Origin: Bradyrhizobium zhanjiangense
GTDB lineage: Bacteria > Pseudomonadota > Alphaproteobacteria > Rhizobiales > Xanthobacteraceae
Assembly: GCF_004114935.1 (NCBI RefSeq)
Contig: NZ_CP022221.1
Span: 7,771,001 to 7,835,000 of the forward strand
DNA: 64,000 bases
Direction of reading: 5' to 3'
Part shown: piece by piece, positions 1 to 64,000 of the stretch
Numbering within the stretch: the first letter of the stretch is position 1
How the letters are laid out: every line of letters begins with the position of its first letter
The notes under the pieces: generated by a model
Database searches by the model: none
What the model was told of the DNA's origin: nothing
Seen by the model: the letters and a program-made list of their open reading frames with translations, nothing else
Translations under genes and position numbers: made by a program

Positions 1-283
1 TCGCCGGCACGATGCCGAACCGGTCGGTGATCTTGCCGGCGATCACGCCGCCCAGCCCAAAACCGAACATCATCAGCGTGAAAGCCAGCGACACCGCGCC
101 GCGTGTGGCACCGAATTCGGTCTGCACCACGGGAATCACGACCACGACCGCCCACATGCCGACGGCGCCGATCGAGCCGATCAGGAGCGCAATGACCAGG
201 CGCATCCAGGCCTGACGCGAATCAGGGGTGAATGAAGCCGGGGTTTGTCCTGGATGATTTGGCGCGTGCACGGAACGGACCAT
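1..283 (-). CDS. MFS transporter, N-terminal part
   Basis: The gene runs off the left edge. The visible 94 residues begin with a polar stretch of about 25 residues, then a hydrophobic helix (around 29-52), a short loop and a second helix (around 62-80). It ends in GKITDRFGI, which fits the loop 2-3 signature (GxxxDRxG) of the major facilitator superfamily. The start is the ATG at 283. The substrate cannot be told from this fragment. The gene is divergent from the copper cluster to its right and shares a short intergenic space with it. Confidence 0.8.
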   Translation of the reverse strand, partial: MVRSVHAPNHPGQTPASFTPDSRQAWMRLVIALLIGSIGAVGMWAVVVVIPVVQTEFGATRGAVSLAFTLMMFGFGLGGVIAGKITDRFGIVPA

Positions 284-433
284 GTTCGTTGATTGCCACA
301 TGGTCAAGCATCGCGGCGCGATATTGGGCATGCGCGGTGCACAGCGGTAAGAAGGAGCTTGGCGAACGCGGGTTTTGCCACTAGTTTGCAATCAGCGTGT
401 GCAACATTGCCGCGCGGGGAACATGTCGGCGGA

Positions 434-880
434 ATGCTGTTGCGATTGACACGATCGATGCGGATCAGGGTGGGGCGCCTCGTTGCCCTCGCCTATCTGT
501 TCTGCGTGCTCGCGCCCGCAGCCGCGCTCGCCTGGGGCAGCGGTCCGGCACCGTGTCTTGCGGACGAGGCCCCGCTCGCCGATCTCGCGCCGGCGCACCA
601 CCAGATGCAGGCAAGCCATCAGCATGGCGCTCCCTCGCATGACCACGCGGGAGCGCATGCGCATCACCAGACCGCTGCGCAGGACGCGCCCGCTCCGCAT
701 CATCATGGCGGCAAGGGCACGACCGGACCGTGCTGCGGGATGATGTGCGTGAGTGCGCTGCCGACCGATCTGCCCAGCGTCGCCAAGCCGCTTCAGCCCA
801 TCTCCGCCTGCGCGCCCGAGATCGTGGCCAGCCTGCACAGCGCGACGCCGCCCCTGCACTACCGCCCTCCCATCGCCTGA
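434..880 (+). CDS. His-rich exported protein of the copper cluster
   Basis: A 148-residue protein with an N-terminal hydrophobic signal (LVALAYLFCVLAPAAALAW), followed by a His-rich central part with repeated HQ/HH/DHAGAHAHH patterns and a conserved-looking GPCCGMMC motif. His, Cys and Met clusters suggest metal binding in the periplasm, and the downstream genes are all copper-handling, so a copper-sensing or chaperone role is inferred. No known family is recognised with certainty. The start chosen is ATG 434, preceded by GGCGG; ATG 458 is possible and would leave the signal peptide intact. The reading frame stays open further upstream to 293, but that extension has no signal-peptide logic. 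Confidence 0.6.
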   Translation: MLLRLTRSMRIRVGRLVALAYLFCVLAPAAALAWGSGPAPCLADEAPLADLAPAHHQMQASHQHGAPSHDHAGAHAHHQTAAQDAPAPHHHGGKGTTGPCCGMMCVSALPTDLPSVAKPLQPISACAPEIVASLHSATPPLHYRPPIA

Positions 881-959
881 TCTGACGCGACGACGTCAGG
901 CCGAGCGCGCGTCTGCGCGCGCGAACCTGTGGTCTTTACGGACAGATCAGGGATGAATC

Positions 960-1244
960 ATGTTGACGCTTTCCGGGGCGAAGTCCGCCGCCGCATCCGC
1001 GGCGCGTGGACGACATTTTCTATTTAGTTGGTCGCTGCTGACCGTGATTGCGCTGGCGTTGGCCGGCTGCACGCCCACAACGACACACATCGCCGCCGCG
1101 GATCCTGCCGATCCCGCGGCCAAGGTGGCGCCCGCCCTCTATCGTTCCACGATCGCGCCCTACAGCAGCCTGCGGCCGGCGACGCCGGCACCATGGCGCG
1201 AGCGCAACGAGAATGTCGCGCCGCAGCCGAAGCAAGACCGGTAG
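960..1244 (+). CDS. small putative lipoprotein
   Basis: A 94-residue protein with a hydrophobic segment ending in LALAGC, a good lipobox, so Cys is the likely lipidated residue after signal peptidase II cleavage. The mature part is short, Pro/Ala-rich and without a recognisable domain. An AGGGATG ribosome site precedes the ATG. It lies 9 bases ahead of the TolC-like gene and is probably co-transcribed with it. It may be an accessory lipoprotein of the copper efflux or oxidation cluster; this is inferred only from position. Confidence 0.65.
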   Translation: MLTLSGAKSAAASAARGRHFLFSWSLLTVIALALAGCTPTTTHIAAADPADPAAKVAPALYRSTIAPYSSLRPATPAPWRERNENVAPQPKQDR

Positions 1245-1253
1245 GAGCGCGCC

Positions 1254-2678
1254 ATGGCACATCATTTCGCGCGAAGCCTGCTCGTTCTCGCTGCGCTCAG
1301 TCTGTCCGGCTGCGCCGCGTTCTCGCCCGACAGCGGCATGACGACAGTCTCGGAGCTGACGAGCCAGAGCATCAGCAAGGACGTCGCCTTCGTGCGAACA
1401 AGCGAGGGAGAGCGCGCAGTTGACGGGCGCATGCGCCAGCTGCTGTCGCGGACATTGACCGCAGACACTGCCGTGCAGATCGCGCTGCTCAACAACAAGG
1501 GGCTGCAAGCGGCCTACAACGAGCTGGCGCTGGCCGAGACCGATCTGGTCGAGCAGAGCCTGCCGCCCAATCCGGTGTTCTCGATCTCGCGGATCTCAGG
1601 CAATAGCGCCAGCGAGATCGAGCGCCAGGTGGTGGGTGACATCCTCGCGCTCGCCACCCTGCCGTTCCGCTCCGACATCGCCCGCGACCGTTTTCGCCAG
1701 GCCCAATTGCGCGCGGCACTGGCAACATTGCGGCTCGCCGCCGACGTCCGGCGCGCTTATTGGCGCGCCGTTGCCGGCAACGAGATGGTGGTGCTGCTGA
1801 CGGACGCGAAGGCGACGGCGGAATCGACCGCACAGCTCGCGGTCAAGCTCGGCGAAACCGGCTCGCTCAACAAGCTCGACCAGGCGCGCGAGCAGGTGTT
1901 TTACGCCGAGACCACCGCCGACCTCGCCACCGCACGGCAGACGGCAGCGAGCGCACGCGAAAGGCTCGCACGCCTGATGGGACTGTGGGACGGCGGCCTC
2001 GACTTCCGCCTGCCGAACGCGTTGCCGCCGCTGCCGCGCCGACCGCTGGCCTTACCCTCGATCGAAACCGACGCGGTGGCCCATCGCATTGACCTGCAGA
2101 TCGCGCGGCTGGAGCTGACGGCGCTGGCGAAATCGCTGAATCTCACCGAGGCGACGCGATTCGTCACCCTGCTCGATCTCGCCGGCATCTCCCGCCGCAC
2201 CCAGGATCCGGAAGGTGCGCCGTTCCGCGAGCGCGGCTTCGACGTTCAGTTCCAGATCCCGATCTTCGACGGCGGCGAGGTCCGCGTGCGCCAGGCGGCG
2301 GAAACCTACAATCTCGCCTTCAACCGCCTGACCGAGCGCGCCGTCAACGTCCGTTCGGAAGCACGCGACGCTTATCGCAGCTATCGCTCCAGCTACGACA
2401 TCGCCAGCCACTACCAGCGCGAGATCATCCCCTTGCGAAAGATCATCACAGAGGAGATGCAGCTGCGCTTCTCCAGCATGCAGGTCGACATTTTTGCGCT
2501 GCTCACCGAGGCAAGGCAGCGCCTGGCGTCGCTGCGCGGCGCCATCGATGCAAAGCAAAGGTTCTTCCTCGCCCAATCCGACCTGCAGACCGTCGTCAAC
2601 GGCGGCGGCTCGCCTGCGGCCGGCAGCGACAATCCAACCACCATCGCCGCGGCAGCGCCTGCCGATGGCGGCCACTGA
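1254..2678 (+). CDS. TolC/CusC-like outer membrane efflux lipoprotein
   Basis: 474 residues, the usual length for an outer-membrane factor of RND-type efflux. The N-terminus carries a lipobox (LSLSGCAAF). Two long alpha-helical repeat halves follow, with typical TolC-family features: NKGLQAAYNELALAE near residue 80, LPPNPVFSISR near 105, and in the second half FDVQFQIPIFDGGEVRVRQA. It should form the outer-membrane channel of a metal export route. No RND pump or membrane fusion protein is encoded beside it in this window, so the partner must be elsewhere. GGAG lies just before the ATG. The next gene starts 13 bases downstream, which implies one operon with the multicopper oxidase. Confidence 0.85.
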   Translation: MAHHFARSLLVLAALSLSGCAAFSPDSGMTTVSELTSQSISKDVAFVRTSEGERAVDGRMRQLLSRTLTADTAVQIALLNNKGLQAAYNELALAETDLVEQSLPPNPVFSISRISGNSASEIERQVVGDILALATLPFRSDIARDRFRQAQLRAALATLRLAADVRRAYWRAVAGNEMVVLLTDAKATAESTAQLAVKLGETGSLNKLDQAREQVFYAETTADLATARQTAASARERLARLMGLWDGGLDFRLPNALPPLPRRPLALPSIETDAVAHRIDLQIARLELTALAKSLNLTEATRFVTLLDLAGISRRTQDPEGAPFRERGFDVQFQIPIFDGGEVRVRQAAETYNLAFNRLTERAVNVRSEARDAYRSYRSSYDIASHYQREIIPLRKIITEEMQLRFSSMQVDIFALLTEARQRLASLRGAIDAKQRFFLAQSDLQTVVNGGGSPAAGSDNPTTIAAAAPADGGH

Positions 2679-2691
2679 CATGGAGGCCGAC

Positions 2692-4011
2692 ATGTTTTCC
2701 CGCCGAGGATTTTTGGGCACAGCCGCGCTTGCCAGCGCCTCAGCCATCAGCGGCCGCGTCCAGGCCGCGTCGATTCCGGAGGCCCCGCACATGGACAAGG
2801 TTGTGATGCAGCCGCCGCTGCATCCGATCAGCGGTCCGGACTACCGCCCCGTGGTCACGCTGAACGGCTGGTCGCTGCCGTTCCGCATGAACGGCGACTG
2901 GAAGGAATTCCATCTCGTCGCCGAGCCCGTGGTGCGCGAGTTCGCGGAAGGCATGAAGGTGAATCTGTGGGGCTATAACGGCCAGTCACCGGGCCCGACC
3001 ATCGAGGCGGTGGAGGGCGACAAGGTCCGCATCTTCGTCACGAACAGACTGCCGGAATACACCACCGTGCACTGGCACGGCATGATCATTCCGAGCGGCA
3101 TGGACGGCGTCGGCGGGCTGACCCAGCCGCACATCCAGCCGGGAAAGACCTTCGTCTACGAGTTCGAGATGAAGAAGAGCGGGACCTTCATGTACCACCC
3201 GCATTCCGACGAGATGGTGCAGATGGCGATGGGCATGATGGGCATGGTCGTCGTGCATCCGCGCGATCCGAATTTCCGCCCCGTCGACCGCGACTTCGTC
3301 TTCGTGATGAGCACCTATCGCGTCGACCCCGGCACCTATCTGCCGCATGTCAACGAGATGACCGATTTCAACATGTGGACCTGGAATGCGCGGGTATTTC
3401 CCGGGATCGATCCACTGCCGGTCAGGCTCGGCGACAAGGTGCGCGTGCGCATGGGTAACCTCAGCATGACCAATCATCCGATCCATCTGCATGGCCACAG
3501 CTTTGCGGTCACCTGCACCGACGGCGGCTGGGCTCCGGAGAGCGCGCAATATCCGGAGACGACGACGGACGTTCCGGTCGGCGCGGTGCGCGTGTTCGAC
3601 GTGCTCGCCGACAATCCCGGCGACTGGGCTTTCCACTGCCACAAGTCGCACCACACCATGAATGCGATGGGACACGATGTGCGCAACCTCATCGGCGTAT
3701 CACGCAAGGATCTCGCCAAGGCCGTCGGCAAGCTCGCGCCTGACAGCATGGCGATGGGCTCGACCGGCATGGCGATGGGCAACATGGAGATGCCCGCGCC
3801 CGACAACACGCTGCCAATGATGACCGGCACCGGCCAGTTTGGGCCGATCGAGATGGGCGGCATGTTCACGGTGATGAAGATCCGCGAGGACCTCGCCCGC
3901 GACGACTATCGCGATCCCGGGCCCTACCAATTCCCGAAAGGCACCGTCGCCTACGAGGTCACGGCGCCAACCACAGAGCCGGCACGGCAAAAACCAGGCA
4001 GCCCCCGATGA
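2692..4011 (+). CDS. Tat-exported multicopper oxidase
   Basis: 439 residues. The N-terminus has a twin-arginine signal (SRRGFLGTAALAS). All four copper-ligand motifs are visible: HWHG (127-130), YHPHS (168-172), HPIHLHGH (262-269) and HCHKSHHTM (315-323), giving type 1, 2 and 3 sites. A Met-rich tail (roughly 350-380, repeated MAMG/MEM) resembles methionine copper-binding segments of CueO/CopA-type oxidases. The likely role is oxidation of Cu(I) in the periplasm as part of copper tolerance. The start is ATG 2692 because GGAGG at 2682-2686 is ideally spaced for it; the ATG at 2680 is too close to that site. The reading frame is open further upstream over the tolC-like gene, which is a shadow. 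Confidence 0.9.
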   Translation: MFSRRGFLGTAALASASAISGRVQAASIPEAPHMDKVVMQPPLHPISGPDYRPVVTLNGWSLPFRMNGDWKEFHLVAEPVVREFAEGMKVNLWGYNGQSPGPTIEAVEGDKVRIFVTNRLPEYTTVHWHGMIIPSGMDGVGGLTQPHIQPGKTFVYEFEMKKSGTFMYHPHSDEMVQMAMGMMGMVVVHPRDPNFRPVDRDFVFVMSTYRVDPGTYLPHVNEMTDFNMWTWNARVFPGIDPLPVRLGDKVRVRMGNLSMTNHPIHLHGHSFAVTCTDGGWAPESAQYPETTTDVPVGAVRVFDVLADNPGDWAFHCHKSHHTMNAMGHDVRNLIGVSRKDLAKAVGKLAPDSMAMGSTGMAMGNMEMPAPDNTLPMMTGTGQFGPIEMGGMFTVMKIREDLARDDYRDPGPYQFPKGTVAYEVTAPTTEPARQKPGSPR

Positions 4012-4060
4012 AGCACATGAAGATGTGAGCGTTTCGATGAACCACCAACTGGAGACTACA

Positions 4061-4516
4061 ATGAAGAAGACCGTCACATTCGTCCTCGCGCTGGCAGCGC
4101 TCTCGATCTCGTCCGCCGGTGCGCACGAAAATCACGGCCATACGTCCTTTTCAGCGGGCGAGCCCGGCGATCCCAAAAAGCCGGCGCGCACCATCGAGAT
4201 CGCGCTGAGCGAGATGTCGTACGAGCCGTCGAACATCAACGTGAAGCGCGGCGAGCAGATCCGCTTCGTGCTGCGCAATGTCGGCAAGGAGGATCACGAG
4301 TTTCTGCTCGCCACACCTAAGGAGAATCTCGCGCATGCCGAGGTGATGAAGAAGCATCCGCACATGGAGCATGACGATCCGAACGGAGTGCGACTTGCCC
4401 CGAACAAGACAGCGGAGATTCTCTGGAAGTTCAGCAAGGCCGGCACGTTCGAATTTTCGTGCCTGATTCCCGACCACCGCGACTACGGCATGGTCGGCCA
4501 CGTCACCGTGAAGTAA
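4061..4516 (+). CDS. periplasmic cupredoxin (plastocyanin/azurin-like)
   Basis: 151 residues with a signal peptide (MKKTVTFVLALAALSISSAGA) followed by a His/Gly-rich start (HENHGH). The beta-sandwich has a cupredoxin ligand set: HEF near residue 95 and a C-terminal FSCLIPDHRDYGM, i.e. Cys-x4-His-x4-Met, plus the upstream His. It should bind one type 1 copper and either shuttle electrons to the multicopper oxidase or store copper. GGAGA directly upstream of ATG 4061 sets the start. It follows the oxidase gene by 50 bases and precedes the CusF-like gene by 15. Confidence 0.85.
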   Translation: MKKTVTFVLALAALSISSAGAHENHGHTSFSAGEPGDPKKPARTIEIALSEMSYEPSNINVKRGEQIRFVLRNVGKEDHEFLLATPKENLAHAEVMKKHPHMEHDDPNGVRLAPNKTAEILWKFSKAGTFEFSCLIPDHRDYGMVGHVTVK

Positions 4517-4531
4517 GCAATGGAGACCCCC

Positions 4532-4834
4532 ATGAACCGCATCATCCGTATCACTGCAGCGCTGGCGCTGACGTTAGGCGTTGCCACTGGAGCCCTGGCA
4601 GCCGGGGCTGCCTCTATCAGTGGCGAGGTCAAGAAGATCGACGAGGGCGCCGGCAAGATCACGCTCAAGCACGGGCCGGCCAAGAGCCTCGGCATGGAAG
4701 AACCCATGACCATGGTCTACCGCGTCAAGGACACAGCGATGCTCAAGCAGGTGAAGGTCGGCGACAAGGTGACCTTCGAGGCCGAGGAGGCGGCATCGGG
4801 GTACACGGTGACGAAGATGGAGAAGGCGAAGTAA
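4532..4834 (+). CDS. CusF-like periplasmic copper-binding protein
   Basis: 100 residues: signal peptide (ITAALALTLGVATGALA) then a small beta-barrel domain of the Cu_bind_CusF type, with the family-like pattern EVKKIDEGAGKITLKHGPAKSLGMEEPMTMVYRV. The Met residues of MEEPMTM and the upstream His correspond to the Cu(I)/Ag(I) ligands in CusF; an aromatic capping Trp is not evident, as in many alphaproteobacterial relatives. It probably hands copper to the efflux or oxidation proteins of this cluster. The start is ATG 4532; the in-frame ATG at 4520 overlaps the GGAGA ribosome site. Confidence 0.8.
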   Translation: MNRIIRITAALALTLGVATGALAAGAASISGEVKKIDEGAGKITLKHGPAKSLGMEEPMTMVYRVKDTAMLKQVKVGDKVTFEAEEAASGYTVTKMEKAK

Positions 4835-4856
4835 GGGCCCTCGGCATTCCGTTGTG

Positions 4857-4963
4857 GTCATTCCGGGGCGCGCCCTCTTGGCGCGAACCCGGAATCCATG
4901 TCTCCACGTCACTTACCGCAGGATGGATTCCGGGTTCGCGCTACGCGCGCTCCGGAATGACGG
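4857..4963. repeat. long imperfect inverted repeat (REP/BIME-like)
   Basis: Two arms face each other: TCATTCCGGGGCGCGC...GAACCCGGAATCCATG on the left and GGATTCCGGGTTCGCG...GCGCTCCGGAATGAC on the right, separated by a short spacer. Elements of this type are dispersed in Bradyrhizobium genomes, usually in intergenic spaces. It may fold in RNA and end the copper operon transcript, though there is no clear T-run. Confidence 0.7.
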
Positions 4964-5002
4964 GGCAAAAACACCCGCCCCGCACTCCTGTCGCGCCCTC
5001 CG

Positions 5003-5017
5003 TTAACCCTTTGCTAA
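5003..5017 (+). promoter_or_regulatory. candidate CtrA binding site upstream of flhA
   Basis: TTAA-N7-CTAA, one mismatch from the full CtrA consensus TTAA-N7-TTAA, about 170 bases before the flhA start. In Caulobacter and relatives CtrA activates early flagellar genes, and ctrA and chpT lie in this same window. The link is inference from sequence and position. Confidence 0.45.
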
Positions 5018-5187
5018 CCATACACCGGGCAAAAATTGCCGGGTGAAGTCGAGTGTCGTCAGCCGGGTAGAACGGGAGATCCCCCGTGGACGCCAGTGCG
5101 GTGCCTCACTTTCGGAGCGGCGGCCCCTCGGCCGCCGCGCAGACGTTTGGGGCGCGCGGACGGCAGTCGCGCGGGGAGGCAGCTACC

Positions 5188-7326
5188 ATGGTCGACGTCA
5201 CCGCAGGACAGGGCGTAGGCGCAGCAAGGCCCTCGATTCCCTCCCTCAACGAGATCGTCACGATCCTCAAGCGCGGCGACATCGCGCTGGCGCTCGGCAT
5301 CCTCACCATCCTGGTGGTGCTGATCCTCCCCCTGCCCGCGATCGTGCTGGATCTGTTCCTGGCGATCTCGATCACACTCTCGATCCTGATCCTGATGACG
5401 TCGCTGTTCATTCAGGCGCCGCTGGAATTCTCCGCCTTCCCGACCATTCTCCTGATCTCCACCATGCTGCGCCTGTCGCTCAACATGGCCTCGACCCGGC
5501 TGATCCTGTCGCACGGGCACGAGGGCACGGCTGCCGCCGGTCACGTTATCGAAGCGTTCGGTAGCTTCGTGATGGGCGGCAATTTCGTCATCGGTATCAT
5601 CGTCTTCGCCATCCTGATCATCGTCAACTTTGTCGTCATCACCAAGGGTTCGGGCCGTATCGCTGAAGTTGCCGCCCGCTTCCACCTCGACGCCATGCCC
5701 GGCAAGCAGATGGCGATCGACGCCGATCTCTCTGCCGGTCTGATCGACGAGAAGGTCGCCAAGGAGCGGCGCAAGGAGCTCGAGGACGAGAGCGGCTTCT
5801 TCGGCGCCATGGACGGTGCCTCCAAGTTCGTCCGCGGCGATGCCATCGCCGGCCTGCTGATCGTCTTCATCAACGTCGTCGGCGGCATGATCATCGGCGT
5901 GGCGCAGCAGGGCATGTCCTTTGCCGACGCCGGCCGCAGCTACACGCTGCTGACCGTCGGTGACGGCCTCGTCACCCAGGTGCCGGCGCTGATCGTCTCG
6001 ACCGCGGCCGGCCTGCTCGTCTCCAAGGCCGGCGTCTCCGGCGCCGCCGACAAGGCGCTGATGAAGCAGTTCTCCGGCTATCCGCAGGCCCTCGCCATGT
6101 CCTCGGCGGTTATGCTGGTGCTGGCGGCCCTGCCCGGCATTCCGACCATCCCCTTCCTCGTGCTCGGCGCCGGCGCCGGCGCGCTGGCCTGGCACGCCCG
6201 CAACCACAAGAAGACCGCCGTCAAGGAGGAAGCCGCCAAGGCCGCGCCTGCTCCGGGCATGCCGGGTGCGCCGGGCGCGGCTGCAGCCGAAGAGCCGATC
6301 TCGGCGGCGCTCAAGATCGACGACCTGAAGATCGAGCTCGGCTATGCCCTGCTGCCGCTGGTCAACGGCCCCGATGGCACCGACCGCCTCACCGAGCAGA
6401 TCAAGGCGCTGCGCCGTTCGCTCGCAATCGAGATGGGATTCGTGATGCCGGCGGTGCGCATCCTCGACAACGTCCAGCTCGAGGCCAACACCTACATCAT
6501 CAAGATCAAGGAGGTCGACGCCGGCTCCGGCAAGATCTGGCCGAACCAGTTCATGGTCATGGACCCCGGCGGCAGCCAGGTGCAGGTGCCCGGCATCCAC
6601 ACCACCGAGCCGACCTTCGGCCTGCCCGCGACCTGGGTCGACGCCAGCCTCAAGGAAGAGGCCTCGCTCAAAGGCTACACCGTGGTTGACGCCGCGACCG
6701 TGCTCTCGACCCACCTCACCGAGCTGCTCAAGGCCAACATGTCGGACCTGCTCTCCTATGGCGAGGTGCAGAAGCTGCTCAAGGAGCTGCCGAAGGAGCA
6801 GAGCGAGCTGGTCAAGGACATCGTGCCGGGACAGGTCACGGTCTCCGGCATCCAGCGCGTGCTGCAGCTCCTGCTCGCCGAGCGCATCTCGATCCGCGAC
6901 CTCTCGACCATCCTCGAAGGCATCGCCGATTCGCTCGCCTTCTCGCGCAATCCCGCGACCATGGTCGAGCATGTCCGCGCCCGCCTAGCGCGCCAGATCT
7001 GCGCGCAGAACACCTCCTACAACGGCTATCTGCCGCTGATCGCGCTGTCGGCGCGCTGGGAACAGGCCTTTGCCGAATCCATCATCGGCCAGGGCGAGGA
7101 GCGCAGCCTCGCGATGCAACCCTCGAAACTGTCGGAGTTCATGACCGCCGTGCGCGAGGCCTTCGAGCGTGCCGCCCGTGAAGGCGAGGCGCCGGTGCTG
7201 GTCACCTCTGCCGCAATTCGTCCGTTCGTGCGTTCCCTGGTGGAACGGTTCCGGGCCCAGACCACCGTGCTGTCGCAGGCCGAAATCCACCCTAGGGCGA
7301 GGTTGAAAACGGTCGGAAGCATCTGA
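5188..7326 (+). CDS. flhA: flagellar type III export protein FlhA
   Basis: 712 residues, the usual FlhA length. The N-terminal half has about eight hydrophobic segments; the family signature RLSLNMASTRLIL sits at residues 95-107 between helices, followed by the conserved cytoplasmic loop with DADLSAGLIDE and the GFFGAMDGASKFVRGDA motif. The C-terminal half is the cytoplasmic nonameric ring domain that docks chaperone-substrate complexes. FlhA works with FlhB, FliPQR and the FliH/FliI/FliJ ATPase complex; fliI and fliJ are about 16 kb downstream. The start ATG 5188 has GGGAGG ideally spaced; the frame is open to 5086, but the extension has no FlhA-like residues. A CtrA-like box lies upstream and a terminator follows immediately. 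Confidence 0.95.
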   Translation: MVDVTAGQGVGAARPSIPSLNEIVTILKRGDIALALGILTILVVLILPLPAIVLDLFLAISITLSILILMTSLFIQAPLEFSAFPTILLISTMLRLSLNMASTRLILSHGHEGTAAAGHVIEAFGSFVMGGNFVIGIIVFAILIIVNFVVITKGSGRIAEVAARFHLDAMPGKQMAIDADLSAGLIDEKVAKERRKELEDESGFFGAMDGASKFVRGDAIAGLLIVFINVVGGMIIGVAQQGMSFADAGRSYTLLTVGDGLVTQVPALIVSTAAGLLVSKAGVSGAADKALMKQFSGYPQALAMSSAVMLVLAALPGIPTIPFLVLGAGAGALAWHARNHKKTAVKEEAAKAAPAPGMPGAPGAAAAEEPISAALKIDDLKIELGYALLPLVNGPDGTDRLTEQIKALRRSLAIEMGFVMPAVRILDNVQLEANTYIIKIKEVDAGSGKIWPNQFMVMDPGGSQVQVPGIHTTEPTFGLPATWVDASLKEEASLKGYTVVDAATVLSTHLTELLKANMSDLLSYGEVQKLLKELPKEQSELVKDIVPGQVTVSGIQRVLQLLLAERISIRDLSTILEGIADSLAFSRNPATMVEHVRARLARQICAQNTSYNGYLPLIALSARWEQAFAESIIGQGEERSLAMQPSKLSEFMTAVREAFERAAREGEAPVLVTSAAIRPFVRSLVERFRAQTTVLSQAEIHPRARLKTVGSI

Positions 7327-7374
7327 TTTGCCTTAAGAAGCCGTGTGTTTTTCGGCCACAGGCAAATGGTTTTT
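7326..7374 (+). terminator. rho-independent terminator after flhA
   Basis: Outer stem ATTTGCCT (7326-7333) with AGGCAAAT (7360-7367), an inner GCCG/CGGC pair, then a GGTTTTT run. It begins on the flhA stop codon. Confidence 0.6.
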
Positions 7375-7520
7375 CAGCTCCTGGCGCCTTGTGGACCAAG
7401 CATCGAAAAGGCAACCCGCGGGCACATTACATCTTTGAAATAATTATATAATCGAACGATCCAGGGGCGTTTTTGATCGCGACGTTTCACGTTCTTTCAC
7501 GCCCTTGTGATGGCCTCTTG

Positions 7521-7546
7521 GGAACGAATCCTCCCAATACTAGGTT
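7521..7546 (+). promoter_or_regulatory. candidate EcfG (general stress response) promoter
   Basis: GGAAC at 7521-7525, a 17-base spacer and GGTT at 7543-7546. This is one base from the GGAAC-N16/17-CGTT consensus described for the alphaproteobacterial general stress sigma factor EcfG. It lies 75 bases before the small gene at 7621. Confidence 0.4.
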
Positions 7547-7620
7547 GTTGGGCACCGGAAGCATGAACCGGCCTGAAAGGGCTGGCGACTACTTCGGGTA
7601 GATGGCGGCAGGAGGCTTCC

Positions 7621-7821
7621 ATGAACCACTCGATCTACAGCGCTGATCGCGCGACCCATTTGAAGATTGTGGTCGTCGCCCTCGTCGCAGGGATCGCGGT
7701 GGCGGGCCTCGGCATTACGGCACGCACGGGTTCGGATGAAGGTCTGACCCAGACCGCCCGCGTCATCAAGGCCGACAAGCCGGTCGTTATCACCAGTTCG
7801 AACGCGTCCCTCGTTCGCTAA
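7621..7821 (+). CDS. small single-span membrane protein
   Basis: 66 residues: a basic/polar start, one hydrophobic segment (IVVVALVAGIAVAGLGITA, about 17-35) and a short Thr/Ser/Lys-containing tail. It could be a signal-anchored periplasmic peptide or a cleaved exported one. AGGAGG at about 7610 gives a strong ribosome site 5 bases before the ATG, so translation is likely. An EcfG-like promoter lies upstream, which would make it a stress-induced peptide. No characterised family is recognised. Confidence 0.65.
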   Translation: MNHSIYSADRATHLKIVVVALVAGIAVAGLGITARTGSDEGLTQTARVIKADKPVVITSSNASLVR

Positions 7822-7918
7822 GGAGATCTGACGAGTTTTGTGAATTCACGCGGCTCTTTACCAGCCCCCCAAAGTCGCCACGTGGATATGTAGACGACCC
7901 CAACCCCAAGTCGACTAC

Positions 7919-7949
7919 AGAAAGCGCCCGCCCCCCACGGGCGCTTTCT
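7919..7949. terminator. stem-loop, possible terminator
   Basis: A perfect 12-base stem (AGAAAGCGCCCG with CGGGCGCTTTCT) around a 7-base C-rich loop. No T-run follows on the plus strand; transcription may end here after the small gene at 7621. Confidence 0.5.
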
Positions 7950-7996
7950 CACGTCTGGGGTACCCGTCATTGCGAGCGCACGCTCGTCCAGCTCGT

Positions 7997-8080
7997 CATT
8001 GCGAGCGCAGCGAAGCAATCCAGACTCCCTCCACGAAGATAGTCTGGATTGCTTCGTCGCAAGAGCTCCTCGCAATGACG
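7997..8080. repeat. inverted repeat of the 'TCATTGCGAGCGCAGCGAAG' kind
   Basis: Left arm CGTCATTGCGAGCGCAGCGA followed by AGCAATCCAGACT; right arm AGTCTGGATTGCTTCG followed by CGCAATGACG. The arms are nearly perfect complements. A half copy (CATTGCGAGCGCACGCTCGT) precedes it at 7969. This motif is a familiar dispersed intergenic repeat in Bradyrhizobium and relatives. Confidence 0.75.
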
Positions 8081-8159
8081 GAGTGTGGGACGACATGGCC
8101 GCTTCATCAAGCGCATCTTCATTGCAGACACACCTTCGCAGCCTCGCGGCGCATTTCGC

Positions 8160-8620
8160 CCGAGCTTTGCTTTATCTCTTCACCCTCAAATGAAAGAGGG
8201 CGCAGGGAAGACCGGGAGCCCGCTGGCACCCGCGGTCCACTGTGCGAAATTGCAGTGAGAAAATCTGCACAGCGGCATACAGGTGTAGCCAGGACATCCC
8301 GGCCTTCCCTGCGCAGTGGTTGGAACGGCGTATGTCGTGCTCTCCCCGGGGAGCGATGCACTATTGCCCCCGTCGCCTTGCAGATGGCTGATGCACGTGC
8401 CCGGTTGGGCCGCCACATCACCACAAGACTTGGCGCACAGACCCCGGGCGCCAGGACGACACGATTTGGCCGTACGCCGATCACACCGGTCGTATGCGCG
8501 AGGCCTTTGCTCACGGTTACCCGCCCTGCAAAACTCTTCGCGCCGATGTGACCCGCGTCCACCGCCGCCCGGCCCGCCTTCGTGACGATCGCGATACGAC
8601 CCCTCTTCCTTGGGCCCGGG
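8160..8620. repeat. probable dispersed non-coding element of Bradyrhizobium
   Basis: This block includes TGCGAAATTGCAGTGAGAAA, CGGCGTATGTCGTGCTCTCC, GCGCACAGACCCCGGGCGCC and TTTGCTCACGGTTACCCGCC. From memory, near-identical blocks recur in many Bradyrhizobium genomes and have given rise to spurious 'hypothetical proteins' containing strings such as APGVCAPSL on the minus strand, which is present here. Its function is unknown. The assignment is by recollection and not by a search. Confidence 0.45.
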
Positions 8621-8816
8621 TTGCGGCGACACATACGCCGTTTCCGAATTTCGGTAAAGTGAAATATTTTTGGTGGTGCTGATTGCCCTTGGCCTGGGGT
8701 GTTTTGCCCGTCAGGCAACGCAACGGCTTGTAACTGGGCCCACTCGGGTTGGTCTCAATCAGTAGCCTCTGTGTCAAATTTCTGGAATTGGAATCCATAA
8801 GCAGAAGTGAACCCGA

Positions 8817-9035
8817 TTACAGCGAGGCCAACGACCGGCGTGCCATCGAAAACAGGCCTATAGACCAGCAGACCGGGCATCCTCGAAAGGCCATTAATGA
8901 TACTAGCCCCAGAATGACGGAACCTAGTACTGCAGGCCAACCTGCGTCTGTCCCGATCCACACCGCCGTTGAGAGAGCTCCAATTCCGACAAGACCTCGG
9001 ATAAGGTGCTCGGTGAGTGAACTGCTGGCGAACAT
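8817..9035 (-). CDS. YgaP-like small inner-membrane protein (DUF2892 type)
   Basis: 72 residues with two hydrophobic segments (about 12-30 and 33-48), followed by GCPVCW and a short tail. The two-helix hairpin, the start (SLTEHLIRGLVG) and the GCPxCW motif fit the DUF2892/YgaP transmembrane domain family, often found near sulfur or stress functions. GAGGAG lies 6 bases upstream of the start. It is 9 bases downstream of the broken sigma factor gene and pairs with a second, similar gene at 9566-9775. Confidence 0.7.
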   Translation of the reverse strand: MFASSSLTEHLIRGLVGIGALSTAVWIGTDAGWPAVLGSVILGLVSLMAFRGCPVCWSIGLFSMARRSLASL

Positions 9036-9044
9036 TTTGACTCC

Positions 9045-9569
9045 TCAGCGCATTATATATTCACGCACGAGCGCTCGACCGCGATGCAGTCGAGCCTTCA
9101 CAGTTTCTCGGGTTAGCTCCAGCGATTGCGCTATTTCGCTGATCGTCATTTCGTCCACATCCCGCAAAATGAGCACCTGCCGGTAGTGGCTCGGCAGCGA
9201 CTGGATCGCGGCAGCTATATCGATGCGAAGTTCTGATTCTGGCCTCTCCGAACGCTGCAGGTCATTTTCCAACGAAGAGACGTCATCGGGAAGGCCTATA
9301 TGCTGCTTTGCCAATCTTAAGCAGGTTCGATGAACTATCTGAAAAAGTCAGAGGGAAAAGGCTCCGGCACGTTGGAGACGACCAATGCGACGGTACACGA
9401 TCCATAACGTTTCCTGAACCGCGTCTTCCACATCGCTTGTCGTGCGGCAGGTTCTTCGCGCGTACCGGCGTATGTCGGGCTGCGACGTTTTGAGCAGCGT
9501 CAGGATGGCGTCAGCGTCCCCGCCTATTGCCGCTTCCAACGTGCTCGGCGATGAAAAAGGTGGGCTCAT
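9045..9569 (-). pseudogene. ECF sigma factor interrupted by an in-frame TGA
   Basis: The frame from 9569 encodes sigma region 2 (DVEDAVQETLWIVYRRIGRL), reaches a TGA at codon 74 (9348-9350), and continues in the same frame for 100 codons through sigma region 4 (LPSHYRQVLILRDVDEMTISEIA, then ETVKARLHRGRALV). Typical ECF factors have Trp where the stop falls (xxFxxWLFxI), so a TGG to TGA change explains it. The ATG at 9569 overlaps the stop of the upstream gene as ATGA, indicating translational coupling. As read, the product would be truncated before region 4 and unable to recognise a -35 element. Read-through, sequencing error or true loss of function cannot be separated here. Confidence 0.85.
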
Positions 9570-9775
9570 GGTTCGGCGCGCAGCTTCCGACCTCTTACTG
9601 CGCATGCCGGGCAGTATCCGAAAACGCCTGTAAGCGCGGTCAGGACCCCGACACCGGCGATCAGGTATCCAACGGGCATACCTTTAAGGCCTAGTAGCCC
9701 ACAAGCGATCATAATTGCCCCAGCCAAGAGCCGGACCCAACTTTCCCAGCCAGCCACGTTCTTCTTGTACAGCAT
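9566..9775 (-). CDS. YgaP-like small inner-membrane protein (DUF2892 type)
   Basis: 69 residues: start MLYKKNVAGWESWVRLLAG, two hydrophobic segments (about 13-31 and 35-52), then GYCPACAVRGR, equivalent to the GCPxC motif of its neighbour at 8817. It is the first gene of the three-gene unit YgaP-like / ECF sigma / YgaP-like, with an AGGAGG ribosome site 5 bases before the ATG. Its stop overlaps the sigma factor start. A membrane or redox sensing role upstream of the sigma factor is conceivable but only inferred. Confidence 0.7.
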   Translation of the reverse strand: MLYKKNVAGWESWVRLLAGAIMIACGLLGLKGMPVGYLIAGVGVLTALTGVFGYCPACAVRGRKLRAEP

Positions 9776-10126
9776 AGCAACCTCCTGCCTTTGTAGCGTC
9801 GTTTCTGACGCCCTAGAGACTTAGAGGCTTAAAAAATGAGAAACGGTTCGCGGCTCCGAAAAATAGTCTAAGTTCGGCTGGCGTCAAAAGCCGGCGGTCG
9901 GCGGGCTGCGTGAAAAGGTCTGCTCCGGGTCACGAGCGTCGCCATCTGCAACACTCGGCTGTACGTCGACTTCCGCTATGCCCCGTTCGCGACCGAGGTC
10001 TGGTGGCGGTGCAAATGTCGCGAAGGGCCAATAACCGACATCAGCCTGGGAGGGCATCCCGTCACGGCGCGCTTGGCATTGCCGCCTGGTCCGTCATACA
10101 GTGTGCTGTGGGTTGGATTGCGTGCC
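9776..10126. other. intergenic region, no gene seen
   Basis: It contains the divergent promoters of the YgaP-like/sigma unit and the cyclase gene. 9925-10060 has phrases such as CTCCGGGTCACGAGCG and CTTCCGCTATGCCCC that look like decayed copies of a sequence also seen near 11914 and 16126. Confidence 0.4.
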
Positions 10127-11917
10127 ATGGCAGAAGAACGGCCGTTCCGGGTGGAGCGCAGGCTGTCGGCGATATTGGCCGCCGATGTGGCTGGCTATTC
10201 GCGGCTCATGCACCATGACGAAGAGGCTACGCATTCCAAACTGACAGCGCTGCTCGCGGACAGTGTCATGCCCGCGATCTCCGAACACGGCGGTCGCATC
10301 GTGAAGAATACGGGCGACGGGTTCTTGGCGGAGTTTCCAAGCGCGGTGGAAGCGGTCCGCGCTGCTGTGCAATTTCAGAACCGCATCAAGGAACTTACAG
10401 GCGCTGAGGTGGAGGATAGGCGTATTGCTTTCCGGGTCGGTGTCAACATTGGCGACGTAATCGTCGAGCCGAATGACATCTTTGGAGACGGCGTCAATAT
10501 TGCAGCGAGGCTCGAGAGCATCGCAGAACCTGGCGGCATCTGCATCTCATCTTCTGCCTACGATCAGGTCCGAGGCAAGGTCGGGGTTGAGTTCGTCGAT
10601 CTGGGCGAACAGAACCTCAAAAACATCGCTCGCCCGATCCGGACCTATGCCATGGTCCGGGATGAGCTTGGCCCGGCGATGAGGGGCGGCAGCATGCCGG
10701 CGGGCGCCCTTTCAGCACCGCGTCTGTCCATGGTGGTGCTACCGTTCGCGAACATCGGAGGCGATCCTGAGCAAGACTATTTCGTTGATGGCGTGACCGA
10801 GAGCCTGACCACGGATCTATCGCGCATCAGCAGTTCGTTCGTCATCGCCCGCAACACGGCCTTCACCTTCAAGGGCAAAGCCGTAGACGTCAAGAAAATC
10901 GGGCGCGAGTTGAACGTCCGCTACGTGCTCGAAGGCTCGGTGCAGCGTGGCGGCAACCGACTTCGAGTAAACGTGCAGCTGATCGACGCCGAAACAGGCA
11001 ATCACCTTTGGGCCGAACGCTTCGACAAGCCTGTCGCCGACCTGTTCGATATGCAGGACGAAATCGTATCACGGCTCGCCAATACGCTGGATGCCCAGCT
11101 AGTCGCGGCCGAGGCGCGGCGCGCGGAACGTTCGCTGCATCCCGATGCGATGAACTTGTATTTCCAGGGCACCGCTTGCTTACATAAGGGGCTGTCCAAC
11201 GAACACTTGGCGCGAGCGCGCGGCTTTTTCGAACGTGCCTTGGCGCTCGATCCAGGCAGTATCGAAGCACTGGTTGGCACGGCAATAGTTGACTTTAATC
11301 GGGGCGCTAACTTTTCTATTGACGACCGGGCCATGCCCCTCGCGGCGGCCGAGGTGACCTTGATCAAGGTTTTGTCTCTAGCTCCGCAATATGCGCCGGC
11401 CCACCTGTATCTGGGCGCGGTGTATATTTTTACGGGCCGCGCGGCCCAAGGTATTGCTGAATGCGAGCAGGCGCTGGCACTGGACAGAAATTTAGCTAAC
11501 GCTCATGGTTGGATCGGTCTTGCCAAGCATATTCTTGATCGCCCCGGGGAGACCGAGGGCCACGTCCACGAAGCGCTGCGCCTCTCTCCCCGCGATGTCT
11601 TCGCCCACCGATGGATGATGTGGGCAGGCCTCGCGAGCGTTCATCTGAACGCCAACGCCGAGGCGGTCGCGTGGCTACGCCGGAGCATCGAGGCTAACCG
11701 CAATTTCCCACTCGCGCATTTCCATTTCGCTGCGGCGCTGGCACTGCTTGGGTCGCTGGACGAGGCACGGGCGGTTGCGCAGGCGGGGCTTGCACTCAAT
11801 TCAGGGTTCACCATCCACCGGTTCCAACGCCAGACACCGAGCAACAATCCGACGTACCTCGTCAAACGCGAGCGCATCCTAGAGGGTATGCGCATGGCCG
11901 GGGTGCCAGAGGGGTGA
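10127..11917 (+). CDS. class III adenylate/guanylate cyclase with TolB-like and TPR domains
   Basis: 596 residues. Residues about 10-180 form a class III nucleotide cyclase domain: LAADVAGYSRLM (metal Asp), NTGDGFLAEF (second metal Asp) and DGVNIAARLE (Asn/Arg transition-state pair). Residues about 205-330 match the TolB-N/FlgO-like module often attached to such cyclases (LPFANIGGDPEQDYFVDGVT, ELNVRYVLEGSVQR, ERFDKPVADLFDMQDEI). The rest is TPR repeats. No membrane segment is evident, so it is probably cytosolic, making cAMP or cGMP under control of protein contacts through the TPR part. The start ATG 10127 directly precedes the conserved cyclase start; the ribosome site is weak. Multi-copy families of this architecture are common in Bradyrhizobium. 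Confidence 0.88.
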   Translation: MAEERPFRVERRLSAILAADVAGYSRLMHHDEEATHSKLTALLADSVMPAISEHGGRIVKNTGDGFLAEFPSAVEAVRAAVQFQNRIKELTGAEVEDRRIAFRVGVNIGDVIVEPNDIFGDGVNIAARLESIAEPGGICISSSAYDQVRGKVGVEFVDLGEQNLKNIARPIRTYAMVRDELGPAMRGGSMPAGALSAPRLSMVVLPFANIGGDPEQDYFVDGVTESLTTDLSRISSSFVIARNTAFTFKGKAVDVKKIGRELNVRYVLEGSVQRGGNRLRVNVQLIDAETGNHLWAERFDKPVADLFDMQDEIVSRLANTLDAQLVAAEARRAERSLHPDAMNLYFQGTACLHKGLSNEHLARARGFFERALALDPGSIEALVGTAIVDFNRGANFSIDDRAMPLAAAEVTLIKVLSLAPQYAPAHLYLGAVYIFTGRAAQGIAECEQALALDRNLANAHGWIGLAKHILDRPGETEGHVHEALRLSPRDVFAHRWMMWAGLASVHLNANAEAVAWLRRSIEANRNFPLAHFHFAAALALLGSLDEARAVAQAGLALNSGFTIHRFQRQTPSNNPTYLVKRERILEGMRMAGVPEG

Positions 11918-12431
11918 TGTCGGAGTTGGGTCACGAGCGGAGATTTGGGCCCGTGCCGATGACGTCGGGATCACCTCTGACAGCCGACATCGAGCAAGTT
12001 TCGTGGGCGGTCGAGAAGAGCCAGAAGCTGACATCGACCACCGCGTCTGCAGCGGTCAAAAGGATCGCTGATGCGAAGTCCGGACCGCCCTCAACGGCAC
12101 GTTGCGTGATGTCCGTTGTTGCTCGAACGTAGCGCATCCCAACGCAGCTAGCGCCGGCCTCCTTTGCAACGCGGAACTTCCCAAACCCTTGGGATATTCC
12201 TGTTATGCACAGCACTCCTCACATATACCTTCGTTTGTGTTGACAATCTCAAAAAAAGTTTGGGCGAGAGTCGCAAACCGAACCGACAGTCCCGTTTTCT
12301 CTTAGCACAAAGTCGTATGGGTCGGGGCTAACTCAAGGCTCATCCAAAATCTGATCGAACACAGAGCGTGAGCTCTCGTGACGCAAGCGAGCGTTGCGAG
12401 GAATGCTTTCGCTTGAGAAAGGGAATGTTGC
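11914..12431. other. intergenic region with repeat-derived frame
   Basis: Starting at 11917, a frame opens with MSELGHERRFGP and MTSGSPLTAD. I recall this as a variant of the 'MSALGHKRTF' type translation produced by a repeat widespread in Rhizobiales, not a real protein. The rest up to the phasin gene shows no convincing gene. Confidence 0.45.
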
Positions 12432-12902
12432 GTGAGTGAAAGCGAAATGAAATTGACGCCGAACGGAACGAATGTTTTCGGGATGCCATGGTTGGATTTC
12501 TCGAAGGCCGCCTTGCCGGGCGTGGGGCGCGAGCTTGCCGAGCAAGGCCTCGCCCGCGCACGGGAAGGCTGCGAGAAGATCAAGGCCGCCTCGGAAGAGA
12601 TGGCGGAGGCGCTGCGCGAGACCTATTCGAGCAATGCGAGATGCACGACCGACTACGGGCTCAAGGTGCTCGAAATCTCAAACGCCAATGCCGCTTCTGC
12701 GCTCGATTTCTTCGTCCATCTGTTCGGCAGCAAGTCAGCGACCGATGTCTATACCTTGTCGGCGGCGCAAGCGCGCAAGGCGTTCGACACCGCCTCCGAC
12801 CAGAACAAGGAATTGTGGGCGCTTGCCCAGAAGCTCGCGACGGAAACGGGTGAGCCGATCAGGAAGCACTTCACCAGGGTTCTCCACCAAGGCGCCGGCT
12901 AA
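12432..12902 (+). CDS. phasin family protein
   Basis: 156 residues, almost wholly alpha-helical and amphipathic, with the class II phasin pattern: a core with YGLKVLEISNANAASALDFF, then LFGSKSATDVYTLSAAQARKAF and a final helix up to the C-terminus. Phasins coat polyhydroxyalkanoate granules; related proteins without a PHB role also exist. The start is taken as GTG 12432, with AAAGGGA about 9 bases upstream; ATG 12447 is the alternative. It stands alone with no PHA synthase nearby. Confidence 0.85.
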   Translation: MSESEMKLTPNGTNVFGMPWLDFSKAALPGVGRELAEQGLARAREGCEKIKAASEEMAEALRETYSSNARCTTDYGLKVLEISNANAASALDFFVHLFGSKSATDVYTLSAAQARKAFDTASDQNKELWALAQKLATETGEPIRKHFTRVLHQGAG

Positions 12903-13117
12903 AAAAGCGCGCTCAATTTCACATCCAGATTCGTTTGAGGAGGGATCCGGCCGGTTGGAGCACGCCGAGCTGAGCGAGCACGCCCCCCACTGCCCCATGC
13001 TCGATCAACAAGTTGCGCGATGCCCCCCTAGTACCGCGCACCGACAAGAGGCGCATTCCAACCGGCCGGCGCTTTTCTGCAAACTACAACAAAGACAAAG
13101 CGCAAGGGAAGGGCAAC

Positions 13118-13312
13118 ATGGGAATGGTCATGGTCAAATGTCCGCAAACCGGACACGCGATTCCCACCGGTATCCAGACTGATCGCGAGAACTTTGGGCG
13201 CCGCGCGGTGTTTTTCTCGCGCACCCGTTGTCCAATCTGCCGCACCGATCACGCGTGGTTTGCGCGGGAAGCCTGGGTCGACGAGCCGGGCATCCGGATC
13301 GCGCCGTCATAG
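13118..13312 (+). CDS. small protein with Cys/His zinc-ribbon-like motifs
   Basis: 64 residues starting MGMVMVKCPQTGHAIPTG and continuing with RTRCPICRTDHAWFAREAW. The Cys-x4-His and Cys-x2-Cys-x3-His arrangement could bind one zinc ion. The pattern CPxTGHAIPTGI is familiar from small conserved hypothetical proteins of Bradyrhizobium. AAGGGAAGGGC precedes ATG 13118 and supports this start over the longer frame from 13013. Function unknown. Confidence 0.65.
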   Translation: MGMVMVKCPQTGHAIPTGIQTDRENFGRRAVFFSRTRCPICRTDHAWFAREAWVDEPGIRIAPS

Positions 13313-14050
13313 CGGCGGCTCCCGAAAGTACCCCAACTGTTGACCTTGTCTCGGTCCCGGCGGTCTTCAGACGCAAGCTGCATGACCGGCTCATGGATTT
13401 CGGCCGGGACAAGGTGCGAGACATTCATGAACCCGCTATCGGCGAGCGACGTGTTCTTTACGGTCGCCATCATGAGCGTCACTTTCCTGGCCGAGGTTGG
13501 GCTCTTTATTTTGATTGGAATGCTTTGAAAGGAGCGCGCGATCTGGGCAGCGCGCCGCCGATGCGAGGCCTAGGACTCCGCAAGCTTCAACAGCGGGGGA
13601 AATGCAGACATCACCCGAGGTCGCAGAAGGGGCATCTTCGACCAGAATCAGCGGGTCTTATCTGCTAGTTAATGTCCGCTTAGTGCCCGAAAGCAGCCTA
13701 GCTAGGTGAAAGCGACAAGCGTAGGTGCGCTGAGTTAGCCAGAGCCGTTGGCTTAAGGATTGATCGCCTAGCGCGGGCGGCCATGCAGCCGGCTTTACCG
13801 CGGGCGCTACTCGCCGCGCTAGCAGTGATCTTGCGCCGGGCCGGCGGCGCCTAAGCTTTCAAAGGTACTTTGGGCCTGCCCTCGCGACGCGGGTACGCGG
13901 GACCGCGCGCCTTTTGCGTATTTCGGGACCCCGTTTTCGGGCTTTGGTTCCTCGAAAAATGCAAATCGATCGCCCGTTCGCTATGGCGCAGCCCTTCACC
14001 CAGCCACCGTTCGCGGCCGCAAGTGCTAGGATTGCGTGTGTCCTTCTTGC
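13313..14050. other. gene-poor stretch
   Basis: Only a 33-codon frame at 13427-13528 looks possible (listed separately). The rest is GC-skewed sequence with no family match and no RNA structure that I recognise. Confidence 0.5.
13427..13528 (+). CDS. possible 33-residue membrane peptide
   Basis: The translation begins MNPLSASDVFFTVAIMS and is hydrophobic to the end (LAEVGLFILIGML), as for a single membrane span. The ribosome site is weak (GCGAG). It may be a real small protein or chance; no family is recognised. Confidence 0.3.
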   Translation: MNPLSASDVFFTVAIMSVTFLAEVGLFILIGML

Positions 14051-15193
14051 TCAGGCAGCGAAGATGAAGCGTGTACCCGTGTAGGAGCGCAGGAGCTTGC
14101 TCGGCATCTCGGCCTTTGCCATTTCGTAGAACGGCTCACCAGTGCAGTGCAGTGGAACGACGTAGTCGATGTCGATACCCTTCAGCGCTGTGATCGTGTC
14201 GCGCACATAGTCCTCTTTATAGGGCGCGAGGTGGAAGCCGCCGATCACCGCATGAACCTTGCTGATGCCCGACGCCGCTTGCGCTTGTTTGATCGCGTTG
14301 ACTACCCCGCGATGGCTGCAAGAGGTTAACACGATCAACCCGCGGCCTTTTAGATTGAATGCGGTGGCGATCTCGTGCCGGAACTGGTCCGGGATGACAG
14401 CCTTCGTCCGTTCGTCCTCGGGAAGCTTGTCGGCATAGCATCCAATGCCGCCGTCCACGCCGATCTTCATGGCGCTGGGGGACAGCAGCTTCTCAAAGCT
14501 CGTCTGGCCGATGTGACCCGTGGTGAAGCCGTGATCGGCGACGAGTGCCGGTCCTGCTGCATAGGTCACCGCAACATCGGCGCCTTCCAGCGCCTTGCGA
14601 TCCAGGGCCCCGAAATCGCCGCGCACCGGCGGAGCCGTCCATTCGCGGGAGCAGAATGCCTCCTCGCCACCGACGTAAATCGGTAGCTTGGCTTTGAGCT
14701 TGCCGTTGTTTTCCTTTAGGAAGCCGGCGAGACCGCCAAAATGATCGTAGTGACCATGGCTCAAGACAAGGGCGTCGAGCGCGGCCGGATCGATGCCGAC
14801 GAGATTGGCGTTGTTGACCAGCGCGTCCGGTGTGAAGCCGAAGTCGACCAGGACATGTCGTGTTTCGGTGCCGCGCCGCGACTCAACGTGCATCGACAGG
14901 CCGAACTCACTGATCAGTGTCTTACCCGGCGGCTTGCCACCGCCGATGCCCCAGCCGAAGTGTTCAATCTCAATATCGGAAACCTTCCGGCTTGGCGCGA
15001 CAGCGAATTGATAGCTGTCGATCACGACGCGCACTGCCACACGGTCGATCTCCGGAACCTTACCGGCGATAGTTTCTGCGCGTACCGGCTTCCCACTACC
15101 GATCAGCGTCGCCACAATGGCGCTGAACAGGGCCGCACCGCCGCCGCATACCACATCGCGTCGATGAATTGCGTTGCATTGGCAAGTCAACAT
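14051..15193 (-). CDS. MBL-fold metallo-hydrolase with Tat-like signal
   Basis: 380 residues. The N-terminus has a twin-arginine type leader (HRRDVVCGGGAALFSAIVATLIG). The metallo-beta-lactamase motif SHGHYDHFGG sits near residue 145, followed by TGHIGQTSFE and later HCTGEP, together giving the metal ligands. The overall pattern resembles the 7,8-dihydropterin-6-methyl-4-(beta-D-ribofuranosyl)aminobenzene-5'-phosphate synthase-like branch of the fold, which in bacteria is of unknown substrate. GGGGAGGA is well placed before ATG 15193. The gene is divergent from the ParB-domain gene to the right. Confidence 0.82.
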   Translation of the reverse strand: MLTCQCNAIHRRDVVCGGGAALFSAIVATLIGSGKPVRAETIAGKVPEIDRVAVRVVIDSYQFAVAPSRKVSDIEIEHFGWGIGGGKPPGKTLISEFGLSMHVESRRGTETRHVLVDFGFTPDALVNNANLVGIDPAALDALVLSHGHYDHFGGLAGFLKENNGKLKAKLPIYVGGEEAFCSREWTAPPVRGDFGALDRKALEGADVAVTYAAGPALVADHGFTTGHIGQTSFEKLLSPSAMKIGVDGGIGCYADKLPEDERTKAVIPDQFRHEIATAFNLKGRGLIVLTSCSHRGVVNAIKQAQAASGISKVHAVIGGFHLAPYKEDYVRDTITALKGIDIDYVVPLHCTGEPFYEMAKAEMPSKLLRSYTGTRFIFAA

Positions 15194-15474
15194 GGTGAAA
15201 TCCTCCCCTTGCGTGGCCTTTCCTGCCACAAGGCATCACGCGGAAACGCGCTCCAGGGCGGAGGCGCTGGGGTGCCAAGCACGCCAGCGTCTGGCAGCCC
15301 GCACATTGAGGATCAAAGGCATCCTATCCCGGGCTGGACCCAGTAGCGAGTGTCATTCGGCACGGGCGAGACGGAGCCAAGTGTCGACGGCAAGAGTGCG
15401 CTCGTCTCATCTGATCTACGATCGGAGTGCTCAATCTAGCTCCGGGCCATAAACCACCCTTCAGGCAGCAAATC

Positions 15475-16104
15475 ATGGATGCACTGGCGAGCAAGCCGGC
15501 TGTGGAAACATGGCCGATTGAGCGTTTGCGGCCCTATGAGCGCAATTCGCGTCGGCATTCGGCCGAGCAGATCGAGCAAATCGCCGCGTCAATCCGGCAA
15601 TGGGGCTGGACCATGCCAATCCTCGCGGCCGATGACGGCATGGTTCTCGCCGGCCATGGGCGCCTTGCCGCCGGCAAGCTGCTGGGATTTAGCGAGGTCC
15701 CGGTCATCGTGGCGCGCGGATGGACCGATCAGCAAAAGCGCGCTTATGTCATCGCCGATAATCGGCTGACCGATGCGAGCGATTGGGACGACGAGATGCT
15801 GCGGCTCGAATTGGCCGACCTCGTCGAGGGCGGTTTCGAGATCTCACTGACCGGCATTACCGAGGACGAGCTATCGCGGCTGTCCGTCGGCGTCGGCGAG
15901 CTTGAGCAAATGCCGGAATTGCCGGACGGTGATCGGTCGCCATTCCGCGACATGACGTTCATTCTGTACGGCGATCAATTCGGGATCGTCGAGCGCGCGA
16001 TAGCCAAGGCGACCAAGCCGCGCGATCCGGACAATCCCAATCGATCGCCGCAAGGCAATGCGCTCGCCGCGATCTGCGCCGAATATCTAGGACGCGTCTC
16101 ATAA
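15475..16104 (+). CDS. ParB/Srx-like N-terminal domain protein
   Basis: 209 residues. The first 100 match the ParB/sulfiredoxin fold: WPIERLRPYERNSRRHS, EQIEQIAASIRQWGW, then the nucleotide-binding box GHGRLAAGKLLG and RAYVIADNRLTD. These stand-alone proteins are typical of phage and island DNA, often beside or fused to DNA methyltransferases; no methyltransferase domain is present. The C-terminal 80 residues have no recognised domain. ATG 15475 is chosen; a GTG at 15427 would add 16 residues and neither has a strong ribosome site. It is probably not the chromosome-partition ParB, as no ParA or HTH domain is present. Confidence 0.72.
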   Translation: MDALASKPAVETWPIERLRPYERNSRRHSAEQIEQIAASIRQWGWTMPILAADDGMVLAGHGRLAAGKLLGFSEVPVIVARGWTDQQKRAYVIADNRLTDASDWDDEMLRLELADLVEGGFEISLTGITEDELSRLSVGVGELEQMPELPDGDRSPFRDMTFILYGDQFGIVERAIAKATKPRDPDNPNRSPQGNALAAICAEYLGRVS

Positions 16105-16426
16105 GTCGAGATTGATTGGTGCGGCTCGATGTCCGCTATGCCCCGATACCGACCAAAGACCGCAGCGCAGCGAAATGACGCCAAGAGCCGACAACTCGTC
16201 GGTGGCGGGTGGCATTGATGGAGTCAATTCCAGTCAACAAAATCTGAGACTTGGTACCCGCCGATTGCGGCCCGTCTCGACCCAAAGCGGCCCTTTGCCG
16301 CAATCGGGCACGCGCCGGACAAGTTGCGTATCGGCTTTCGGGGGCGCAGACTTAACAGCGTATGGTCGAGTTTGGGGATGGCGACCAGTCCACCAACCGG
16401 GGGAGGAACTCAAGAGGAGGCGGACT
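16105..16426. other. intergenic region before cytochrome gene
   Basis: No gene is seen. Around 16126-16200 is a decayed copy of the repeat-like phrase GATGTCCGCTATGCCCCGAT. AGGAGG at 16415 is the ribosome site of the cytochrome. Confidence 0.4.
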
Positions 16427-17398
16427 ATGAAAGCGATCCTCGTGAGATTGGGGCTTGGCCTAGCTCTGTCCGCCGCGCCGCTCACAACGTGGACGCAAGC
16501 TGATGATGCGCCGCCCGCTTGGGCGTTTCCGGTAAACCCGCCGGATTTCAAAGTGCAGCCCGACGATGGGGCGCCGCGGCATGTTCCCGACAGCACTGCC
16601 GCGTTCACGCTCACGCAGGCACGAGATCTATTCTTCGCCCTCGATTGGCATCCTTCGGACCACCCGCCGCTGCCGGATATCGTCGCTCATGGCCGCAAGC
16701 CGGACGTAATGGCGTGCGGCGTGTGTCACCGGGCGGATGGGCCGGGCGGGCCGGAAAATAGCGGCATTGCCGGCCTTTCCGCACAGTACATCGTTCAGCA
16801 GATGGCCGACTTCAAAAGCGGCGCGCGGACGACCTCCGTCCCGCAACGAATCCCGCCGCAGCTGATGATCAAGACTGCAAGGGGCATTACCGATACGGAA
16901 ATCGAACAGGCAGCGGCCTATTTCTCCGGGTTGAAGCCGCGGGCAGTGATCAAGGTGGTGGAGACCGCCACCGTACCGAAGACCCGTGTCGCCGGGTGGT
17001 TTCTCGCGGCCTTACCGGGCGGCGAGATGGAGCCGATCGCCGGTCGCATCATCGAGGTTCCGGAGGATCTGGAGCACTTCGAGATGCGCGACGCGCGATC
17101 GCACTTCATCGCCTACGTGCCGCCTGGGAGCGTCGAACAGGGCCGACAACTCGCTACCACCGGCGGCAACGGAAAGAGCGCGCCATGCACGATCTGCCAT
17201 GGGCCCGAACTGAGCGGAGTGGGACCGATCCCCGGCCTCGCTGGACGCTCGCCGAGCTACCTCGTGCGGCAACTCTACGATTTTCAGCACGGCACGCGGG
17301 CCGGTCCATGGAGCCCGCTGATGGCGGCCAATGTGAGCAAGCTGACGCTCGACGACATGGTGGCGCTAGCCGCCTACGCGGCGTCCCTTCAGCCCTGA
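16427..17398 (+). CDS. periplasmic diheme cytochrome c
   Basis: 323 residues with a cleavable signal peptide (LVRLGLGLALSAAPLTTW). There are two haem-binding motifs, CGVCH near residue 102 and CTICH near 253, each inside a cytochrome c class I-like domain; GLSAQYIVQQMADFKSGAR and RSPSYLVRQLYDFQHGTRAG are the repeated helix after each haem, as in the cytochrome c4/c553 family. It should carry electrons in the periplasm, possibly for an alcohol or sulfur dehydrogenase not seen here. The start ATG 16427 has an excellent AGAGGAGG site. Confidence 0.9.
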   Translation: MKAILVRLGLGLALSAAPLTTWTQADDAPPAWAFPVNPPDFKVQPDDGAPRHVPDSTAAFTLTQARDLFFALDWHPSDHPPLPDIVAHGRKPDVMACGVCHRADGPGGPENSGIAGLSAQYIVQQMADFKSGARTTSVPQRIPPQLMIKTARGITDTEIEQAAAYFSGLKPRAVIKVVETATVPKTRVAGWFLAALPGGEMEPIAGRIIEVPEDLEHFEMRDARSHFIAYVPPGSVEQGRQLATTGGNGKSAPCTICHGPELSGVGPIPGLAGRSPSYLVRQLYDFQHGTRAGPWSPLMAANVSKLTLDDMVALAAYAASLQP

Positions 17399-17765
17399 GT
17401 CGACGGGCCGATGCCGGATTACCTGCGCGAAGTCGCCAAGGCGAAAGCCGAGCTGGCCGTGATCGACCTAAAGGGTGGCTCACCGCCCACGCGAGCCGAC
17501 CTGTGAACCGGGTACCAAGTGCGAGATTGTGACCACTAGGGGCCATGCAGTTCGAGAAGAGAGCTGACCGCGCGGCAGTGCCGCACTCTCGCGTCGATCG
17601 CTGCGCCTCTGCGCGATGAGCGCGGATTGCAGAGCTTGTCGCCGGTAGGGGGGCGCTGCTCTCGACGAGAGCCGGCAGTGCCCAATGGGTGGCGCGATGA
17701 GTCATCAAATGGGGCTTCGGCGAGCGGTGGCACGAGCCCCATATCAGTTTCGCGGACAGCGCTCG
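17399..17765. other. intergenic region, possible 31-codon frame
   Basis: A short frame at 17411-17506 reads MPDYLREVAKAKAELAV and ends at TGA; it might be a gene remnant. Nothing else is convincing. Confidence 0.35.
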
Positions 17766-18257
17766 TTACTCGTTCACGCACAACTCGCCGCGAGCGTGCG
17801 AATCAAATCCGCCGCCTTGGCGACCAATGCCTGTGAGTAAAATGAGCCGGCCGGTGGAGTTGCCGAAACGATCGGTTCCCTTGACGATCTTATCCAGTTG
17901 GCTGAAGGCCTGGGACTCGGTATCGTACATGCCGGCAGTGGTGGTCGTGAACGTTCCCCCTTTTGCCGTGACTACCACCGTTCCCGCGTAAGATTGCAGT
18001 GTCTTGGGCAACGAAGGCAGTCCTGCTGTCTCGGCCATTCCGTGCGCAGTGAAAAACCACATTGCGCCGCTTAGAGCGGGCTCGTTGCTCATGACTGTTC
18101 CGACGGTGCAAAGGTCGATCTGACTTAAGCAACCTTCTTTGGTCATCTGTAGCGCAATTGTCGCCTCAAAGCTTCGGCACTGCGCGGGCTGTTGTGCGAA
18201 GGTGGCGCTCGTCGAAAGTGCAAGGATCAGTGCTGAAAGAAAGGTGGTTTTCATCAT
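17766..18257 (-). CDS. exported protein of unknown function
   Basis: 163 residues with a clear signal peptide (TTFLSALILALSTSATFAQQ). The mature part has four Cys (CRSF, GCLSQ, LCTVG and ELCVN), a Thr-rich strand (GGTFTTTTAGMYDTE) and a C-terminal region that looks beta-rich. GAGGGAGGG precedes the double ATG (18257 and 18254). No family recognised; periplasmic or secreted location is inferred. Confidence 0.65.
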   Translation of the reverse strand: MMKTTFLSALILALSTSATFAQQPAQCRSFEATIALQMTKEGCLSQIDLCTVGTVMSNEPALSGAMWFFTAHGMAETAGLPSLPKTLQSYAGTVVVTAKGGTFTTTTAGMYDTESQAFSQLDKIVKGTDRFGNSTGRLILLTGIGRQGGGFDSHARGELCVNE

Positions 18258-18640
18258 GCCCTCCCTCTCTACTGGATGTGCACTCTACGCTCGATGGAAG
18301 GGGCAAACTAGAGTGTGCAAGCGCACCCGAATACCGAGTTAACGCTGGGAGGTCGAAAGTCCCTTATGGGGGTCAATTGCCGACCTCTCGGCAGCTAGCG
18401 GCAAGGTCGGCTTAGGGCCCCGGAGCGGACGAAGGCCGGCAGCCGCCGCGCTGGAGCTGTTCGCCCCAGGCGCTGCCGACTACAAGCTCCAACATGTCCG
18501 ATGATGCTCTGGTTTGAACGCTTGCGCTCATCTACGCGAGGCTGTTGCAAAGCGGGTCTCTTCCGTGGTCGTGGCGATTTCGACCGTGCGAGTCCGTCGC
18601 CTACGTTTCGTTTCGACTGGCTGAAGGGCGCACGAGCAGC
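18258..18640. other. intergenic region, nothing recognised
   Basis: The stretch lies between the start of the exported protein gene and the stop of the flavoprotein gene. No convincing gene, RNA or repeat was seen. Confidence 0.4.
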
Positions 18641-19867
18641 TCAACGACGCGGCGCCCCATAAGTCGGCGGCGGCGCCTGCACCGTCGGCGCGGCGGCAGC
18701 GAAGAGTTCGTCCTTGCTGCCTGTGAGCGGTGGATAGATTCGCCTGCGGTTGATCGTCTCCTTGGTTACCTTCGCAGCCGCGCCGGTGGCGCGCACCTCG
18801 CGATCCCAGCCTTCGGTATAGAGCGCGCCCCAGGCACCGAGATCGAGTACGGTCACGTACCAGTCGATCCGCAGCGGCAACATCGGCAGGCCGGCGAGAT
18901 CGGCCACCACGTTGTGGCCGGCGAAGCGACCCATGGGCCGCGCGAACTGACAGGACATCACGGTCGGATGCAGCCCGTCGATCACGCTCGAGGCAACGTC
19001 GCCGGCCGCGAACACGCCGCCGACATCCGCAACCCGCATGAAGGGATCGACCAGAATGCGTCCGAAGCGATCGCGCGCGTCCGGAAGGCTCGCCGTCAAG
19101 GGGCTTGCACGCATTCCGGCGCACCAGATCACCGTCTGCGCCGCAATGAACTCGCCCGAACTCAGGTGCATGCCGCCGGCCTCGACCGAGACGACGCGCA
19201 CACCGAGCCGCATCTCGACATCGAGCGAGGCCAAGGCCGTCTCGATCACGGGACGCGCCTGCGCGCCGATGGTGGCGCCGACCGCCGGATTGGGATCGAC
19301 CAGGATGATGCGGCGGCTGCCGCTGATGCCCGCACGCGTCAGCCTGGCCGGCATCTCGGCCGCGACCTCGATGCCGGTGAAGCCGGCGCCGACCACCACG
19401 ACCGTCGCACGCCCCGGCGACGGGGCGCTGCGTCCGAGCGAGACGAGATGATCCTCGAGGCGAAGTGCCGCAGCATAGGTGTCGACGTCGAAGGCGTGCT
19501 CGGCAAGGCCTGGAATGTCGGGACGCATCACCTCGCTGCCGAGCGCCAGCACGAGGCGGTCATAGTGCAACGTCTCCTCGCCGCCGCTGGTGACCAGCGA
19601 GATTTCGCGATGTGCCGGATCGATGGCTTCAACCTCGCCGAGACCATGGCTGACGCCGATCGGATCGAGCAGTTGGGGCAGCGGTAGCGCAACCTCGCCG
19701 AGGTCGACCTCGTAATTTCGCACGCGGATGTTGTGATAGGGATTGCGGTCAATGAGGCGGATCTCGATGTCCTGCCCGCTCGCGCCGATCTCGTCGCGCT
19801 TGCGCGCAGCACCGATGGCCGCCCACAGGCCTGCAAACCCGGCGCCGAGCACGACGATGCGCGCCAT
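18641..19867 (-). CDS. NDH-2-like NAD(P)/FAD-dependent oxidoreductase
   Basis: 408 residues. The FAD-binding GxGxxG motif is at the very N-terminus (IVVLGAGFAGLWAA), the NAD(P)-binding motif VVVVGAGFTGIEVAAEM is near residue 160, and the second FAD motif GGVFAAGDVAS is near 290. This layout is that of type II NADH:quinone oxidoreductases and related pyridine nucleotide-disulfide flavoproteins. A membrane-binding C-terminal helix is not obvious. It may pass electrons from NADH to quinones or to a soluble acceptor. An AraC-type regulator lies just upstream on the same strand and may control it. Confidence 0.85.
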   Translation of the reverse strand: MARIVVLGAGFAGLWAAIGAARKRDEIGASGQDIEIRLIDRNPYHNIRVRNYEVDLGEVALPLPQLLDPIGVSHGLGEVEAIDPAHREISLVTSGGEETLHYDRLVLALGSEVMRPDIPGLAEHAFDVDTYAAALRLEDHLVSLGRSAPSPGRATVVVVGAGFTGIEVAAEMPARLTRAGISGSRRIILVDPNPAVGATIGAQARPVIETALASLDVEMRLGVRVVSVEAGGMHLSSGEFIAAQTVIWCAGMRASPLTASLPDARDRFGRILVDPFMRVADVGGVFAAGDVASSVIDGLHPTVMSCQFARPMGRFAGHNVVADLAGLPMLPLRIDWYVTVLDLGAWGALYTEGWDREVRATGAAAKVTKETINRRRIYPPLTGSKDELFAAAAPTVQAPPPTYGAPRR

Positions 19868-19983
19868 GTCCGCCTACACTACCTTCCAAAGCAATCCCGC
19901 GGTCTGCCCGCGCAGGTAGATATAGCTCAACAGCCCGCATCCACCAACTACGGCAGCGCCGCACCGCTGCACAAAATCGCGAC

Positions 19984-20943
19984 TTACGCCTCGCGCAGCT
20001 CCGACGGCGTCGCGCCAAAACGCTTGCGGAAGGCGCGATTGAAATAGGACAGATCGGCGAAGCCCGAGGCGTGCGCGATGTCGCTGATCTTGCGCGCCCT
20101 GGCGCGGGGATCGCCGAGCAGCTTGCGGGCCTGTAGCAGGCGCTGCTCCAACACGAATTCGGTGAAGGTCGTGCCGGCCTGCTCGAACAGGCGCTGCGCC
20201 TGCCGCGGGCTGAGGCCCGAGCGCGTCGCGATCTCGGACAGGCAGAGATCGTTACGGCCGAGCGCGGCCATCACGTCGGCGCGCATGAGATCGAGACGAG
20301 CCGCGGCATGCCCGCGTCCGCGCGCAAGTCCGGCATGCTCGGCGTCGGTCCCGAGCAGGAGGCCGACGAGATCGACCATGTGCTGCGCGGTTAGGCGCTG
20401 GCCGACGGCATCGAGATGCGGCGCCTGATTGGCGGCGAGCGCATGGTAGCGGAAGATGGTCTCGGCGACCGCGCCGTCGGAGAGCACCTGTGACAGCTTG
20501 TCCTCCGCGCGCGGATTGATGTCGAGCAGCGCGCGGCGCGGCATGCGGATGGTGGTGAAGCGCTCCTCGTCGGTGTGGCCGACGGTGCCGGTGATGCTCA
20601 TGTCGACGAGCACCATCTGCGCCGGCGCGAGCTCGACGGTGTGGCCGTTCTGCCCGACGCGGACGAGGCCCGCATGTGCTGCAATCAGCACAAGATCGTC
20701 GCTGCCGTCGGCAAGGTGGCTCTGCGTGCGTGAATATTGTGCGGAAGCGCCTTCGGGAATGGCGAGCGCAATGTTGTCGACGACGCTGACCTGGATCCGG
20801 CAGTCGATGCTCTCGCCCTGGCTCGGGCCGATATCGAGGCCGCAGGACCCGAAGGCCCGCTCGCGCCAATGCTCGAACGCCGCACCCTGCGGCAGGCCTG
20901 CATATTGGTGAACGAAGATGCCTGGCGTTCTCGCTGCATCCAT
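19984..20943 (-). CDS. AraC family transcriptional regulator
   Basis: 319 residues. The C-terminal 100 residues contain two helix-turn-helix units typical of AraC/XylS: LSEIATRSGLSPRQAQRLFEQAG and ISDIAHASGFADLSYFNRAFRKRFG, the second being the signature. The N-terminal part resembles the AraC-binding-like domain of the ToxR/OxyR-independent regulators that sense small molecules. ATG 20943 follows GGAGAGGGG. Its position 116 bases upstream of the flavoprotein gene on the same strand suggests it regulates that gene. Confidence 0.85.
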   Translation of the reverse strand: MDAARTPGIFVHQYAGLPQGAAFEHWRERAFGSCGLDIGPSQGESIDCRIQVSVVDNIALAIPEGASAQYSRTQSHLADGSDDLVLIAAHAGLVRVGQNGHTVELAPAQMVLVDMSITGTVGHTDEERFTTIRMPRRALLDINPRAEDKLSQVLSDGAVAETIFRYHALAANQAPHLDAVGQRLTAQHMVDLVGLLLGTDAEHAGLARGRGHAAARLDLMRADVMAALGRNDLCLSEIATRSGLSPRQAQRLFEQAGTTFTEFVLEQRLLQARKLLGDPRARARKISDIAHASGFADLSYFNRAFRKRFGATPSELREA

Positions 20944-21100
20944 CTGATTTCTAGCCCCTCTCCGGCACCATGATCGGCGGCGCCGACTGCAAATTCCGGG
21001 GATTTGACGCCGCCAAGTGCAGGCAGGTTCAAATCGCGGTCGGAATCGGCGGGACTTGTCGGAATGCGACGGCGGGGTGGACCGTGACGACAATTTTTGC

Positions 21101-21174
21101 TCGTAGCCCGCATGGAGCAGAGCGGAATGCGGGACGGTGGACCCGGATTGCGCTGCGCTCCATCCGGGCTACGA
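21101..21174. repeat. palindromic intergenic repeat
   Basis: TCGTAGCCCGCATGGAGC at the left pairs imperfectly with GCTCCATCCGGGCTACGA at the right. This is a widely dispersed Bradyrhizobium repeat type. It sits just after the anti-sigma gene stop and may end its transcript. Confidence 0.7.
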
Positions 21175-21177
21175 CAC

Positions 21178-22248
21178 CTACTTCTTCGCTGGCGCCGGCG
21201 GCTGCGTGGGCGGCACGGTCTCGATCAGCTTGCCGGAAAACACCGGCGCCGAAGTCGGCTGGCCATTGGGCGAACCGCCGGCCTGCTCGACGGTGACGGC
21301 GTAGGTCGCGCCGTTGACGACGTCGGAATCATAGGAAGCGAGCAGCGGGCGCGCGGTGAAATCGCTCGCACCGATTACGCCGAGCGAACGCGGCCGCGGC
21401 AGCTTGTCGGAGATCAGCCAGAGCTCGAAGCTCTTGCCGGGCTCCGGGGTCGCGCCGACCTTCCGTACCGTGAAATTGCGCGTCGCACCGTCGACGGTGA
21501 GGATGAAGGCGGGGCCGCCACCCTGGCCCTGCAGCAGAGCAACATATTGCGCCGAGGCGGTGAGCGGCGCGGCCGGTGTCTTCACTTCCACCGTCTGGAT
21601 GCGTGGCGCAGGACGCAAGGCGCCCGGCAGCGCATCGGGCAGGAGGATCTGAAGCGACAGCGTCACGAGCAGCGCGGCCGCAAGCGCGCCGACGGCGGAT
21701 GCGATGTTGCGCCAGCGCTTCGCGCGCCCTTCGAGACGGATCACGTTGTCATCGTCGACGACCGGCGCCTGCGGCGCACGGACGACGTTGAGATCGGGGG
21801 CATGGACCTGCGGGATGAACTGCGGCGCGATGTCCGGGATGGCGTCGGGCTCGGGACGCGACGGCTCCGGCTGCTCCGCTTCGGGTTGCTGCGGCTCAGG
21901 GGACTGCACGCCCTCCGTCGCGGATTCCGGTGGCGCAGTCTCCGGCGAGGGCAATTCCGGTATGGGCGGAGGTGGCAGCGGCGAAGCCTCAGCAAGCGCA
22001 GGTGGCTCCTGCGCAAGGGCCGTGCGCGCGATCTCGGACCTGATGTTCTCCCACACGATCGGACGCGGCTCGACCGAGCCGACCATCTGGTTGAGGACGC
22101 CGAGCCGATGGGCCCAGGCCTGCACGATTTCGGCGAACGCCTCGTCCACCGCCATCATGGTCTCGACCTGCGCGCGCTCGTCGGCGTCGAGCGTACCGAG
22201 CGCATATTCCGCGGCGAGCGCGATATGGTCCTCCGTGTAGGCCATCAC
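21178..22248 (-). CDS. anti-sigma factor, RskA-like
   Basis: 356 residues. The N-terminal zinc-free anti-sigma domain has EDHIALAAEYALGTLDADER and AWAHRLGVLNQMVGSVEP, as in anti-sigma K/RskA proteins. A Pro/Glu-rich linker (about 80-150) follows, then one membrane helix (about 183-205) and a periplasmic RskA C-terminal domain with FELWLISDKLPRPRSLGVIG and TYAVTVEQAGGSPNGQPT. It would hold the ECF sigma factor encoded immediately upstream at the inner membrane until a periplasmic signal triggers its release. Start ATG 22248 or 22245. The pair is separated by 77 bases that contain a short inverted repeat. Confidence 0.88.
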   Translation of the reverse strand: MMAYTEDHIALAAEYALGTLDADERAQVETMMAVDEAFAEIVQAWAHRLGVLNQMVGSVEPRPIVWENIRSEIARTALAQEPPALAEASPLPPPPIPELPSPETAPPESATEGVQSPEPQQPEAEQPEPSRPEPDAIPDIAPQFIPQVHAPDLNVVRAPQAPVVDDDNVIRLEGRAKRWRNIASAVGALAAALLVTLSLQILLPDALPGALRPAPRIQTVEVKTPAAPLTASAQYVALLQGQGGGPAFILTVDGATRNFTVRKVGATPEPGKSFELWLISDKLPRPRSLGVIGASDFTARPLLASYDSDVVNGATYAVTVEQAGGSPNGQPTSAPVFSGKLIETVPPTQPPAPAKK

Positions 22249-22325
22249 TGTCCTTCACCCCTCCCCAACGGGGAGAGGTGGAATGTCGTCGTTGCCGCGC
22301 TTGTTCCTGCCACTCTCATCATCTT

Positions 22326-22871
22326 CTAAAGTCCGAGGCACTCGCGGATATCCAGCATGCTGCGCCTTAGCCACGTCTTCACCGTGTTGACGGGCGCGGC
22401 GAATTTCTCCGCCAATTGCTCGCGGCTCCAGCCGTTGTAATAGGCGAGAAGCACGAGCCGCTGGCGGTCCGGCTCGAGCCGGCCGATACATTCCAGGAGC
22501 CGCTTCAACTCCTCGGTCATCTCCCTCCGCGCCAGCGGATCAGGACTGTCGGCCGCCACCTCCATCGCTTGAGGCTCTTCCTCGATTGAGACTTCGGACT
22601 TCTTGCGCACGATGTCGATCGCGCGGTTGCGCGCGATCGACGCCATCCACGTGATCGGCGAGGACATGGCCGGATTGAACTGGCCGGCGTTGTTCCAGAT
22701 CTTGACGTAGGTCTCTTGAATGACCTCCTCTGCGAGATCCTGCCGGCGCAAGATACGGAGCACGACGCCATAAAGTTTCGCGCGCGTGGCGACGTAGAGC
22801 CGCTCGAACGCGGCCTGATCGCCCTTCGCCACCGCCTCAATCAGCCCAACCAGCTCTGCTGGCGTCAGCAT
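22326..22871 (-). CDS. ECF RNA polymerase sigma factor (SigK-like)
   Basis: 181 residues. Region 2 is seen at about 20-90 (AFERLYVATRAKLYGVVLRI, DLAEEVIQETYVKIW, ITWMASIARNRAIDIVRKK), and region 4 at about 120-175 (RLEPDRQRLVLLAYYNGWSR, LAEKFAAPVNTVKTWLRRSM). The YYNGWS motif and paired RskA-like anti-sigma match the SigK/ECF19-like group. It is probably autoregulated with the anti-sigma gene downstream. Confidence 0.92.
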   Translation of the reverse strand: MLTPAELVGLIEAVAKGDQAAFERLYVATRAKLYGVVLRILRRQDLAEEVIQETYVKIWNNAGQFNPAMSSPITWMASIARNRAIDIVRKKSEVSIEEEPQAMEVAADSPDPLARREMTEELKRLLECIGRLEPDRQRLVLLAYYNGWSREQLAEKFAAPVNTVKTWLRRSMLDIRECLGL

Positions 22872-22895
22872 TCAGCCCCCCGACACGCGGCCCCG

Positions 22896-23052
22896 TTGCT
22901 CCTCTCCCTCTCCCCGCCTGCGGGGAGAGGGCCGGGGTCAGGGGGAGTCTCCACGAAGGAGGTAACAGACGGACTCGCGGAGAGTCCCCCTCACCCGGAT
23001 CGCATCTGGCGATGCGATCCGACCTCTCCCCGCAAGCGGGGCGAGGTGAGCC
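22896..23052. repeat. cluster of CTCTCCCCGC-type palindromes
   Basis: CTCTCCCCGCCTGCGGGGAG at 22910 is a short hairpin. It is linked through a spacer with GGGGGAGTCTCC / GGAGAGTCCCCC arms and GATCGCATCTGGCGATGCGATC to a second hairpin CTCTCCCCGCAAGCGGGGCG. Related units occur at 22262, 28396-28828, 48000-48137, 59507 and 62581. Confidence 0.75.
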
Positions 23053-23153
23053 GAGCCAGCGGACCGGCCCTATACCTAAAATCATCCTTACCATAGCGCG
23101 CGACAAAGCCGACCACCAAGGGGCGCAGCGCCACACTGTGGACAGCACATACG

Positions 23154-23182
23154 AAAACCCGGACCTTGCGGGTCCGGGTTTT
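23154..23182 (-). terminator. terminator of fliI-fliJ unit
   Basis: AAAACCCGGACC and GGTCCGGGTTTT form a perfect 12-base stem with a 5-base loop 34 bases past the fliJ stop. On the minus strand it ends in TTTT. Confidence 0.75.
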
Positions 23183-23215
23183 GCAGATTTCTCGGCGATC
23201 TGGCGGCTGGCGCCG

Positions 23216-23635
23216 TTAGGCGACGGCGCCGATGCGGGCGCGCATCAGGCCGATGCTGTCGAGGTCGGCTTGCTCGCGGGCGTTCTCTTCGGCGCGTTCG
23301 CGGGCCTGGTCCCGCTCGTCCAGCAGCTCGACCTTCTTCAGCTCCTCGAAGGCCTCGGCTAGCGCAGCCTTGGCTTCGTCGAGCTGGCCCTTGAGCTCGT
23401 CGGCCGAGCGGGTCAGGTTCTCGCGGCGCTGGATCGCGGCCTTGGCATAGGTCGGGTAGGCGAAGTGCGAGGGATCGTTGATCCCGGCGCGCTCCTGCTC
23501 GGTCTGGATCTCGCGCTCGAGATCGACCGACATCCGCTGGAAGTCGGCGATCATGGTCTCGATCTGGGTGACCCGGCGGCGCTTCTCGTCGACCTGAAAC
23601 TTCTTCAGGCGGATGAGGGTATCACGTGACTTCAT
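23216..23635 (-). CDS. fliJ: flagellar export protein FliJ
   Basis: 139 residues, almost entirely coiled coil (heptads from about 5 to 120), the usual size of FliJ. The start MKSRDTLIRLKKFQVDEKRR is typical of alphaproteobacterial FliJ, which acts as the central stalk in the FliI ATPase ring and helps couple it to FlhA. It lies 121 bases downstream of fliI on the same strand and is followed by a strong terminator. Confidence 0.88.
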   Translation of the reverse strand: MKSRDTLIRLKKFQVDEKRRRVTQIETMIADFQRMSVDLEREIQTEQERAGINDPSHFAYPTYAKAAIQRRENLTRSADELKGQLDEAKAALAEAFEELKKVELLDERDQARERAEENAREQADLDSIGLMRARIGAVA

Positions 23636-23756
23636 CGACTCGTACTCCCCAGAAGTCCCCTCGCTGCACGTGGGACGGCACCGGTCTGCCCACAGGCCCG
23701 ATTGCGGCCAAGACCGGCTCTGCTACTCTGTGGGATCGGATGATGAACCGACAAAG

Positions 23757-25082
23757 TTAGCGTTCCGTTTCCAAATCACCGAGGATTTGCGCCAACTGGC
23801 GATAGCCGTCCGCGAGTGGTGCATTTTCGTCCTTGCGCTGGCGCAGGAAGGCCTCGAGCGGCTCGTGCAGGCGGATCGCCTCGTCGACCTCGGGGCTGGA
23901 GCCGGCCCGGTAGGCGCCGAGCCGGATCAATTCCTCCATGTCGGCATAGGTCGCCATCACCTGCCGTGCCCGCTGGATGGTTGGCCAGAATTGCGGATCG
24001 GCCGATTTCGGCATGGTGCGGGAGACGGATTTGAGGATGTTGATGGCGGGGTAGCGGCCGCGCTCGGCGATCGAGCGCTGCATCACGATATGACCGTCGA
24101 GGATGCCACGGACGGCATCCGCAATCGGCTCGTTATGGTCATCGCCGTCGACCAGCACGGTGAAGATCGCGGTGATGGCGCCCTCCCCCAGGCCCGGTCC
24201 GGCGCGCTCCAAAAGCTTCGGCAGTTCGGTGAACACCGTCGGCGTGTAGCCCTTGGCGGTCGGCGGCTCGCCGGCGGACAGGCCGATCTCGCGCTGGGCC
24301 ATGGCAAAGCGCGTCACCGAGTCCATCAGGCACAGCACGTCCTTGTCCTCGTCGCGAAAATACTCGGCGACCGCGAGCGTCAGATACGCGGCCTGACGGC
24401 GCATCAGCGCCGGCTCGTCCGAGGTCGCGACCACCACGACGGACCGCGCCAGGCCCTCCTCGCCGAGGTCGTCCTGCAAGAATTCCTGCACCTCGCGGCC
24501 GCGTTCGCCAATCAGCCCGATGACGCTGACCGCCGCATCGACGTTGCGCGCCAGCATCGACAGCAGCACCGACTTGCCGACACCGGAGCCCGCAAAGATA
24601 CCCATGCGCTGGCCGCGGCAGCAGGTGAGAAAGGTGTTCATCGCGCGCACGCCGAGATCGAGCGGGGCGCCGACGCGCTTGCGCGAATGCGCGGGCGGCG
24701 GCGTATTGCGGAACGGCATCGGCGAGGCACCTTGCGGCAACGGCCCCTTGCCGTCGATCGGCTCGCCCAGCGCATTGACGACACGGCCGAGCCAGGCCGC
24801 TGACGGTCGCACTTGATTGGCAGCATTGGCGATGACCGCCTTGCAGCCGCGGCGCACGCCATCGAGACCGGCGAACGGCATCACGACGGCATTGTTGCCG
24901 GAGAAGCCGATCACCTCGCAGGGGATGGAGCGGTTGGCGCCGGTCTCGATCACCAGCCGCGCGCCGACCGACATGGCGTGAATGGGACCGGCCACCTCGA
25001 CCATCAGGCCGCGCACGCCGATCACGCGGCCGTAAATATTAATGCCGTCGATGTCGCCGATCTGTTCGGCCAAAGCCTTCAT
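23757..25082 (-). CDS. fliI: flagellum-specific ATPase FliI
   Basis: 441 residues. Walker A is GSGVGKS at 165-171, Walker B is in [12 protein letters not shown] near 250, and the F1-beta-type signature with [13 protein letters not shown] lies between. PILERAGP-type sequence ([19 protein letters not shown]) near 293 is the family mark that separates FliI from rotary ATPases. It energises unloading of export substrates with FliH, FliJ and FlhA. The start ATG 25082 sits next to a perfect 14-base palindrome (25097-25110). Confidence 0.94.
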
Positions 25083-25497
25083 CGGTGGGCCTTCATAAGG
25101 TGCGCACCTTCGTCATCCGGGACTTCACGGTGAAACTCTTAAGTTTCGCCATATTTCTGAACGGCGCTTAACTTCGTGTTTACCCGCATCATTAATCATT
25201 GCGTCACTGTCTTTGAGACTGAGCGTGACTTCCCTTCAGAAGAAGGCTGAGTCGCGGGAGTCGGTTAGGCCCGTCTCTTAAAGTGGAGCTTGAACGGAAT
25301 CGGGTGACGAAAGCTGCTTCGTGCGCAAGACCTTAGGGCGATTCGACAAAAATTGCACCGGGGGGACTTGCGTTCCAGAATCAGAGTTTGTTAACCATCT
25401 GTTGTCAGGATCCGAATCAGTTGTTCAAAGGCGTTTTGTTGAGTGCCGCGAATGCGGCCGACCTGACGCCCAGGAGCGGCGACTATGGGGAACTGGC
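25083..25497. promoter_or_regulatory. divergent control region of fliI and ctrA
   Basis: It has a CtrA-like box TTAA-N7-TTTA at 25168-25182 and four GANTC sites (25297-25301, 25340-25344, 25378-25382, 25414-25418), the target of the cell-cycle methylase CcrM. In Caulobacter the ctrA P1 promoter is controlled by a GANTC site and CtrA feeds back on its own promoters; the same logic is inferred here. The frame open upstream of ctrA from 25321 has no CtrA-like residues. Confidence 0.6.
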
Positions 25498-26199
<702 letters not shown>

Positions 26200-26248
26200 T
26201 CCTGGGTTTACGTCGCGAGCCCCTCGGGGCTCGCTCCTCCCAGCCTGG

Positions 26249-26279
26249 ACCCCGCCGCAAATGGCGGGGTTTTGTTTTT
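26249..26279 (+). terminator. rho-independent terminator of ctrA
   Basis: ACCCCGCC (26249-26256) pairs with GGCGGGGT (26263-26270); a TTTGTTTTT run follows. Confidence 0.85.
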
Positions 26280-26360
26280 GGGGCCGCTTCGTACGAAGCT
26301 TAACGTTTGAACCGCTACCCTCCGCCAGCCGACGAATGGTCGCTGCACGATGGGGGAACG

Positions 26361-26765
26361 ATGATCCTGCAATCACTCGCCGGCCTGCCCGCTTTCCTGG
26401 TCTATTTCTGCACCGGGCTGATCGCGATCGTGGCCTATCTGTTCGTCTACACCCGCATCACGGCGCATAACGAATTCCAGCTCATTCGCGACAACGAGCC
26501 GGCCGCGGTGATCGCGCTCGGCCTCAGCCTGCTCGGCTTCGTCGCACCGCTGGTCAGCGCCATCGCGCATTCGGCCAACGTGCTCGACTGCCTGATCTGG
26601 GCGACGATCGCACTGATCGTGCAGGTAATCGTGTTCTTCCTCGTGAAGGTCCCGGTGCCGAACCTGTCGGCGCGGATCTCTGCCGGCGAGCTTGCCCCGT
26701 CGATCTGGCTCGGCCTGTCCTCGCTCGCCGCGGGCCTGCTGAACGCCGCCTGCATGATCTACTGA
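26361..26765 (+). CDS. DUF350 (YjfL-like) membrane protein
   Basis: 134 residues with four hydrophobic helices in two similar halves, the DUF350 repeat. The helix-loop pattern HNEFQLIRDNEPAAVIALGLSLLGF is the mark of the family and is followed in the second half by ISAGELAPSIWLGLSSLAAGLLNAACM. In E. coli the homologous yjfL lies with yjfM (DUF1190) and yjfC (glutathionylspermidine-synthase-like ATP-grasp), the same order as here. Function is unknown. ATG 26361 follows GGGGGAA; the stop is one base before the next start. Confidence 0.85.
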   Translation: MILQSLAGLPAFLVYFCTGLIAIVAYLFVYTRITAHNEFQLIRDNEPAAVIALGLSLLGFVAPLVSAIAHSANVLDCLIWATIALIVQVIVFFLVKVPVPNLSARISAGELAPSIWLGLSSLAAGLLNAACMIY

Positions 26766-26766
26766 C

Positions 26767-27174
26767 ATGGCCGACAAATCCTCCAAAAAGGAGTTCGGCA
26801 AGCGCCGGCCGGTGACCGAGCCACCGCCTCCGCGGCCGCCGGTGAAGCGCTCCGGCCATGTTGCGCTGCTGGTGATGGGCACGCTCGCGGTCGGCACCAC
26901 CGCCTACACGATGATGCCGCGGCAGACCTGCGAGCCGCCTCTTGCCGGGGCGACAGTTTCCGGAACGGAGACGCCGGCACAGGTGAGCACTACGTGCAGC
27001 AGCAGAAGCAGCTCCTCCAGTGGGAGCAGCTCGCGCTGGTCGTCGCGATCGAGCTTCTTCAGCAGCGATTCCTCGAGCCATTCTTCGTCGGGAACGTCGT
27101 CTGACTCGGGCTCCCACAGCGTGAGCCGCGGCGGCTTCGGTTCGTTTGGCCATGGCTTCTCGGGCGGCGGCTAG
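26767..27174 (+). CDS. Ser-rich membrane-anchored protein, YjfM/YgiB (DUF1190)-like
   Basis: 135 residues: a basic, Pro-rich cytosolic start, one membrane helix (about 31-50), then MPRQTCEPP and a long Ser-rich tract (about 78-118) ending in RGGFGSFGHGFSGGG. The RGGFG end and position between DUF350 and the glutathionylspermidine-synthase-like gene match DUF1190 proteins such as YgiB/YjfM, though the core of that domain is replaced by Ser repeats. A cell-envelope role is inferred. Confidence 0.6.
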   Translation: MADKSSKKEFGKRRPVTEPPPPRPPVKRSGHVALLVMGTLAVGTTAYTMMPRQTCEPPLAGATVSGTETPAQVSTTCSSRSSSSSGSSSRWSSRSSFFSSDSSSHSSSGTSSDSGSHSVSRGGFGSFGHGFSGGG

Positions 27175-27222
27175 CGCATGATCCGGAAAAGTGGCCACCG
27201 GTTTTCCGGCAAGATCATGCGC
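27174..27222. repeat. GCATGATCCGGAAAAGTGG palindromic repeat
   Basis: GCGCATGATCCGGAAAAGTGG and CCGGTTTTCCGGCAAGATCA form an imperfect hairpin. The repeat is well known in Rhizobiales intergenic spaces. It sits between the Ser-rich gene and the ATP-grasp gene and overlaps the former's stop region. Confidence 0.75.
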
Positions 27223-27232
27223 AGGAAATAAC

Positions 27233-28389
27233 ATGCAACGCATCGTTTGTCTCGAGCGCGACGACTGGCGAGAGACCGCAGCGCAATGCGGCTTCGTCTT
27301 CCACACCATCGACGGGGAACGCTATTGGGACGAGCGCGCCTATTACGGCTTCACCCTCGACGAGATCGAGCGCGGCATCGAGACGCCGACCGGCGAGATC
27401 GACGCCATGTGCCTGGAGCCGGCCGCGTCATCGGCGATGAGCGCTACTTGCGCCGTTTGAAGATTCCGGAAGCATTCTGGAGCTTGATCGCCGAGAGCTG
27501 GAAGCGCAACGACCGCAGCCTCTATGGCCGGCTCGACCTGAAATTCGACGGCAATGGCCCGGCAAAACTGCTCGAATACAATGCGGACACGCCGACCTCG
27601 ATCTTCGAGGCTGCGGTGTTTCAATGGACCTGGCTCGAACAGGCGATCGAACGCCGCATGATCCCGGCGCGTGCCGATCAGTTCAACTCGATCCATGAGC
27701 GGCTAATCGCAGCGTGGAAGCAGATTGCAGCAGGTCGCCACGTCCATCTCACCGGCATCACCGGCAACGAGGAAGACGCCGGCACGCTCGCTTATCTCGA
27801 AGACACCGCACGCCAGGCGGGGCTTTCGACCAGGCTGCTCGACATCGAACAGGTCGGCTGGCGCGATGAAGATGGCGGGTTCGTCGATCTCGACGATTGT
27901 GACATCGCGCTCGCCTTCAAGCTCTATCCCTGGGAGTGGATGTTCCACGACACCTTCGGCGCAAAGCTCAAGGACGCACCGACGCGCTGGGTCGAGCCGC
28001 CGTGGAAAGCCGTGCTCTCGAACAAGGGCATCCTGCCGCTGCTGTGGGAGATGTTTCCAAACCATCCCAATCTGCTGCCGGCCTTCTTCGAGGACGACCT
28101 GCGCGCAGCCGAGTTCGGCACGTCCTATGTGCGCAAGCCGCTGCTGTCGCGCGAGGGCGCCAACGTCACGCTGGTGTCGGACGGCATGCCGCTCGACGAG
28201 CAGGCGGGTCCGTACGGTGCCGAAGGTTTCGTGCGACAGGCTCTAGCTCCGCTGCCGAATTTTTCGGGCTTCTATCCGGTGATCGGAAGCTGGCTGGTGA
28301 ACCATGAGCCCTGCGGCCTGTCGATCCGCGAGGACGAGAGCCCGATCACGGGCAACCGCTCGCGCTTTCTGCCGCATGCGATTTTGTGA
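27233..28389 (+). pseudogene. glutathionylspermidine synthase-like ATP-grasp, frameshifted
   Basis: The first 62 residues (CLERDDWRETAAQCGFVFHT, IDGERYWDERAYYGFTLDEI, DAMCLE) are read from ATG 27233, but the family sequence then continues one frame back (RVIGDERYLRRLKIPEAFW up to RSRFLPHAI). Restoring one base at about 27415-27418, for example a lost G in GGAGGCC, gives a 385-residue protein, the normal length of the YjfC/YgiC-like family. ATP-grasp features follow in the second part: KFDGNGPAKLLEYNADTPTS, PWKAVLSNKGILPLLWEMFP and RKPLLSREGANV. YgiC/YjfC homologues lack the amidase half of bifunctional GspSA. Real mutation or sequencing error cannot be distinguished. Confidence 0.85.
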
Positions 28390-28828
28390 GAGATGCATCT
28401 CTTCCCCTCTCCCCTTGTGGGAGAGGGCTATCGCATATGCATTTCGCGGGGACCACCCGCGAGTTTGCTCCGCCTCTCCCGCTTGCGGGAGAGGCCGACG
28501 CGTCCCGGGCGATGCGAAGCATCGTCCCGAGCGCGGCGGGTGAGGGCTCTCACCGCACTGCGATCGCCTCCGCAATTCTCGACAATCCCGACGCGGAGGC
28601 ACCCCCACCCCAGCCCTCCCCCGCAAGCGGGAGAGGGAGCCCACTGCCGATGCCGAAGCATTATTCACGCCATATGCGATAGCCCTACCTTGTGGGAGAA
28701 GGTGCGCGAAGCGCCGGATGAGGGGTTCTCTCCACTCGCAAGATCGTTCGTGAGGATAGAGATCCCTCACCTGGCTTCGCTGCCGCGAAGCCACCCTCTC
28801 CCGCAAGGGGAGAGGGTGAAGAGGCACC
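28390..28828. repeat. block of CTCTCCCGC palindromic repeats
   Basis: At least six short hairpins (for example CTCTCCCGCTTGCGGGAGAG at 28477, CTCCCCCGCAAGCGGGAGAG at 28616 and CTCTCCCGCAAGGGGAGAGG at 28796) are separated by shared spacers such as GGTGAGGGCTCTCACCG. It fills the space between the ATP-grasp gene and cheR. Translations across it are not proteins. Confidence 0.75.
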
Positions 28829-29701
28829 TCACCGCGCCGCGGCGATCTTCAGCGACGGCGGCATCAGCCCGCCCATCGGGCGGCCGGAGCGCGCGGGGTT
28901 GAGCTGGTAGAGACCGCGGCGCTCAGTGATGGGGCGGAACGCGTCGGTGATGCCGACGACGGATTCGGCGGCGCCAAGCAGCAGCGTGCCGTCGGCTTCC
29001 AGTCCTTTCGCCATCCGCTCGAAGATCACCGCCTTGGTGTCCTGGTCGAAATAGATGAGCACGTTGCGGCAGAAGATCACGTCGAACGTGCCGAGATGGG
29101 AGAAGTCCTGCAACAGATTGAGCTGGCGGAACTGCACCATCGCGCGAATGTCGGCATTGAGCTGCCAGACTTCGCCGACTTGCGTGAAGTACTTCATCAA
29201 GTGCTGGATCGGCAAGCCGCGCTGCACCTCGAACTGGCTGTAGACGCCGGCCTTGGATTTCTCCAGCACCTCCTGCGACAGGTCGGTGGCGACAATCTCG
29301 ATGCGCCAGCCCGCGAACGCCGCGCCCATCTCCTTCACGCACATCGCGATCGAATAGGGCTCCTGGCCCGTCGACGACGCGGCCGACCAGATGCGCAGCG
29401 ATTTGCGCGCCGCGCGTGCCTGGATCAGGCCGGGCAGGATGGTGTCGCGCAGATGATCGAACGGGATCTTGTCGCGGTAGAAGAAGGTCTCGTTGGTGGT
29501 CATCGCTTCGACCACGTCGGTCGCGAGCCGGCCGTCGCCGTTCCTGATCCTCAGCACGAGATCGGGAATGCCAGATAGGCTCGCCTTGCGAGCGAGCGGC
29601 AGCAGCCGGCTCTCGACCAGATATTGCTTGTCGGCGGACAGGTCGAGACCGGAGCGCTCTTTCAGGAACTTGCGCAAATAGTCGTAGTCGACCGGCGTCA
29701 C
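28829..29701 (-). CDS. cheR: chemotaxis methyltransferase CheR
   Basis: 290 residues. The N-terminal helical domain ([20 protein letters not shown]) is followed by the catalytic domain: [26 protein letters not shown] for S-adenosylmethionine, [17 protein letters not shown] and [13 protein letters not shown]. It methylates glutamates on chemoreceptors. It starts with GTG at 29701, overlapping the cheB stop as GTGA, so it is translationally coupled as the last gene of the che unit. Confidence 0.95.
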
Positions 29702-30891
29702 GAGCGGTCTCCCGCGAACAGGCGATTGACCTTGGCGCCGATCTGGTTGAGCGGCAGGATCGCCGCGCAGATGCCGGCATTGGCGGCCGCGCCCGGCATG
29801 CCCCAGACCACGCTGGAAGCTTCGTCCTGCGCGATGACACTGCCACCGGCGGCGACGATGTCCTTGCCGCCGCGCATGCCGTCGGAGCCCATGCCCGTCA
29901 GGATCACGGAGAGGATGCCGCCGTGCCAGATGTCGATGGCGGAGGTGAAGAGCGGATCGACCGCGGGCTTGCAGAAATTGACGGCGGGACCGTCGTCGAG
30001 CGCGATCACGGTATCGGCGCCGCTGCGCACCACGCGCATGTGCTTGCCGCCGGGCGCCAGATAAATCCGTCCCGGCTTCACCGGCTCGCCATCGATCGCC
30101 TCGGCTGCCGGCTTGCGGCTCGAGCGCGCCAGATGCTCGGCAAGAATGGTGGTGAAGGTCGGCGGCATGTGCTGAGTGATCAGCACCGGGACGCGGTCGA
30201 TCACCGGGCCGAGCTCGGTGACGAGTGCCATCAGCGCCTGGGGACCGCCGGTCGAGGAGCCGATCAGCAACACCTTCGGCGTCTGGGTCGAGAACGGGCG
30301 CATCGCCAGCGCTCCCAACGACGGCGCGGCCGGGACCGGCGCAGGCGCGGCGGACCGCGCGACGGCTGGTGCACGTACGGCCGGAGCGGGGCTCGCGGGC
30401 GCCAGCGGCGGGCTCGCAATCGCGGGCTTCCTGCGCAGACGCGCGCCGAGGTGACGGATCTTCTGGATCAAATCGTGGTGGAAGGTGTCCGCCGCGGAAG
30501 CCTCGCGCGTCGACTCCGGCTTCGGAATGTAGTCAGCGGCACCAAGCGACAGCGCCTTGAAGCTGATCTCCGCGTTACGGCGGGTCAGCGTCGAGGCCAT
30601 GATGATGACGAGATCGCGCTTCTTCGCCAGCAGTTGCGGCAGCGCCGAGAGGCCGTCGAGTTCGGGCATTTCGATGTCGAGCACGGCGACATCGGGATTG
30701 ATGCGTTCGATCTGGTTGACCGCCTCGAGCCCGGTGCGCAGCGAGGCCGCGACCTCCATGTCGTGCTCGGCGCCGATCCAGCGCGAGATCAGACCGCGGA
30801 TGACGACGGAGTCGTCGACGATCATCACCCGCAGCGGCCCCGCTTCGCGCGACGAACCCGTGGTCGAACTACCTGCGAACGCAGTACTCAT
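29698..30891 (-). CDS. cheB: chemotaxis glutamate methylesterase CheB
   Basis: 397 residues. The receiver domain has phospho-acceptor D72 ([13 protein letters not shown]) and Lys in YIPKPES. After an Ala/Pro-rich linker (about 155-200) comes the methylesterase domain with the catalytic Ser in [11 protein letters not shown], His in [10 protein letters not shown] and Asp in LTGMGSDGM. It removes methyl groups and deamidates Gln on receptors when phosphorylated by CheA. It lies 75 bases after cheY. Confidence 0.95.
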
Positions 30892-30966
30892 TACTCACCA
30901 ACTCAGACTGAAACGGTTCAGTTGAAAACAAGCGCCGAAGGATCCGTTCAGCCTCCGGGCGATCGG

Positions 30967-31332
30967 TCAGATAAGGCCGACTTCCTGGAATTTCGCCGTC
31001 ACGATGTCCTTGTCGAAGGGCTTCATGATGTACTCGTTGGCGCCGGCGTGCAGCGCGCGCGCGATGTGCGCGACGTCGTTCTCGGTGGTGCAGAACACCA
31101 CCTTGGGCTGGTCGCCGCCGGGCATGCGCCTGAGATGGCCGAGGAACTCGTAGCCATCCATCACGGGCATGTTCCAGTCGAGCAGCACCGCGTCGGGCAA
31201 GCCGCGCTTGCAGGCCTCCAGCGCCTTCTCACCGTCTTCGGCTTCGAGGATCTGGAAGTCGAGGCCCTCCAGGATCCGGCGCGCAACCTTGCGGATGACG
31301 CTGGAATCATCAACGACGAGACAAGTTCGCAT
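30967..31332 (-). CDS. cheY: chemotaxis response regulator CheY
   Basis: 121 residues, a single receiver domain. The acidic pocket is DD at 8-9, the phospho-acceptor D52 (AVLLDWNMPVMDGYEF), the conserved Thr in FCTTENDV and Lys104 in YIMKPFDKD. The LDWNMP signature places it with motor-binding or ChpT-linked CheY proteins of alphaproteobacteria. It binds the flagellar switch when phosphorylated. It lies between cheW and cheB. Confidence 0.93.
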   Translation of the reverse strand: MRTCLVVDDSSVIRKVARRILEGLDFQILEAEDGEKALEACKRGLPDAVLLDWNMPVMDGYEFLGHLRRMPGGDQPKVVFCTTENDVAHIARALHAGANEYIMKPFDKDIVTAKFQEVGLI

Positions 31333-31402
31333 GTGAACCTCTGCTTCCTCCCCTTTGCCGGGGCACTTCCAGTTCGGGCCCGATGATGGCGATGCCGCCG
31401 TA

Positions 31403-31873
31403 TCAGGCCGCCATCATCTCGGGCGCGAGCTCGAGGACGCGATCGACGTCGAGGACGACCATGAGCTGGCCGTCGAGGCGGTGGACGCCGCCGGCGAGCT
31501 TGGCCATGCGCGGATCGAGGTTGACGGGGTTTTCCTCCTTGCCGTCCTCGGGCAGGCGCAGCACCTCGCCGATCTGATCGATCAGGAGGCCATAGGATTC
31601 ACCGCGCAGGTCGACGCCGACCGCCATCGGCACCTTGCCGTCTTCGGCCTTGGGCAGGCCGAGCCGGGCGCGCATGTCGACCACGGTGACGATGCGGCCA
31701 CGCAGGTTCAGGACGCCGGCGATCTCGCGCGAGGACAGCGGCACGCGGGTGACGCGCTCGGGCATGAACACGTCCTGGACGCGGGAGATCGGCAGGCCGA
31801 ACAGCTGGCCGCCGATCATCGCGGTGACGTATTCGACCATGGCGCCCTCGGTGGACTGGGTCTTGCGGCTCAT
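31403..31873 (-). CDS. cheW: chemotaxis coupling protein CheW
   Basis: 156 residues made of one CheW domain: FGLPISRVQDVFMPERVTRV, GVLNLRGRIVTVVDMRARLG, GLLIDQIGEVLRL and QLMVVLDVDRVLELA. It links receptors to the CheA kinase. It begins 21 bases after the cheA stop. Confidence 0.93.
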   Translation of the reverse strand: MSRKTQSTEGAMVEYVTAMIGGQLFGLPISRVQDVFMPERVTRVPLSSREIAGVLNLRGRIVTVVDMRARLGLPKAEDGKVPMAVGVDLRGESYGLLIDQIGEVLRLPEDGKEENPVNLDPRMAKLAGGVHRLDGQLMVVLDVDRVLELAPEMMAA

Positions 31874-31894
31874 CGATCTATCTCCTTGTCGCCC

Positions 31895-34210
31895 TTACGC
31901 CGCTGCCCGGCTCAGCTCGGAGGCGCCGGCGGCGCCCGCGGTCTGCTCCTTCAGCGCCGCGATCAGACCGGGACGGTCGAACTTGGCGACATAGTCGTGG
32001 AAGCCGGCCTGACGGCCGCGCTCGATCGCCGCCGGCGACACCAGCGCGGAGAGGCCGATGATCGGCATCGACCCCAGATTGTTGTCGGAGCGGATCAGTT
32101 CGGCGAACTCGAACCCGTTCATGTCGGGCATCTCGATGTCGGTCAGGACCACGTCAAAGCTCTGCGCGCGCAGCGCGGCGAGGCCCTCCTGCGCGGTCGG
32201 CGCGGTGCGGACGCGGTAGCCCGCCGCTTTCAGCACCGGCGCCAGCATGTTGCGGAAGAAGGCGCTGTCGTCGACCAGCAGCACCGACTGCGCGTGCAGC
32301 GACGGCTTCATCTCCTTGCGGGTGAACCAGTCGGCGAACGCCATCGGCAGGAAGTGGCCGACGTCGATCACCTCGGTGGCCTGGCCCTTGATCACGGCCG
32401 AGCCCAGAATGCCCGAACCGGAGCCGCCGACCTCGATGTTGAGCCGCTCCTCGACGATGTCGATGATCTCGTCGACGACGAGGCCCATGGAGCGGCCGTC
32501 ATCGGCGAACACCAGGATCGGCTGGGCGCCCTGGCTGGCGATGGTGACGCCCTCCATCGCGACCAGCGGCATCAGCTGCTCGCGGTACTGCACCATGTAG
32601 CGGCCGTTACTGAACTCGATCTTGTCGGCCGGCAGCTCCTCCAGGCGGGTGACGAGCCCGAGCGGGACCGCCTTGGGCTGGGACGAGCCGGCGCGGAACA
32701 CCAGCAGCGAGGTGGTCTGCTCGCCACTGCCGATGTGATGCGCCGCATTCTCGTCGGCCATGTCATGGGCCGAGGAGCCGGCGGCGCCGAGCGCCTTGGC
32801 AATGCCGTTGGGATCGATGATCATGATGACGGCGCCATCGCCCAAAATGGTGTTGCCGGAGAACATGTCGATGTGACGCAGCTTGGTCGACATCGGCTTG
32901 ACCACGATCTCTTCGGTGTGAAACACGCCGTCGACGACGATGCCAAAGGTCTGACTGCCGACCTGGGTCACCACGATAAAGCCGTTCTCGGGATCGGACG
33001 CGGCGCCATCGTCGATCTTCAAGAGCTTCTTCAGATGGATCAGCGGCAGCAGCTTGTTGCGCAGGCGCAAGACCGCGGTGTCCTTGATGCGCTCGATGCG
33101 GTGCTCGCTGTTGGCGCGGGCGCGCACCAGCTCGACCACCGAGAGCTGCGGGATCGCAAAGCGGTCGCCGGCGGCTTCGACGATCAGGGCCGAGACGATC
33201 GCCAAGGTCAGCGGGATCTTGATGGTGACCGAGCTTCCCTCGCCGGCCACGCTCTTGATGTCGATGGTGCCGCCGATCTGGTCGATATTGGTGCGGACCA
33301 CGTCCATGCCGACGCCGCGGCCCGAGACCGAGGTGATGGCGGCCGCGGTCGAGAAGCCCGGCGCGAAGATGAACTTGTGGATCTGGGCCTCGCTCATCTT
33401 CTCCAGCTCAGCCTCGGTGACCAACCCTGAGGAGAGCGCCTTGGCCTTGATCTTCTCGGTGTTGAGGCCGCGGCCGTTGTCGGCGATGCAGATGATGATG
33501 TGGCCGCCCTCGTGATAGGCGGACAGCCGAATGGTGCCCTGCTCGCCCTTGCCGGCCGCCAAGCGCTCGGCGGGGGTCTCCAGGCCATGATCGGCGGAGT
33601 TGCGCACCATGTGGGTGAGCGGGTCCTTGATCAGGTCGAGCACCTGGCGGTCGAGCTCGGTGTCGGCGCCGTGCATCTCCAGCTCGATCTGCTTGCCGAG
33701 TTCGCTCGAGAGATCGCGGACGATGCGGGGCAGCTTCTGCCAGGCGTTGCCGATCGGCTGCATGCGCGTCTTCATGACGCCCTCCTGCAGCTCGGCGGTG
33801 ACGTTGGACAGCCGCTGCAGCGGCACCTTGAACTCGGTGTCCTCGTTGCGGCGGGAGATCTCCAACAGCTGGTTGCGGGTCAGCACCAGCTCGGAGACCA
33901 TGGTCATCAGGTGCTCCAGCGTATCCACGTTGACGCGGATCGACTGGTTGGCGATGCGGTCGCCTTCGCCGGCACTTTCGTCGGCCATCGACTTCTTCGG
34001 CGCGGGCTTTTGCTTGGCGGCTTCCTTCGCAGCCGGGGCTTCAGCCGCCGGCGCGGGCTCGGCCTTGGCTTCAGCCTTGGCAACGGGCGCCGCAGGCACC
34101 GGCGCTTCGATCGCGGTCTCGCGGAAGGCGCGCTCGAGCTCGTCGAGCGAGACTTCGCCGGGACGCAACGGGCGCTCCAGCGTCTGTTCGATCAGCGTGC
34201 CCGTGGTCAT
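31895..34210 (-). CDS. cheA: CheA histidine kinase: P3-P5 domains plus receiver, lacking Hpt
   Basis: 771 residues as read from ATG 34210. An Ala/Pro/Lys-rich linker (about 35-75) is followed by the dimerisation helices (VNVDTLEHLMTMVSELVLTR), the ATPase domain (LTHMVRNSADHGLE N-box, ADNGRGLN, SGRGVGMDVV), two successive CheW-like domains (about 345-480 and 510-620) and a C-terminal receiver (about 655-770, phospho-acceptor in VVLTDIEMPDMNG). This is a hybrid CheA. The phosphotransfer P1 domain is encoded in the preceding frame (34207-34674), and one missing base near 34230 separates them; the ATG used here lies inside what is normally continuous coding sequence, with AAGGAG abutting it. The split may be real or an error. 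Confidence 0.9.
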   Translation of the reverse strand: MTTGTLIEQTLERPLRPGEVSLDELERAFRETAIEAPVPAAPVAKAEAKAEPAPAAEAPAAKEAAKQKPAPKKSMADESAGEGDRIANQSIRVNVDTLEHLMTMVSELVLTRNQLLEISRRNEDTEFKVPLQRLSNVTAELQEGVMKTRMQPIGNAWQKLPRIVRDLSSELGKQIELEMHGADTELDRQVLDLIKDPLTHMVRNSADHGLETPAERLAAGKGEQGTIRLSAYHEGGHIIICIADNGRGLNTEKIKAKALSSGLVTEAELEKMSEAQIHKFIFAPGFSTAAAITSVSGRGVGMDVVRTNIDQIGGTIDIKSVAGEGSSVTIKIPLTLAIVSALIVEAAGDRFAIPQLSVVELVRARANSEHRIERIKDTAVLRLRNKLLPLIHLKKLLKIDDGAASDPENGFIVVTQVGSQTFGIVVDGVFHTEEIVVKPMSTKLRHIDMFSGNTILGDGAVIMIIDPNGIAKALGAAGSSAHDMADENAAHHIGSGEQTTSLLVFRAGSSQPKAVPLGLVTRLEELPADKIEFSNGRYMVQYREQLMPLVAMEGVTIASQGAQPILVFADDGRSMGLVVDEIIDIVEERLNIEVGGSGSGILGSAVIKGQATEVIDVGHFLPMAFADWFTRKEMKPSLHAQSVLLVDDSAFFRNMLAPVLKAAGYRVRTAPTAQEGLAALRAQSFDVVLTDIEMPDMNGFEFAELIRSDNNLGSMPIIGLSALVSPAAIERGRQAGFHDYVAKFDRPGLIAALKEQTAGAAGASELSRAAA

Positions 34211-34674
34211 CTCCTTGGTGGGCGCAGCGGCGGGGCTTCCGGCGCCAGCGGCGGCGCGTCGGCGACGGGAGCGGCATGATCTGCTGCCATCGCCGCCATG
34301 CCCTGCTCGACCATCGCCTCCAGCTTGTCGATGAGGTCGCGGTCGTTGCCTTCCGGCTCGGCTTCGGTCGCCTCCAGGCCAGCCAAAATCTCCTTGATGC
34401 GGTCGATCGAGGACAGGATCACCGTCACCGCCTGCCCGGTCACCGGCATGCCGTCGCGGAATTTGCCCATCAGCGTCTCGCCGGCATGCGCCAGCGCTTC
34501 CAGCCGCGGCAGGCCGAGGAAGCCGCAGGTGCCCTTGATGGTGTGGACCAGGCGGAAGATGTTATCCAGGATCTTGGCGTTGTTCGGCTCCTGCTCGAAC
34601 TTCACCAGCTGATTGTCGACGGTGTCCAGGCTCTCGCTGGTCTCCGTCAAAAACTCCCGCAACAGATCATCCAT
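34207..34674 (-). CDS. cheA: CheA Hpt (P1) domain fragment, split from the rest of CheA
   Basis: 155 residues from ATG 34674. Residues 1-110 are the Hpt domain with phospho-accepting H44 in RLVHTIKGTCGFLGL and the following helices (RLEALAHAGETLMGKFRDGM). The frame then runs into PEAPPLRPPRR and stops at 34207, overlapping the next start as ATGA. In the alternate frame the sequence reads AAPTKEMTTGTL, which continues the usual CheA, so loss of one G in CCGGCC at about 34230-34232 explains the break. As it stands, P1 would be a separate protein that could still be phosphorylated in trans. Confidence 0.88.
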   Translation of the reverse strand: MDDLLREFLTETSESLDTVDNQLVKFEQEPNNAKILDNIFRLVHTIKGTCGFLGLPRLEALAHAGETLMGKFRDGMPVTGQAVTVILSSIDRIKEILAGLEATEAEPEGNDRDLIDKLEAMVEQGMAAMAADHAAPVADAPPLAPEAPPLRPPRR

Positions 34675-34804
34675 GAAAACAGGCCTTCATACAGGAAGGG
34701 CGCGCACGAGGCGTGATGCGCCATTTCGGAATGGGGCCAGCTTCACCGCAAAGCGTTTAATATTGGTTGAGTAAGTGCAAAAGAACGGAACCAACAAAGA
34801 GATA

Positions 34805-34831
34805 AGGCGCTCCGGACAAACCGAAGCGCCT
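34805..34831 (-). terminator. possible terminator of chpT
   Basis: AGGCGCTCCGG and CCGAAGCGCCT form an imperfect stem, 41 bases past the chpT stop and about 130 bases before the cheA start. The following T-run on the minus strand is weak. Confidence 0.4.
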
Positions 34832-34871
34832 CGTGAAGATTGGATTAAGACTTCGAGAGCGAAGGGCGCGT

Positions 34872-35525
34872 TTACGAAGCGGTAACGGTGATGGCTTCGC
34901 CTTCCGGTGCGAGCCTCACGGTGAGCCCGCAGGCCTGCGCCAACAGCCGCGTATAATAAGGCTGGATCGCATGCGCATCTGCGGCAGGTCCGCGCTCGCC
35001 GCTCAGGAGTTCGGAGATGTTCTGCGGCAGGCGCGCATTGTGTCCGGTCGCGGTGATGCGGAAGCTCATCGTCTCGCCCTCGCCGATCGGATCGATCGTC
35101 AGCATGCCGCCGCGCGGGATCGTGTGCTGGGCAACCACCAGCATGTTGAGCAGCAGCTTGACGCGATTCTTCGGCAGCAGGAGCCGCGGCAGATTCCAGG
35201 TGATCGAGCACTTGCCGTCCTCGATGTGGCCGCGCGCCATGGTCTGGGCATCGCCGAGATCGATCTGGGCGCCCGAGGAGCCAGCGGCGCCGAAAGCAAG
35301 GCGGCAGAACTGGAGCCGGGCCGAGGCCGTCTTGGCACTCTTGCGAATGAGGTCGAGCGCGAACTCGCGGTCCTCGGGCTTGGGATCGTCGTCGAGCACT
35401 TCGAGCCCATTGACGATGGCGCCGACGGGGCTGATGAGATCGTGGCAGACCCGCGAGCACAAGAGCGCAGCGAGTTCGAGCATATCGGGAGCAGTAACGG
35501 TCGCGGGCGACGAGGCGTCAGACAT
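34872..35525 (-). CDS. chpT: histidine phosphotransferase ChpT
   Basis: 217 residues. The helical hairpin with phospho-accepting H28 (LCSRVCHDLISPVGAIVNGL) is the family mark; the C-terminal part is a degenerate HATPase-like domain (LLLPKNRVKLLLNMLVVAQ, GEGETMSFRI) without ATP-binding motifs, as in Caulobacter ChpT. It forwards phosphate from CckA to CtrA and to CpdR. ATG 35525 is the start; the frame upstream to 35585 is not like ChpT. ctrA lies 9 kb away in this same window and the che genes are directly downstream. Confidence 0.92.
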   Translation of the reverse strand: MSDASSPATVTAPDMLELAALLCSRVCHDLISPVGAIVNGLEVLDDDPKPEDREFALDLIRKSAKTASARLQFCRLAFGAAGSSGAQIDLGDAQTMARGHIEDGKCSITWNLPRLLLPKNRVKLLLNMLVVAQHTIPRGGMLTIDPIGEGETMSFRITATGHNARLPQNISELLSGERGPAADAHAIQPYYTRLLAQACGLTVRLAPEGEAITVTAS

Positions 35526-35731
35526 ATAATGGGGTCCTGGAGGGTTCCTGGAATTGCACGGCGCTGGACGCCGCGAATCACGCATGCTTGACGGATGCTG
35601 CGGGTTCTAACATTCGCAAGCCTGCGGCAGCTAGCTTGCGATCACTTCGAGGCGGCCATAAGCCCCCAATCGGATCAATCCTGGCGAATCAGTCGAGGAG
35701 GAACGAAATTGCCGATGAATGAGGCATCCAA

Positions 35732-36556
35732 GTGAAGCGGATCATCGACGGCGCGGCCGCATCCGGCCTGATGGAGCCGCTCACCGCGCTGGTGGTCAAG
35801 GCGGGCGAAGCGATCCTTGCCGTCAACCGCGCGGCGATGCGGGTGGACGGCAAGCAGGACGGCTCGCCGGTGACCGAGGCGGATCTTGCCGCCGACCGCA
35901 TCATCGCGGAGGGTCTCGCGCAGCTTGCGGCCGACGTGCCGACGCTGTCGGAAGAGCGGAGCCAGCTCGCCTCGCCGCCGTTTCGCGAAAGCTTCTTCCT
36001 GATCGATCCGCTCGACGGCACCAAGGAATTCGTTGCCGGCCGCGACGAGTTCACCGTCAACCTCGCCCTGGTGACTGAAGGCGTGCCGCTGCTCGGCATC
36101 GTCTCCGCGCCCGCGCTCGGGCTGCTCTGGCGCGGCATTGTCGGCCGCGGCGCCGAGCGCGTGAGCTTTGACGGCGCAACCATCGGCGCGGCCGAGCCGA
36201 TCCATACCCGCAAGCTTCCGGCGCCGGGCGAGCCCTGGATCGCGGCGGTGAGCCGCTCTCACGGCGATCCCAAAAGCGAGGCGTTCATCGATGGCAGGCC
36301 CAATGCGGTCAGGCGGACGGTCGGCTCGGCCGTGAAATTCGGCCGGATCGCGGAAGGCAGCGCCGACATCTATCCCCGCTTCGGACCGACCTCGGAATGG
36401 GACGTCGGGGCCGGCTCTGCGGTCGTGACCGCGGCCGGCGGCAGGGTGACCGACGGCCAGGGCGGCGAGCTCCGCTTCGGCCAGCGCAGCGGCAATGGTT
36501 TCATCATCCCGGAGTTCGTCGCCTGGGGCGACCCGCAGGCGGTCGACCGCTACTGA
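35732..36556 (+). CDS. cysQ: CysQ/inositol monophosphatase-family 3'(2'),5'-bisphosphate nucleotidase
   Basis: 274 residues. The metal-binding motifs of the family are seen: SPVTEADLAADRII near 45, EERSQL near 82, IDPLDGTKEF near 100 and EWDVGAGSAVV near 225. The best reading is CysQ, which removes phosphate from the PAP made in sulfate assimilation; inositol-phosphatase activity is the alternative. The start is GTG 35732, with GAGG 8 bases upstream; ATG 35771 would also keep the domain. The stop overlaps the convergent YHS gene by 7 bases. Confidence 0.85.
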   Translation: MKRIIDGAAASGLMEPLTALVVKAGEAILAVNRAAMRVDGKQDGSPVTEADLAADRIIAEGLAQLAADVPTLSEERSQLASPPFRESFFLIDPLDGTKEFVAGRDEFTVNLALVTEGVPLLGIVSAPALGLLWRGIVGRGAERVSFDGATIGAAEPIHTRKLPAPGEPWIAAVSRSHGDPKSEAFIDGRPNAVRRTVGSAVKFGRIAEGSADIYPRFGPTSEWDVGAGSAVVTAAGGRVTDGQGGELRFGQRSGNGFIIPEFVAWGDPQAVDRY

Positions 36557-37074
36557 CCGAGCTGGTCCTGGAGGGCCGGCCAGCGCTTGCCGACCTCATA
36601 GAGGAAACGCTCCGGGTCGGCAGCGAAGGCGTCGCGGTTGGCTTCCCGGCTGAACAGATAGAGCCGCTGCGCCACGAGCGCGAAGAAGCGAGGATTGCCG
36701 GCGATGACGACACCGCGGGCGATATCGGCCGGATCATAGCCGCCGAATTGCGGCCCGTAGATCTCGGGATGGGACAGGAAGGAGGCCCGGTTGCCCTCGT
36801 TGCGGAAGCGCCAGACTGCGCCCCAGAGGTTCGCCTCGAACTGCGCCTTCCCTCGCACGGCCGCGCCATCGACGAAATAGGCGACGGGATCGAAGCCCTC
36901 GATGGCGACGCCACTGAACCGGTTGACGACGATCCGCTCGGTGGTGGCAGCCCTTGCCGGCAACCCTGCGCAGATGATCCAAATGCCCGTCAGCAGGCAG
37001 ACGAGGCAAACGCGGCGGCCGATCAAGGCAATTCCGGGGCGCAAAGGGCTATCTTCCTGCCGTTGTGCCGTCAT
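36550..37074 (-). CDS. exported YHS-domain protein
   Basis: 174 residues from ATG 37074 with a hydrophobic signal (RVCLVCLLTGIWIICAGLPARA). The YHS-type domain follows: AIEGFDPVAYFVDGAAVRGK, FRNEGNRASFLSHPEIYGPQ and FGGYDPADIARG, the last resembling periplasmic YHS proteins that may bind metals or haem. Start 37092 would add six residues. Convergent with cysQ; its stop lies inside the cysQ end. Confidence 0.78.
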   Translation of the reverse strand: MTAQRQEDSPLRPGIALIGRRVCLVCLLTGIWIICAGLPARAATTERIVVNRFSGVAIEGFDPVAYFVDGAAVRGKAQFEANLWGAVWRFRNEGNRASFLSHPEIYGPQFGGYDPADIARGVVIAGNPRFFALVAQRLYLFSREANRDAFAADPERFLYEVGKRWPALQDQLGQ

Positions 37075-37183
37075 AGTTGCTGCGGATAACATCCGAGTCG
37101 AGGGGACATCCGGTGCAACCTAGAACCGTGCCTGTTGGCATCAGGTTAAGGAAGCGATCGGTTTCGATATCAGGGGTTCTTTT

Positions 37184-37789
37184 ATGACTTTCGCATCACG
37201 CCTTGCTGCGCTCGCGCTCGCCGCGATGGTCGGCTGGATCGTGCCGGCCTCCGCCCAGCAGGCGCCGCCGCCCAACCTGCCGCCGCCGCAGCGGACCCCG
37301 ACGCCCAACACCTATGGGCCGGACGAGCTCGTGACCGCCGGTCATCGCTTCTTCGGCAACGTCTCGCGCGGGCTCGCCTCGATCATCGAGAAGGCGGTCA
37401 GCCAATGGGGTCTGCCCAACGGCTACATCCTAGGTGAGGAAGGTTCCGGCGCCTTCGTCGCCGGCCTGCGCTACGGTGAAGGCACGCTCTACACCAAGAA
37501 CGCCGGCGACCTGCGCGTCTATTGGCAGGGCCCCTCGCTCGGCTTCGACTGGGGCGGCGACGGCGCCCGCACCATGACGCTGGTCTATAACCTGCCCGCG
37601 ACCAACGCGATCTACCAGCGCTTCGCCGGCCTCGACGGCTCGGCCTATATCATCGGCGGCTTCGGCATGACGGCGCTGACCGCCAACAACATCGTGCTGG
37701 TGCCGATTCGCTCCGGCCTCGGCCTGCGGCTGGGCGCCAATATCGGCTATCTCAAATACACGCCGCGTGCGACCTGGAACCCGTTCTAG
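37184..37789 (+). CDS. EipA-like periplasmic protein (DUF1134)
   Basis: 201 residues with a signal peptide (LAALALAAMVGWIVPASAQQ) and a Pro-rich start. The DUF1134 core has GHRFFGNVSRGLASIIEKAV, GYILGEEGSGAFVAGLRYGE, GPSLGFDWGGDGARTMTLVY and GFGMTALTANNIVLVPIRSG. In Brucella the DUF1134 protein EipA is needed for envelope integrity and its gene is a CtrA target. Only a TTAA half-site is visible upstream here (37146-37149), so CtrA control is not shown by sequence. Confidence 0.85.
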   Translation: MTFASRLAALALAAMVGWIVPASAQQAPPPNLPPPQRTPTPNTYGPDELVTAGHRFFGNVSRGLASIIEKAVSQWGLPNGYILGEEGSGAFVAGLRYGEGTLYTKNAGDLRVYWQGPSLGFDWGGDGARTMTLVYNLPATNAIYQRFAGLDGSAYIIGGFGMTALTANNIVLVPIRSGLGLRLGANIGYLKYTPRATWNPF

Positions 37790-37907
37790 GTCTCGTCTCC
37801 CAGCTGGGTACGGATCAAGGTTAACGACAGAGCGGGGCTGGCTTTTTGCCGGCCCGCCATGGCATTGTCGTTGGTAAATTTTTCCTTAGCTCTGGGAGTT
37901 TTGGCCC

Positions 37908-39206
37908 ATGGTCGAACCGATCATGTACCTGGCGATCGGTTTCCTGCTCTCGATGCTGTGCGGGCTTGCCCTCGTGCCGCTGGTGCATAACCGCGCGGTG
38001 CGCCTGACCACGCGCCGGCTCGAGGCGGCCACCCCGCTGTCGATGGCCGAGATCCAGGCCGACAAGGACCAGCTTCGCGCCGAATTCGCCATGTCGGCGC
38101 GGCGGCTGGAGATGAGCGTCGAGCAGCTCAAGAACAAGACCACGAGCCAGCTCGCCGAGCTCGGCAAGAAGAGCGACGCCATCAACCGCATGAAGATCGA
38201 ACTGGGCGAGAAGAACGCCACGATCTTCGCACTCGAGGCGCGCGAGAAAGCGGTGAAGGAGCAGCTCCGCGCCACCGAGGAGGAGTTCAACGCCAAGACC
38301 GAGGCGCTGCACGCCGCCGAGCTGGCGCTGAGCGACAAGCAGGCCGAGCTCGCCAAGATCAACTCCGAACTGTCCGACCGTTCGATCATGGCGGAGAGCC
38401 GCCAGGTCGAGCTCGTCGTCGTCCGCGCGCAGATCGAGGAATTGAAGAACCGCGTCGGCGATGCCGAGAAGGAGTTTGCCGCGACGCAAGCGCGCCTTGC
38501 GCACGAGCGGACCGAATCTGAGACCGCCTCGCGCGAACTCGGCGAGGCGCGCGGCCGCGTCGAGAATTTGAGCCAGCGCGTCACCGAGCTGGATCGCCAG
38601 CTCATCGTGCAGGTGAAGGAGGCCGAGATGCTGTCGGGCCGCGTCGCCGACCTCGAGGGACGCCTCGCCACGCAGGGCAAGTTGCTCGCCGAGCGCGACT
38701 ATGAGAACAACCAGCTCCGCCAGGCCAATGAAAGTGCCGAACGCACCGTCAAGGAGCTCCGCGTCGAGATCGCCGCCTTGAGCGGCGGCAAGTCGTCGGC
38801 CGCGTTCGAAGCGCTGCGCGCGGAGAAGACCGCGCTGGAAGAGCAGCTCCGTACCGCGCGCGACGAGCGCGCAAAGCTCCAGCGCGACATCAACGCGATC
38901 CAGCAGCAGGCGGAGAGCTCCTGGGCGACCGAGCGCATGGAGAACGCGCTGCTGCGCGAGCGCATCAACGACATCGCCGCCGAGGTCGCCAAGCTCGCGA
39001 TGCAGCTCGAAGGCCCGAACTCGCCGATCGAGGCGCTGCTCGCGGCCGAGGCGGGCCAGCCGCCGAAGCCGGCGCCGCGCCCGGCCAACGATGCCGCGAG
39101 CAACGGCGCGGCCGGTAGCACCCTGCCCGAAGGCGGCGGAACGCTCGCCGAGCGCATCCGTGCGCTCCAGGCCCACGCCTCGCGTGCCCGCCAACAGGGC
39201 GCGTAA
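37908..39206 (+). CDS. membrane-anchored coiled-coil protein
   Basis: 432 residues: one N-terminal membrane helix (about 6-27), then a near-continuous coiled coil from about 45 to 350 rich in Ala, Glu, Arg and Lys, and a Pro/Ala-rich C-terminus that ends in LAERIRALQAHASRARQQG. No catalytic motif. Its size and layout are like conserved hypothetical proteins of Nitrobacteraceae; a structural or division-related role is possible but not shown. The gene is followed closely by tRNA-Val. Confidence 0.75.
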   Translation: MVEPIMYLAIGFLLSMLCGLALVPLVHNRAVRLTTRRLEAATPLSMAEIQADKDQLRAEFAMSARRLEMSVEQLKNKTTSQLAELGKKSDAINRMKIELGEKNATIFALEAREKAVKEQLRATEEEFNAKTEALHAAELALSDKQAELAKINSELSDRSIMAESRQVELVVVRAQIEELKNRVGDAEKEFAATQARLAHERTESETASRELGEARGRVENLSQRVTELDRQLIVQVKEAEMLSGRVADLEGRLATQGKLLAERDYENNQLRQANESAERTVKELRVEIAALSGGKSSAAFEALRAEKTALEEQLRTARDERAKLQRDINAIQQQAESSWATERMENALLRERINDIAAEVAKLAMQLEGPNSPIEALLAAEAGQPPKPAPRPANDAASNGAAGSTLPEGGGTLAERIRALQAHASRARQQGA

Positions 39207-39364
39207 TTGGGCCGAAACCGGGCTTCACCAGCGAATTGCCTGGCTTGCAGCAGGTTTTCCGCCCCCGCGGCGCATGGAAACTTGACACCTTGGGCCCGCA
39301 CTTCTAAATCGCGGGCTCCGATGTGCCGGCCGGCCGAAAGTCCGGCCGCCTGCATGATGGTCCC

Positions 39365-39439
39365 GGGCGCATAGCTCAGCGGGAGAGCGTTCCCTTCACA
39401 CGGGAGAGGTCCAAGGTTCGATCCCTTGTGCGCCCACCA
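39365..39439 (+). tRNA. tRNA-Val (CAC)
   Basis: GGGCGCA/TGCGCCC acceptor stem, D-arm GCTCAGCGGGAGAGC, anticodon loop TTCACAC with anticodon CAC, T-arm CAAGG-TTCGATC-CCTTG and an encoded CCA end at 39437-39439. It forms the left border of the island described at 39440-45822. Confidence 0.95.
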
Positions 39440-39796
39440 TTTAGCCTTTTAGAACCAGGTAGTTAGGGATCTTATTCCCTTGATGTGTGCCCCGAAAAAG
39501 CTGGGGCACAGCAGGGGCACGATGGGCTTTGACAAAAATTGCTCCACCCGGAGCTAACCCTCGCAGGCACCCATCGACAATGCCCGCGCCTGACCGGTTG
39601 CGAGATACTTTAGCGCAGACCGCTAAGCTTATGGTCAGGTACGAAGGTTACGCGCCCCCCTCGCACGCCCTCACCGTTGAGGCTCCTTTTGAGAGGGCGG
39701 CATCGCGCTATGAAGGCGCGCATGACGCTCATGCCCGGCGCGGCGTACAGGGACGTGCGCAGTTGTCCTATCCCTGAGCGCCGTAGCAGCACCACC

Positions 39797-40034
39797 ATCC
39801 CCTCGATGGCTTCAAGGAAGGAAACTCCGCCACGCCGTCTCCAACCGCATGAGCGCCTCCGTCGTCGGAGGCAGCCGGGCGCGATCGAGTTCGGACAGCT
39901 TGAGTTTTGCCGCCGACTGAATTTGCGCAATCGAGCGGCTAATCGACGGGTGCGCGGTGTTGAGTTTGTTTGCGGCCGCGATCTCGTGCGGTGAGTATGA
40001 ACGCGCGAAAAGCCTCGATCTGACGAAAATTCAG
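39797..40034 (-). pseudogene. LysR-type regulator remnant
   Basis: The minus strand from 40034 reads LNFRQIEAFRAFILTA, like the start of a LysR regulator, then in another frame HEIAAANKLNTAHPSISRSI and KLKLSELDRARLPPTTEALM, matching the helix-turn-helix and the wing of the same family. One frameshift lies near 39990-40000 and the effector domain is missing. It is a relic. Confidence 0.5.
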
Positions 40035-40155
40035 GCGCTGCGCCACACGCGAGCCCCGACTATGGCGATGCGTCAGGCATCAACGGCGCGGGACGATATG
40101 GCAACCAGGTACAGGGATGTCACAACGACCGCGGATATCCATCTGCGAAGCCCAT

Positions 40156-40323
40156 TCATGCGGGTGCATTGGCCATGAGATAGGTGGCGAAGCTGACGTA
40201 TTTGTTCAGTTTAGGACAGTCGAGAAGGCGGGCTACACCGCTCTTGCTGAGGGGGCCCGGGTCAGCTTCGAGCGCAAGACGGGCAGCTAGGGCAAAGTGT
40301 AGCACCACGATAAGCGTCCTCAT
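40156..40323 (-). CDS. possible small protein (55 residues)
   Basis: A frame with a well-placed GGAGG before ATG 40323. The translation begins with a hydrophobic stretch (TLIVVLHFALAARLAL) and ends KYVSFATYLMANAPA. No family is recognised. It may be a remnant of a larger gene of the island. Confidence 0.35.
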   Translation of the reverse strand: MRTLIVVLHFALAARLALEADPGPLSKSGVARLLDCPKLNKYVSFATYLMANAPA

Positions 40324-40364
40324 TGCCTCCGGTTTCCTGCGACGCCCGAACCTCGTTTATCGAG

Positions 40365-41989
40365 TCAGACGGACTGCCGGCGAGCTCCGCGATTGCGGAC
40401 GTCGAAGCCATGCGCAGTCAGATAGTGGCGTGCCCGCGCGTTTCCTTCGGGCAAACTTTCGATGAGGCGCTCCGCGGCGGTGGTGTAGACTTCCTCGACG
40501 GGGTCGGCGGCGACCGGCAGACCCTCGCGCGTGACGGGCGTCCATTTCCTCTCGGTCAGAACGGAAAGCCGTCCGGCGGACCCTTCTCTGACGCGGACGA
40601 AGCGCAGTTTCTTCCACAACGAGGGAGGCGCGGCGGCGACGTCCTCGAGATAGATGTCCGAAGAGATGTTCTCGTGGGAAAGCCAGGACCACAGCGACCG
40701 GGCGGAGGTGGAATCCACCAGCACCAGCGCGTTGGCATCTTCGGCCGCAAACTCGTCCACCACGCGCCGCACGAAGGACAGGAAGTTTTCGCGCCTCTCG
40801 GGCTGCTTCTCTCCGAGCGATGTGATTCCGGCCGACGCGACCGCGGTCAGCGTCTTCGAGAGAGCTTCGAACTTACCGGTATCCACCGCGCCGTTGCGCA
40901 GAAATCCGAGCCTCCCCGATATGCGGCCTGTGGCGACATCGGTCTTCATCGCCACCGCGATCGTCGCTCCTCGGGGCGGCCGGTGCGGGAGCCGGCCTGC
41001 GACACGATCGAGATGCCGACGATGGCGCGAGGCCCGGGGAGCATCGACGAACGCAGCTTCCACGATGGGCGCCGGTACCGGTCCGAGCCCCGCATGACCG
41101 AAAAGCAGGTCGTAGAGTGCCGCCTGGATGCGATGCATATTCGGCGGCATGGCCAGCCGTCGGCGGGAGGAGATACTGGACGTTGCTGCCGGCGACCGTA
41201 GCCAGCGTGTTCCGGCCTACGCTCTTGTTGACCTCGTCTTCGTCCTTGCCGTCGTATTTGAGCGCGGCTTGGACGATGACGGGCGCTCCGGAAAACCCGG
41301 TCCGGATCCGCTCGGCGAGCGGCAGCCAAGCTTCCCTCCGGGCGGCGGCCCTCTTGAGCCTGCTATTCATAACGTCGCCGTCCAATTGCTGGCGGGTGCC
41401 GTGCACGCCGTCGGGCATCGCGTGGCGGACTACGTTCACCCGATCTCCAAAGATCAATGAGACGACGGAAGCGAACAGACGCCCCTCCTCCTCGCGCCGG
41501 CAAACGAACATCAAATTGATAGGGATGCCCTCGCCGAAGGCCTTGTCGAGACGCTCCCGGTTGGCCTGTACCAATGGTTCGAGCGGTACGGCCTTGACGG
41601 AGCTTCGCGGCCTCGCCTCTTCTTCTCAGGCGCGCCGAACAACTCCTCGACCCGCGCCGGCACATCCTGCTCTTCCACCCGCCCGAAATGATGGTTGATC
41701 AGGTTGTGCAGGGTCGCCTGGTCATGGGATTCCTTGGGCCGCTTGATCATCGCGTCGACTTCCCTAAGCCGGGGCTCCTGAAAACCGAAGCCGCCGATCG
41801 GCCTTCTTCGTTTCGACGGCATTGCGCGCAATGCGCTTGAGAACATCCCTCGTGGTCGAGGTCCAACCGAAGCGCAATGGCGGCACCGGCGATGGAGTCG
41901 ACGGAGGTAGTCCCCGCCAGACAAAACGCGCTCTCGAGGATGCTCTGATCCCCATACGATCGGACGAACAGCGTCTCTTCGTCAGTCAT
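40365..41989 (-). pseudogene. broken gene resembling pPIWI_RE (PIWI/Argonaute-like) proteins
   Basis: Readable pieces occur in changing frames. From 41989: FVRSYGDQSILESAFCLAGT, then KRPKESHDQATLHNLINHHF, then INLMFVCRREEEGRLFASVV, VIVQAALKYDGKDEDEVNKS, NVQYLLPPTAGHAAEY, then MHRIQAALYDLLFGHAGL, IVGISIVSQAGSRTG, and from about 40980 AVAMKTDVATGRISGRLGFL, ALVLVDSTSARSLWSWLS and LRFVRVREGSAGRLS. The order (MID-like, helical HRxxAALxDLL step, then RNase H-like block with 'S/A-R-x-LW') is what I recall of the pPIWI_RE family proposed as a phage/plasmid defence module. At least four frameshifts make it non-functional as read. The family assignment is by memory, not by search. Other PIWI-like or unrelated island proteins remain possible. 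Confidence 0.5.
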
Positions 41990-42135
41990 TCGGGATCCAT
42001 TTCCGGGAAGATCACGTTGGCGCAGTTCCGCAGCGGATGCAGGAAAGGCTCGTAGAGGAGCCGGTAGACCTCGCGTTCGACCGCATCGGCGGAGGAGAGA
42101 AGCTCCTGCAGAACGTCGCGCATCGCCACGATCAT
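41986..42135 (-). CDS. short protein upstream of the pPIWI_RE-like remnant
   Basis: 49 residues from ATG 42135: VAMRDVLQELLSSADAVERE followed by VYRLLYEPFLHPLRNCANV. Its stop overlaps the next start as ATGA, as in a coupled operon. It is probably the N-terminal part or partner of the broken gene downstream. No known family. Confidence 0.45.
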   Translation of the reverse strand: MIVAMRDVLQELLSSADAVEREVYRLLYEPFLHPLRNCANVIFPEMDPE

Positions 42136-42426
42136 GCTTGAGCGTTACAGAGAAGGATTGATACAGCCATAGTATAAGACCGCCTTAATGCGCTAAATAT
42201 ACACGGCACCGAAGACATACTTTGCCCGCATCGCGCCCTCCGCCGCTGGGCGTTGTAGATGCTTCTTGAACGAGCTCCTTGGCACGCGAGCTGCGAAGAG
42301 AGGTGGTCGCCCAACTGCGTCGACACCGGCGGCGATGGCGGGACTATTTTCTTCAATTGATGTAATTCTTGCTGCAAGCGTCGTATAGATGTTTGATTTG
42401 CTCCGGTGTAACTTTCGGGAGCGAGA

Positions 42427-44069
42427 ATGATGGCCAACGCGCTCGATATCTATAAGGCTCATCCGGTACGATCGCAGCTCGGCATGAGAGCGGCACAATA
42501 TGTCCGCATGTCGACACAACGGCAGCAATACTCGATTCAGAATCAGGCTGCTGTGATTGCAGCATACGCGCACCCCATAGCCTGACCATTGTACGAACCT
42601 ATCGCGACGAGGGAGAGAGCGGCCTGCTCATCAAGAACAGGGCCGGTCTTATACAGCTCATCAAGGATGTCCAAACAGGAGAAGCCGATTTCGGTCATAT
42701 TCTGGTCTATGACGTAAGCCGGTGGGGCCGCTTTCAGGACGTCGATGAGAGCGCATATTACGAATTCGTATGCAAACAGGCAGGCATCAACATCGTGTAT
42801 TGTGCTGAGCAGTTTGACAATGACGGCAGCGTGCTCTCCAGCATCATCAAAAACATCAAGCGCGTAATGGCAGCCGAGTACAGTCGTGAGCTTTCGGCGA
42901 AGGTCCACGCTGCGCAGTGCCGGTTCGCCCGACTTGGCTTCAAGCTCGGAGGTCGCCCTGGTTATGCTCTCTTGCGAGAACTTGTCGACCAGAGTCAGCG
43001 GTCGCGAGGCGTGCTGAAGAACGGTGACCAAAAGTACCTCATGACTGATCACGTCCGAGTGCGACCCGGCATTCCCGAGGAAGTAGCCGTGGTGAAGTGG
43101 ATCTTCGAGCGCTTTCTGCAGGTAAAGTCGGAAGCGACTATCGCCCGGGAGCTAAACCGGAGGGCCATACTCACAAGCACGGGAGTTCGGTGGACGCGCG
43201 CAGCGGTTAACACGGTGCTTAGAAACGAGAACTACATTGGAAACCTGACCTTCAACCGCCGATCACGCAAGCTGCGGCGGAACTGCACCTGCAATCCTCC
43301 CGAGCTTTGGATCACCAGCGAGAGATGTATCGAGCCGATCATCGAACGCGAAGTCTTCCTGAAAGTAAACAAGATCATTGAGGAACGGCGTGTCGATCTC
43401 ACTGAAGAGGAGATGCTTGCCCGTCTACGCAAAACGCTGCTCAAGGAAGGGCGCCTGAGCTCTGCTATCATAGCCAGCACGGTCGGCCTTCCCTGCGCTT
43501 CCACCTATCAAACTCACTTCGGCAGCATGATGAACGTGTATCGGTTAATCGGCTACACTCCCAAGCGAAACTATGCATTTCTTGAGTCTCGTCCGCGCTG
43601 GGCGGAGCAAGAGGCCAAGCTGGGCTCTCACATCGCCATGGCCATCAGGAAAGCTGGTGGTCGCATCACCTCTAGCAACCGGACCGATTACTTGCGCGTG
43701 CGTGGATCGGTCAACATCTCAATTCGATCAGCCCTCTGCTGCGGAAGGCAAAATCGAGCGCCGTATTGGTCGATCAAGCGCAGGGCACGCCTGCCTCAGG
43801 GCTGGATCGCCGCCATCAGGCTGTCTGAGCATAACGAGTCAGTGCTCGATTACGTACTGCTGTCGGCCGACGGGAAAGTAAAACGAACCATAAACTTTTC
43901 TGAGAGGGCTCGCGTTCGTCGTGGAATCGCTCGCTTCGATACCCCTGACGCTTTGGCTCGAGCGATCGCCAAGCTAGTAACACTTAAAGACCGTTGTGCA
44001 CCAGCACCACAGGACAAGCGATCGAGACCAAAGCAACTCCACACCAAGAACGCCCGCGCGCGGCGCTGA
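42427..44069 (+). pseudogene. large serine recombinase, frameshifted
   Basis: The first frame from ATG 42427 contains the catalytic serine region AAQYVRMSTQRQQYSIQNQA and stops at 42583. The rest lies one frame back: HSLTIVRTYRDEGESGLLIK, GHILVYDVSRWGRFQDVDES, NIKRVMAAEYSRELSAKV, then the recombinase domain (IARELNRRAILTSTGVRWTR, NTVLRNENYIGNLTFNRRSR). Restoring one C in the CCCC run at 42573-42576 joins the frames. Such enzymes integrate or invert DNA in phage and integrative elements. From 42795 onward it is a continuous frame of 424 codons. Confidence 0.8.
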
Positions 44070-44321
44070 TCAGACGCAGGCACGAAACTCCGCAAAGCAG
44101 TGCTTTATAATCTTTTGGAAGCTTGTCCAGATTTCGAGCGCCTTCACTCTTGCCGCGTGCCGCATCATGTTCCACAAGCCAAGTCCGTGATCATGCGCGC
44201 ATACTGACCCATTTCCACGCCTGGCTGGCCGAACATACGACAGCCGATCCCACACTCTTTGTTCGGCCGCATTTTCGGGTTTGATCGAAATCCGGCGCCA
44301 TTCAGAGCAGTGGAGCACAGG
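44070..44321. other. spacer inside the island
   Basis: The spacer contains no feature I can support. Confidence 0.3.
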
Positions 44322-44600
44322 GTGGCGGAGCCGCGTGGCATCTCGAAAAAACAAGCTGCGGCTTACGCTGGCTGCGAGTCGCTTTCGGCGTTCAACGAAT
44401 GGGTTCGACGCGGAATCATGCCTAAACCGATTCCCGGAACACGCAAATGGGATAGAAAAGCTATTGACGCGGCCCTTGACCGGCTATCTGGTTTACAGCC
44501 TAAGATTGAAGCTCAACTAACACCATACGACGCATGGAAGGCTTCCCAGAATGCGAGTGCGGCTGAAAGGGATCAACTGGTCCATAAAAAAGCTCGCTGA
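44322..44600 (+). CDS. excisionase-like DNA-binding protein
   Basis: 92 residues from GTG 44322, with GGAG 7 bases upstream. A helix-turn-helix of the AlpA/excisionase (MerR-like) kind is seen: ISKKQAAAYAGCESLSAFNE, WVRRGIMPKPIPGTRKWDRK, AIDAALDRLSG. It overlaps the integrase gene start by 50 bases, the usual xis-int arrangement, and should direct excision or regulate integration of the island. Confidence 0.65.
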   Translation: MAEPRGISKKQAAAYAGCESLSAFNEWVRRGIMPKPIPGTRKWDRKAIDAALDRLSGLQPKIEAQLTPYDAWKASQNASAAERDQLVHKKAR

Positions 44601-45594
44601 CGGTACATCGAAGACCTACTGGTACGCTTGGAAAGGAGGTCCGCGCATTGACGCGGAACCCGGCACACCGGAGTTTATGCGCCTCTACAACGAAGCAGTG
44701 TCGCCGTACACAACGAAGACTGCCGAGACGTTTAGCTCGCTCATTGACTACTTCAAGGACTGTTGCGAGTACAAAGATCTCGGCGACAAGAGTAAGCGCG
44801 CTTACGATGGATATCTCAAGCTCGTCGATACCAAGTTTGGATCGATGCCAATCGGCGCTCTCGAAGACAAGCGCGCGAGGGGTGACTTCAAAGAGTTTCG
44901 TGATTCATTCTCCGATACGCCGCGCAAGGCGGACTACGTTTGGACAACGATTGCTCGTGTTCTGTCGGTTGCGAAGGATCGCGGCAAGATCACAGTGAAC
45001 GTTTGCGAGCGCGGCGGGCGGCTTTATGACTCTGATCGATCGGAGATCGTGTGGAGCGCCGAGGACATCCGGGCCTTCTGCAGCGTTGCGTCCGTTGAGC
45101 TGCAGGCGGCTCTACTGCTTGCACTGTGGACGGGCCAGCGCCAAGGGGACCTGCTGCGCCTAACTTGGAAGGACTACGATGGCACGTACATCCGGATGCG
45201 TCAGTCTAAGGGACGCGGCAGCAAGGGCAGGCGCCGTGTAACCATACCGGTGGGGCCGCCGCTAAAGGCAGCGCTTGATGCTGCGCTCAAGGAAAAGCGC
45301 TCTGCAGTGACCATTTTGGTCAATTCGTTCGGACGGCCGTGGACGGAGGACGGCTTCAGGACGAGCTGGGACAAGGCCTTTAAGAAAACGTCCTTGAAGG
45401 ACCTGCACTTCCATGATTTGCGCGGCACTGCTGTTACGCGTCTCGCGCTATCGAACTGCTCGGTGCCAGAGATCGCCTCGATCACCGGCCACTCGATGAA
45501 GACCGTGCAGGAGATCCTGGACACGCACTACCTGGGTGGCCGGCTCGAACTCGCGGAGTCAGCGATCAAAAAGCTGAGCGAAGTGTACGGGTAG
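44551..45594 (+). CDS. int: tyrosine-type site-specific integrase
   Basis: 347 residues. The catalytic residues are present: R197 (LALWTGQRQGDLL), H288 and R291 (FHDLRGTAV), H314 (ITGHSMKTV) and Y327 (LDTHYLGG). The N-terminal SAM-like core-binding domain spans about 55-150. It is intact and is the closest gene to the 3' end of tRNA-Lys (228 bases away), the probable attachment target. Confidence 0.9.
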   Translation: MRVRLKGINWSIKKLADGTSKTYWYAWKGGPRIDAEPGTPEFMRLYNEAVSPYTTKTAETFSSLIDYFKDCCEYKDLGDKSKRAYDGYLKLVDTKFGSMPIGALEDKRARGDFKEFRDSFSDTPRKADYVWTTIARVLSVAKDRGKITVNVCERGGRLYDSDRSEIVWSAEDIRAFCSVASVELQAALLLALWTGQRQGDLLRLTWKDYDGTYIRMRQSKGRGSKGRRRVTIPVGPPLKAALDAALKEKRSAVTILVNSFGRPWTEDGFRTSWDKAFKKTSLKDLHFHDLRGTAVTRLALSNCSVPEIASITGHSMKTVQEILDTHYLGGRLELAESAIKKLSEVYG

Positions 45595-45822
45595 GAACAA
45601 CAGATTGGGATGTGGATCGATTCCAGGTGAAGGCGTCCTCGGTCGCCAAGGCTTCTGCGTGAGAGAGTGCTCCACGGCGCCGCGGAAACGAGCTAGTCTA
45701 GACGTTGCGGTAACGCGCAGCCATCCCGCCATCGGCGTACGGACAATGAACAGATTTCTCAAACCGGACGTCAAACCGAATGGTCCGTTCTGACGCGCAC
45801 TGCTGTAAGTGCTTGATTTGCT
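45595..45822. other. spacer between integrase and tRNA-Lys
   Basis: No gene. An attachment site would be expected here or in the tRNA; I could not pair it with a copy elsewhere in the window. Confidence 0.4.
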
Positions 45823-45898
<76 letters not shown>

Positions 45899-45997
45899 GA
45901 AAGGCGGTTAAGGCCTTGCGAGGCCGGTCGTTTAGCAAAGCGATCCGGGTATGGCAAGCGATGGGACGCAAGTTTTCCAAGGCTTCGTCCACACGTC

Positions 45998-46032
45998 CAA
46001 AAAAGCGAAAAGCCGCCGGATTCCAGCGGCTT
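45998..46032 (-). terminator. terminator of the Spy-like gene
   Basis: AGCCGC (46011-46016) with GCGGCT (46026-46031) and, on the minus strand, a TTTTCGCTTTTTT run after the stem. Confidence 0.6.
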
Positions 46033-46066
46033 CGCCAGGGTTAATCCGGGGACAATCCGGCCCCCC

Positions 46067-46663
46067 TTAGAGCCGGCCTTCGCCGTCCCGGTCCGGACCG
46101 CCGTCGCGGTCGAAACGGTCACGGTGGAAGTGCTCCATGCCGCGCTCCATCATGCGGTCCATGCCGCGTTCCATGAAGTGGCGGGGCGGGCTGTCCTCGC
46201 CGCCGCCGAATGGGCCGCGCTGGCGGGTCAGCACCGCGAGGCGCCGCTTCTGGCCCTCGTCCAGCGTCTTGTAGAGCGGATCGGCGGCATCGGCGATCTT
46301 CTTCAGGGCCGCGGAACTGGCGCCCATGTCCTCGGCGCGCTGGCGCAGGCGCGCAATCGGATCCTCCGGCTTGTCGGTATCGCCCGGGCCGGCATTCATC
46401 CGCGCATTGGCGCGGTCGATGCGCAGCTTGGCGAAATCGCGCACGGCGGCCTCGACCGGCGGCCACAGCTTCTCCTGATCGGCATTGAGCTTCAGGCCGG
46501 CATGGACGGCGGCGATCCGCGCGTCGACGAAGGCGGCGCGGTCCTCGGGGTTCATGCGGATGTGATGGAAGCGCTCCATCCACGGGCGATGATATTGAGC
46601 ATAGACCACGCCCGAGCCGGCGATGCTGAGCACGGCGATGGCAGCGATGGTGAACTTCCTCAT
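46067..46663 (-). CDS. Spy/CpxP-like periplasmic protein (LTXXQ motif)
   Basis: 198 residues with a signal peptide (FTIAAIAVLSIAGSGVVYAQ). The LTxxQ-like motif is LKLNADQEKLWPPVEAAVRD, and a second such helix is DEGQKRRLAVLTRQ. The C-terminus is Arg/Asp/Gly-rich (FDRDGGPDRDGEG) and of low complexity, which is unusual for the family. Spy/CpxP proteins are periplasmic chaperones or stress sensors. No CpxR-like gene is nearby. Confidence 0.75.
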   Translation of the reverse strand: MRKFTIAAIAVLSIAGSGVVYAQYHRPWMERFHHIRMNPEDRAAFVDARIAAVHAGLKLNADQEKLWPPVEAAVRDFAKLRIDRANARMNAGPGDTDKPEDPIARLRQRAEDMGASSAALKKIADAADPLYKTLDEGQKRRLAVLTRQRGPFGGGEDSPPRHFMERGMDRMMERGMEHFHRDRFDRDGGPDRDGEGRL

Positions 46664-46802
46664 ACGGACCTCCTCTGGAAGGATGCCCTGAGGATGAGCG
46701 CGGTGCGGCTGACGCGCAACTTACAACTTGGACAGGAAGCGGCGCTCTTACGACGACGTGACGCCTGATTTTACCGCCAGCCACAATTGGAAATCATTCG
46801 CA

Positions 46803-46835
46803 ACAAAAGGCTTCCGTGCAGCTCGCACGGAAGCC
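46803..46835 (-). terminator. terminator of dctP
   Basis: GGCTTCCGTGC (46809-46819) and GCACGGAAGCC (46825-46835) form a perfect 11-base stem; on the minus strand CCTTTTG follows. It lies 20 bases past the dctP stop. Confidence 0.75.
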
Positions 46836-46855
46836 CCCTTCATCGTCTTTCCAGA

Positions 46856-47857
46856 TCAGTTGGTCGTGCTCTTGGCTTCCTTCAGGAATTCGTCGATCAG
46901 CGGCTGGCCGACGCGGCTTGCGGCGTCCTTGTAGACCGGCTCCATCGCCTTGCGCATCGCCTCGTCCTGCTCGCCCGTGAGCTTGATGATCTCGCTCTTG
47001 CCGCTCTTCTTGATCTCGGCGAGCGCGTCGTCGTTCTCCTTCTGCGACTGCGCGTTGCTGAAGGCGGTTGCCTCCTTCATCGCCTTCGAAAGCTGGTCGC
47101 GGATGTCGGCCGGCAAATCGTCCCAGAACTTCTTGTTCACGATCACGACGTAGCCGATGTAACCGTGATTGGTCTCGGTGATGTACTTCTGCACCTCGTG
47201 CATCTTCTGGGTATAGATGTTCGACCAGGTGTTCTCCTGTCCGTCGACGACGCCGGTCTGGAGTGCCTGGTAGACTTCCGAGAACGCCATCACCTGCGGC
47301 AGCGAGCCGAGCGCCTTGAACTGGGCCTGGAGCACGCGCGAGGACTGGATGCGGAATTTCACGCCCTGATAGTCGGCAGGCGCGATCAGCTTCTTGTTGG
47401 CGCTCATCTGCTTGAAGCCGTTGTCCCAATAGGCAAGTCCCGTGATGCCCTTGGCGTCCAGCAGCTTAAGCAGCTTTGCGCCGAGCGGGCCTTCCGTCAC
47501 CTTCCGCAGCGTCTTCAGGTCGGGAAGGATGTAGGGCAGATCGAACACCTCGAACTCGCGGATGCCGAGCGGACCGAATTTCGAGTTGGACGGCGCCAGC
47601 ATCTGCACGCTGCCGAGCTGGAGCGCCTCGAGTTCTTCCTTGTCCTTGTAGAGCGTCGAGTTCGGATAGACTTCGACCTTGACCTTGCCGCCGGTGTACT
47701 TCTCGGCGAGCTCCTTGAATTTCTCCGCCCCCTTGCCCTTCGGCGTGTCGGTGGCGACGACGTGGCTGAATTTGATGATGATCGGGTCAGCGCTGGCGGG
47801 GCCGACAAGGCCCAAGGCCAAAGCCGCGACGGAGGCCGCGATCGCAAAGGTGCGCAT
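46856..47857 (-). CDS. TRAP transporter substrate-binding protein (DctP family)
   Basis: 333 residues with a signal peptide (IAASVAALALGLVGPASA). DctP features: IIIKFSHVVATDTPKGKGAE, PNSTLYKDKEELEALQLGSV, FRIQSSRVLQAQFKALG (the carboxylate-binding Arg is in FRIQ), QALQTGVVDGQENTWSNIY and YVVIVNKKFWDDLP. The usual ligands are C4-dicarboxylates or related acids. No DctQ or DctM gene is in this window, so the membrane part must be elsewhere. Confidence 0.9.
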   Translation of the reverse strand: MRTFAIAASVAALALGLVGPASADPIIIKFSHVVATDTPKGKGAEKFKELAEKYTGGKVKVEVYPNSTLYKDKEELEALQLGSVQMLAPSNSKFGPLGIREFEVFDLPYILPDLKTLRKVTEGPLGAKLLKLLDAKGITGLAYWDNGFKQMSANKKLIAPADYQGVKFRIQSSRVLQAQFKALGSLPQVMAFSEVYQALQTGVVDGQENTWSNIYTQKMHEVQKYITETNHGYIGYVVIVNKKFWDDLPADIRDQLSKAMKEATAFSNAQSQKENDDALAEIKKSGKSEIIKLTGEQDEAMRKAMEPVYKDAASRVGQPLIDEFLKEAKSTTN

Positions 47858-47878
47858 AATCTCTCCCTGGTGTTATTG

Positions 47879-47902
47879 GGCCGCTCGGCATGCCGAGCGG
47901 CC
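47879..47902. repeat. 24-base perfect palindrome
   Basis: GGCCGCTCGGCA followed by its exact complement, just upstream of dctP. It may be a terminator or regulator site. Confidence 0.5.
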
Positions 47903-47999
47903 TATCCTCATGCCGACAGCATCAATACAGGCCGGCAGCCTGCACGGCTATTGGCCGTTAGCAGGGCAGGTATTCATGGTGAATGCCGCGAACATCGCT

Positions 48000-48137
48000 G
48001 CGCCCTCTCCCGCTTGCGGGAGAGGGTTGGGGAGAGCGCGGGGACATTCCCTGTGAGAACGGAGTCTTCACCCGCCGCGCTCCGTCGCGCAAGTGCGCTG
48101 CCGAGCGCGTCGGCCTCTCCCGCAAGCGGGAGAGGCG
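48000..48137. repeat. pair of CTCTCCCGC hairpins
   Basis: CCTCTCCCGCTTGCGGGAGAGG near 48002 and CCTCTCCCGCAAGCGGGAGA near 48115 belong to the dispersed repeat family seen at 22896 and 28390. They lie just after the leuA stop and could form the end of its transcript. Confidence 0.7.
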
Positions 48138-48149
48138 AAGTCAGCTGCG

Positions 48150-49712
48150 TCAGCTCGCCGCTGCCGCCGTCACCGTATCGCGCTGGCGCTTCATGACGAT
48201 CTTGTTGAGCGCGCCGAGATAGGCCTTTGCGGAGGCCACCAGCGTATCCGGGTCCGCCGCACGCGCCGTCATCGAACGGCCGTCCTGCGACAGCCGCACC
48301 GAGACCTCGGCCTGTGCGTCGGTGCCTTCGGTCACCGCGTGAACCTGGTACAGCTCGAGCTTGGCCTCGTGCGGCACCAGGCGCTTGATGCAGTTGAACA
48401 CCGCGTCGACCGGACCGTTGCCCTCGGCCTCCTCGATCTTGATCTGGCCGTCGACGTCGAGCTTCATGGTCGCGCGCTGCGGGCCGTGGGTGCCGGCGAT
48501 CACGGTCAGCGAGGTCAGCTTGATGCGGTCGTGCGAGGCCGCCATCTCCTCGTCGACCAGCGCCTCGATGTCCTCGTCGTAGATGTCCTTCTTGCGGTCG
48601 GCCAGCGCCTTCATCCGCGTGAACGCATCTTCCAGCTGGTTCGGGCCGAGCTTGTAGCCCATTTCCTCCAGCTTGTGCACGAAGGCATGACGGCCGGAAT
48701 GCTTGCCCAGCACCAGCGAGGACTGCTTCAGGCCGACCATCTCGGGGCGCATGATCTCGTAGGTGGAGGCGTCCTTCAGCACGCCGTCCTGGTGGATGCC
48801 GCTCTCATGCGCGAACGCGTTCCGGCCGACGATGGCTTTGTTGTACTGCACCGGGAACGAGGTCGCCGCCGATACCATCTTCGAGGCGCGGGTGAGCTGC
48901 GTGGTGTCGATCTTGTTCCAGTACGGGAATTTGTCGTTGCGCACGTTGATCGCCATCACGATCTCTTCGAGCGCCGCGTTACCGGCGCGCTCGCCGATGC
49001 CGTTGATGGTGCACTCGACCTGGCGCGCGCCGCCGACCACGCCGGCCAGCGAGTTCGCCACCGCCATGCCGAGGTCGTTATGGCAGTGCACGGAGAACAC
49101 CGCCTTGTCCGAGTTCGGCACGCGCTCGATCAGCGTCTTCATGAAGTGGGTGTATTCCTCCGGCACCGTGTAGCCGACGGTGTCGGGGATGTTCACCGTG
49201 GTGGCGCCGGCTTTGATCACGGCCTCTACGATGCGGCACAGAAAGTCCATCTCGCTGCGGGTGCCGTCCTCGGCCGACCATTCGACGTCGTCGATCTGGT
49301 TGCGGGCGCGCGCGACCATGGCGACCGAGGTCTCGATCACCTGCTCCGGGGTCTTGTTCAGCTTCACCCGCATGTGCAGCGGCGAGGTCGCAATCACGGT
49401 GTGGACGCGACCGCGCTTGGCGAACTTCACCGCCTCGGCGCAGCGGTCGATGTCGGCCGGGTGCGCGCGCGACAGGCCGGCGATCACCGAATTCTTGGAG
49501 CGGCGGGCGATCTCGCTGACCGCCTGAAAGTCGCCTTCGGAGGTGATCGGGAAGCCGGCCTCGATGACGTCGACGCCCATGTCGTCCAGGAGCTCGGCGA
49601 CCTCGAGCTTCTCCTCGAAGGTCATGGTAGCGCCGGGGCATTGCTCGCCGTCGCGCAGCGTGGTGTCGAAAATGATGACGCGGTCCTTGTCGGACTTGTT
49701 CACGGTGGCCAT
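48150..49712 (-). CDS. leuA: 2-isopropylmalate synthase LeuA
   Basis: 520 residues, usual for the long LeuA type. The N-terminal TIM barrel has the HMGL-like signature TTLRDGEQCPGATM near 18-30, the metal ligands in VHCHNDLGMAVANSLAGV (near 205) and NGIGERAGNAALEEIV. The C-terminal regulatory domain (about 390-510) binds leucine for feedback inhibition. It makes 2-isopropylmalate from acetyl-CoA and 2-oxoisovalerate, the first step of leucine synthesis. ATG 49712 is the start. A leader peptide and possible attenuator lie upstream. Confidence 0.95.
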   Translation of the reverse strand: MATVNKSDKDRVIIFDTTLRDGEQCPGATMTFEEKLEVAELLDDMGVDVIEAGFPITSEGDFQAVSEIARRSKNSVIAGLSRAHPADIDRCAEAVKFAKRGRVHTVIATSPLHMRVKLNKTPEQVIETSVAMVARARNQIDDVEWSAEDGTRSEMDFLCRIVEAVIKAGATTVNIPDTVGYTVPEEYTHFMKTLIERVPNSDKAVFSVHCHNDLGMAVANSLAGVVGGARQVECTINGIGERAGNAALEEIVMAINVRNDKFPYWNKIDTTQLTRASKMVSAATSFPVQYNKAIVGRNAFAHESGIHQDGVLKDASTYEIMRPEMVGLKQSSLVLGKHSGRHAFVHKLEEMGYKLGPNQLEDAFTRMKALADRKKDIYDEDIEALVDEEMAASHDRIKLTSLTVIAGTHGPQRATMKLDVDGQIKIEEAEGNGPVDAVFNCIKRLVPHEAKLELYQVHAVTEGTDAQAEVSVRLSQDGRSMTARAADPDTLVASAKAYLGALNKIVMKRQRDTVTAAAAS

Positions 49713-49941
49713 TCCAAATTTCCTTTTGAGCTTTTGCGCCGTTCAGTCTGCTGGGCGCTTGAGGTGTCTGGTGATCTCGACCAACCCCTGAGCGCCCAGG
49801 CGCGTGGCGCCCAGCCGGCCCTCAGGGGCAGCTAAGAAGAAGCCCGCCAAGGAGGAGGGTGGGCAGCAGCGCGGCCGGGATCGTGGCGGCGGCCACAGCC
49901 ACCTCCCCCGAAATCCCATCGATTTGGCCGCGAATCAGCAT
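49713..49941 (-). promoter_or_regulatory. leuA leader with attenuator structures
   Basis: After the leader peptide the RNA can form competing hairpins: CCCCTGAG, which contains the leader stop codon, with CTCAGGGG (positions about 49822-49828 and 49786-49793), and CTGGGCGCT with AGCGCCCAG (positions 49791-49799 and 49750-49758). Ribosome position on the leucine codons would choose between them. A clear T-run is missing, so control may act on ribosome access to leuA instead of on transcription termination. Confidence 0.65.
49822..49941 (-). CDS. leucine-rich leader peptide of leuA
   Basis: 39 codons starting at ATG 49941, with AAAGGG 9 bases upstream. Nine of the 39 residues are leucine and eight of them lie in the last 15: ALLPTLLLGGLLLSCP, ending at TGA 49822-49824. 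The leucine run close to the stop and just before a set of alternative hairpins is the classic sign of amino-acid-biosynthesis attenuation. Stalled ribosomes under leucine shortage would favour leuA expression. Confidence 0.8.
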   Translation of the reverse strand: MLIRGQIDGISGEVAVAAATIPAALLPTLLLGGLLLSCP

Positions 49942-50110
49942 TGCCAGACCCTTTTTGAGCCCACAATCCTCGGTCAAAACCGTTGACGGTTGGTTGCCGG
50001 GGGCTCGATGCGCCCGTTTCTAGACGAGAAACGGCCGCAACTGCAACGCCAAAAGATGGTCAGGAGAACTGACCTAGTAGGAGGATTGTCGGCTAGCGCG
50101 CAAACGCCGG

Positions 50111-50374
50111 CTATGCGGATCCGGTGCGACGAGCGCGGGCCCTGCTTTCCCAGCGGTTCAGCATCTGGCCAAGCTCGCCGGTGGTAACCACGGCGGCGCC
50201 GGCGTTCGTGATCTCGTTGGTGTTTGCCGGCGCGTGGGCGGAGAGCCAATCCGGCTCGATGTACTCGCGCCAGCGGCGTGCCTCCGCCCGCCTTTTGCGA
50301 GAGACGTAGTCGCGCGTGAAGTAGCCGGCCGCAAATGCGATCGCGAGCAGAATGACCAGGACGACAATTTGCAC
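50111..50374 (-). CDS. small membrane protein of unknown function
   Basis: 87 residues from GTG 50374, with GGAG spaced 6 bases ahead. One N-terminal membrane helix (IVVLVILLAIAFAAGYF), then a basic stretch (RKRRAEARRW) and a C-terminal segment LGQMLNRWESRARARRTG. No family recognised. It is upstream of the leuA leader on the same strand. Confidence 0.55.
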   Translation of the reverse strand: MQIVVLVILLAIAFAAGYFTRDYVSRKRRAEARRWREYIEPDWLSAHAPANTNEITNAGAAVVTTGELGQMLNRWESRARARRTGSA

Positions 50375-50552
50375 AATGAGCTCCGGCTTTATCCCCGTCA
50401 GCCTGCAATCCAAACGCAGTTGAAGGTGACGAAATTGCGACCCGCCTCGCGCAGCGGTTTCGATTCCACCCCTCGCAACCGGCTGCGGACCGCATTAACC
50501 TCCGCCCGTTCGGCCGGATCAACCGGCCAGCGAACATGATCGGGAGGACGCG

Positions 50553-51803
50553 ATGACACGCCAAGAGGCTCGTGACGGAGAGCAGCGTGACCACGATGGT
50601 GCGCTTTCACGACGAACACTCGTCCAAGGAGTTGTACAAGGACTTGCACTCGGCGCCGCCGCCACAATGGCCGGAGCCGGCTCCGCGCTGGCGCAGACCG
50701 GCCCCGCCGCACCGCCAACGACGATCACCACCCCGCCGCGCGACTTCGGCCCCCGTGGCGCGCCGACCACTTATTTCTGGGACCCCGACATCATCGCCGT
50801 CGATCCGTCCTTCAACGATCTCGCGCAACCCAACACCGCGATCAAGCGGCTCTACACCGGTGTGCTCTGGGCCGAGGGCCCGGCCTGGAGCGCGCAAGGA
50901 CGTTATCTGCTGTGGAGCGACATTCCCAACAACCGTCAGATGCGCTGGAGCGAGGACGACGGTCGCGTCAGCGTGTTTCGTGCGCCGTCCAACAATTCCA
51001 ACGGCAACTCATTCGACTTCCAGGGCCGCCAGCTTTCCTGCGAACACCTGACGCGTCGGGTGACGCGCTATGAGCATGACGGCACCGCCACCGTGCTCGC
51101 GGACTCCTATCAGGGCAAGAAGCTGAACTCGCCGAACGACATCGCCGCGCATCCCGACGGCAGCTACTGGTTCACCGATCCGCCCTATGGCGGCCAGCTC
51201 TACGAAGGCGAGCCCGACGTCGCAGGCGACCCGAGCAATGCAGGCGGCAAGCTCAATCCGCGGATCGGACAACCCGCCGGCTTCGTGGCAGGCAAGCGCG
51301 AGTTGCCGACCAACTGCTATCGCATCGACCCTTCGGGCCGCATCGACCTCGTCGTCACCGAAGACCAGGTGCCAGATCCGAACGGCCTCTGCTTCTCACC
51401 CGATTACAAGAAGCTCTACATCGCCTCGACCGGCAAGGGACCGGGCGACACCGGAGCGGGCGGCAAGGGCGAGATCTTCGTGTTCGACGTCGGCAGCGAC
51501 AACAAGCTCTCTAACCCCAGGAAGTTCAGCGATTGCGTGATCGACGGCGTGAAGTGCGGGCCGGATGGCCTGCGCTGTGACGTCAACGGCAATGTCTGGG
51601 CCTCCAGCAATGCCGGCCGCGCCGTCGGCTACAACGGCGTGACGGTGTGGTCACCGGACGGCAAGCTGCTCGGCCGCATCCGCCTGCCGGAAGTGTGCGG
51701 CAACGTCTGCTTCGGTGGCCCCAAGCGCAACCGCCTGTTCATGGCCGCGAGCCAGTCGCTCTACGCGGTCTACACGGCAACGCAAGGCGCCGGCCCGGGC
51801 TGA
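50553..51803 (+). CDS. Tat-exported SMP-30/gluconolactonase-like protein
   Basis: 416 residues with a twin-arginine signal (SRRTLVQGVVQGLALGA). The SMP-30 beta-propeller has LYTGVLWAEGPAWSAQGRYL, SCEHLTRRVTRYEHDG, LNSPNDIAAHPDGSYWFTDP, PDPNGLCFSPDYKKLYIAST and GPDGLRCDVNGNVWASS, with Glu and Asn/Asp ligands for a divalent metal. It is likely a periplasmic lactonase; the sugar lactone is unknown. A terminator follows. Confidence 0.85.
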   Translation: MTRQEARDGEQRDHDGALSRRTLVQGVVQGLALGAAATMAGAGSALAQTGPAAPPTTITTPPRDFGPRGAPTTYFWDPDIIAVDPSFNDLAQPNTAIKRLYTGVLWAEGPAWSAQGRYLLWSDIPNNRQMRWSEDDGRVSVFRAPSNNSNGNSFDFQGRQLSCEHLTRRVTRYEHDGTATVLADSYQGKKLNSPNDIAAHPDGSYWFTDPPYGGQLYEGEPDVAGDPSNAGGKLNPRIGQPAGFVAGKRELPTNCYRIDPSGRIDLVVTEDQVPDPNGLCFSPDYKKLYIASTGKGPGDTGAGGKGEIFVFDVGSDNKLSNPRKFSDCVIDGVKCGPDGLRCDVNGNVWASSNAGRAVGYNGVTVWSPDGKLLGRIRLPEVCGNVCFGGPKRNRLFMAASQSLYAVYTATQGAGPG

Positions 51804-51826
51804 GCGATGCAAGCTCCATTGCGAAG

Positions 51827-51863
51827 CGGCGCCGGCGCTCCTCGCCGGCGCCGAATTGTTTTT
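51827..51863 (+). terminator. terminator after the SMP-30 gene
   Basis: CGGCGCCGGCG and CGCCGGCGCCG form a perfect 11-base stem with a 5-base loop, followed by AATTGTTTTT. Confidence 0.75.
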
Positions 51864-51904
51864 GATAATCCTTCGGCGCGCGAGTGCACTTCAAGGAGAA
51901 AACC

Positions 51905-53005
51905 ATGCGTGTAGTGATCTGCGGCGGCGGCGTGATCGGCGCATGCACTGCTTGGTTTCTGCGGCGCGGCGGCATCGACGTCATTGTGGTGGAGCGGACA
52001 GAGGTCGCGGCCGCAGCCTCCGGCAAGGCTGGTGGCTTCCTGGCGGGCGACTGGTGCGCCGGCACGCCGCTCGATGCGCTGGCGCGGCGTAGCTTTGCGC
52101 TTCACGGACAACTGCCGGAGCAGATCGCGGGCGATTGGGGCTATCGCGCGATGTCCGCATATAGCGGATTCGTTGCAGCCGATAGTGATCCTCGCCGGGA
52201 CTCACCATCCGCGCTCGGCTGGCTGAGTGACGGCGTCATCATCGCACAGCGCATCGGCACGCCAAAAACCACTGCGATTGTCCATCCCGGAAAATTCACG
52301 TCGGCCACGATGAATGGGGCACTCGCGCTAGGTGCGGAGCTTCGCCTCGGCCGCGTCACCGGCATCGTGCGCGACGCAGATGAAATAGCCGCAAAGGGCG
52401 TCGAGGTCGAGGGCAGCGTGATCGAGGCGGACGCCGTCGTCATCGCCATGGGACCATGGTCGCTGCTGGCCGCACAATGGATGAGCCTGCCTGCGGTCTA
52501 CGGCCAGCGCAGCCCGAGCATCGTGTACGACACCGGCGCGGACGTGCCGGCCGATGCGCTGTTCCTCGAGCATGAGGACGGCGGCAACGCCGTGTCGATC
52601 GAGGTTTTCCCGCGCGCCGATGGTAGCACGCATATCACGGCACTCTCCGACGTCGCGCCGCTGCCGCTCGATCCCGCAGCCGTGACGCCCGACCAGGACG
52701 CGATCGCGCGCCTGCAGGCGATGAGCGAGCGGCTGTCGCCGCTGTTCCGGCCCGAGAAGATCATCGCGCGGCAGGCCTGCTTCCGCCCGGTGACGCAGGA
52801 CGGCTTGCCGTTGATCGGCAAGGTGCCGCAGAGCGAGGGTCTCTACGTTGCGACCGGACACAATGTCTGGGGCATTCTCAACGCACCCGCCACCGGTGAG
52901 GCGTTGGCGCAGCTGATCGCCGAGGGGACAACGCAGATCGACCTCTCACCATTCGATCCCGCTCGCCTCGGCCCGCTCGATCCGTCGCTGCTGCAAACGC
53001 ACTGA
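51905..53005 (+). CDS. FAD-dependent oxidoreductase (DAO/glycine oxidase type)
   Basis: 366 residues. GGGVIGACTAWFLRRGG at the N-terminus binds FAD; further DAO-family marks are AAAASGKAGGFLAG near 38, GRVTGIVRD, AVVIAMGPWSLLA near 180 and near the end RPVTQDGLPLIGKVPQSEGL, TGHNVWGILNAPATGEALAQ. The substrate is an amino acid or amine, not determinable. AAGGAG precedes ATG 51905. Confidence 0.85.
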   Translation: MRVVICGGGVIGACTAWFLRRGGIDVIVVERTEVAAAASGKAGGFLAGDWCAGTPLDALARRSFALHGQLPEQIAGDWGYRAMSAYSGFVAADSDPRRDSPSALGWLSDGVIIAQRIGTPKTTAIVHPGKFTSATMNGALALGAELRLGRVTGIVRDADEIAAKGVEVEGSVIEADAVVIAMGPWSLLAAQWMSLPAVYGQRSPSIVYDTGADVPADALFLEHEDGGNAVSIEVFPRADGSTHITALSDVAPLPLDPAAVTPDQDAIARLQAMSERLSPLFRPEKIIARQACFRPVTQDGLPLIGKVPQSEGLYVATGHNVWGILNAPATGEALAQLIAEGTTQIDLSPFDPARLGPLDPSLLQTH

Positions 53006-53427
53006 ACCGAGCGAAGGCATGCTGGCAGCGTACATGCATAGGCGTCGACGAAATCTGCATGCCTGCGCTGCTCTCTATTTGCGCGACGCTAGACTTTAGT
53101 CCGCCTCTCACAATCCTGAATGCAGTTTCACTTGCCGAGAATGCCCTCGCCGGTATAGTCGCGCCCCAATAGCTCACAAGAGGCTTGCTCAAGGGAGAAA
53201 AACAACATGAAGAAAAGACTCTCTGTTGCGTTGCGAATTCGCTCGACGCCGCCGTGACCGGCGCACCGGAGGACGTCGTCAGGACTGACGTCAGTCTCCA
53301 GAGCTCCATCAAGCCCACCGCAAATTGAACGGAACGGCATCCGGGCCTTGCCCGGAAAGCATTCCGCATGCGGTGCACGCAGCAGCTTTTCCTCCAAGCG
53401 GCAGCCAAGCTGCCCGGCCAATTCTCA
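53006..53427. other. intergenic region with a truncated gene start
   Basis: At 53207 an AAGGGAG-led ATG starts a 16-residue frame KKRLSVALRIRSTPP that stops at 53257; it looks like a clipped signal peptide start of a binding-protein gene. The rest has no gene. Confidence 0.4.
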
Positions 53428-54303
53428 ATGCGAGCATTCCAGATTTTGATCGATGGCTTTGCCATCAGCGCTCTTTACGCTCTCGGTGCAACCGGCTTCA
53501 CGCTGATCTTCGGCGTCTCGGGCGTGCTCAACCTCTCTCACGGTGCCATCATGGTGGCCGCAGCGGTGGCGGCCTGGGCCGCCGCCAGCATCCTCAATGT
53601 CGGCACCTATGCCGGCGCGCTGATCGGCGTCGGCGTCGCGCTTCTCACCGCCTTCACTACCTATTTCGCGGTGGTGAAGCCGATCCAGGATTCGCGGCGC
53701 ATCCCGAACGAGGAAAAGGAGATCTTCGTCCTCACCGGCACCCTGCTGTGGGGCATCATGATCCAGGAGCTGATCGCCTATTTCTTCACCAACAACGCCA
53801 AGACCGTGCTGCCGATCGTCGACGGCGTGGTCGAGATCCTCGGCGTCCGCACGCCGCGCAACGAGATTTTCACGGCGATCGTCTGCTGCCTGGTCATCGC
53901 GCTGCTGTGGCTCCTGGTGAACCGCACCCGCACCGGCAAGGCCGTGCTGGCGGCGTCGATGAACCCGCGCGGTGTCACCCTGCTCGGGCTCGAGCTCACC
54001 AACATCTACATCGTGGTCTGGGCGATCTATGGCATTTTGGCCGGCATTGCCGGTGTGCTGCTCGGCATGTTCCTAGGAGTCAGCTCCTACAGCGTCGGTC
54101 CGCTGACCGCGAGCGCGTTCTCGATCGTCGTGCTCGGCGGGCTCGGCAGCGTCTCCGGCTCGCTGATCGCGGCCTTCGTGGTCGGCTATCTCGAAACCCT
54201 GACGGCTTACCTGCTCTCGCCGGCCTACCGCACCATCCCGGCGCTGCTGCTGCTCGTCTTCGTGATGTACATCCGGCCCCAGGGCCTTCTGGGGAGGCGC
54301 TGA
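53428..54303 (+). CDS. livH: branched-chain amino acid-type ABC permease LivH
   Basis: 291 residues, about eight membrane helices, with the LivH pattern ALGATGFTLIFGVSGVLNLS, GAIMVAA and in the C-terminal half SASAFSIVVLGGLGSVSGSLIAAFVVGYLE and RTIPALLLLVFVMYIRPQGL. It forms the channel with LivM, powered by the fused ATPase. ATG 53428 is chosen, but the ribosome site is weak; ATG 53368 would add 20 residues. livM begins 1 base after its stop. Confidence 0.9.
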   Translation: MRAFQILIDGFAISALYALGATGFTLIFGVSGVLNLSHGAIMVAAAVAAWAAASILNVGTYAGALIGVGVALLTAFTTYFAVVKPIQDSRRIPNEEKEIFVLTGTLLWGIMIQELIAYFFTNNAKTVLPIVDGVVEILGVRTPRNEIFTAIVCCLVIALLWLLVNRTRTGKAVLAASMNPRGVTLLGLELTNIYIVVWAIYGILAGIAGVLLGMFLGVSSYSVGPLTASAFSIVVLGGLGSVSGSLIAAFVVGYLETLTAYLLSPAYRTIPALLLLVFVMYIRPQGLLGRR

Positions 54304-54304
54304 G

Positions 54305-55231
54305 ATGTCCAGCTTCTTCACCTCGCGCCTGTTCTTCATCTCGCTCGCGCTCGTCATCATCGCGGCAACGCTGCCGCTCTACGTCTCCGGCTACGTGCTC
54401 GGCCTGCTCACCGTCGCGTTCTATTTCGGCGTGTTCGCGATGGCCTGGGACCTCTTGTTCGGCTTTGCCGGCGAAGTCAATTTCGGGCCGACCTTCCTGA
54501 TCGGCGTCGGCGCCTACGCCGCCGGCATCCTCAATGCCCAGTTCGGCTGGTCGGTTTATCTCTGCATCGTCCTCGGCGCCCTCGCCTCCGTCGTCGCCGG
54601 TCTTGTGCTGGCGCTGCCGGCCTTGCGGGTGCGCGGGCCCTATTTCGGCCTGACCACGCTGGTTGCGGTGCTGATGCTGCAGAATTTCATCGTGGTGTTC
54701 GCCGACCTCACCGGCGGCGAGATCGGGCTCACCATCCCCGATGTCATCTCCATCAATGCCGGCACGAACTACTGGATCGCGCTCGGCTTCATGACGATCT
54801 CGGCGGCGATCCTCTACGGCCTGTCGCAATCGCCTGTTGGACTCGTGCTGCAGGCCAGCGGCCAGGATCCGGTGCAGGCTGGCGCGCTCGGCTTCAACAT
54901 CGTCAAGCACAAGCTCGCCGCCTTCATCGTCAGCGCGTTCTTCTCGGGGCTGTCGGGCGCGCTGCTGGTGTTCTACTTCGGCACCGCCTCGGTCGGCACC
55001 GTCGTCGACGTCGCGGTCGGCGTCAACGTCATCGTCTCCGCCGTGCTCGGCGGCCGCCGCACCGTGCTTGGCGCGGCGTTGGGCGCGATCTTCCTGATCG
55101 TCGCCGGCGAATTCTTGCGGCCGACCGGTGAGCTCGCGACCTTCATCGTCTCGGCGGTCGCGCTCCTCGTCGTGCTGTTCTTCCCCGGCGGCTTCCTCGG
55201 AGCGGCCCTCTCGCGCGAGGCGCGCTCGTGA
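54305..55231 (+). CDS. livM: branched-chain amino acid-type ABC permease LivM
   Basis: 308 residues with about ten helices; LivM marks are GFAGEVNFGPTFLIGVGAYA, LRVRGPYFGLTTLVAVLMLQ and GAALGAIFLIVAGEFLRPT. GGAGG lies before ATG 54305. The stop overlaps the next gene's start. Confidence 0.9.
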   Translation: MSSFFTSRLFFISLALVIIAATLPLYVSGYVLGLLTVAFYFGVFAMAWDLLFGFAGEVNFGPTFLIGVGAYAAGILNAQFGWSVYLCIVLGALASVVAGLVLALPALRVRGPYFGLTTLVAVLMLQNFIVVFADLTGGEIGLTIPDVISINAGTNYWIALGFMTISAAILYGLSQSPVGLVLQASGQDPVQAGALGFNIVKHKLAAFIVSAFFSGLSGALLVFYFGTASVGTVVDVAVGVNVIVSAVLGGRRTVLGAALGAIFLIVAGEFLRPTGELATFIVSAVALLVVLFFPGGFLGAALSREARS

Positions 55232-56712
55232 TGGATATGAGGCTTTCAAACCGGGCCGTGCTCGAAGTTCGCGGCCTGACCAAACGCTTCGGTGGCTTAA
55301 CCGCGGTGAAGAACCTCGGCTTCGAGGTCAACGCCGGCGAGATCTTTGGCCTGATCGGGCCGAACGGCTCGGGCAAGTCGACCGCGATGAAGAGCGTGAT
55401 GGGCATCGAGCGCCCGACATCAGGTGAAGTCGTCTTCGAGGGCGAGGACGTCGCCGGCCTGCCCGCGCACAAGATCGCGCGCAAAGGCTTTGGCATGGTG
55501 TTCCAGCACTCGCGGCCGCTGAACCGGCAAACAGTGCTGGAAAACATCATGGTGGCGCTGCTGCCGGACAGCCTGTTCATGCTGTTTCCGGACAAGGCGC
55601 TGGTCGAGCGCGCCAAATGGATCGCCGAGCGCGTCGGGCTCGGCGCAGTCATGAACCGCCGCCCGCCGACGCTGCCGTTTGCCGATCTGCGCCGGCTCGA
55701 GCTTGCCAAGGCGATCGCGCGTGACCCCAAGGTCGTATTGGTCGACGAGCCCTTCGCCGGCCTGACGCGGGCCGAGGTCGACATCTTCTCCGACCTGATC
55801 CGCAGCTTTCGCGACGAGGGCCGCGCGGTGATGCTGGTCGACCACAACGTCAAGAGCGTCGCCGCCCTCGTCGACCGCGTGCTCGCGATGTATCTCGGCG
55901 AGGAGATCGTCACCGGCAGGGCCGACGACGTGATGAGGAACGAGACCGTGCGTCGCGTCTATCTCGGCGGCGCCATCGAGACCCATGCGCGGCCCGAGAC
56001 CAGCTTCAAGGACAAGGTGCCGCTGCTCCAGGTCGAGAATGTCAGCGTGTTCTACGGCAAGGCCCAGGCGCTGGAGAACGTCTCGATCCACGTCCATGAG
56101 GGCGAGTTCGTCTCGGTCGTTGGCCTCAACGGCGCCGGCAAGACCACGCTGTTCAACACCATCTCCGGCTTCCTGCCCTATAGTGGCGAGATCGTCCGTG
56201 GCGGCGAGAAGCTGCGCGGCATCAGCCCAGCCAGGATCGCGCGCAGCGGCCTCGTGCAGTGCCCGGAATCGCGCGAGCTGTTCGGCGAGATGAGCGTGCG
56301 GGAAAACCTCGATCTCGGTGGCCAGCACCTTTCCGATGACAAGCGCGCGGCACAGCTCGCCTGGCTGTTCGAGCTGTTCCCGATCCTGAAAGAGCGCCAG
56401 GGGCAATTGGCACAGACGCTCTCCGGCGGCGAGCAGCAGATGCTGGCGATCGGCCGCGCATTGATGATGCAGCCGCAGATCCTGATCCTGGACGAGCCGA
56501 CGCTGGGCCTTGCCCCCGTCATCCTCGAGCAACTGTCCAAGGCGCTGACCAAGTTGCGGCAAACCACGTCGATCACGGTGTTGCTCGGCGAGCAGAACGT
56601 GACCTTCGCGCTGCCGCATGCCGACCGGGTCTATGTGCTGGAGCATGCAAGGATCGTCTGGGAAGGCGATCCCGGCCGCTTCGCGAGCGAGGCCGGCGCC
56701 GATTTTCTTTGA
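55228..56712 (+). CDS. fused LivG-LivF ABC ATPase
   Basis: 494 residues with two ABC domains in one chain. LivG-like half: Walker A GPNGSGKST at 44-52, Walker B VVLVDEPFAG at 169-178, but the signature motif is LPFADLRR (149-156) in place of LSxGQ, which may weaken one ATP site. LivF-like half: Walker A GLNGAGKTT at 299-307, signature LSGGEQQ at 398-404, Walker B LILDEPTLGL. Usually LivG and LivF are separate proteins that pair in the transporter. Start GTG 55228 or ATG 55231, both overlapping the livM stop. Confidence 0.88.
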   Translation: MMDMRLSNRAVLEVRGLTKRFGGLTAVKNLGFEVNAGEIFGLIGPNGSGKSTAMKSVMGIERPTSGEVVFEGEDVAGLPAHKIARKGFGMVFQHSRPLNRQTVLENIMVALLPDSLFMLFPDKALVERAKWIAERVGLGAVMNRRPPTLPFADLRRLELAKAIARDPKVVLVDEPFAGLTRAEVDIFSDLIRSFRDEGRAVMLVDHNVKSVAALVDRVLAMYLGEEIVTGRADDVMRNETVRRVYLGGAIETHARPETSFKDKVPLLQVENVSVFYGKAQALENVSIHVHEGEFVSVVGLNGAGKTTLFNTISGFLPYSGEIVRGGEKLRGISPARIARSGLVQCPESRELFGEMSVRENLDLGGQHLSDDKRAAQLAWLFELFPILKERQGQLAQTLSGGEQQMLAIGRALMMQPQILILDEPTLGLAPVILEQLSKALTKLRQTTSITVLLGEQNVTFALPHADRVYVLEHARIVWEGDPGRFASEAGADFL

Positions 56713-56753
56713 GTCCGTCAACATCAACAAAAAACGTGGAAAAGGAAACGACC

Positions 56754-57989
56754 ATGCGACCATTAGTTCTCAACAGCAGCCTGCTCGCCTCCGCGCTGGC
56801 GCTGTGCCTCGCGGCACCCGCCTACGCGCAGTCGACCGATCCGATCAAGATCGGCGTCATCGCCGAGGTGCAGTCGATCGCCGGTGCGGCGACGCCGGGC
56901 GGCGCGCAGATCGCTGCCGACGAGATCAACGCCAAGGGCGGCGTGCTCGGCCGCAAGATCGAGATCGTCACCTACGACAACAAGAGCTCGTCCGCGGATT
57001 CCGTGCGCGCCTTCCAGCGCGCGGTCAGCGAGGACAAGGTCTCCGCGGTGATCGCGAGCTATATCAGCGAGGTCGTTCTGGCGCTGGAGCCCTGGGCGGC
57101 GCGCCTGAAGATGCCGCTGATCACGCCAGGGGCCGCCTCGAACGAGATCACCAAGGCGATCCACAACGACTACGAGAAGAACAAGTACACCTTTCATGGC
57201 TACTTGACTTCGGCAGCCCAAGCCCAGCTCGTCTGCGACGCCGCCAAGGATCTGCTCGTCGACAAGCTCAAGTTCAAGACCGTCGCGATCATGAGCGAGG
57301 ACGCCGCCTGGACCAAGCCGCTCGACGTCGGCTACGAGGCATGCCTGCCGAAGGCCGGCCTCAAGGTGGTCGAGCACGTCCGCTTCTCGCCTGACACCAC
57401 CGACTTCACGCCGATCTTCAACAACATCGAAGGCAAGAAGCCCGACGTGATCGTTACCGGCATCTCCCATGTCGGCGTGCAGCCGACGGTGCAGTGGAAG
57501 AACCAGCAGGTGCCGATCCCGATGTTCGGCATCAGCGCGCAGGCGCTGAGCCCGACCTTCTGGAAGGACACCAATGGCGCGGCCGACGGCATACCGTCGC
57601 TGGCGGTGGCCACGCCCGACGTCGCCGTCACTCCCAAGACGAAGCCGTTCGCGGCCGCCTTCAAGGCCAAGTTCGGCACGCCGCCGGCCTATACCGGCTA
57701 CACCGCCTATGACGAGGTCTACTTCATCACGGAAGCCATCAAGCGCGCCGGTTCGACCGATCCCGACAAGATGGTCGCCGAGCTCGAGAAGACCGATTAC
57801 GAGGGCACGATCGGCCGCATCCAGTTCTACGGCAAGAACGACGAGTTCACCCACGGCATCAAGTCAGGCCCCGGCGCTGTCACCGGCCTCGTCTTCCAGT
57901 GGCAGGACTCCAAGCAGGTCGTGGTCTGGCCCGAGAAGATCGCGGAAGGCAAGATGAAGTTTCCGACCTTCGTCAAGCTGTCGCAGTAA
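56754..57989 (+). CDS. branched-chain amino acid-type ABC substrate-binding protein (LivK-like)
   Basis: 411 residues with a signal peptide (LLASALALCLAAPAYA). Peripla_BP_6 features: KIGVIAEVQSIAGAATPGGA, DEINAKGGVLGRKIEIVTYD, AFQRAVSEDKVSAVIASY, LITPGAASNEITKAIH. AAGGAAACGACC precedes ATG 56754. It completes the liv unit livH-livM-livGF-livK and is followed by a terminator. The real ligand is unknown. Confidence 0.9.
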   Translation: MRPLVLNSSLLASALALCLAAPAYAQSTDPIKIGVIAEVQSIAGAATPGGAQIAADEINAKGGVLGRKIEIVTYDNKSSSADSVRAFQRAVSEDKVSAVIASYISEVVLALEPWAARLKMPLITPGAASNEITKAIHNDYEKNKYTFHGYLTSAAQAQLVCDAAKDLLVDKLKFKTVAIMSEDAAWTKPLDVGYEACLPKAGLKVVEHVRFSPDTTDFTPIFNNIEGKKPDVIVTGISHVGVQPTVQWKNQQVPIPMFGISAQALSPTFWKDTNGAADGIPSLAVATPDVAVTPKTKPFAAAFKAKFGTPPAYTGYTAYDEVYFITEAIKRAGSTDPDKMVAELEKTDYEGTIGRIQFYGKNDEFTHGIKSGPGAVTGLVFQWQDSKQVVVWPEKIAEGKMKFPTFVKLSQ

Positions 57990-58007
57990 CCAGTCGCATC
58001 GACAGGA

Positions 58008-58042
58008 AGCCCATCGCTCCGCGCGGAGTGATGGGCTTTTTG
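58008..58042 (+). terminator. terminator after livK-like gene
   Basis: AGCCCATCGCTCCGC and GCGGAGTGATGGGCT form an interrupted stem, and TTTTT follows at the end. Confidence 0.8.
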
Positions 58043-58174
58043 CTGCCTTTCGCAGATGCGTTCTACGCCGCCGCCTGCCCTATCGACCTTGGGCGATGTT
58101 GACTTTCGCCATCCCGCTCCCAATACTTCGCAAAAATAACAGCCAAATATCCAAATTAATTGAGGGAGGATAGG

Positions 58175-59485
58175 ATGCCGACTTCACGCAGGCAACTGCT
58201 GAAGACCTCGGCGGCTGCCGCCGCCGTACTCAGCCTCGATTGGACACGGGCCCAGGCCCAAGCCGAGAATTTGCGAATTGGCGTCATCTACGATCTGACC
58301 GGCCCGTTCGCCGCAGGCGGTTCGGTCGCCTCTTCGATCGGTGCGCAGATTGCCATCGATCTCGTCAACGAGAAGGGCGGGATCGGAGGCAAGACCAAGA
58401 TCGTGCCTGTTGCCGCCGACTCCCAGAGCAAGCCGGACGTCGCCATCAACGAGGCCGAACGCCTGATCAACCAGGAGAAGGTCGATATCCTCAACGGCGT
58501 CTATGCGAGCTCGCATGCCGTGCCGCTCGCCGCCAGGGTCGAGCAGCAGAAGAAGATCCTCTGGATCACGACCGCGGTCTCGACCGCCGTGTTCAAGGAC
58601 AAGAATCTGCAATACGTCTTCCGCGCGCAGATTCATTCCGACCAGTATGGGCAGGCCTTTGCAAGCTTCATCAACGAGCATGCGAAAGCCAAGCTCGGCA
58701 TCGACCCCAAGGAGGTCAAGGTCGCATTGATCCACGAGGACGGCCCCTATGGCGTCGGCGTTGCCTCCGCCGACGAGGCCTACGCCAAGCAGGCCGGCAT
58801 CCAGGTGGTGCTGCGCGAGGGATATTCGGCCTCGGCGCCCGATCTCTCGGTGCTGGTCACCAAGATCAAGCGCGCCAAGGCCGACGTGATCTCGCACGCA
58901 GGCTACAACCCCGACATCACCCTGTTCCTGCGCCAGGCCCGCGAGAGCGGCTTGCGTTTCAAGATGCTGTTCGGGGCCGGCGCCGGCTACAGCCAGCTCG
59001 ACAAGCTGCGCGCGACTTTCGGTGCCGACATCGACAATTTCTGCAACATCGATCCGGTGCCGGCGCAGCTGCTCGATCCCGCCAAGCTCGCGCCGGGCAT
59101 GGGCGATCTGATCAAGACCATGGTCTCGCGCTACCAGGCCAAGACCGGCGCGACCGACGTGCCGCCACACTGCTCGATGGGTTTTAACCAGACCTGGGTG
59201 CTGCTCAACAATGTGCTGCCGATCGCCAAGGAGAAGTACGGTAGCTTCGAGCCCGAGGCCGTTCGCAAAGCAGCGCTCGACGTCGACATCCCCGCCGGTG
59301 GCACCATCCAGGGCTATGGCGTGAAATTCTTCCCGCCGGGCACGCCGCTCTCCGGCCAGAACGAGCGTTCGACCCCGGTCGTGATGCAGAATGCCGGCGA
59401 GCACATCTCGGTTGTGTGGCCGACGAATATCCGGACGCGGGAGCCGGTCTTCCCGCTGCCGAAGGGCTCGACCTACGGGGCGTGA
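58175..59485 (+). CDS. Tat-type ABC transporter substrate-binding protein
   Basis: 436 residues with a twin-arginine signal (SRRQLLKTSAAAAAVLSL). A Peripla_BP_6 domain follows: IGVIYDLTGPFAAGGSVASS, DLVNEKGGIGGKTKIV, NEAERLINQEKVDILNGVYA, ITTAVSTAVFKDKNLQYVFR. It is a second binding protein next to the liv genes and may widen the range of ligands. ATG 58175 follows GGGAGGATAGG, so the TTG at 58160 is not needed. Confidence 0.88.
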   Translation: MPTSRRQLLKTSAAAAAVLSLDWTRAQAQAENLRIGVIYDLTGPFAAGGSVASSIGAQIAIDLVNEKGGIGGKTKIVPVAADSQSKPDVAINEAERLINQEKVDILNGVYASSHAVPLAARVEQQKKILWITTAVSTAVFKDKNLQYVFRAQIHSDQYGQAFASFINEHAKAKLGIDPKEVKVALIHEDGPYGVGVASADEAYAKQAGIQVVLREGYSASAPDLSVLVTKIKRAKADVISHAGYNPDITLFLRQARESGLRFKMLFGAGAGYSQLDKLRATFGADIDNFCNIDPVPAQLLDPAKLAPGMGDLIKTMVSRYQAKTGATDVPPHCSMGFNQTWVLLNNVLPIAKEKYGSFEPEAVRKAALDVDIPAGGTIQGYGVKFFPPGTPLSGQNERSTPVVMQNAGEHISVVWPTNIRTREPVFPLPKGSTYGA

Positions 59486-59542
59486 GGCGCGGCGCGAGCG
59501 GTCCACCCTCCCCCTCCAGGGGAGGGTAAAGAGCAGCACTCC
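59486..59542. repeat. short CTCCCC hairpin between convergent genes
   Basis: CCCTCCCCCTCCAGGGGAGGG at 59506 is a small member of the dispersed repeat family and could end transcripts from both sides. Confidence 0.5.
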
Positions 59543-60712
59543 CTACAACACCACCCTTCTTCCCTCCTCCGCCGCCCAATACCCGGCGTAGTTCACCTTG
59601 ATCGTCTCGTACGCCAGCGCGAGGTCCGAGAGCGGCGGCCGACCCGTCGCGGCGCATTCCATGAAGTCCTGGATCTCCTGCAAATATCCGCGCGTCCATT
59701 CCTCCTCGAGGCAGACATATTGCCAGCCGGTTTTGCGGTCGACCTTTTCCGTGATGTAGACGCTGGCGAGCTTCTCCTCGCTGGTCTGGTAGCTCATCAG
59801 ATGCGTGTTCGGGGTGATGTTGGCGAACAGCGAGCCGCCGGACGTGTAGGTCTCGATCAGGTTGCGCACGCCGCCCATGATCATGTCGCCGGAGAACACC
59901 GTCGCCTTGGTGCCGTCGGAGAAGGTCACCGTCAGCGCGCCCCAATCCTCGACATCGACCGGATTGGCCTTGATGTAGGTGCGTTCTTCGCTCTTGAGGC
60001 CAGCGGTAACGTTGCCGACATCGCAAGTGACGCTGGCGACGCCGATGGTCTCGCCACGCGCCTTGGCCTCGACCTGCTTCAGATAAAGCACGGCCGAGAG
60101 CGGGTGACAGCCCATGCGGATCAGCGAGCCGCCGCCCGTCATCGCCCATTGCGCGGCATGCGCGGCGTGCGAGCCGGAATGGCTCTCCTCGCCTTTCATG
60201 AACAGGATCTTGTCTTTCGTCGCCTTGATGATCTCGGCGGTCTTGGTCACCGCGGGCGCGTAGATCCAGTCCTCGGCATACATGAACAATTTTCCGCTAC
60301 GCTCGATCGCGGCCCGCGTCGCGTCCATCTCCTCCAGCACGCGCTCGTACATCAGCGCCTTCGGCACATGCTTGCCGATCGGCCGCGCATCGCCCTCGCG
60401 GCCGAAATAGCCCGCAAACGGCTTTTCGCAGATGACGTGCTTGCCCGCCTGTATGCCGGCGACGATCATCTCGGCATGAAGGTTGGGCGGGGTGCAGATG
60501 TCGATGACATCGAGCTCGCGGTCCGCGATCACTTCCGCGAAGCTGCGATAGACGCGCGGGATGTTGTGGCGGGTCGCGAACTCGACCACGTGATCGCCGC
60601 GCGCAGCCACTGCCGCAACCTCGACGTCCACGCCATAGACGCGCCGGAACGCATACATGTGCAGCTCCGACACGAAGCCGCAGCCGACGAGTCCCACTCT
60701 GATCCTGGCCAT
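59543..60712 (-). CDS. Gfo/Idh/MocA family oxidoreductase
   Basis: 389 residues. The Rossmann motif is VGLVGCGFVSELHMYAF at the N-terminus, then DVIDICTPPNLHAEMIVAGI and GKHVICEKPFAGYFG (the conserved EKP), and further GGGSLIRMGCHPLSAVLYL, the substrate-side His. NAD(P)-dependent oxidation or reduction of a sugar or cyclitol is likely. A role in the same pathway as the adjoining transporter is inferred from position. Start ATG 60712. Confidence 0.87.
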   Translation of the reverse strand: MARIRVGLVGCGFVSELHMYAFRRVYGVDVEVAAVAARGDHVVEFATRHNIPRVYRSFAEVIADRELDVIDICTPPNLHAEMIVAGIQAGKHVICEKPFAGYFGREGDARPIGKHVPKALMYERVLEEMDATRAAIERSGKLFMYAEDWIYAPAVTKTAEIIKATKDKILFMKGEESHSGSHAAHAAQWAMTGGGSLIRMGCHPLSAVLYLKQVEAKARGETIGVASVTCDVGNVTAGLKSEERTYIKANPVDVEDWGALTVTFSDGTKATVFSGDMIMGGVRNLIETYTSGGSLFANITPNTHLMSYQTSEEKLASVYITEKVDRKTGWQYVCLEEEWTRGYLQEIQDFMECAATGRPPLSDLALAYETIKVNYAGYWAAEEGRRVVL

Positions 60713-60760
60713 AGCGCCCTCACCCCTTGCTTTGGGTGGCACTATAGCCCGCTTGCCGGC

Positions 60761-61075
60761 CTAATCCACCGAGACCCGCACCACGCCGGCGCTCATCATG
60801 CCCAGTGCGCGGGCGGCGGGCACCGAGAGATCGACGATGCGGCCGCGGATGAACGGGCCACGATCGTTGACGCGGCACTGAATCGTTCGTCCGCTGAAGG
60901 ATACCCTCAGCACGGTGCCGAAAGGACGCGTCCGGTGCGCGCATGTCAGCTCGCCACCTTTACCTGCCTTTCCATATCCGTAGTACGAAGCAAGCCCGCT
61001 TTCGGCGCGGGCAACGGAAAAGGCAAAAAGCAAAAAGCTGGCAAGAGATATCAATAGCGTCGTCTGCGCTTGCAC
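60761..61075 (-). CDS. RlpA-like protein (double-psi beta-barrel)
   Basis: 104 residues from GTG 61075 with GGGAGG ideally upstream. A signal peptide (LLISLASFLLFAFSVARA) is followed by the DPBB core: GLASYYGYGKAGKGGELTCA, RPFGTVLRVSF, RVNDRGPFIRGRIVDLSVPA and ALGMMSAGVVRVSV. RlpA proteins are septal lytic transglycosylases acting on peptidoglycan; this one lacks the SPOR domain, so it is a short variant. The catalytic Asp in NDRGP is present. Confidence 0.82.
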   Translation of the reverse strand: MQAQTTLLISLASFLLFAFSVARAESGLASYYGYGKAGKGGELTCAHRTRPFGTVLRVSFSGRTIQCRVNDRGPFIRGRIVDLSVPAARALGMMSAGVVRVSVD

Positions 61076-61141
61076 GGCACCCTCCCGGTTACCCCTGCCC
61101 GGCGCTGCCAACGTCGCTTTGTTCCCCAAGGTTCCCAAAAG

Positions 61142-61164
61142 ACTGCCGGGCGGTGCCCGGCAGT
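61142..61164 (-). terminator. terminator of the CmcJ-like gene
   Basis: ACTGCCGGGC and GCCCGGCAGT form a perfect 10-base stem with a 3-base loop, 15 bases past the stop; CTTTTG follows on the minus strand. Confidence 0.65.
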
Positions 61165-61178
61165 GCCATCACACTTTG

Positions 61179-62024
61179 TTACCGATTGTGAAACACCAAC
61201 GTGCGCACCTCGATGCTCTCGCGCGGGGCGGCATCTCGCGGTGAGGTCGGATCGACGAAGGCCGTGTGCGGCCCGAACCGCGTGCGGCCGTCGGTTGCGG
61301 AGTCATAACACTTGAGCAGCAGCGCCTCGTCCGGCGTCATCTCGGGGAAATAGAACCAGCGGTGGTTCGGATTGTACTTCACCGAATAGGTCTCGCCGCG
61401 GCGATTGGGATAGATCAAATCGGAGGCCACGAGATCATCGGGCGCAACCGTCGTGCCGTCGGCCATCGCCAACGGTGAATCGCGCAAGGGGCCGCGGATC
61501 GGCCGCCACAGATTGATCACCTGCACGCGCCCCTTCAGCAACTCTTCGGCTTCGTCAGGCAAGTGCTCGCGCACGCGATTGGCGCCGGAGACGCCGGTCT
61601 GGTCGACATGCACGCGCGTCGCCGGCTGGCGCGGGCCGCCACCACGAATGTCGGCGGCGCCTTCGACGCGCTTGCGCACGGTATGATCGAAGATGACGAC
61701 ACGATCGGCCTTCAGCATCGCCCGCAGGAACGCCTCGACGGCGGGATAGTGGACGGCGCGAATTTCCTCGTCGTTGTAAAAATCCTTCACCTGCGTCGGA
61801 TGGCGCACCAGCGCAAAGCCTTCGCGATCGAGCGAGAAGTTCTGCGCAATCAGCCGCGCGTCAAAGATCGGGACCTGATGCGGCTCGGCAAGCGCCGTGC
61901 TCTTGGGCTCGCCCGGGGGCGGATCGAAGGCGTAGGTACGCGGTTTGGCTGATGTCGGTGCGAGATAGTTGAGTTCGGCAGTGACGAAGGGAAGCGATTC
62001 GATTTTTGTTTCTTGCAGGCCCAT
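61179..62024 (-). CDS. CmcJ/NvfI-like oxidoreductase
   Basis: 281 residues from ATG 62024, with GGGAGA upstream. Features of the CmcJ/NvfI (AsaB) family are PVTAELNYLAP-like start (LPFVTAELNYLAP), FDARLIAQNFSLDREGFALV, VHVDQTGVSGANRVREHLPD, VINLWRPIRGPLRDSPLAM and FYFPEMTPDEALLLKCYDS. Known members act in cephamycin and asperaculane-type biosynthesis and in fungal hydroxylations; most bacterial members have no known substrate. HxD in VHVDQT could bind iron. Confidence 0.8.
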   Translation of the reverse strand: MGLQETKIESLPFVTAELNYLAPTSAKPRTYAFDPPPGEPKSTALAEPHQVPIFDARLIAQNFSLDREGFALVRHPTQVKDFYNDEEIRAVHYPAVEAFLRAMLKADRVVIFDHTVRKRVEGAADIRGGGPRQPATRVHVDQTGVSGANRVREHLPDEAEELLKGRVQVINLWRPIRGPLRDSPLAMADGTTVAPDDLVASDLIYPNRRGETYSVKYNPNHRWFYFPEMTPDEALLLKCYDSATDGRTRFGPHTAFVDPTSPRDAAPRESIEVRTLVFHNR

Positions 62025-62358
62025 GGCCGGTCTCCCGATGTGGTCGTCGGATTGATTTTTGCCGCGGAGCCGCGGGGTGCAAGGGAGCAGGTGCAAATAG
62101 CAATGACGATGTTGTCAGACGTGAAGAACGAAGAAGGAAAACGTCGAGGAATGCGAGTACCATGGAAGCAGTGTCTCGACTCACGGATGCTTGAGAACTT
62201 CGTGAGGTTTCGTGCCCCGGACGCAGCGCAGCGCTTCTTCAGCGATGCGCTGCTGAGCCGGGGCCTATCCAACCGAGAGAGCATTCTGTGCGGCATGGGT
62301 CCCGGCTCTGCGGAGCAGCGTTTCACGCTGCGCCGCGTCCGGGACACGAGAGGCTGCG
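62025..62358. repeat. intergenic region with CCGGACGCAGCGCAGCG repeat
   Basis: 62214-62350 contains CCCGGACGCAGCGCAGCGCT on the left and CACGCTGCGCCGCGTCCGGG on the right, an imperfect long hairpin of a type common in Bradyrhizobium. No gene is seen. Confidence 0.6.
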
Positions 62359-62583
62359 CTACAATCCCGCCTTCGCGATTGCTTCGGCGAACGAACGGTC
62401 CACGATCTCCGCGGCATCCAGCTTCTGCTTGATCAGGCCCCAGCGGAAGTAGAGGTCGATCGTGCTCTGCTCGTCCGCGACCACGCCATCGTCGATCGGC
62501 GCGATGCGGATCTTTGCGCGCGAGAGCCAGTTCTGTGGCACGGCGGTTGGAATGCCTTCGGACTGCGCCGCGAGCTCGCTCAA
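62359..62583 (-). pseudogene. C-terminal remnant of an ABC substrate-binding protein
   Basis: The minus strand encodes SEGIPTAVPQNWLSRAKIRI, VVADEQSTIDLYFRWGLIKQ and AAEIVDRSFAEAIAKAG up to a stop at 62359, like the end of an NMT1/taurine-type binding protein. Upstream of 62583 the sequence is a CTCTCCCGC repeat block, so the rest of the gene is gone or moved. Confidence 0.5.
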
Positions 62584-62700
62584 CCTCTCCCGCTTGCGGG
62601 AGAGGTCGGCGCAGCGCGCCGGGTGAGGGCTTTCTCCTCTGGGGGTTCTCGTCCGTGGAGACACCCCCACCCCGACCCCCCCCCGCAAGCGGGAGAGGGA
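62581..62700. repeat. CTCTCCCGC palindromes next to the binding-protein remnant
   Basis: CCTCTCCCGCTTGCGGGAGAGG at 62584 and CCCCCGCAAGCGGGAGAGGG near 62681 are further copies of the repeat family, enclosing a short spacer. Confidence 0.7.
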
Positions 62701-62860
62701 GCGCACTGTGTTCGCGGCAATAGGCAAATCCAGCAAGGCAAAGGGCGGCGAGATGCGCGGCCTTCGCCTAAGCCAGGCCCGCTGCATCTCGCCGCGATCG
62801 TGCTCGCGCATCTGGCCTGCATGAGCCTGATCGTGTGGCTTTCGCTTTAGCCGCGTGAAA

Positions 62861-63280
62861 TCACCAATAGGCACGGTAGTACGGACGCGGATACGGCCGA
62901 TAGCCATAATAAGGCCGATAGTACCGGCGATAGCCATAGTACCGCGGATAGGCGTAGGCCGGCCCGTAGCCGTAATAGGCCGGCGCATAACCATAGCCGT
63001 ATCCCGGATATCCATAGCCGCCGTAATATGGGCCGCCATAATAGCCATAGCCGTACGGCGCGCCGCTGGCGATGGCGCCGCCGATGATCGCGCCAGCCGC
63101 GAGGCCACCGAGGCCCCATCCCCAGCCGCCGCGCCAATGCACCTGCGCGACATCATCACCGGCCGCGGCCTTCATGGTCGCGACGTTGGTCGGCATCGGA
63201 CCCGCCGCAGCCTGCTCGATTTGGCCGGCCATGACCACGCCGGCCAGCGAACAGGCAATTGCCGTTTTCCAGATCCTCAT
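62861..63280 (-). CDS. exported Gly/Tyr-rich protein
   Basis: 139 residues from ATG 63280, with GGGAGTAGGACG upstream. A signal peptide (TAIACSLAGVVMAGQIEQAAA) is followed by a mature part that starts with HWRGGWGWGLGGLAAGAIIG and becomes a Tyr/Gly/Pro repeat region (YGYYGGPYYGGYGYPGYGYG and on). Such proteins are common in Bradyrhizobium and may be surface or stress-related; the function is unknown. Confidence 0.72.
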   Translation of the reverse strand: MRIWKTAIACSLAGVVMAGQIEQAAAGPMPTNVATMKAAAGDDVAQVHWRGGWGWGLGGLAAGAIIGGAIASGAPYGYGYYGGPYYGGYGYPGYGYGYAPAYYGYGPAYAYPRYYGYRRYYRPYYGYRPYPRPYYRAYW

Positions 63281-63659
63281 CGTCCTACTCCCTGTCTGAC
63301 GTTTCGCTTGAAAAAGGATCGCAACACCATGATCGGACATCCTTGCGCCAAGTCAAAGCGCCAAGTCAAAGCCCGGACTTTGCGTGCGGCGCACAAGTCC
63401 CGTTCACACCCAGCTGCGAAATGGTCGCCGGCACGTGAGGCCCAACGATCTGCTCCGCCCGATGTGACAGCGGCGCGACGCTGTAGCACTTCGGCCACGG
63501 CAAAGACATCAAGGCAAAGCATTAAGCTTCCCGTTGCGCGCAACCAACAACCCACTTCCCGATTTACTATTCGTACCGTTACTATCGGTTCCAATGAGCG
63601 CGGGACCGCGGGGCTTCTCGCGACAAAAAGCCCGGCATGCCAGAGTGTGGGAGGATGAC
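63281..63659. other. intergenic region before glgC
   Basis: A 13-base tandem duplication (GCGCCAAGTCAAA twice, 63345-63370) is present. No gene or known RNA is recognised. GGGAGGATGAC before 63660 is the glgC ribosome site. Confidence 0.5.
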
Positions 63660-64000
63660 ATGAGTGCCGTCGGTAATGAACCGCTTGCCCGCCAAGCGTT
63701 GGCGTTCGTCCTCGCCGGTGGACGCGGCAGCCGGCTTTTGGAGCTGACCGACCGGCGCGCCAAGCCGGCGGTCTATTTTGGCGGCAAGTCCCGCATCATC
63801 GACTTCGCGCTGTCGAACGCGGTGAACTCGGGCATCCGCCGTATCGCGGTCGCGACCCAATACAAAGCGCACAGCCTGATCCGGCACCTTCAGATGGGCT
63901 GGAACTTCTTCCGCCCGGAGCGAAACGAGAGTTTTGACATTCTCCCGGCCAGCCAGCGCGTCTCCGAGAACATGTGGTATGTCGGCACGGCGGACGCCGT
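63660..64000 (+). CDS. glgC: glucose-1-phosphate adenylyltransferase GlgC, N-terminal part
   Basis: The frame from ATG 63660 runs off the right end. The N-terminal motif [20 protein letters not shown] (nucleotide loop), then [39 protein letters not shown] and [12 protein letters not shown] are characteristic of GlgC. It makes ADP-glucose for glycogen synthesis. Upstream, GGGAGGATGAC gives the start. Confidence 0.92.

Follow-up and report, generated by a model that had tools for sequence, protein, structure and literature searches.

Remnant of a predicted five-gene pPIWI-RE operon, with a pPIWI_RE/ATPase fusion gene, in the genome of Bradyrhizobium zhanjiangense

The described system that comes closest to the locus examined here is the three-gene pPIWI-RE system (Burroughs et al., PMC3702460; profiles PprRE, PprDinG, and PprPIWI in PADLOC). 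With this system, as described there, the relatives of our locus share the REase, DinG and PIWI order of genes with overlapping ends, the X, MID, and RNaseH_pPIWI_RE domains of the PIWI protein, and a patchy distribution that is suggestive of horizontal transfer. The same paper proposed recognition of a guide or R-loop, with DinG and the REase, for the three-gene system. The pPIWI_RE family has been little studied, a restriction role for it having been proposed in 2013 and one biochemical study of a member being found among the matches listed. For PsPIWI-RE of Pseudomonas stutzeri, a member of the same family, both RNA-guided DNA cleavage and DNA-guided RNA cleavage are described (PMC10991935); unlike this protein, as described, the large proteins reported below apparently lack the first catalytic Asp, and their PIWI part is fused to another protein and encoded in an operon. 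They also differ from the three-gene system in that PIWI forms only the first third of a protein of about 3100 aa that ends in a predicted AAA+ ATPase, and in the addition of a gene for a HEPN-motif/polynucleotide-kinase protein. The usual pPIWI_RE gene is likewise much shorter, the PADLOC PprPIWI profile having 718 positions in comparison to about 3100 aa for the fusion. A word search of the main text of PMC3702460 found none of the terms AAA, ATPase, HEPN, WYL, or Bradyrhizobium. This was the one paper with the term 'pPIWI-RE' among the CC-licensed PMC papers searched, none of which contained both 'PIWI-RE' and 'HEPN' as whole words.

Three other known systems bear comparison. In short prokaryotic Argonautes of the SPARTA/SPARSA type, an inactive PIWI that is loaded with a guide acts as the sensor and sets off a toxic effector separate from it; the parent of our locus differs from these in its PIWI family, in a putative ATPase relay, and in having HEPN/kinase instead of TIR or SIR2. 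Las1-Grc3 is the HEPN nuclease and polynucleotide kinase of eukaryotic rRNA processing, and the likeness to it, which is one by description, lies in the pairing of a HEPN RNase with a polynucleotide kinase, whereas here both are predicted within a single bacterial polypeptide of a mobile operon. Bacterial Pnkp (TIGR04075) is matched by the kinase of this polypeptide both by profile and by fold, in the kinase domain only (positions 9-95 of 851). By sequence comparison, the locus is a dead member of a known family, and its predicted parent is new in fusing a giant AAA+ ATPase and adding a HEPN/kinase gene.

The broken pPIWI_RE gene

The window that was analysed consists of 64,000 nt of the 9.34-Mb single-contig genome of Bradyrhizobium zhanjiangense (label G000; NZ_CP022221.1:7771001-7835000). 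It contains a 1.8-kb dead gene fragment for a bacterial PIWI (Argonaute-like) protein, here called the fossil, which extends from 40367 to 42146 on the reverse strand. These bounds are based upon DNA homology, and those of the initial annotation (40365-42135) lie close to them. When the pieces of the fossil were searched separately, ORF by ORF, the ORF at 40365-41150(-) scored 48 bits on the RNaseH_pPIWI_RE profile PF13032, whose cut-off is 25 (E 2e-12), and the ORF at 40873-41574(-) scored 25.6 bits on the MID_pPIWI_RE profile PF18157, whose cut-off is 26.6 (E 1.6e-5). Although the latter score falls just under the cut-off, the MID assignment was accepted because the domain of the intact homologue passes it (39.2 bits). 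The PADLOC PprPIWI profile also matched the fossil (E 1.7e-10), and NCBIfam gave nothing significant for its pieces. No other PF13032 match was found in the B. zhanjiangense genome, and none of 14 control genomes matched this profile. The second profile named for a check in the initial annotation, PF13111 for the X domain, fared differently from PF13032: it gave no match in the B. zhanjiangense genome, nor in the control genomes, and even in an intact relative its match, at 29.8 bits and E 4e-7, stayed just below the cut-off of 30.5. In the fossil, the region of the X domain lies largely inside an internal deletion of about 0.9 kb.

By tblastn, an intact relative matches 40350-41989 in several frames (73-91% aa identity), in keeping with the claim that several frames in order encode pPIWI_RE segments. 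A reversed-protein control gave no match in the window, by which a chance profile match was ruled out. DNA identity of the fossil amounts to 85-94% with the three fused loci L014, L016, and L020 and to 67-78% with L017 and L018; with L013, a single piece of 156 columns matches (71%). Two parts of it are 94 and 86% identical to the intact copy on the conjugative Bradyrhizobium elkanii plasmid pK07G (L020). The conserved R motif of the family is present, and the position of the family E lies beyond the truncated end. The profile matches (PF13032 and MID) and the DNA identity to intact loci together confirm the initial family call, and the feature is confirmed, at the level of sequence, as a broken pPIWI_RE gene.

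Across the intact relatives, the gene encodes a pPIWI_RE/ATPase fusion of 3.0-3.4 kaa, referred to below as the giant, in which pPIWI_RE makes up the first third of about 3100 aa. The parts of the fossil are as follows.

41986..42146, reverse strand: terminal ~53 codons of a dinG-type helicase gene whose remainder is missing; matches codons 1075-1126 of DinG (1126 aa) from genome G204 at 90% aa identity
41791..41989, reverse strand: start of the giant pPIWI_RE gene, first ~66 codons in two frames; by tblastn, residues 1-26 and 22-66 of the giant from G204 are matched at 73% and 84% aa identity
41798..41802, reverse strand: junction of the internal deletion of ~0.9 kb (giant residues ~67 to ~365, most of the X domain), by blastn
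40367..41799, reverse strand: giant pPIWI_RE gene, residues ~365-850, with small frame-changing indels; 94% DNA identity to pK07G (L020) and 86% to L014/L016
41095..41355, reverse strand: MID_pPIWI_RE domain, profile positions 44-132 of 141; PF18157 E 1.6e-5, one bit below the curated cut-off
40542..40859, reverse strand: RNaseH_pPIWI_RE (PIWI) domain, truncated, profile positions 51-164 of 288; PF13032 48 bits, E 2e-12

A small coupled gene had been noted upstream of the PIWI segments. It is present at 41986-42135, but it is not a gene of its own, being the 3' end of dinG (90% aa identity over 52 codons). This tail is the sole match to the G204 DinG in the genome (E 7e-24), and PADLOC PprDinG matches it at profile positions 896-925 of 930 (E 0.012). 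The start of the giant gene (41989) overlaps the dinG stop by 4 nt, and an identical overlap is found in 6/8 intact loci. The bases that adjoin at the deletion junction are 912-915 bases apart in L014, L016, and L020. At the other end, DNA homology to the giant ends at 40367, which leaves the RNaseH domain truncated near residue 850 (of 940); no part of the operon was found beyond this point, as expected from the earlier remark that nothing recognisable lies downstream. About 1.6 kb of the 9.3-kb giant gene remains.

The REase and the ATPase half of the giant were not found in the 9.34-Mb genome by queries that match in genomes G204 and G220, which served as positive controls, and nothing of dinG beyond the tail was found in the genome. 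The HEPN/kinase protein was not found there either, although a like search found it in 15/265 genomes of the genus. Of the REase-DinG-PIWI series, the window has the dinG tail and a partial PIWI gene only. As far as these sequence searches reach, nothing of the operon is left in this strain except the end of dinG and a portion of the first third of the giant gene.

Intact relatives and the five-gene layout

Matches to PF13032 were found in 10 of the 265 genomes of the genus, B. zhanjiangense included. In five of these (G028, G052, G081, G204, and G220) the match lies within an open frame of 3038-3304 codons and in three (G151, G186, and G216) within one of 918-967 codons, and genome G120 has a partial match (profile positions 196-286). 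The five genomes with the long frame have the same layout, consisting of genes for a WYL regulator, a REase (370-373 aa), a DinG (1126-1129 aa), the giant (3035-3104 aa), and a protein of 542-559 aa. In G204, the PADLOC profiles PprRE (1e-49), PprDinG (3e-161), and PprPIWI (2.5e-43, residues 44-944) were all matched. A like layout is present on the conjugative B. elkanii plasmid pK07G, and three more plasmids match. The expectation that an intact relative could define the missing partners was borne out by this finding of a WYL regulator, a REase, DinG, the giant fusion, and a HEPN-motif/kinase protein.

Together with pK07G, Microvirga sp. VF16, and Azospirillum oryzae, the five genus genomes provide eight intact fused loci. 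In all eight, the REase, DinG, and PIWI genes follow one another in that order with overlaps of -1 to -14 nt, and the last gene stands behind the giant at a spacing of -4 to 92 nt. A WYL domain protein is encoded upstream in 8/8 (recognised by profile in seven, and by annotation and tblastn in pK07G); its gene is divergent in 7/8 and runs in the same direction in G028. One open frame is kept in fused proteins that share only 30-37% aa identity. On pK07G, genes for DUF6361, phospholipase D, and a DEAD-DEAH helicase adjoin the intact operon and are possibly a second defence system (L020:22125-28176).

In wider samples, PF13032 is rare at E 0.001, with 2/385 genomes of the class and 3/398 of the phylum, counts that each include the B. 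zhanjiangense genome, one of the phylum three being below the cut-off. In a genome from another family of the class (G298, L108:11227-19512), pieces of a giant lie in two frames and are followed by a HEPN/kinase match, and this locus is probably a second broken copy. A contig scan with two strict patterns gave six Bradyrhizobium loci, a number that sets no bound on the distribution; with two strict patterns of low sensitivity, no relative of the giant was found in viral contigs.

The 15 genus genomes with a match to the HEPN/kinase protein include those with intact loci (G028, G052, G081, G204, and G220), those with remnants (G054, G118, G142, G194, and G213), and G050 with a PIWI-less pair; G121 and G122 (small pieces near contig ends) and G130 and G172 (short or weak) were left out of the count. 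Thus, in comparison to five intact operons in 265 genomes, remnants besides that of B. zhanjiangense are present in G054, G142, G194 (on both plasmid and chromosome), G213, and G118. In G142 and on the G194 plasmid, a full-length last gene still follows the end of the giant. Such repeated erosion in Bradyrhizobium fits a costly system; alternatively, it could reflect fast turnover of plasmids and islands. In G142 (L055:9434-11518), the remnant of the giant's end and the full-length HEPN/kinase gene lie near genes that, by eye, are C5 cytosine methyltransferase-like and Vsr-like.

The ATPase, its partner, and a possible mode of action

An Agrobacterium plasmid encodes a free-standing ATPase of 1970 aa, residues 15-1909 of which align with residues 1074-3032 of the giant (38% identity over 1474 aa); a search of the locus around this ATPase found no PIWI part. 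In the giant, a whole second protein is thus joined behind the PIWI half. Related free ATPases are present on plasmids of Thiodictyon, Salinibacter, Brasilonema, Methylocystis, Bosea, and others, and in Bradyrhizobium G050. Matches to the ATPase, fused forms included, were found in 25 of 72,556 plasmid records, ten of which were opened (Agrobacterium, Microvirga, Bosea, Thiodictyon, Brasilonema, Methylocystis, Salinibacter, Bradyrhizobium sp. 186, one B. elkanii, and A. oryzae; A. ramasamyi was left out). A profile of the ATPase core from 13 sequences matched Cdc6/ORC structures in the PDB (E 1.9e-5), the match being local and covering about 110 positions. Walker A is present in 13/13 of the ATPases and the Walker B pattern in 12/13, the 13th reading LLLLDESD. 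In Pfam, AAA_22 was matched, with weak NB-ARC/STAND-like matches in some relatives. The C-terminal part of the giant is predicted to be an AAA+ ATPase, tentatively of a Cdc6/ORC-like subfamily by the resemblance of its core. NCBIfam has no family for the giant. PDB sequence searches gave no match for the giant or for the HEPN/kinase partner as single sequences, nor for the pPIWI profile, and PADLOC gave only marginal PDC-S matches on the free ATPases (L047 and L050, E 0.0009-0.04). The AlphaFold model of the ATPase half was poor (pLDDT 48.5).

In a tree of 15 ATPases, the eight fused forms did not form one clade, and the free Agrobacterium form was sister to the fused form of G028 (100/100). 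A clade of fused forms was rejected by the AU test (p 4e-51), in a tree in which four free forms are on long branches. This branching implies at least two events, either fusions or a fusion and a later loss, and hence the join may be functionally loose. On the Brasilonema octagenarum plasmid pBOCT2 (L051:7795-14664), a relative of the ATPase half carries an N-terminal sigma-70 factor (regions 1.2, 2, 3, and 4), which suggests that different front ends may be plugged into this ATPase.

In the protein encoded by the last gene, an R-x4-H motif (R354...H359) is invariant in all 12 aligned partner proteins. The HEPN_Swt1 profile matched it with E 0.017-0.1, below the cut-off, and the assignment of a HEPN-type domain is a prediction based upon this motif and the weak profile matches. 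The C-terminus is of the PNK-type P-loop kinase kind: its profile matched the polynucleotide kinase of Clostridium thermocellum (E 7e-12), and the fold match was tied with other small P-loop kinases. The AlphaFold model of the partner is poor (pLDDT 51.7) and usable at about residues 280-380 and in parts of the kinase. Fold comparison of this model gave kinases and no HEPN chain among the best 50 rows; since these rows were filled by the kinase domain, the absence of a HEPN chain is no argument against HEPN. A short partner from Salinibacter gave a single row against the PDB, at chance level (E 0.47).

The partner gene also adjoins the free ATPase in 4/7 PIWI-less loci, namely those of Agrobacterium, Thiodictyon, Salinibacter, and G050. 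The Thiodictyon partner was recognised only in the alignment, having been missed by tblastn, and hence the lack of a partner is unproven for Bosea, Brasilonema, and Methylocystis, in which tblastn found none. The free-standing pairs (L047, L050, L053, and L061) consist of an AAA+ ATPase of about 1930-2040 aa and a HEPN-motif protein with or without the PNK kinase, and a WYL gene lies upstream of the pair in L047 and L061. This ATPase-HEPN pair is a candidate for an undescribed defence system. Seven viral contigs (L068-L074) match the kinase end of the partner only.

For the PIWI half, 15 pPIWI_RE proteins were aligned and the columns were assigned by eye in an alignment without any proven active member; the column presumed to hold the first catalytic Asp (strand 1) contained Asp in 0/15 of them. 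The Arg of the family is present in 15/15 and its Glu in 12/15; the remaining proteins have Asp (two) or Asn (one), and all three are giants (Microvirga, Azospirillum, and G028). As described for PsPIWI-RE, residues D525 and D610 are needed for cleavage, and R639 and E718 are dispensable (PMC10991935). Because the presumed first catalytic Asp is absent from all 15 proteins and D525/D610 are needed in PsPIWI-RE, target cutting by the PIWI of the giants is unlikely, and a role as a binder is more likely than one as a cutter.

These sequence features lead us to infer that, in the parent operon, a sensor directed by a guide is coupled to an alarm module made up of an ATPase and an RNase. In this scheme, the pPIWI_RE half would bind a small guide and/or the RNA-DNA hybrid of invading DNA, DinG would open R-loops, and the REase would cut DNA, as in the three-gene proposal of Burroughs et al. 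Target binding would be relayed within one polypeptide to the AAA+ ATPase, which would switch on the HEPN RNase of the last gene, leading to RNA cleavage and to dormancy or cell death. The polynucleotide kinase might process the RNA ends made by HEPN, so as either to push decay onward or to permit repair and reset, and the WYL protein would control the operon. The explanation as a whole, namely a remnant of a five-gene operon in which a guide sensor would act through the ATPase upon a HEPN RNase/kinase, is in our judgment probable. We put forward more tentatively, as a possibility, that the parent is a guide-directed abortive-infection machine rather than a restriction system, in which a catalytically dead pPIWI_RE would drive the giant AAA+ ATPase to fire a HEPN RNase that carries its own polynucleotide kinase; the ATPase-HEPN pair would then be a general alarm module with different sensors (pPIWI_RE, or the sigma factor in Brasilonema). 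The relatives traced from the fossil provide a concrete, intact, plasmid-borne operon. Cleavage of RNA and phosphorylation of its ends, as predicted from the last gene, can be measured, which makes the response of a pPIWI_RE system to its target directly testable.

An alternative reading is that the parent was an ordinary three-gene pPIWI-RE restriction system and that the ATPase and the HEPN/kinase protein are a fused bystander defence system that works alone. The pair does occur without a nearby PIWI in Agrobacterium, Thiodictyon, Salinibacter, and Bradyrhizobium G050, and pPIWI_RE, REase, and DinG occur without the pair within 20 kb at three loci of the same genus (L011, L012, and L015). 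The sister position of the Agrobacterium free ATPase to the fused G028 form also favours such independence. However, the DNA of the fossil is 85-94% identical to three loci of the fused kind, and its start matches that of the fused protein. Moreover, a one-frame fusion that is kept at 30-37% aa identity, with the last gene close behind in 8/8 loci, would be hard to explain without joint function. We therefore regard the bystander reading as unlikely.

Inactivation of the gene and its genomic setting

Over the 1432 positions that align with L020 (pK07G), the fossil differs by 79 substitutions, and it has four indels of 1-2 bases. The substitutions are distributed 16/10/53 over codon positions 1, 2, and 3, and the same comparison for pairs of intact genes gave 33/15/145, 33/15/149, and 30/15/160. 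No stop codon was found in the homologous frame of the fossil in the 475 codons aligned with L020. From these codon-position splits and the lack of stops, it follows that most of the divergence arose under selection and that the wreck is recent.

The open frame over 475 codons, and the 53/79 changes at third positions, would also be expected of a short pPIWI gene that is still used, by frameshifting or as a split protein. This reading is very unlikely: the 0.9-kb deletion takes away most of the X domain, the RNaseH domain breaks off at about residue 850 of 940, the frame changes at several unlinked places, and no REase, ATPase half, or HEPN/kinase gene was found in the genome. Programmed frameshifting in particular is ruled out by the deletion and the truncation. 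A reading in which the gene is otherwise intact and its frame changes come from sequencing errors is more improbable still. The indels of the larger part are of only 1-2 bases, and some of the small ones could be assembly errors; assembly error alone is ruled out, since it explains neither the 0.9-kb deletion nor the loss of two thirds of the gene, nor why the other operon genes were not found. The wrecked state first suspected for this gene is thus upheld by the internal deletion, the frame changes, and the truncation. Sequence comparison shows the fossil to be a recently inactivated remnant of the type of five-gene pPIWI-RE operon that is also present on conjugative plasmids, and the fossil itself is expected to do nothing.

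The fossil had also been described as part of a tRNA-bounded island, and the elements around it are the following.

39365..39439, forward strand: tRNA-Val(cac); homology to relatives stops at its 3' end or less than 90 bases from it
42427..44069, forward strand: large serine recombinase gene beside the fossil; PF07508 1.3e-23 on 42795-44069
44551..45594, forward strand: tyrosine integrase gene; PF00589 2e-17
45823..45898, reverse strand: tRNA-Lys(ctt), the start of the right-hand conserved flank, by tRNA call and comparison with relatives

The serine recombinase gene is apparently broken near its start, with ORFs at 42427-42585 and 42795-44069 in different frames (joined by eye). A search for direct repeats as att sites between the tRNAs yielded one 18-nt family in unrelated places. 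In blastn comparisons with five opened relatives, homology of the left flank ends at window positions 39439-39528. Both tRNAs are present as claimed, but the description as an island is borne out only partly: both flanks were found in eight relatives, on one contig in five of them, where they are 0.29-4.4 Mb apart (in G088, at 6.90 versus 2.53 Mb), and on different contigs in three, for which the distance is not shown. Because the flanks lie so far apart in relatives, the stretch 39365-45898 is probably a rearrangement junction that joins two tRNA sites and not one simple island.
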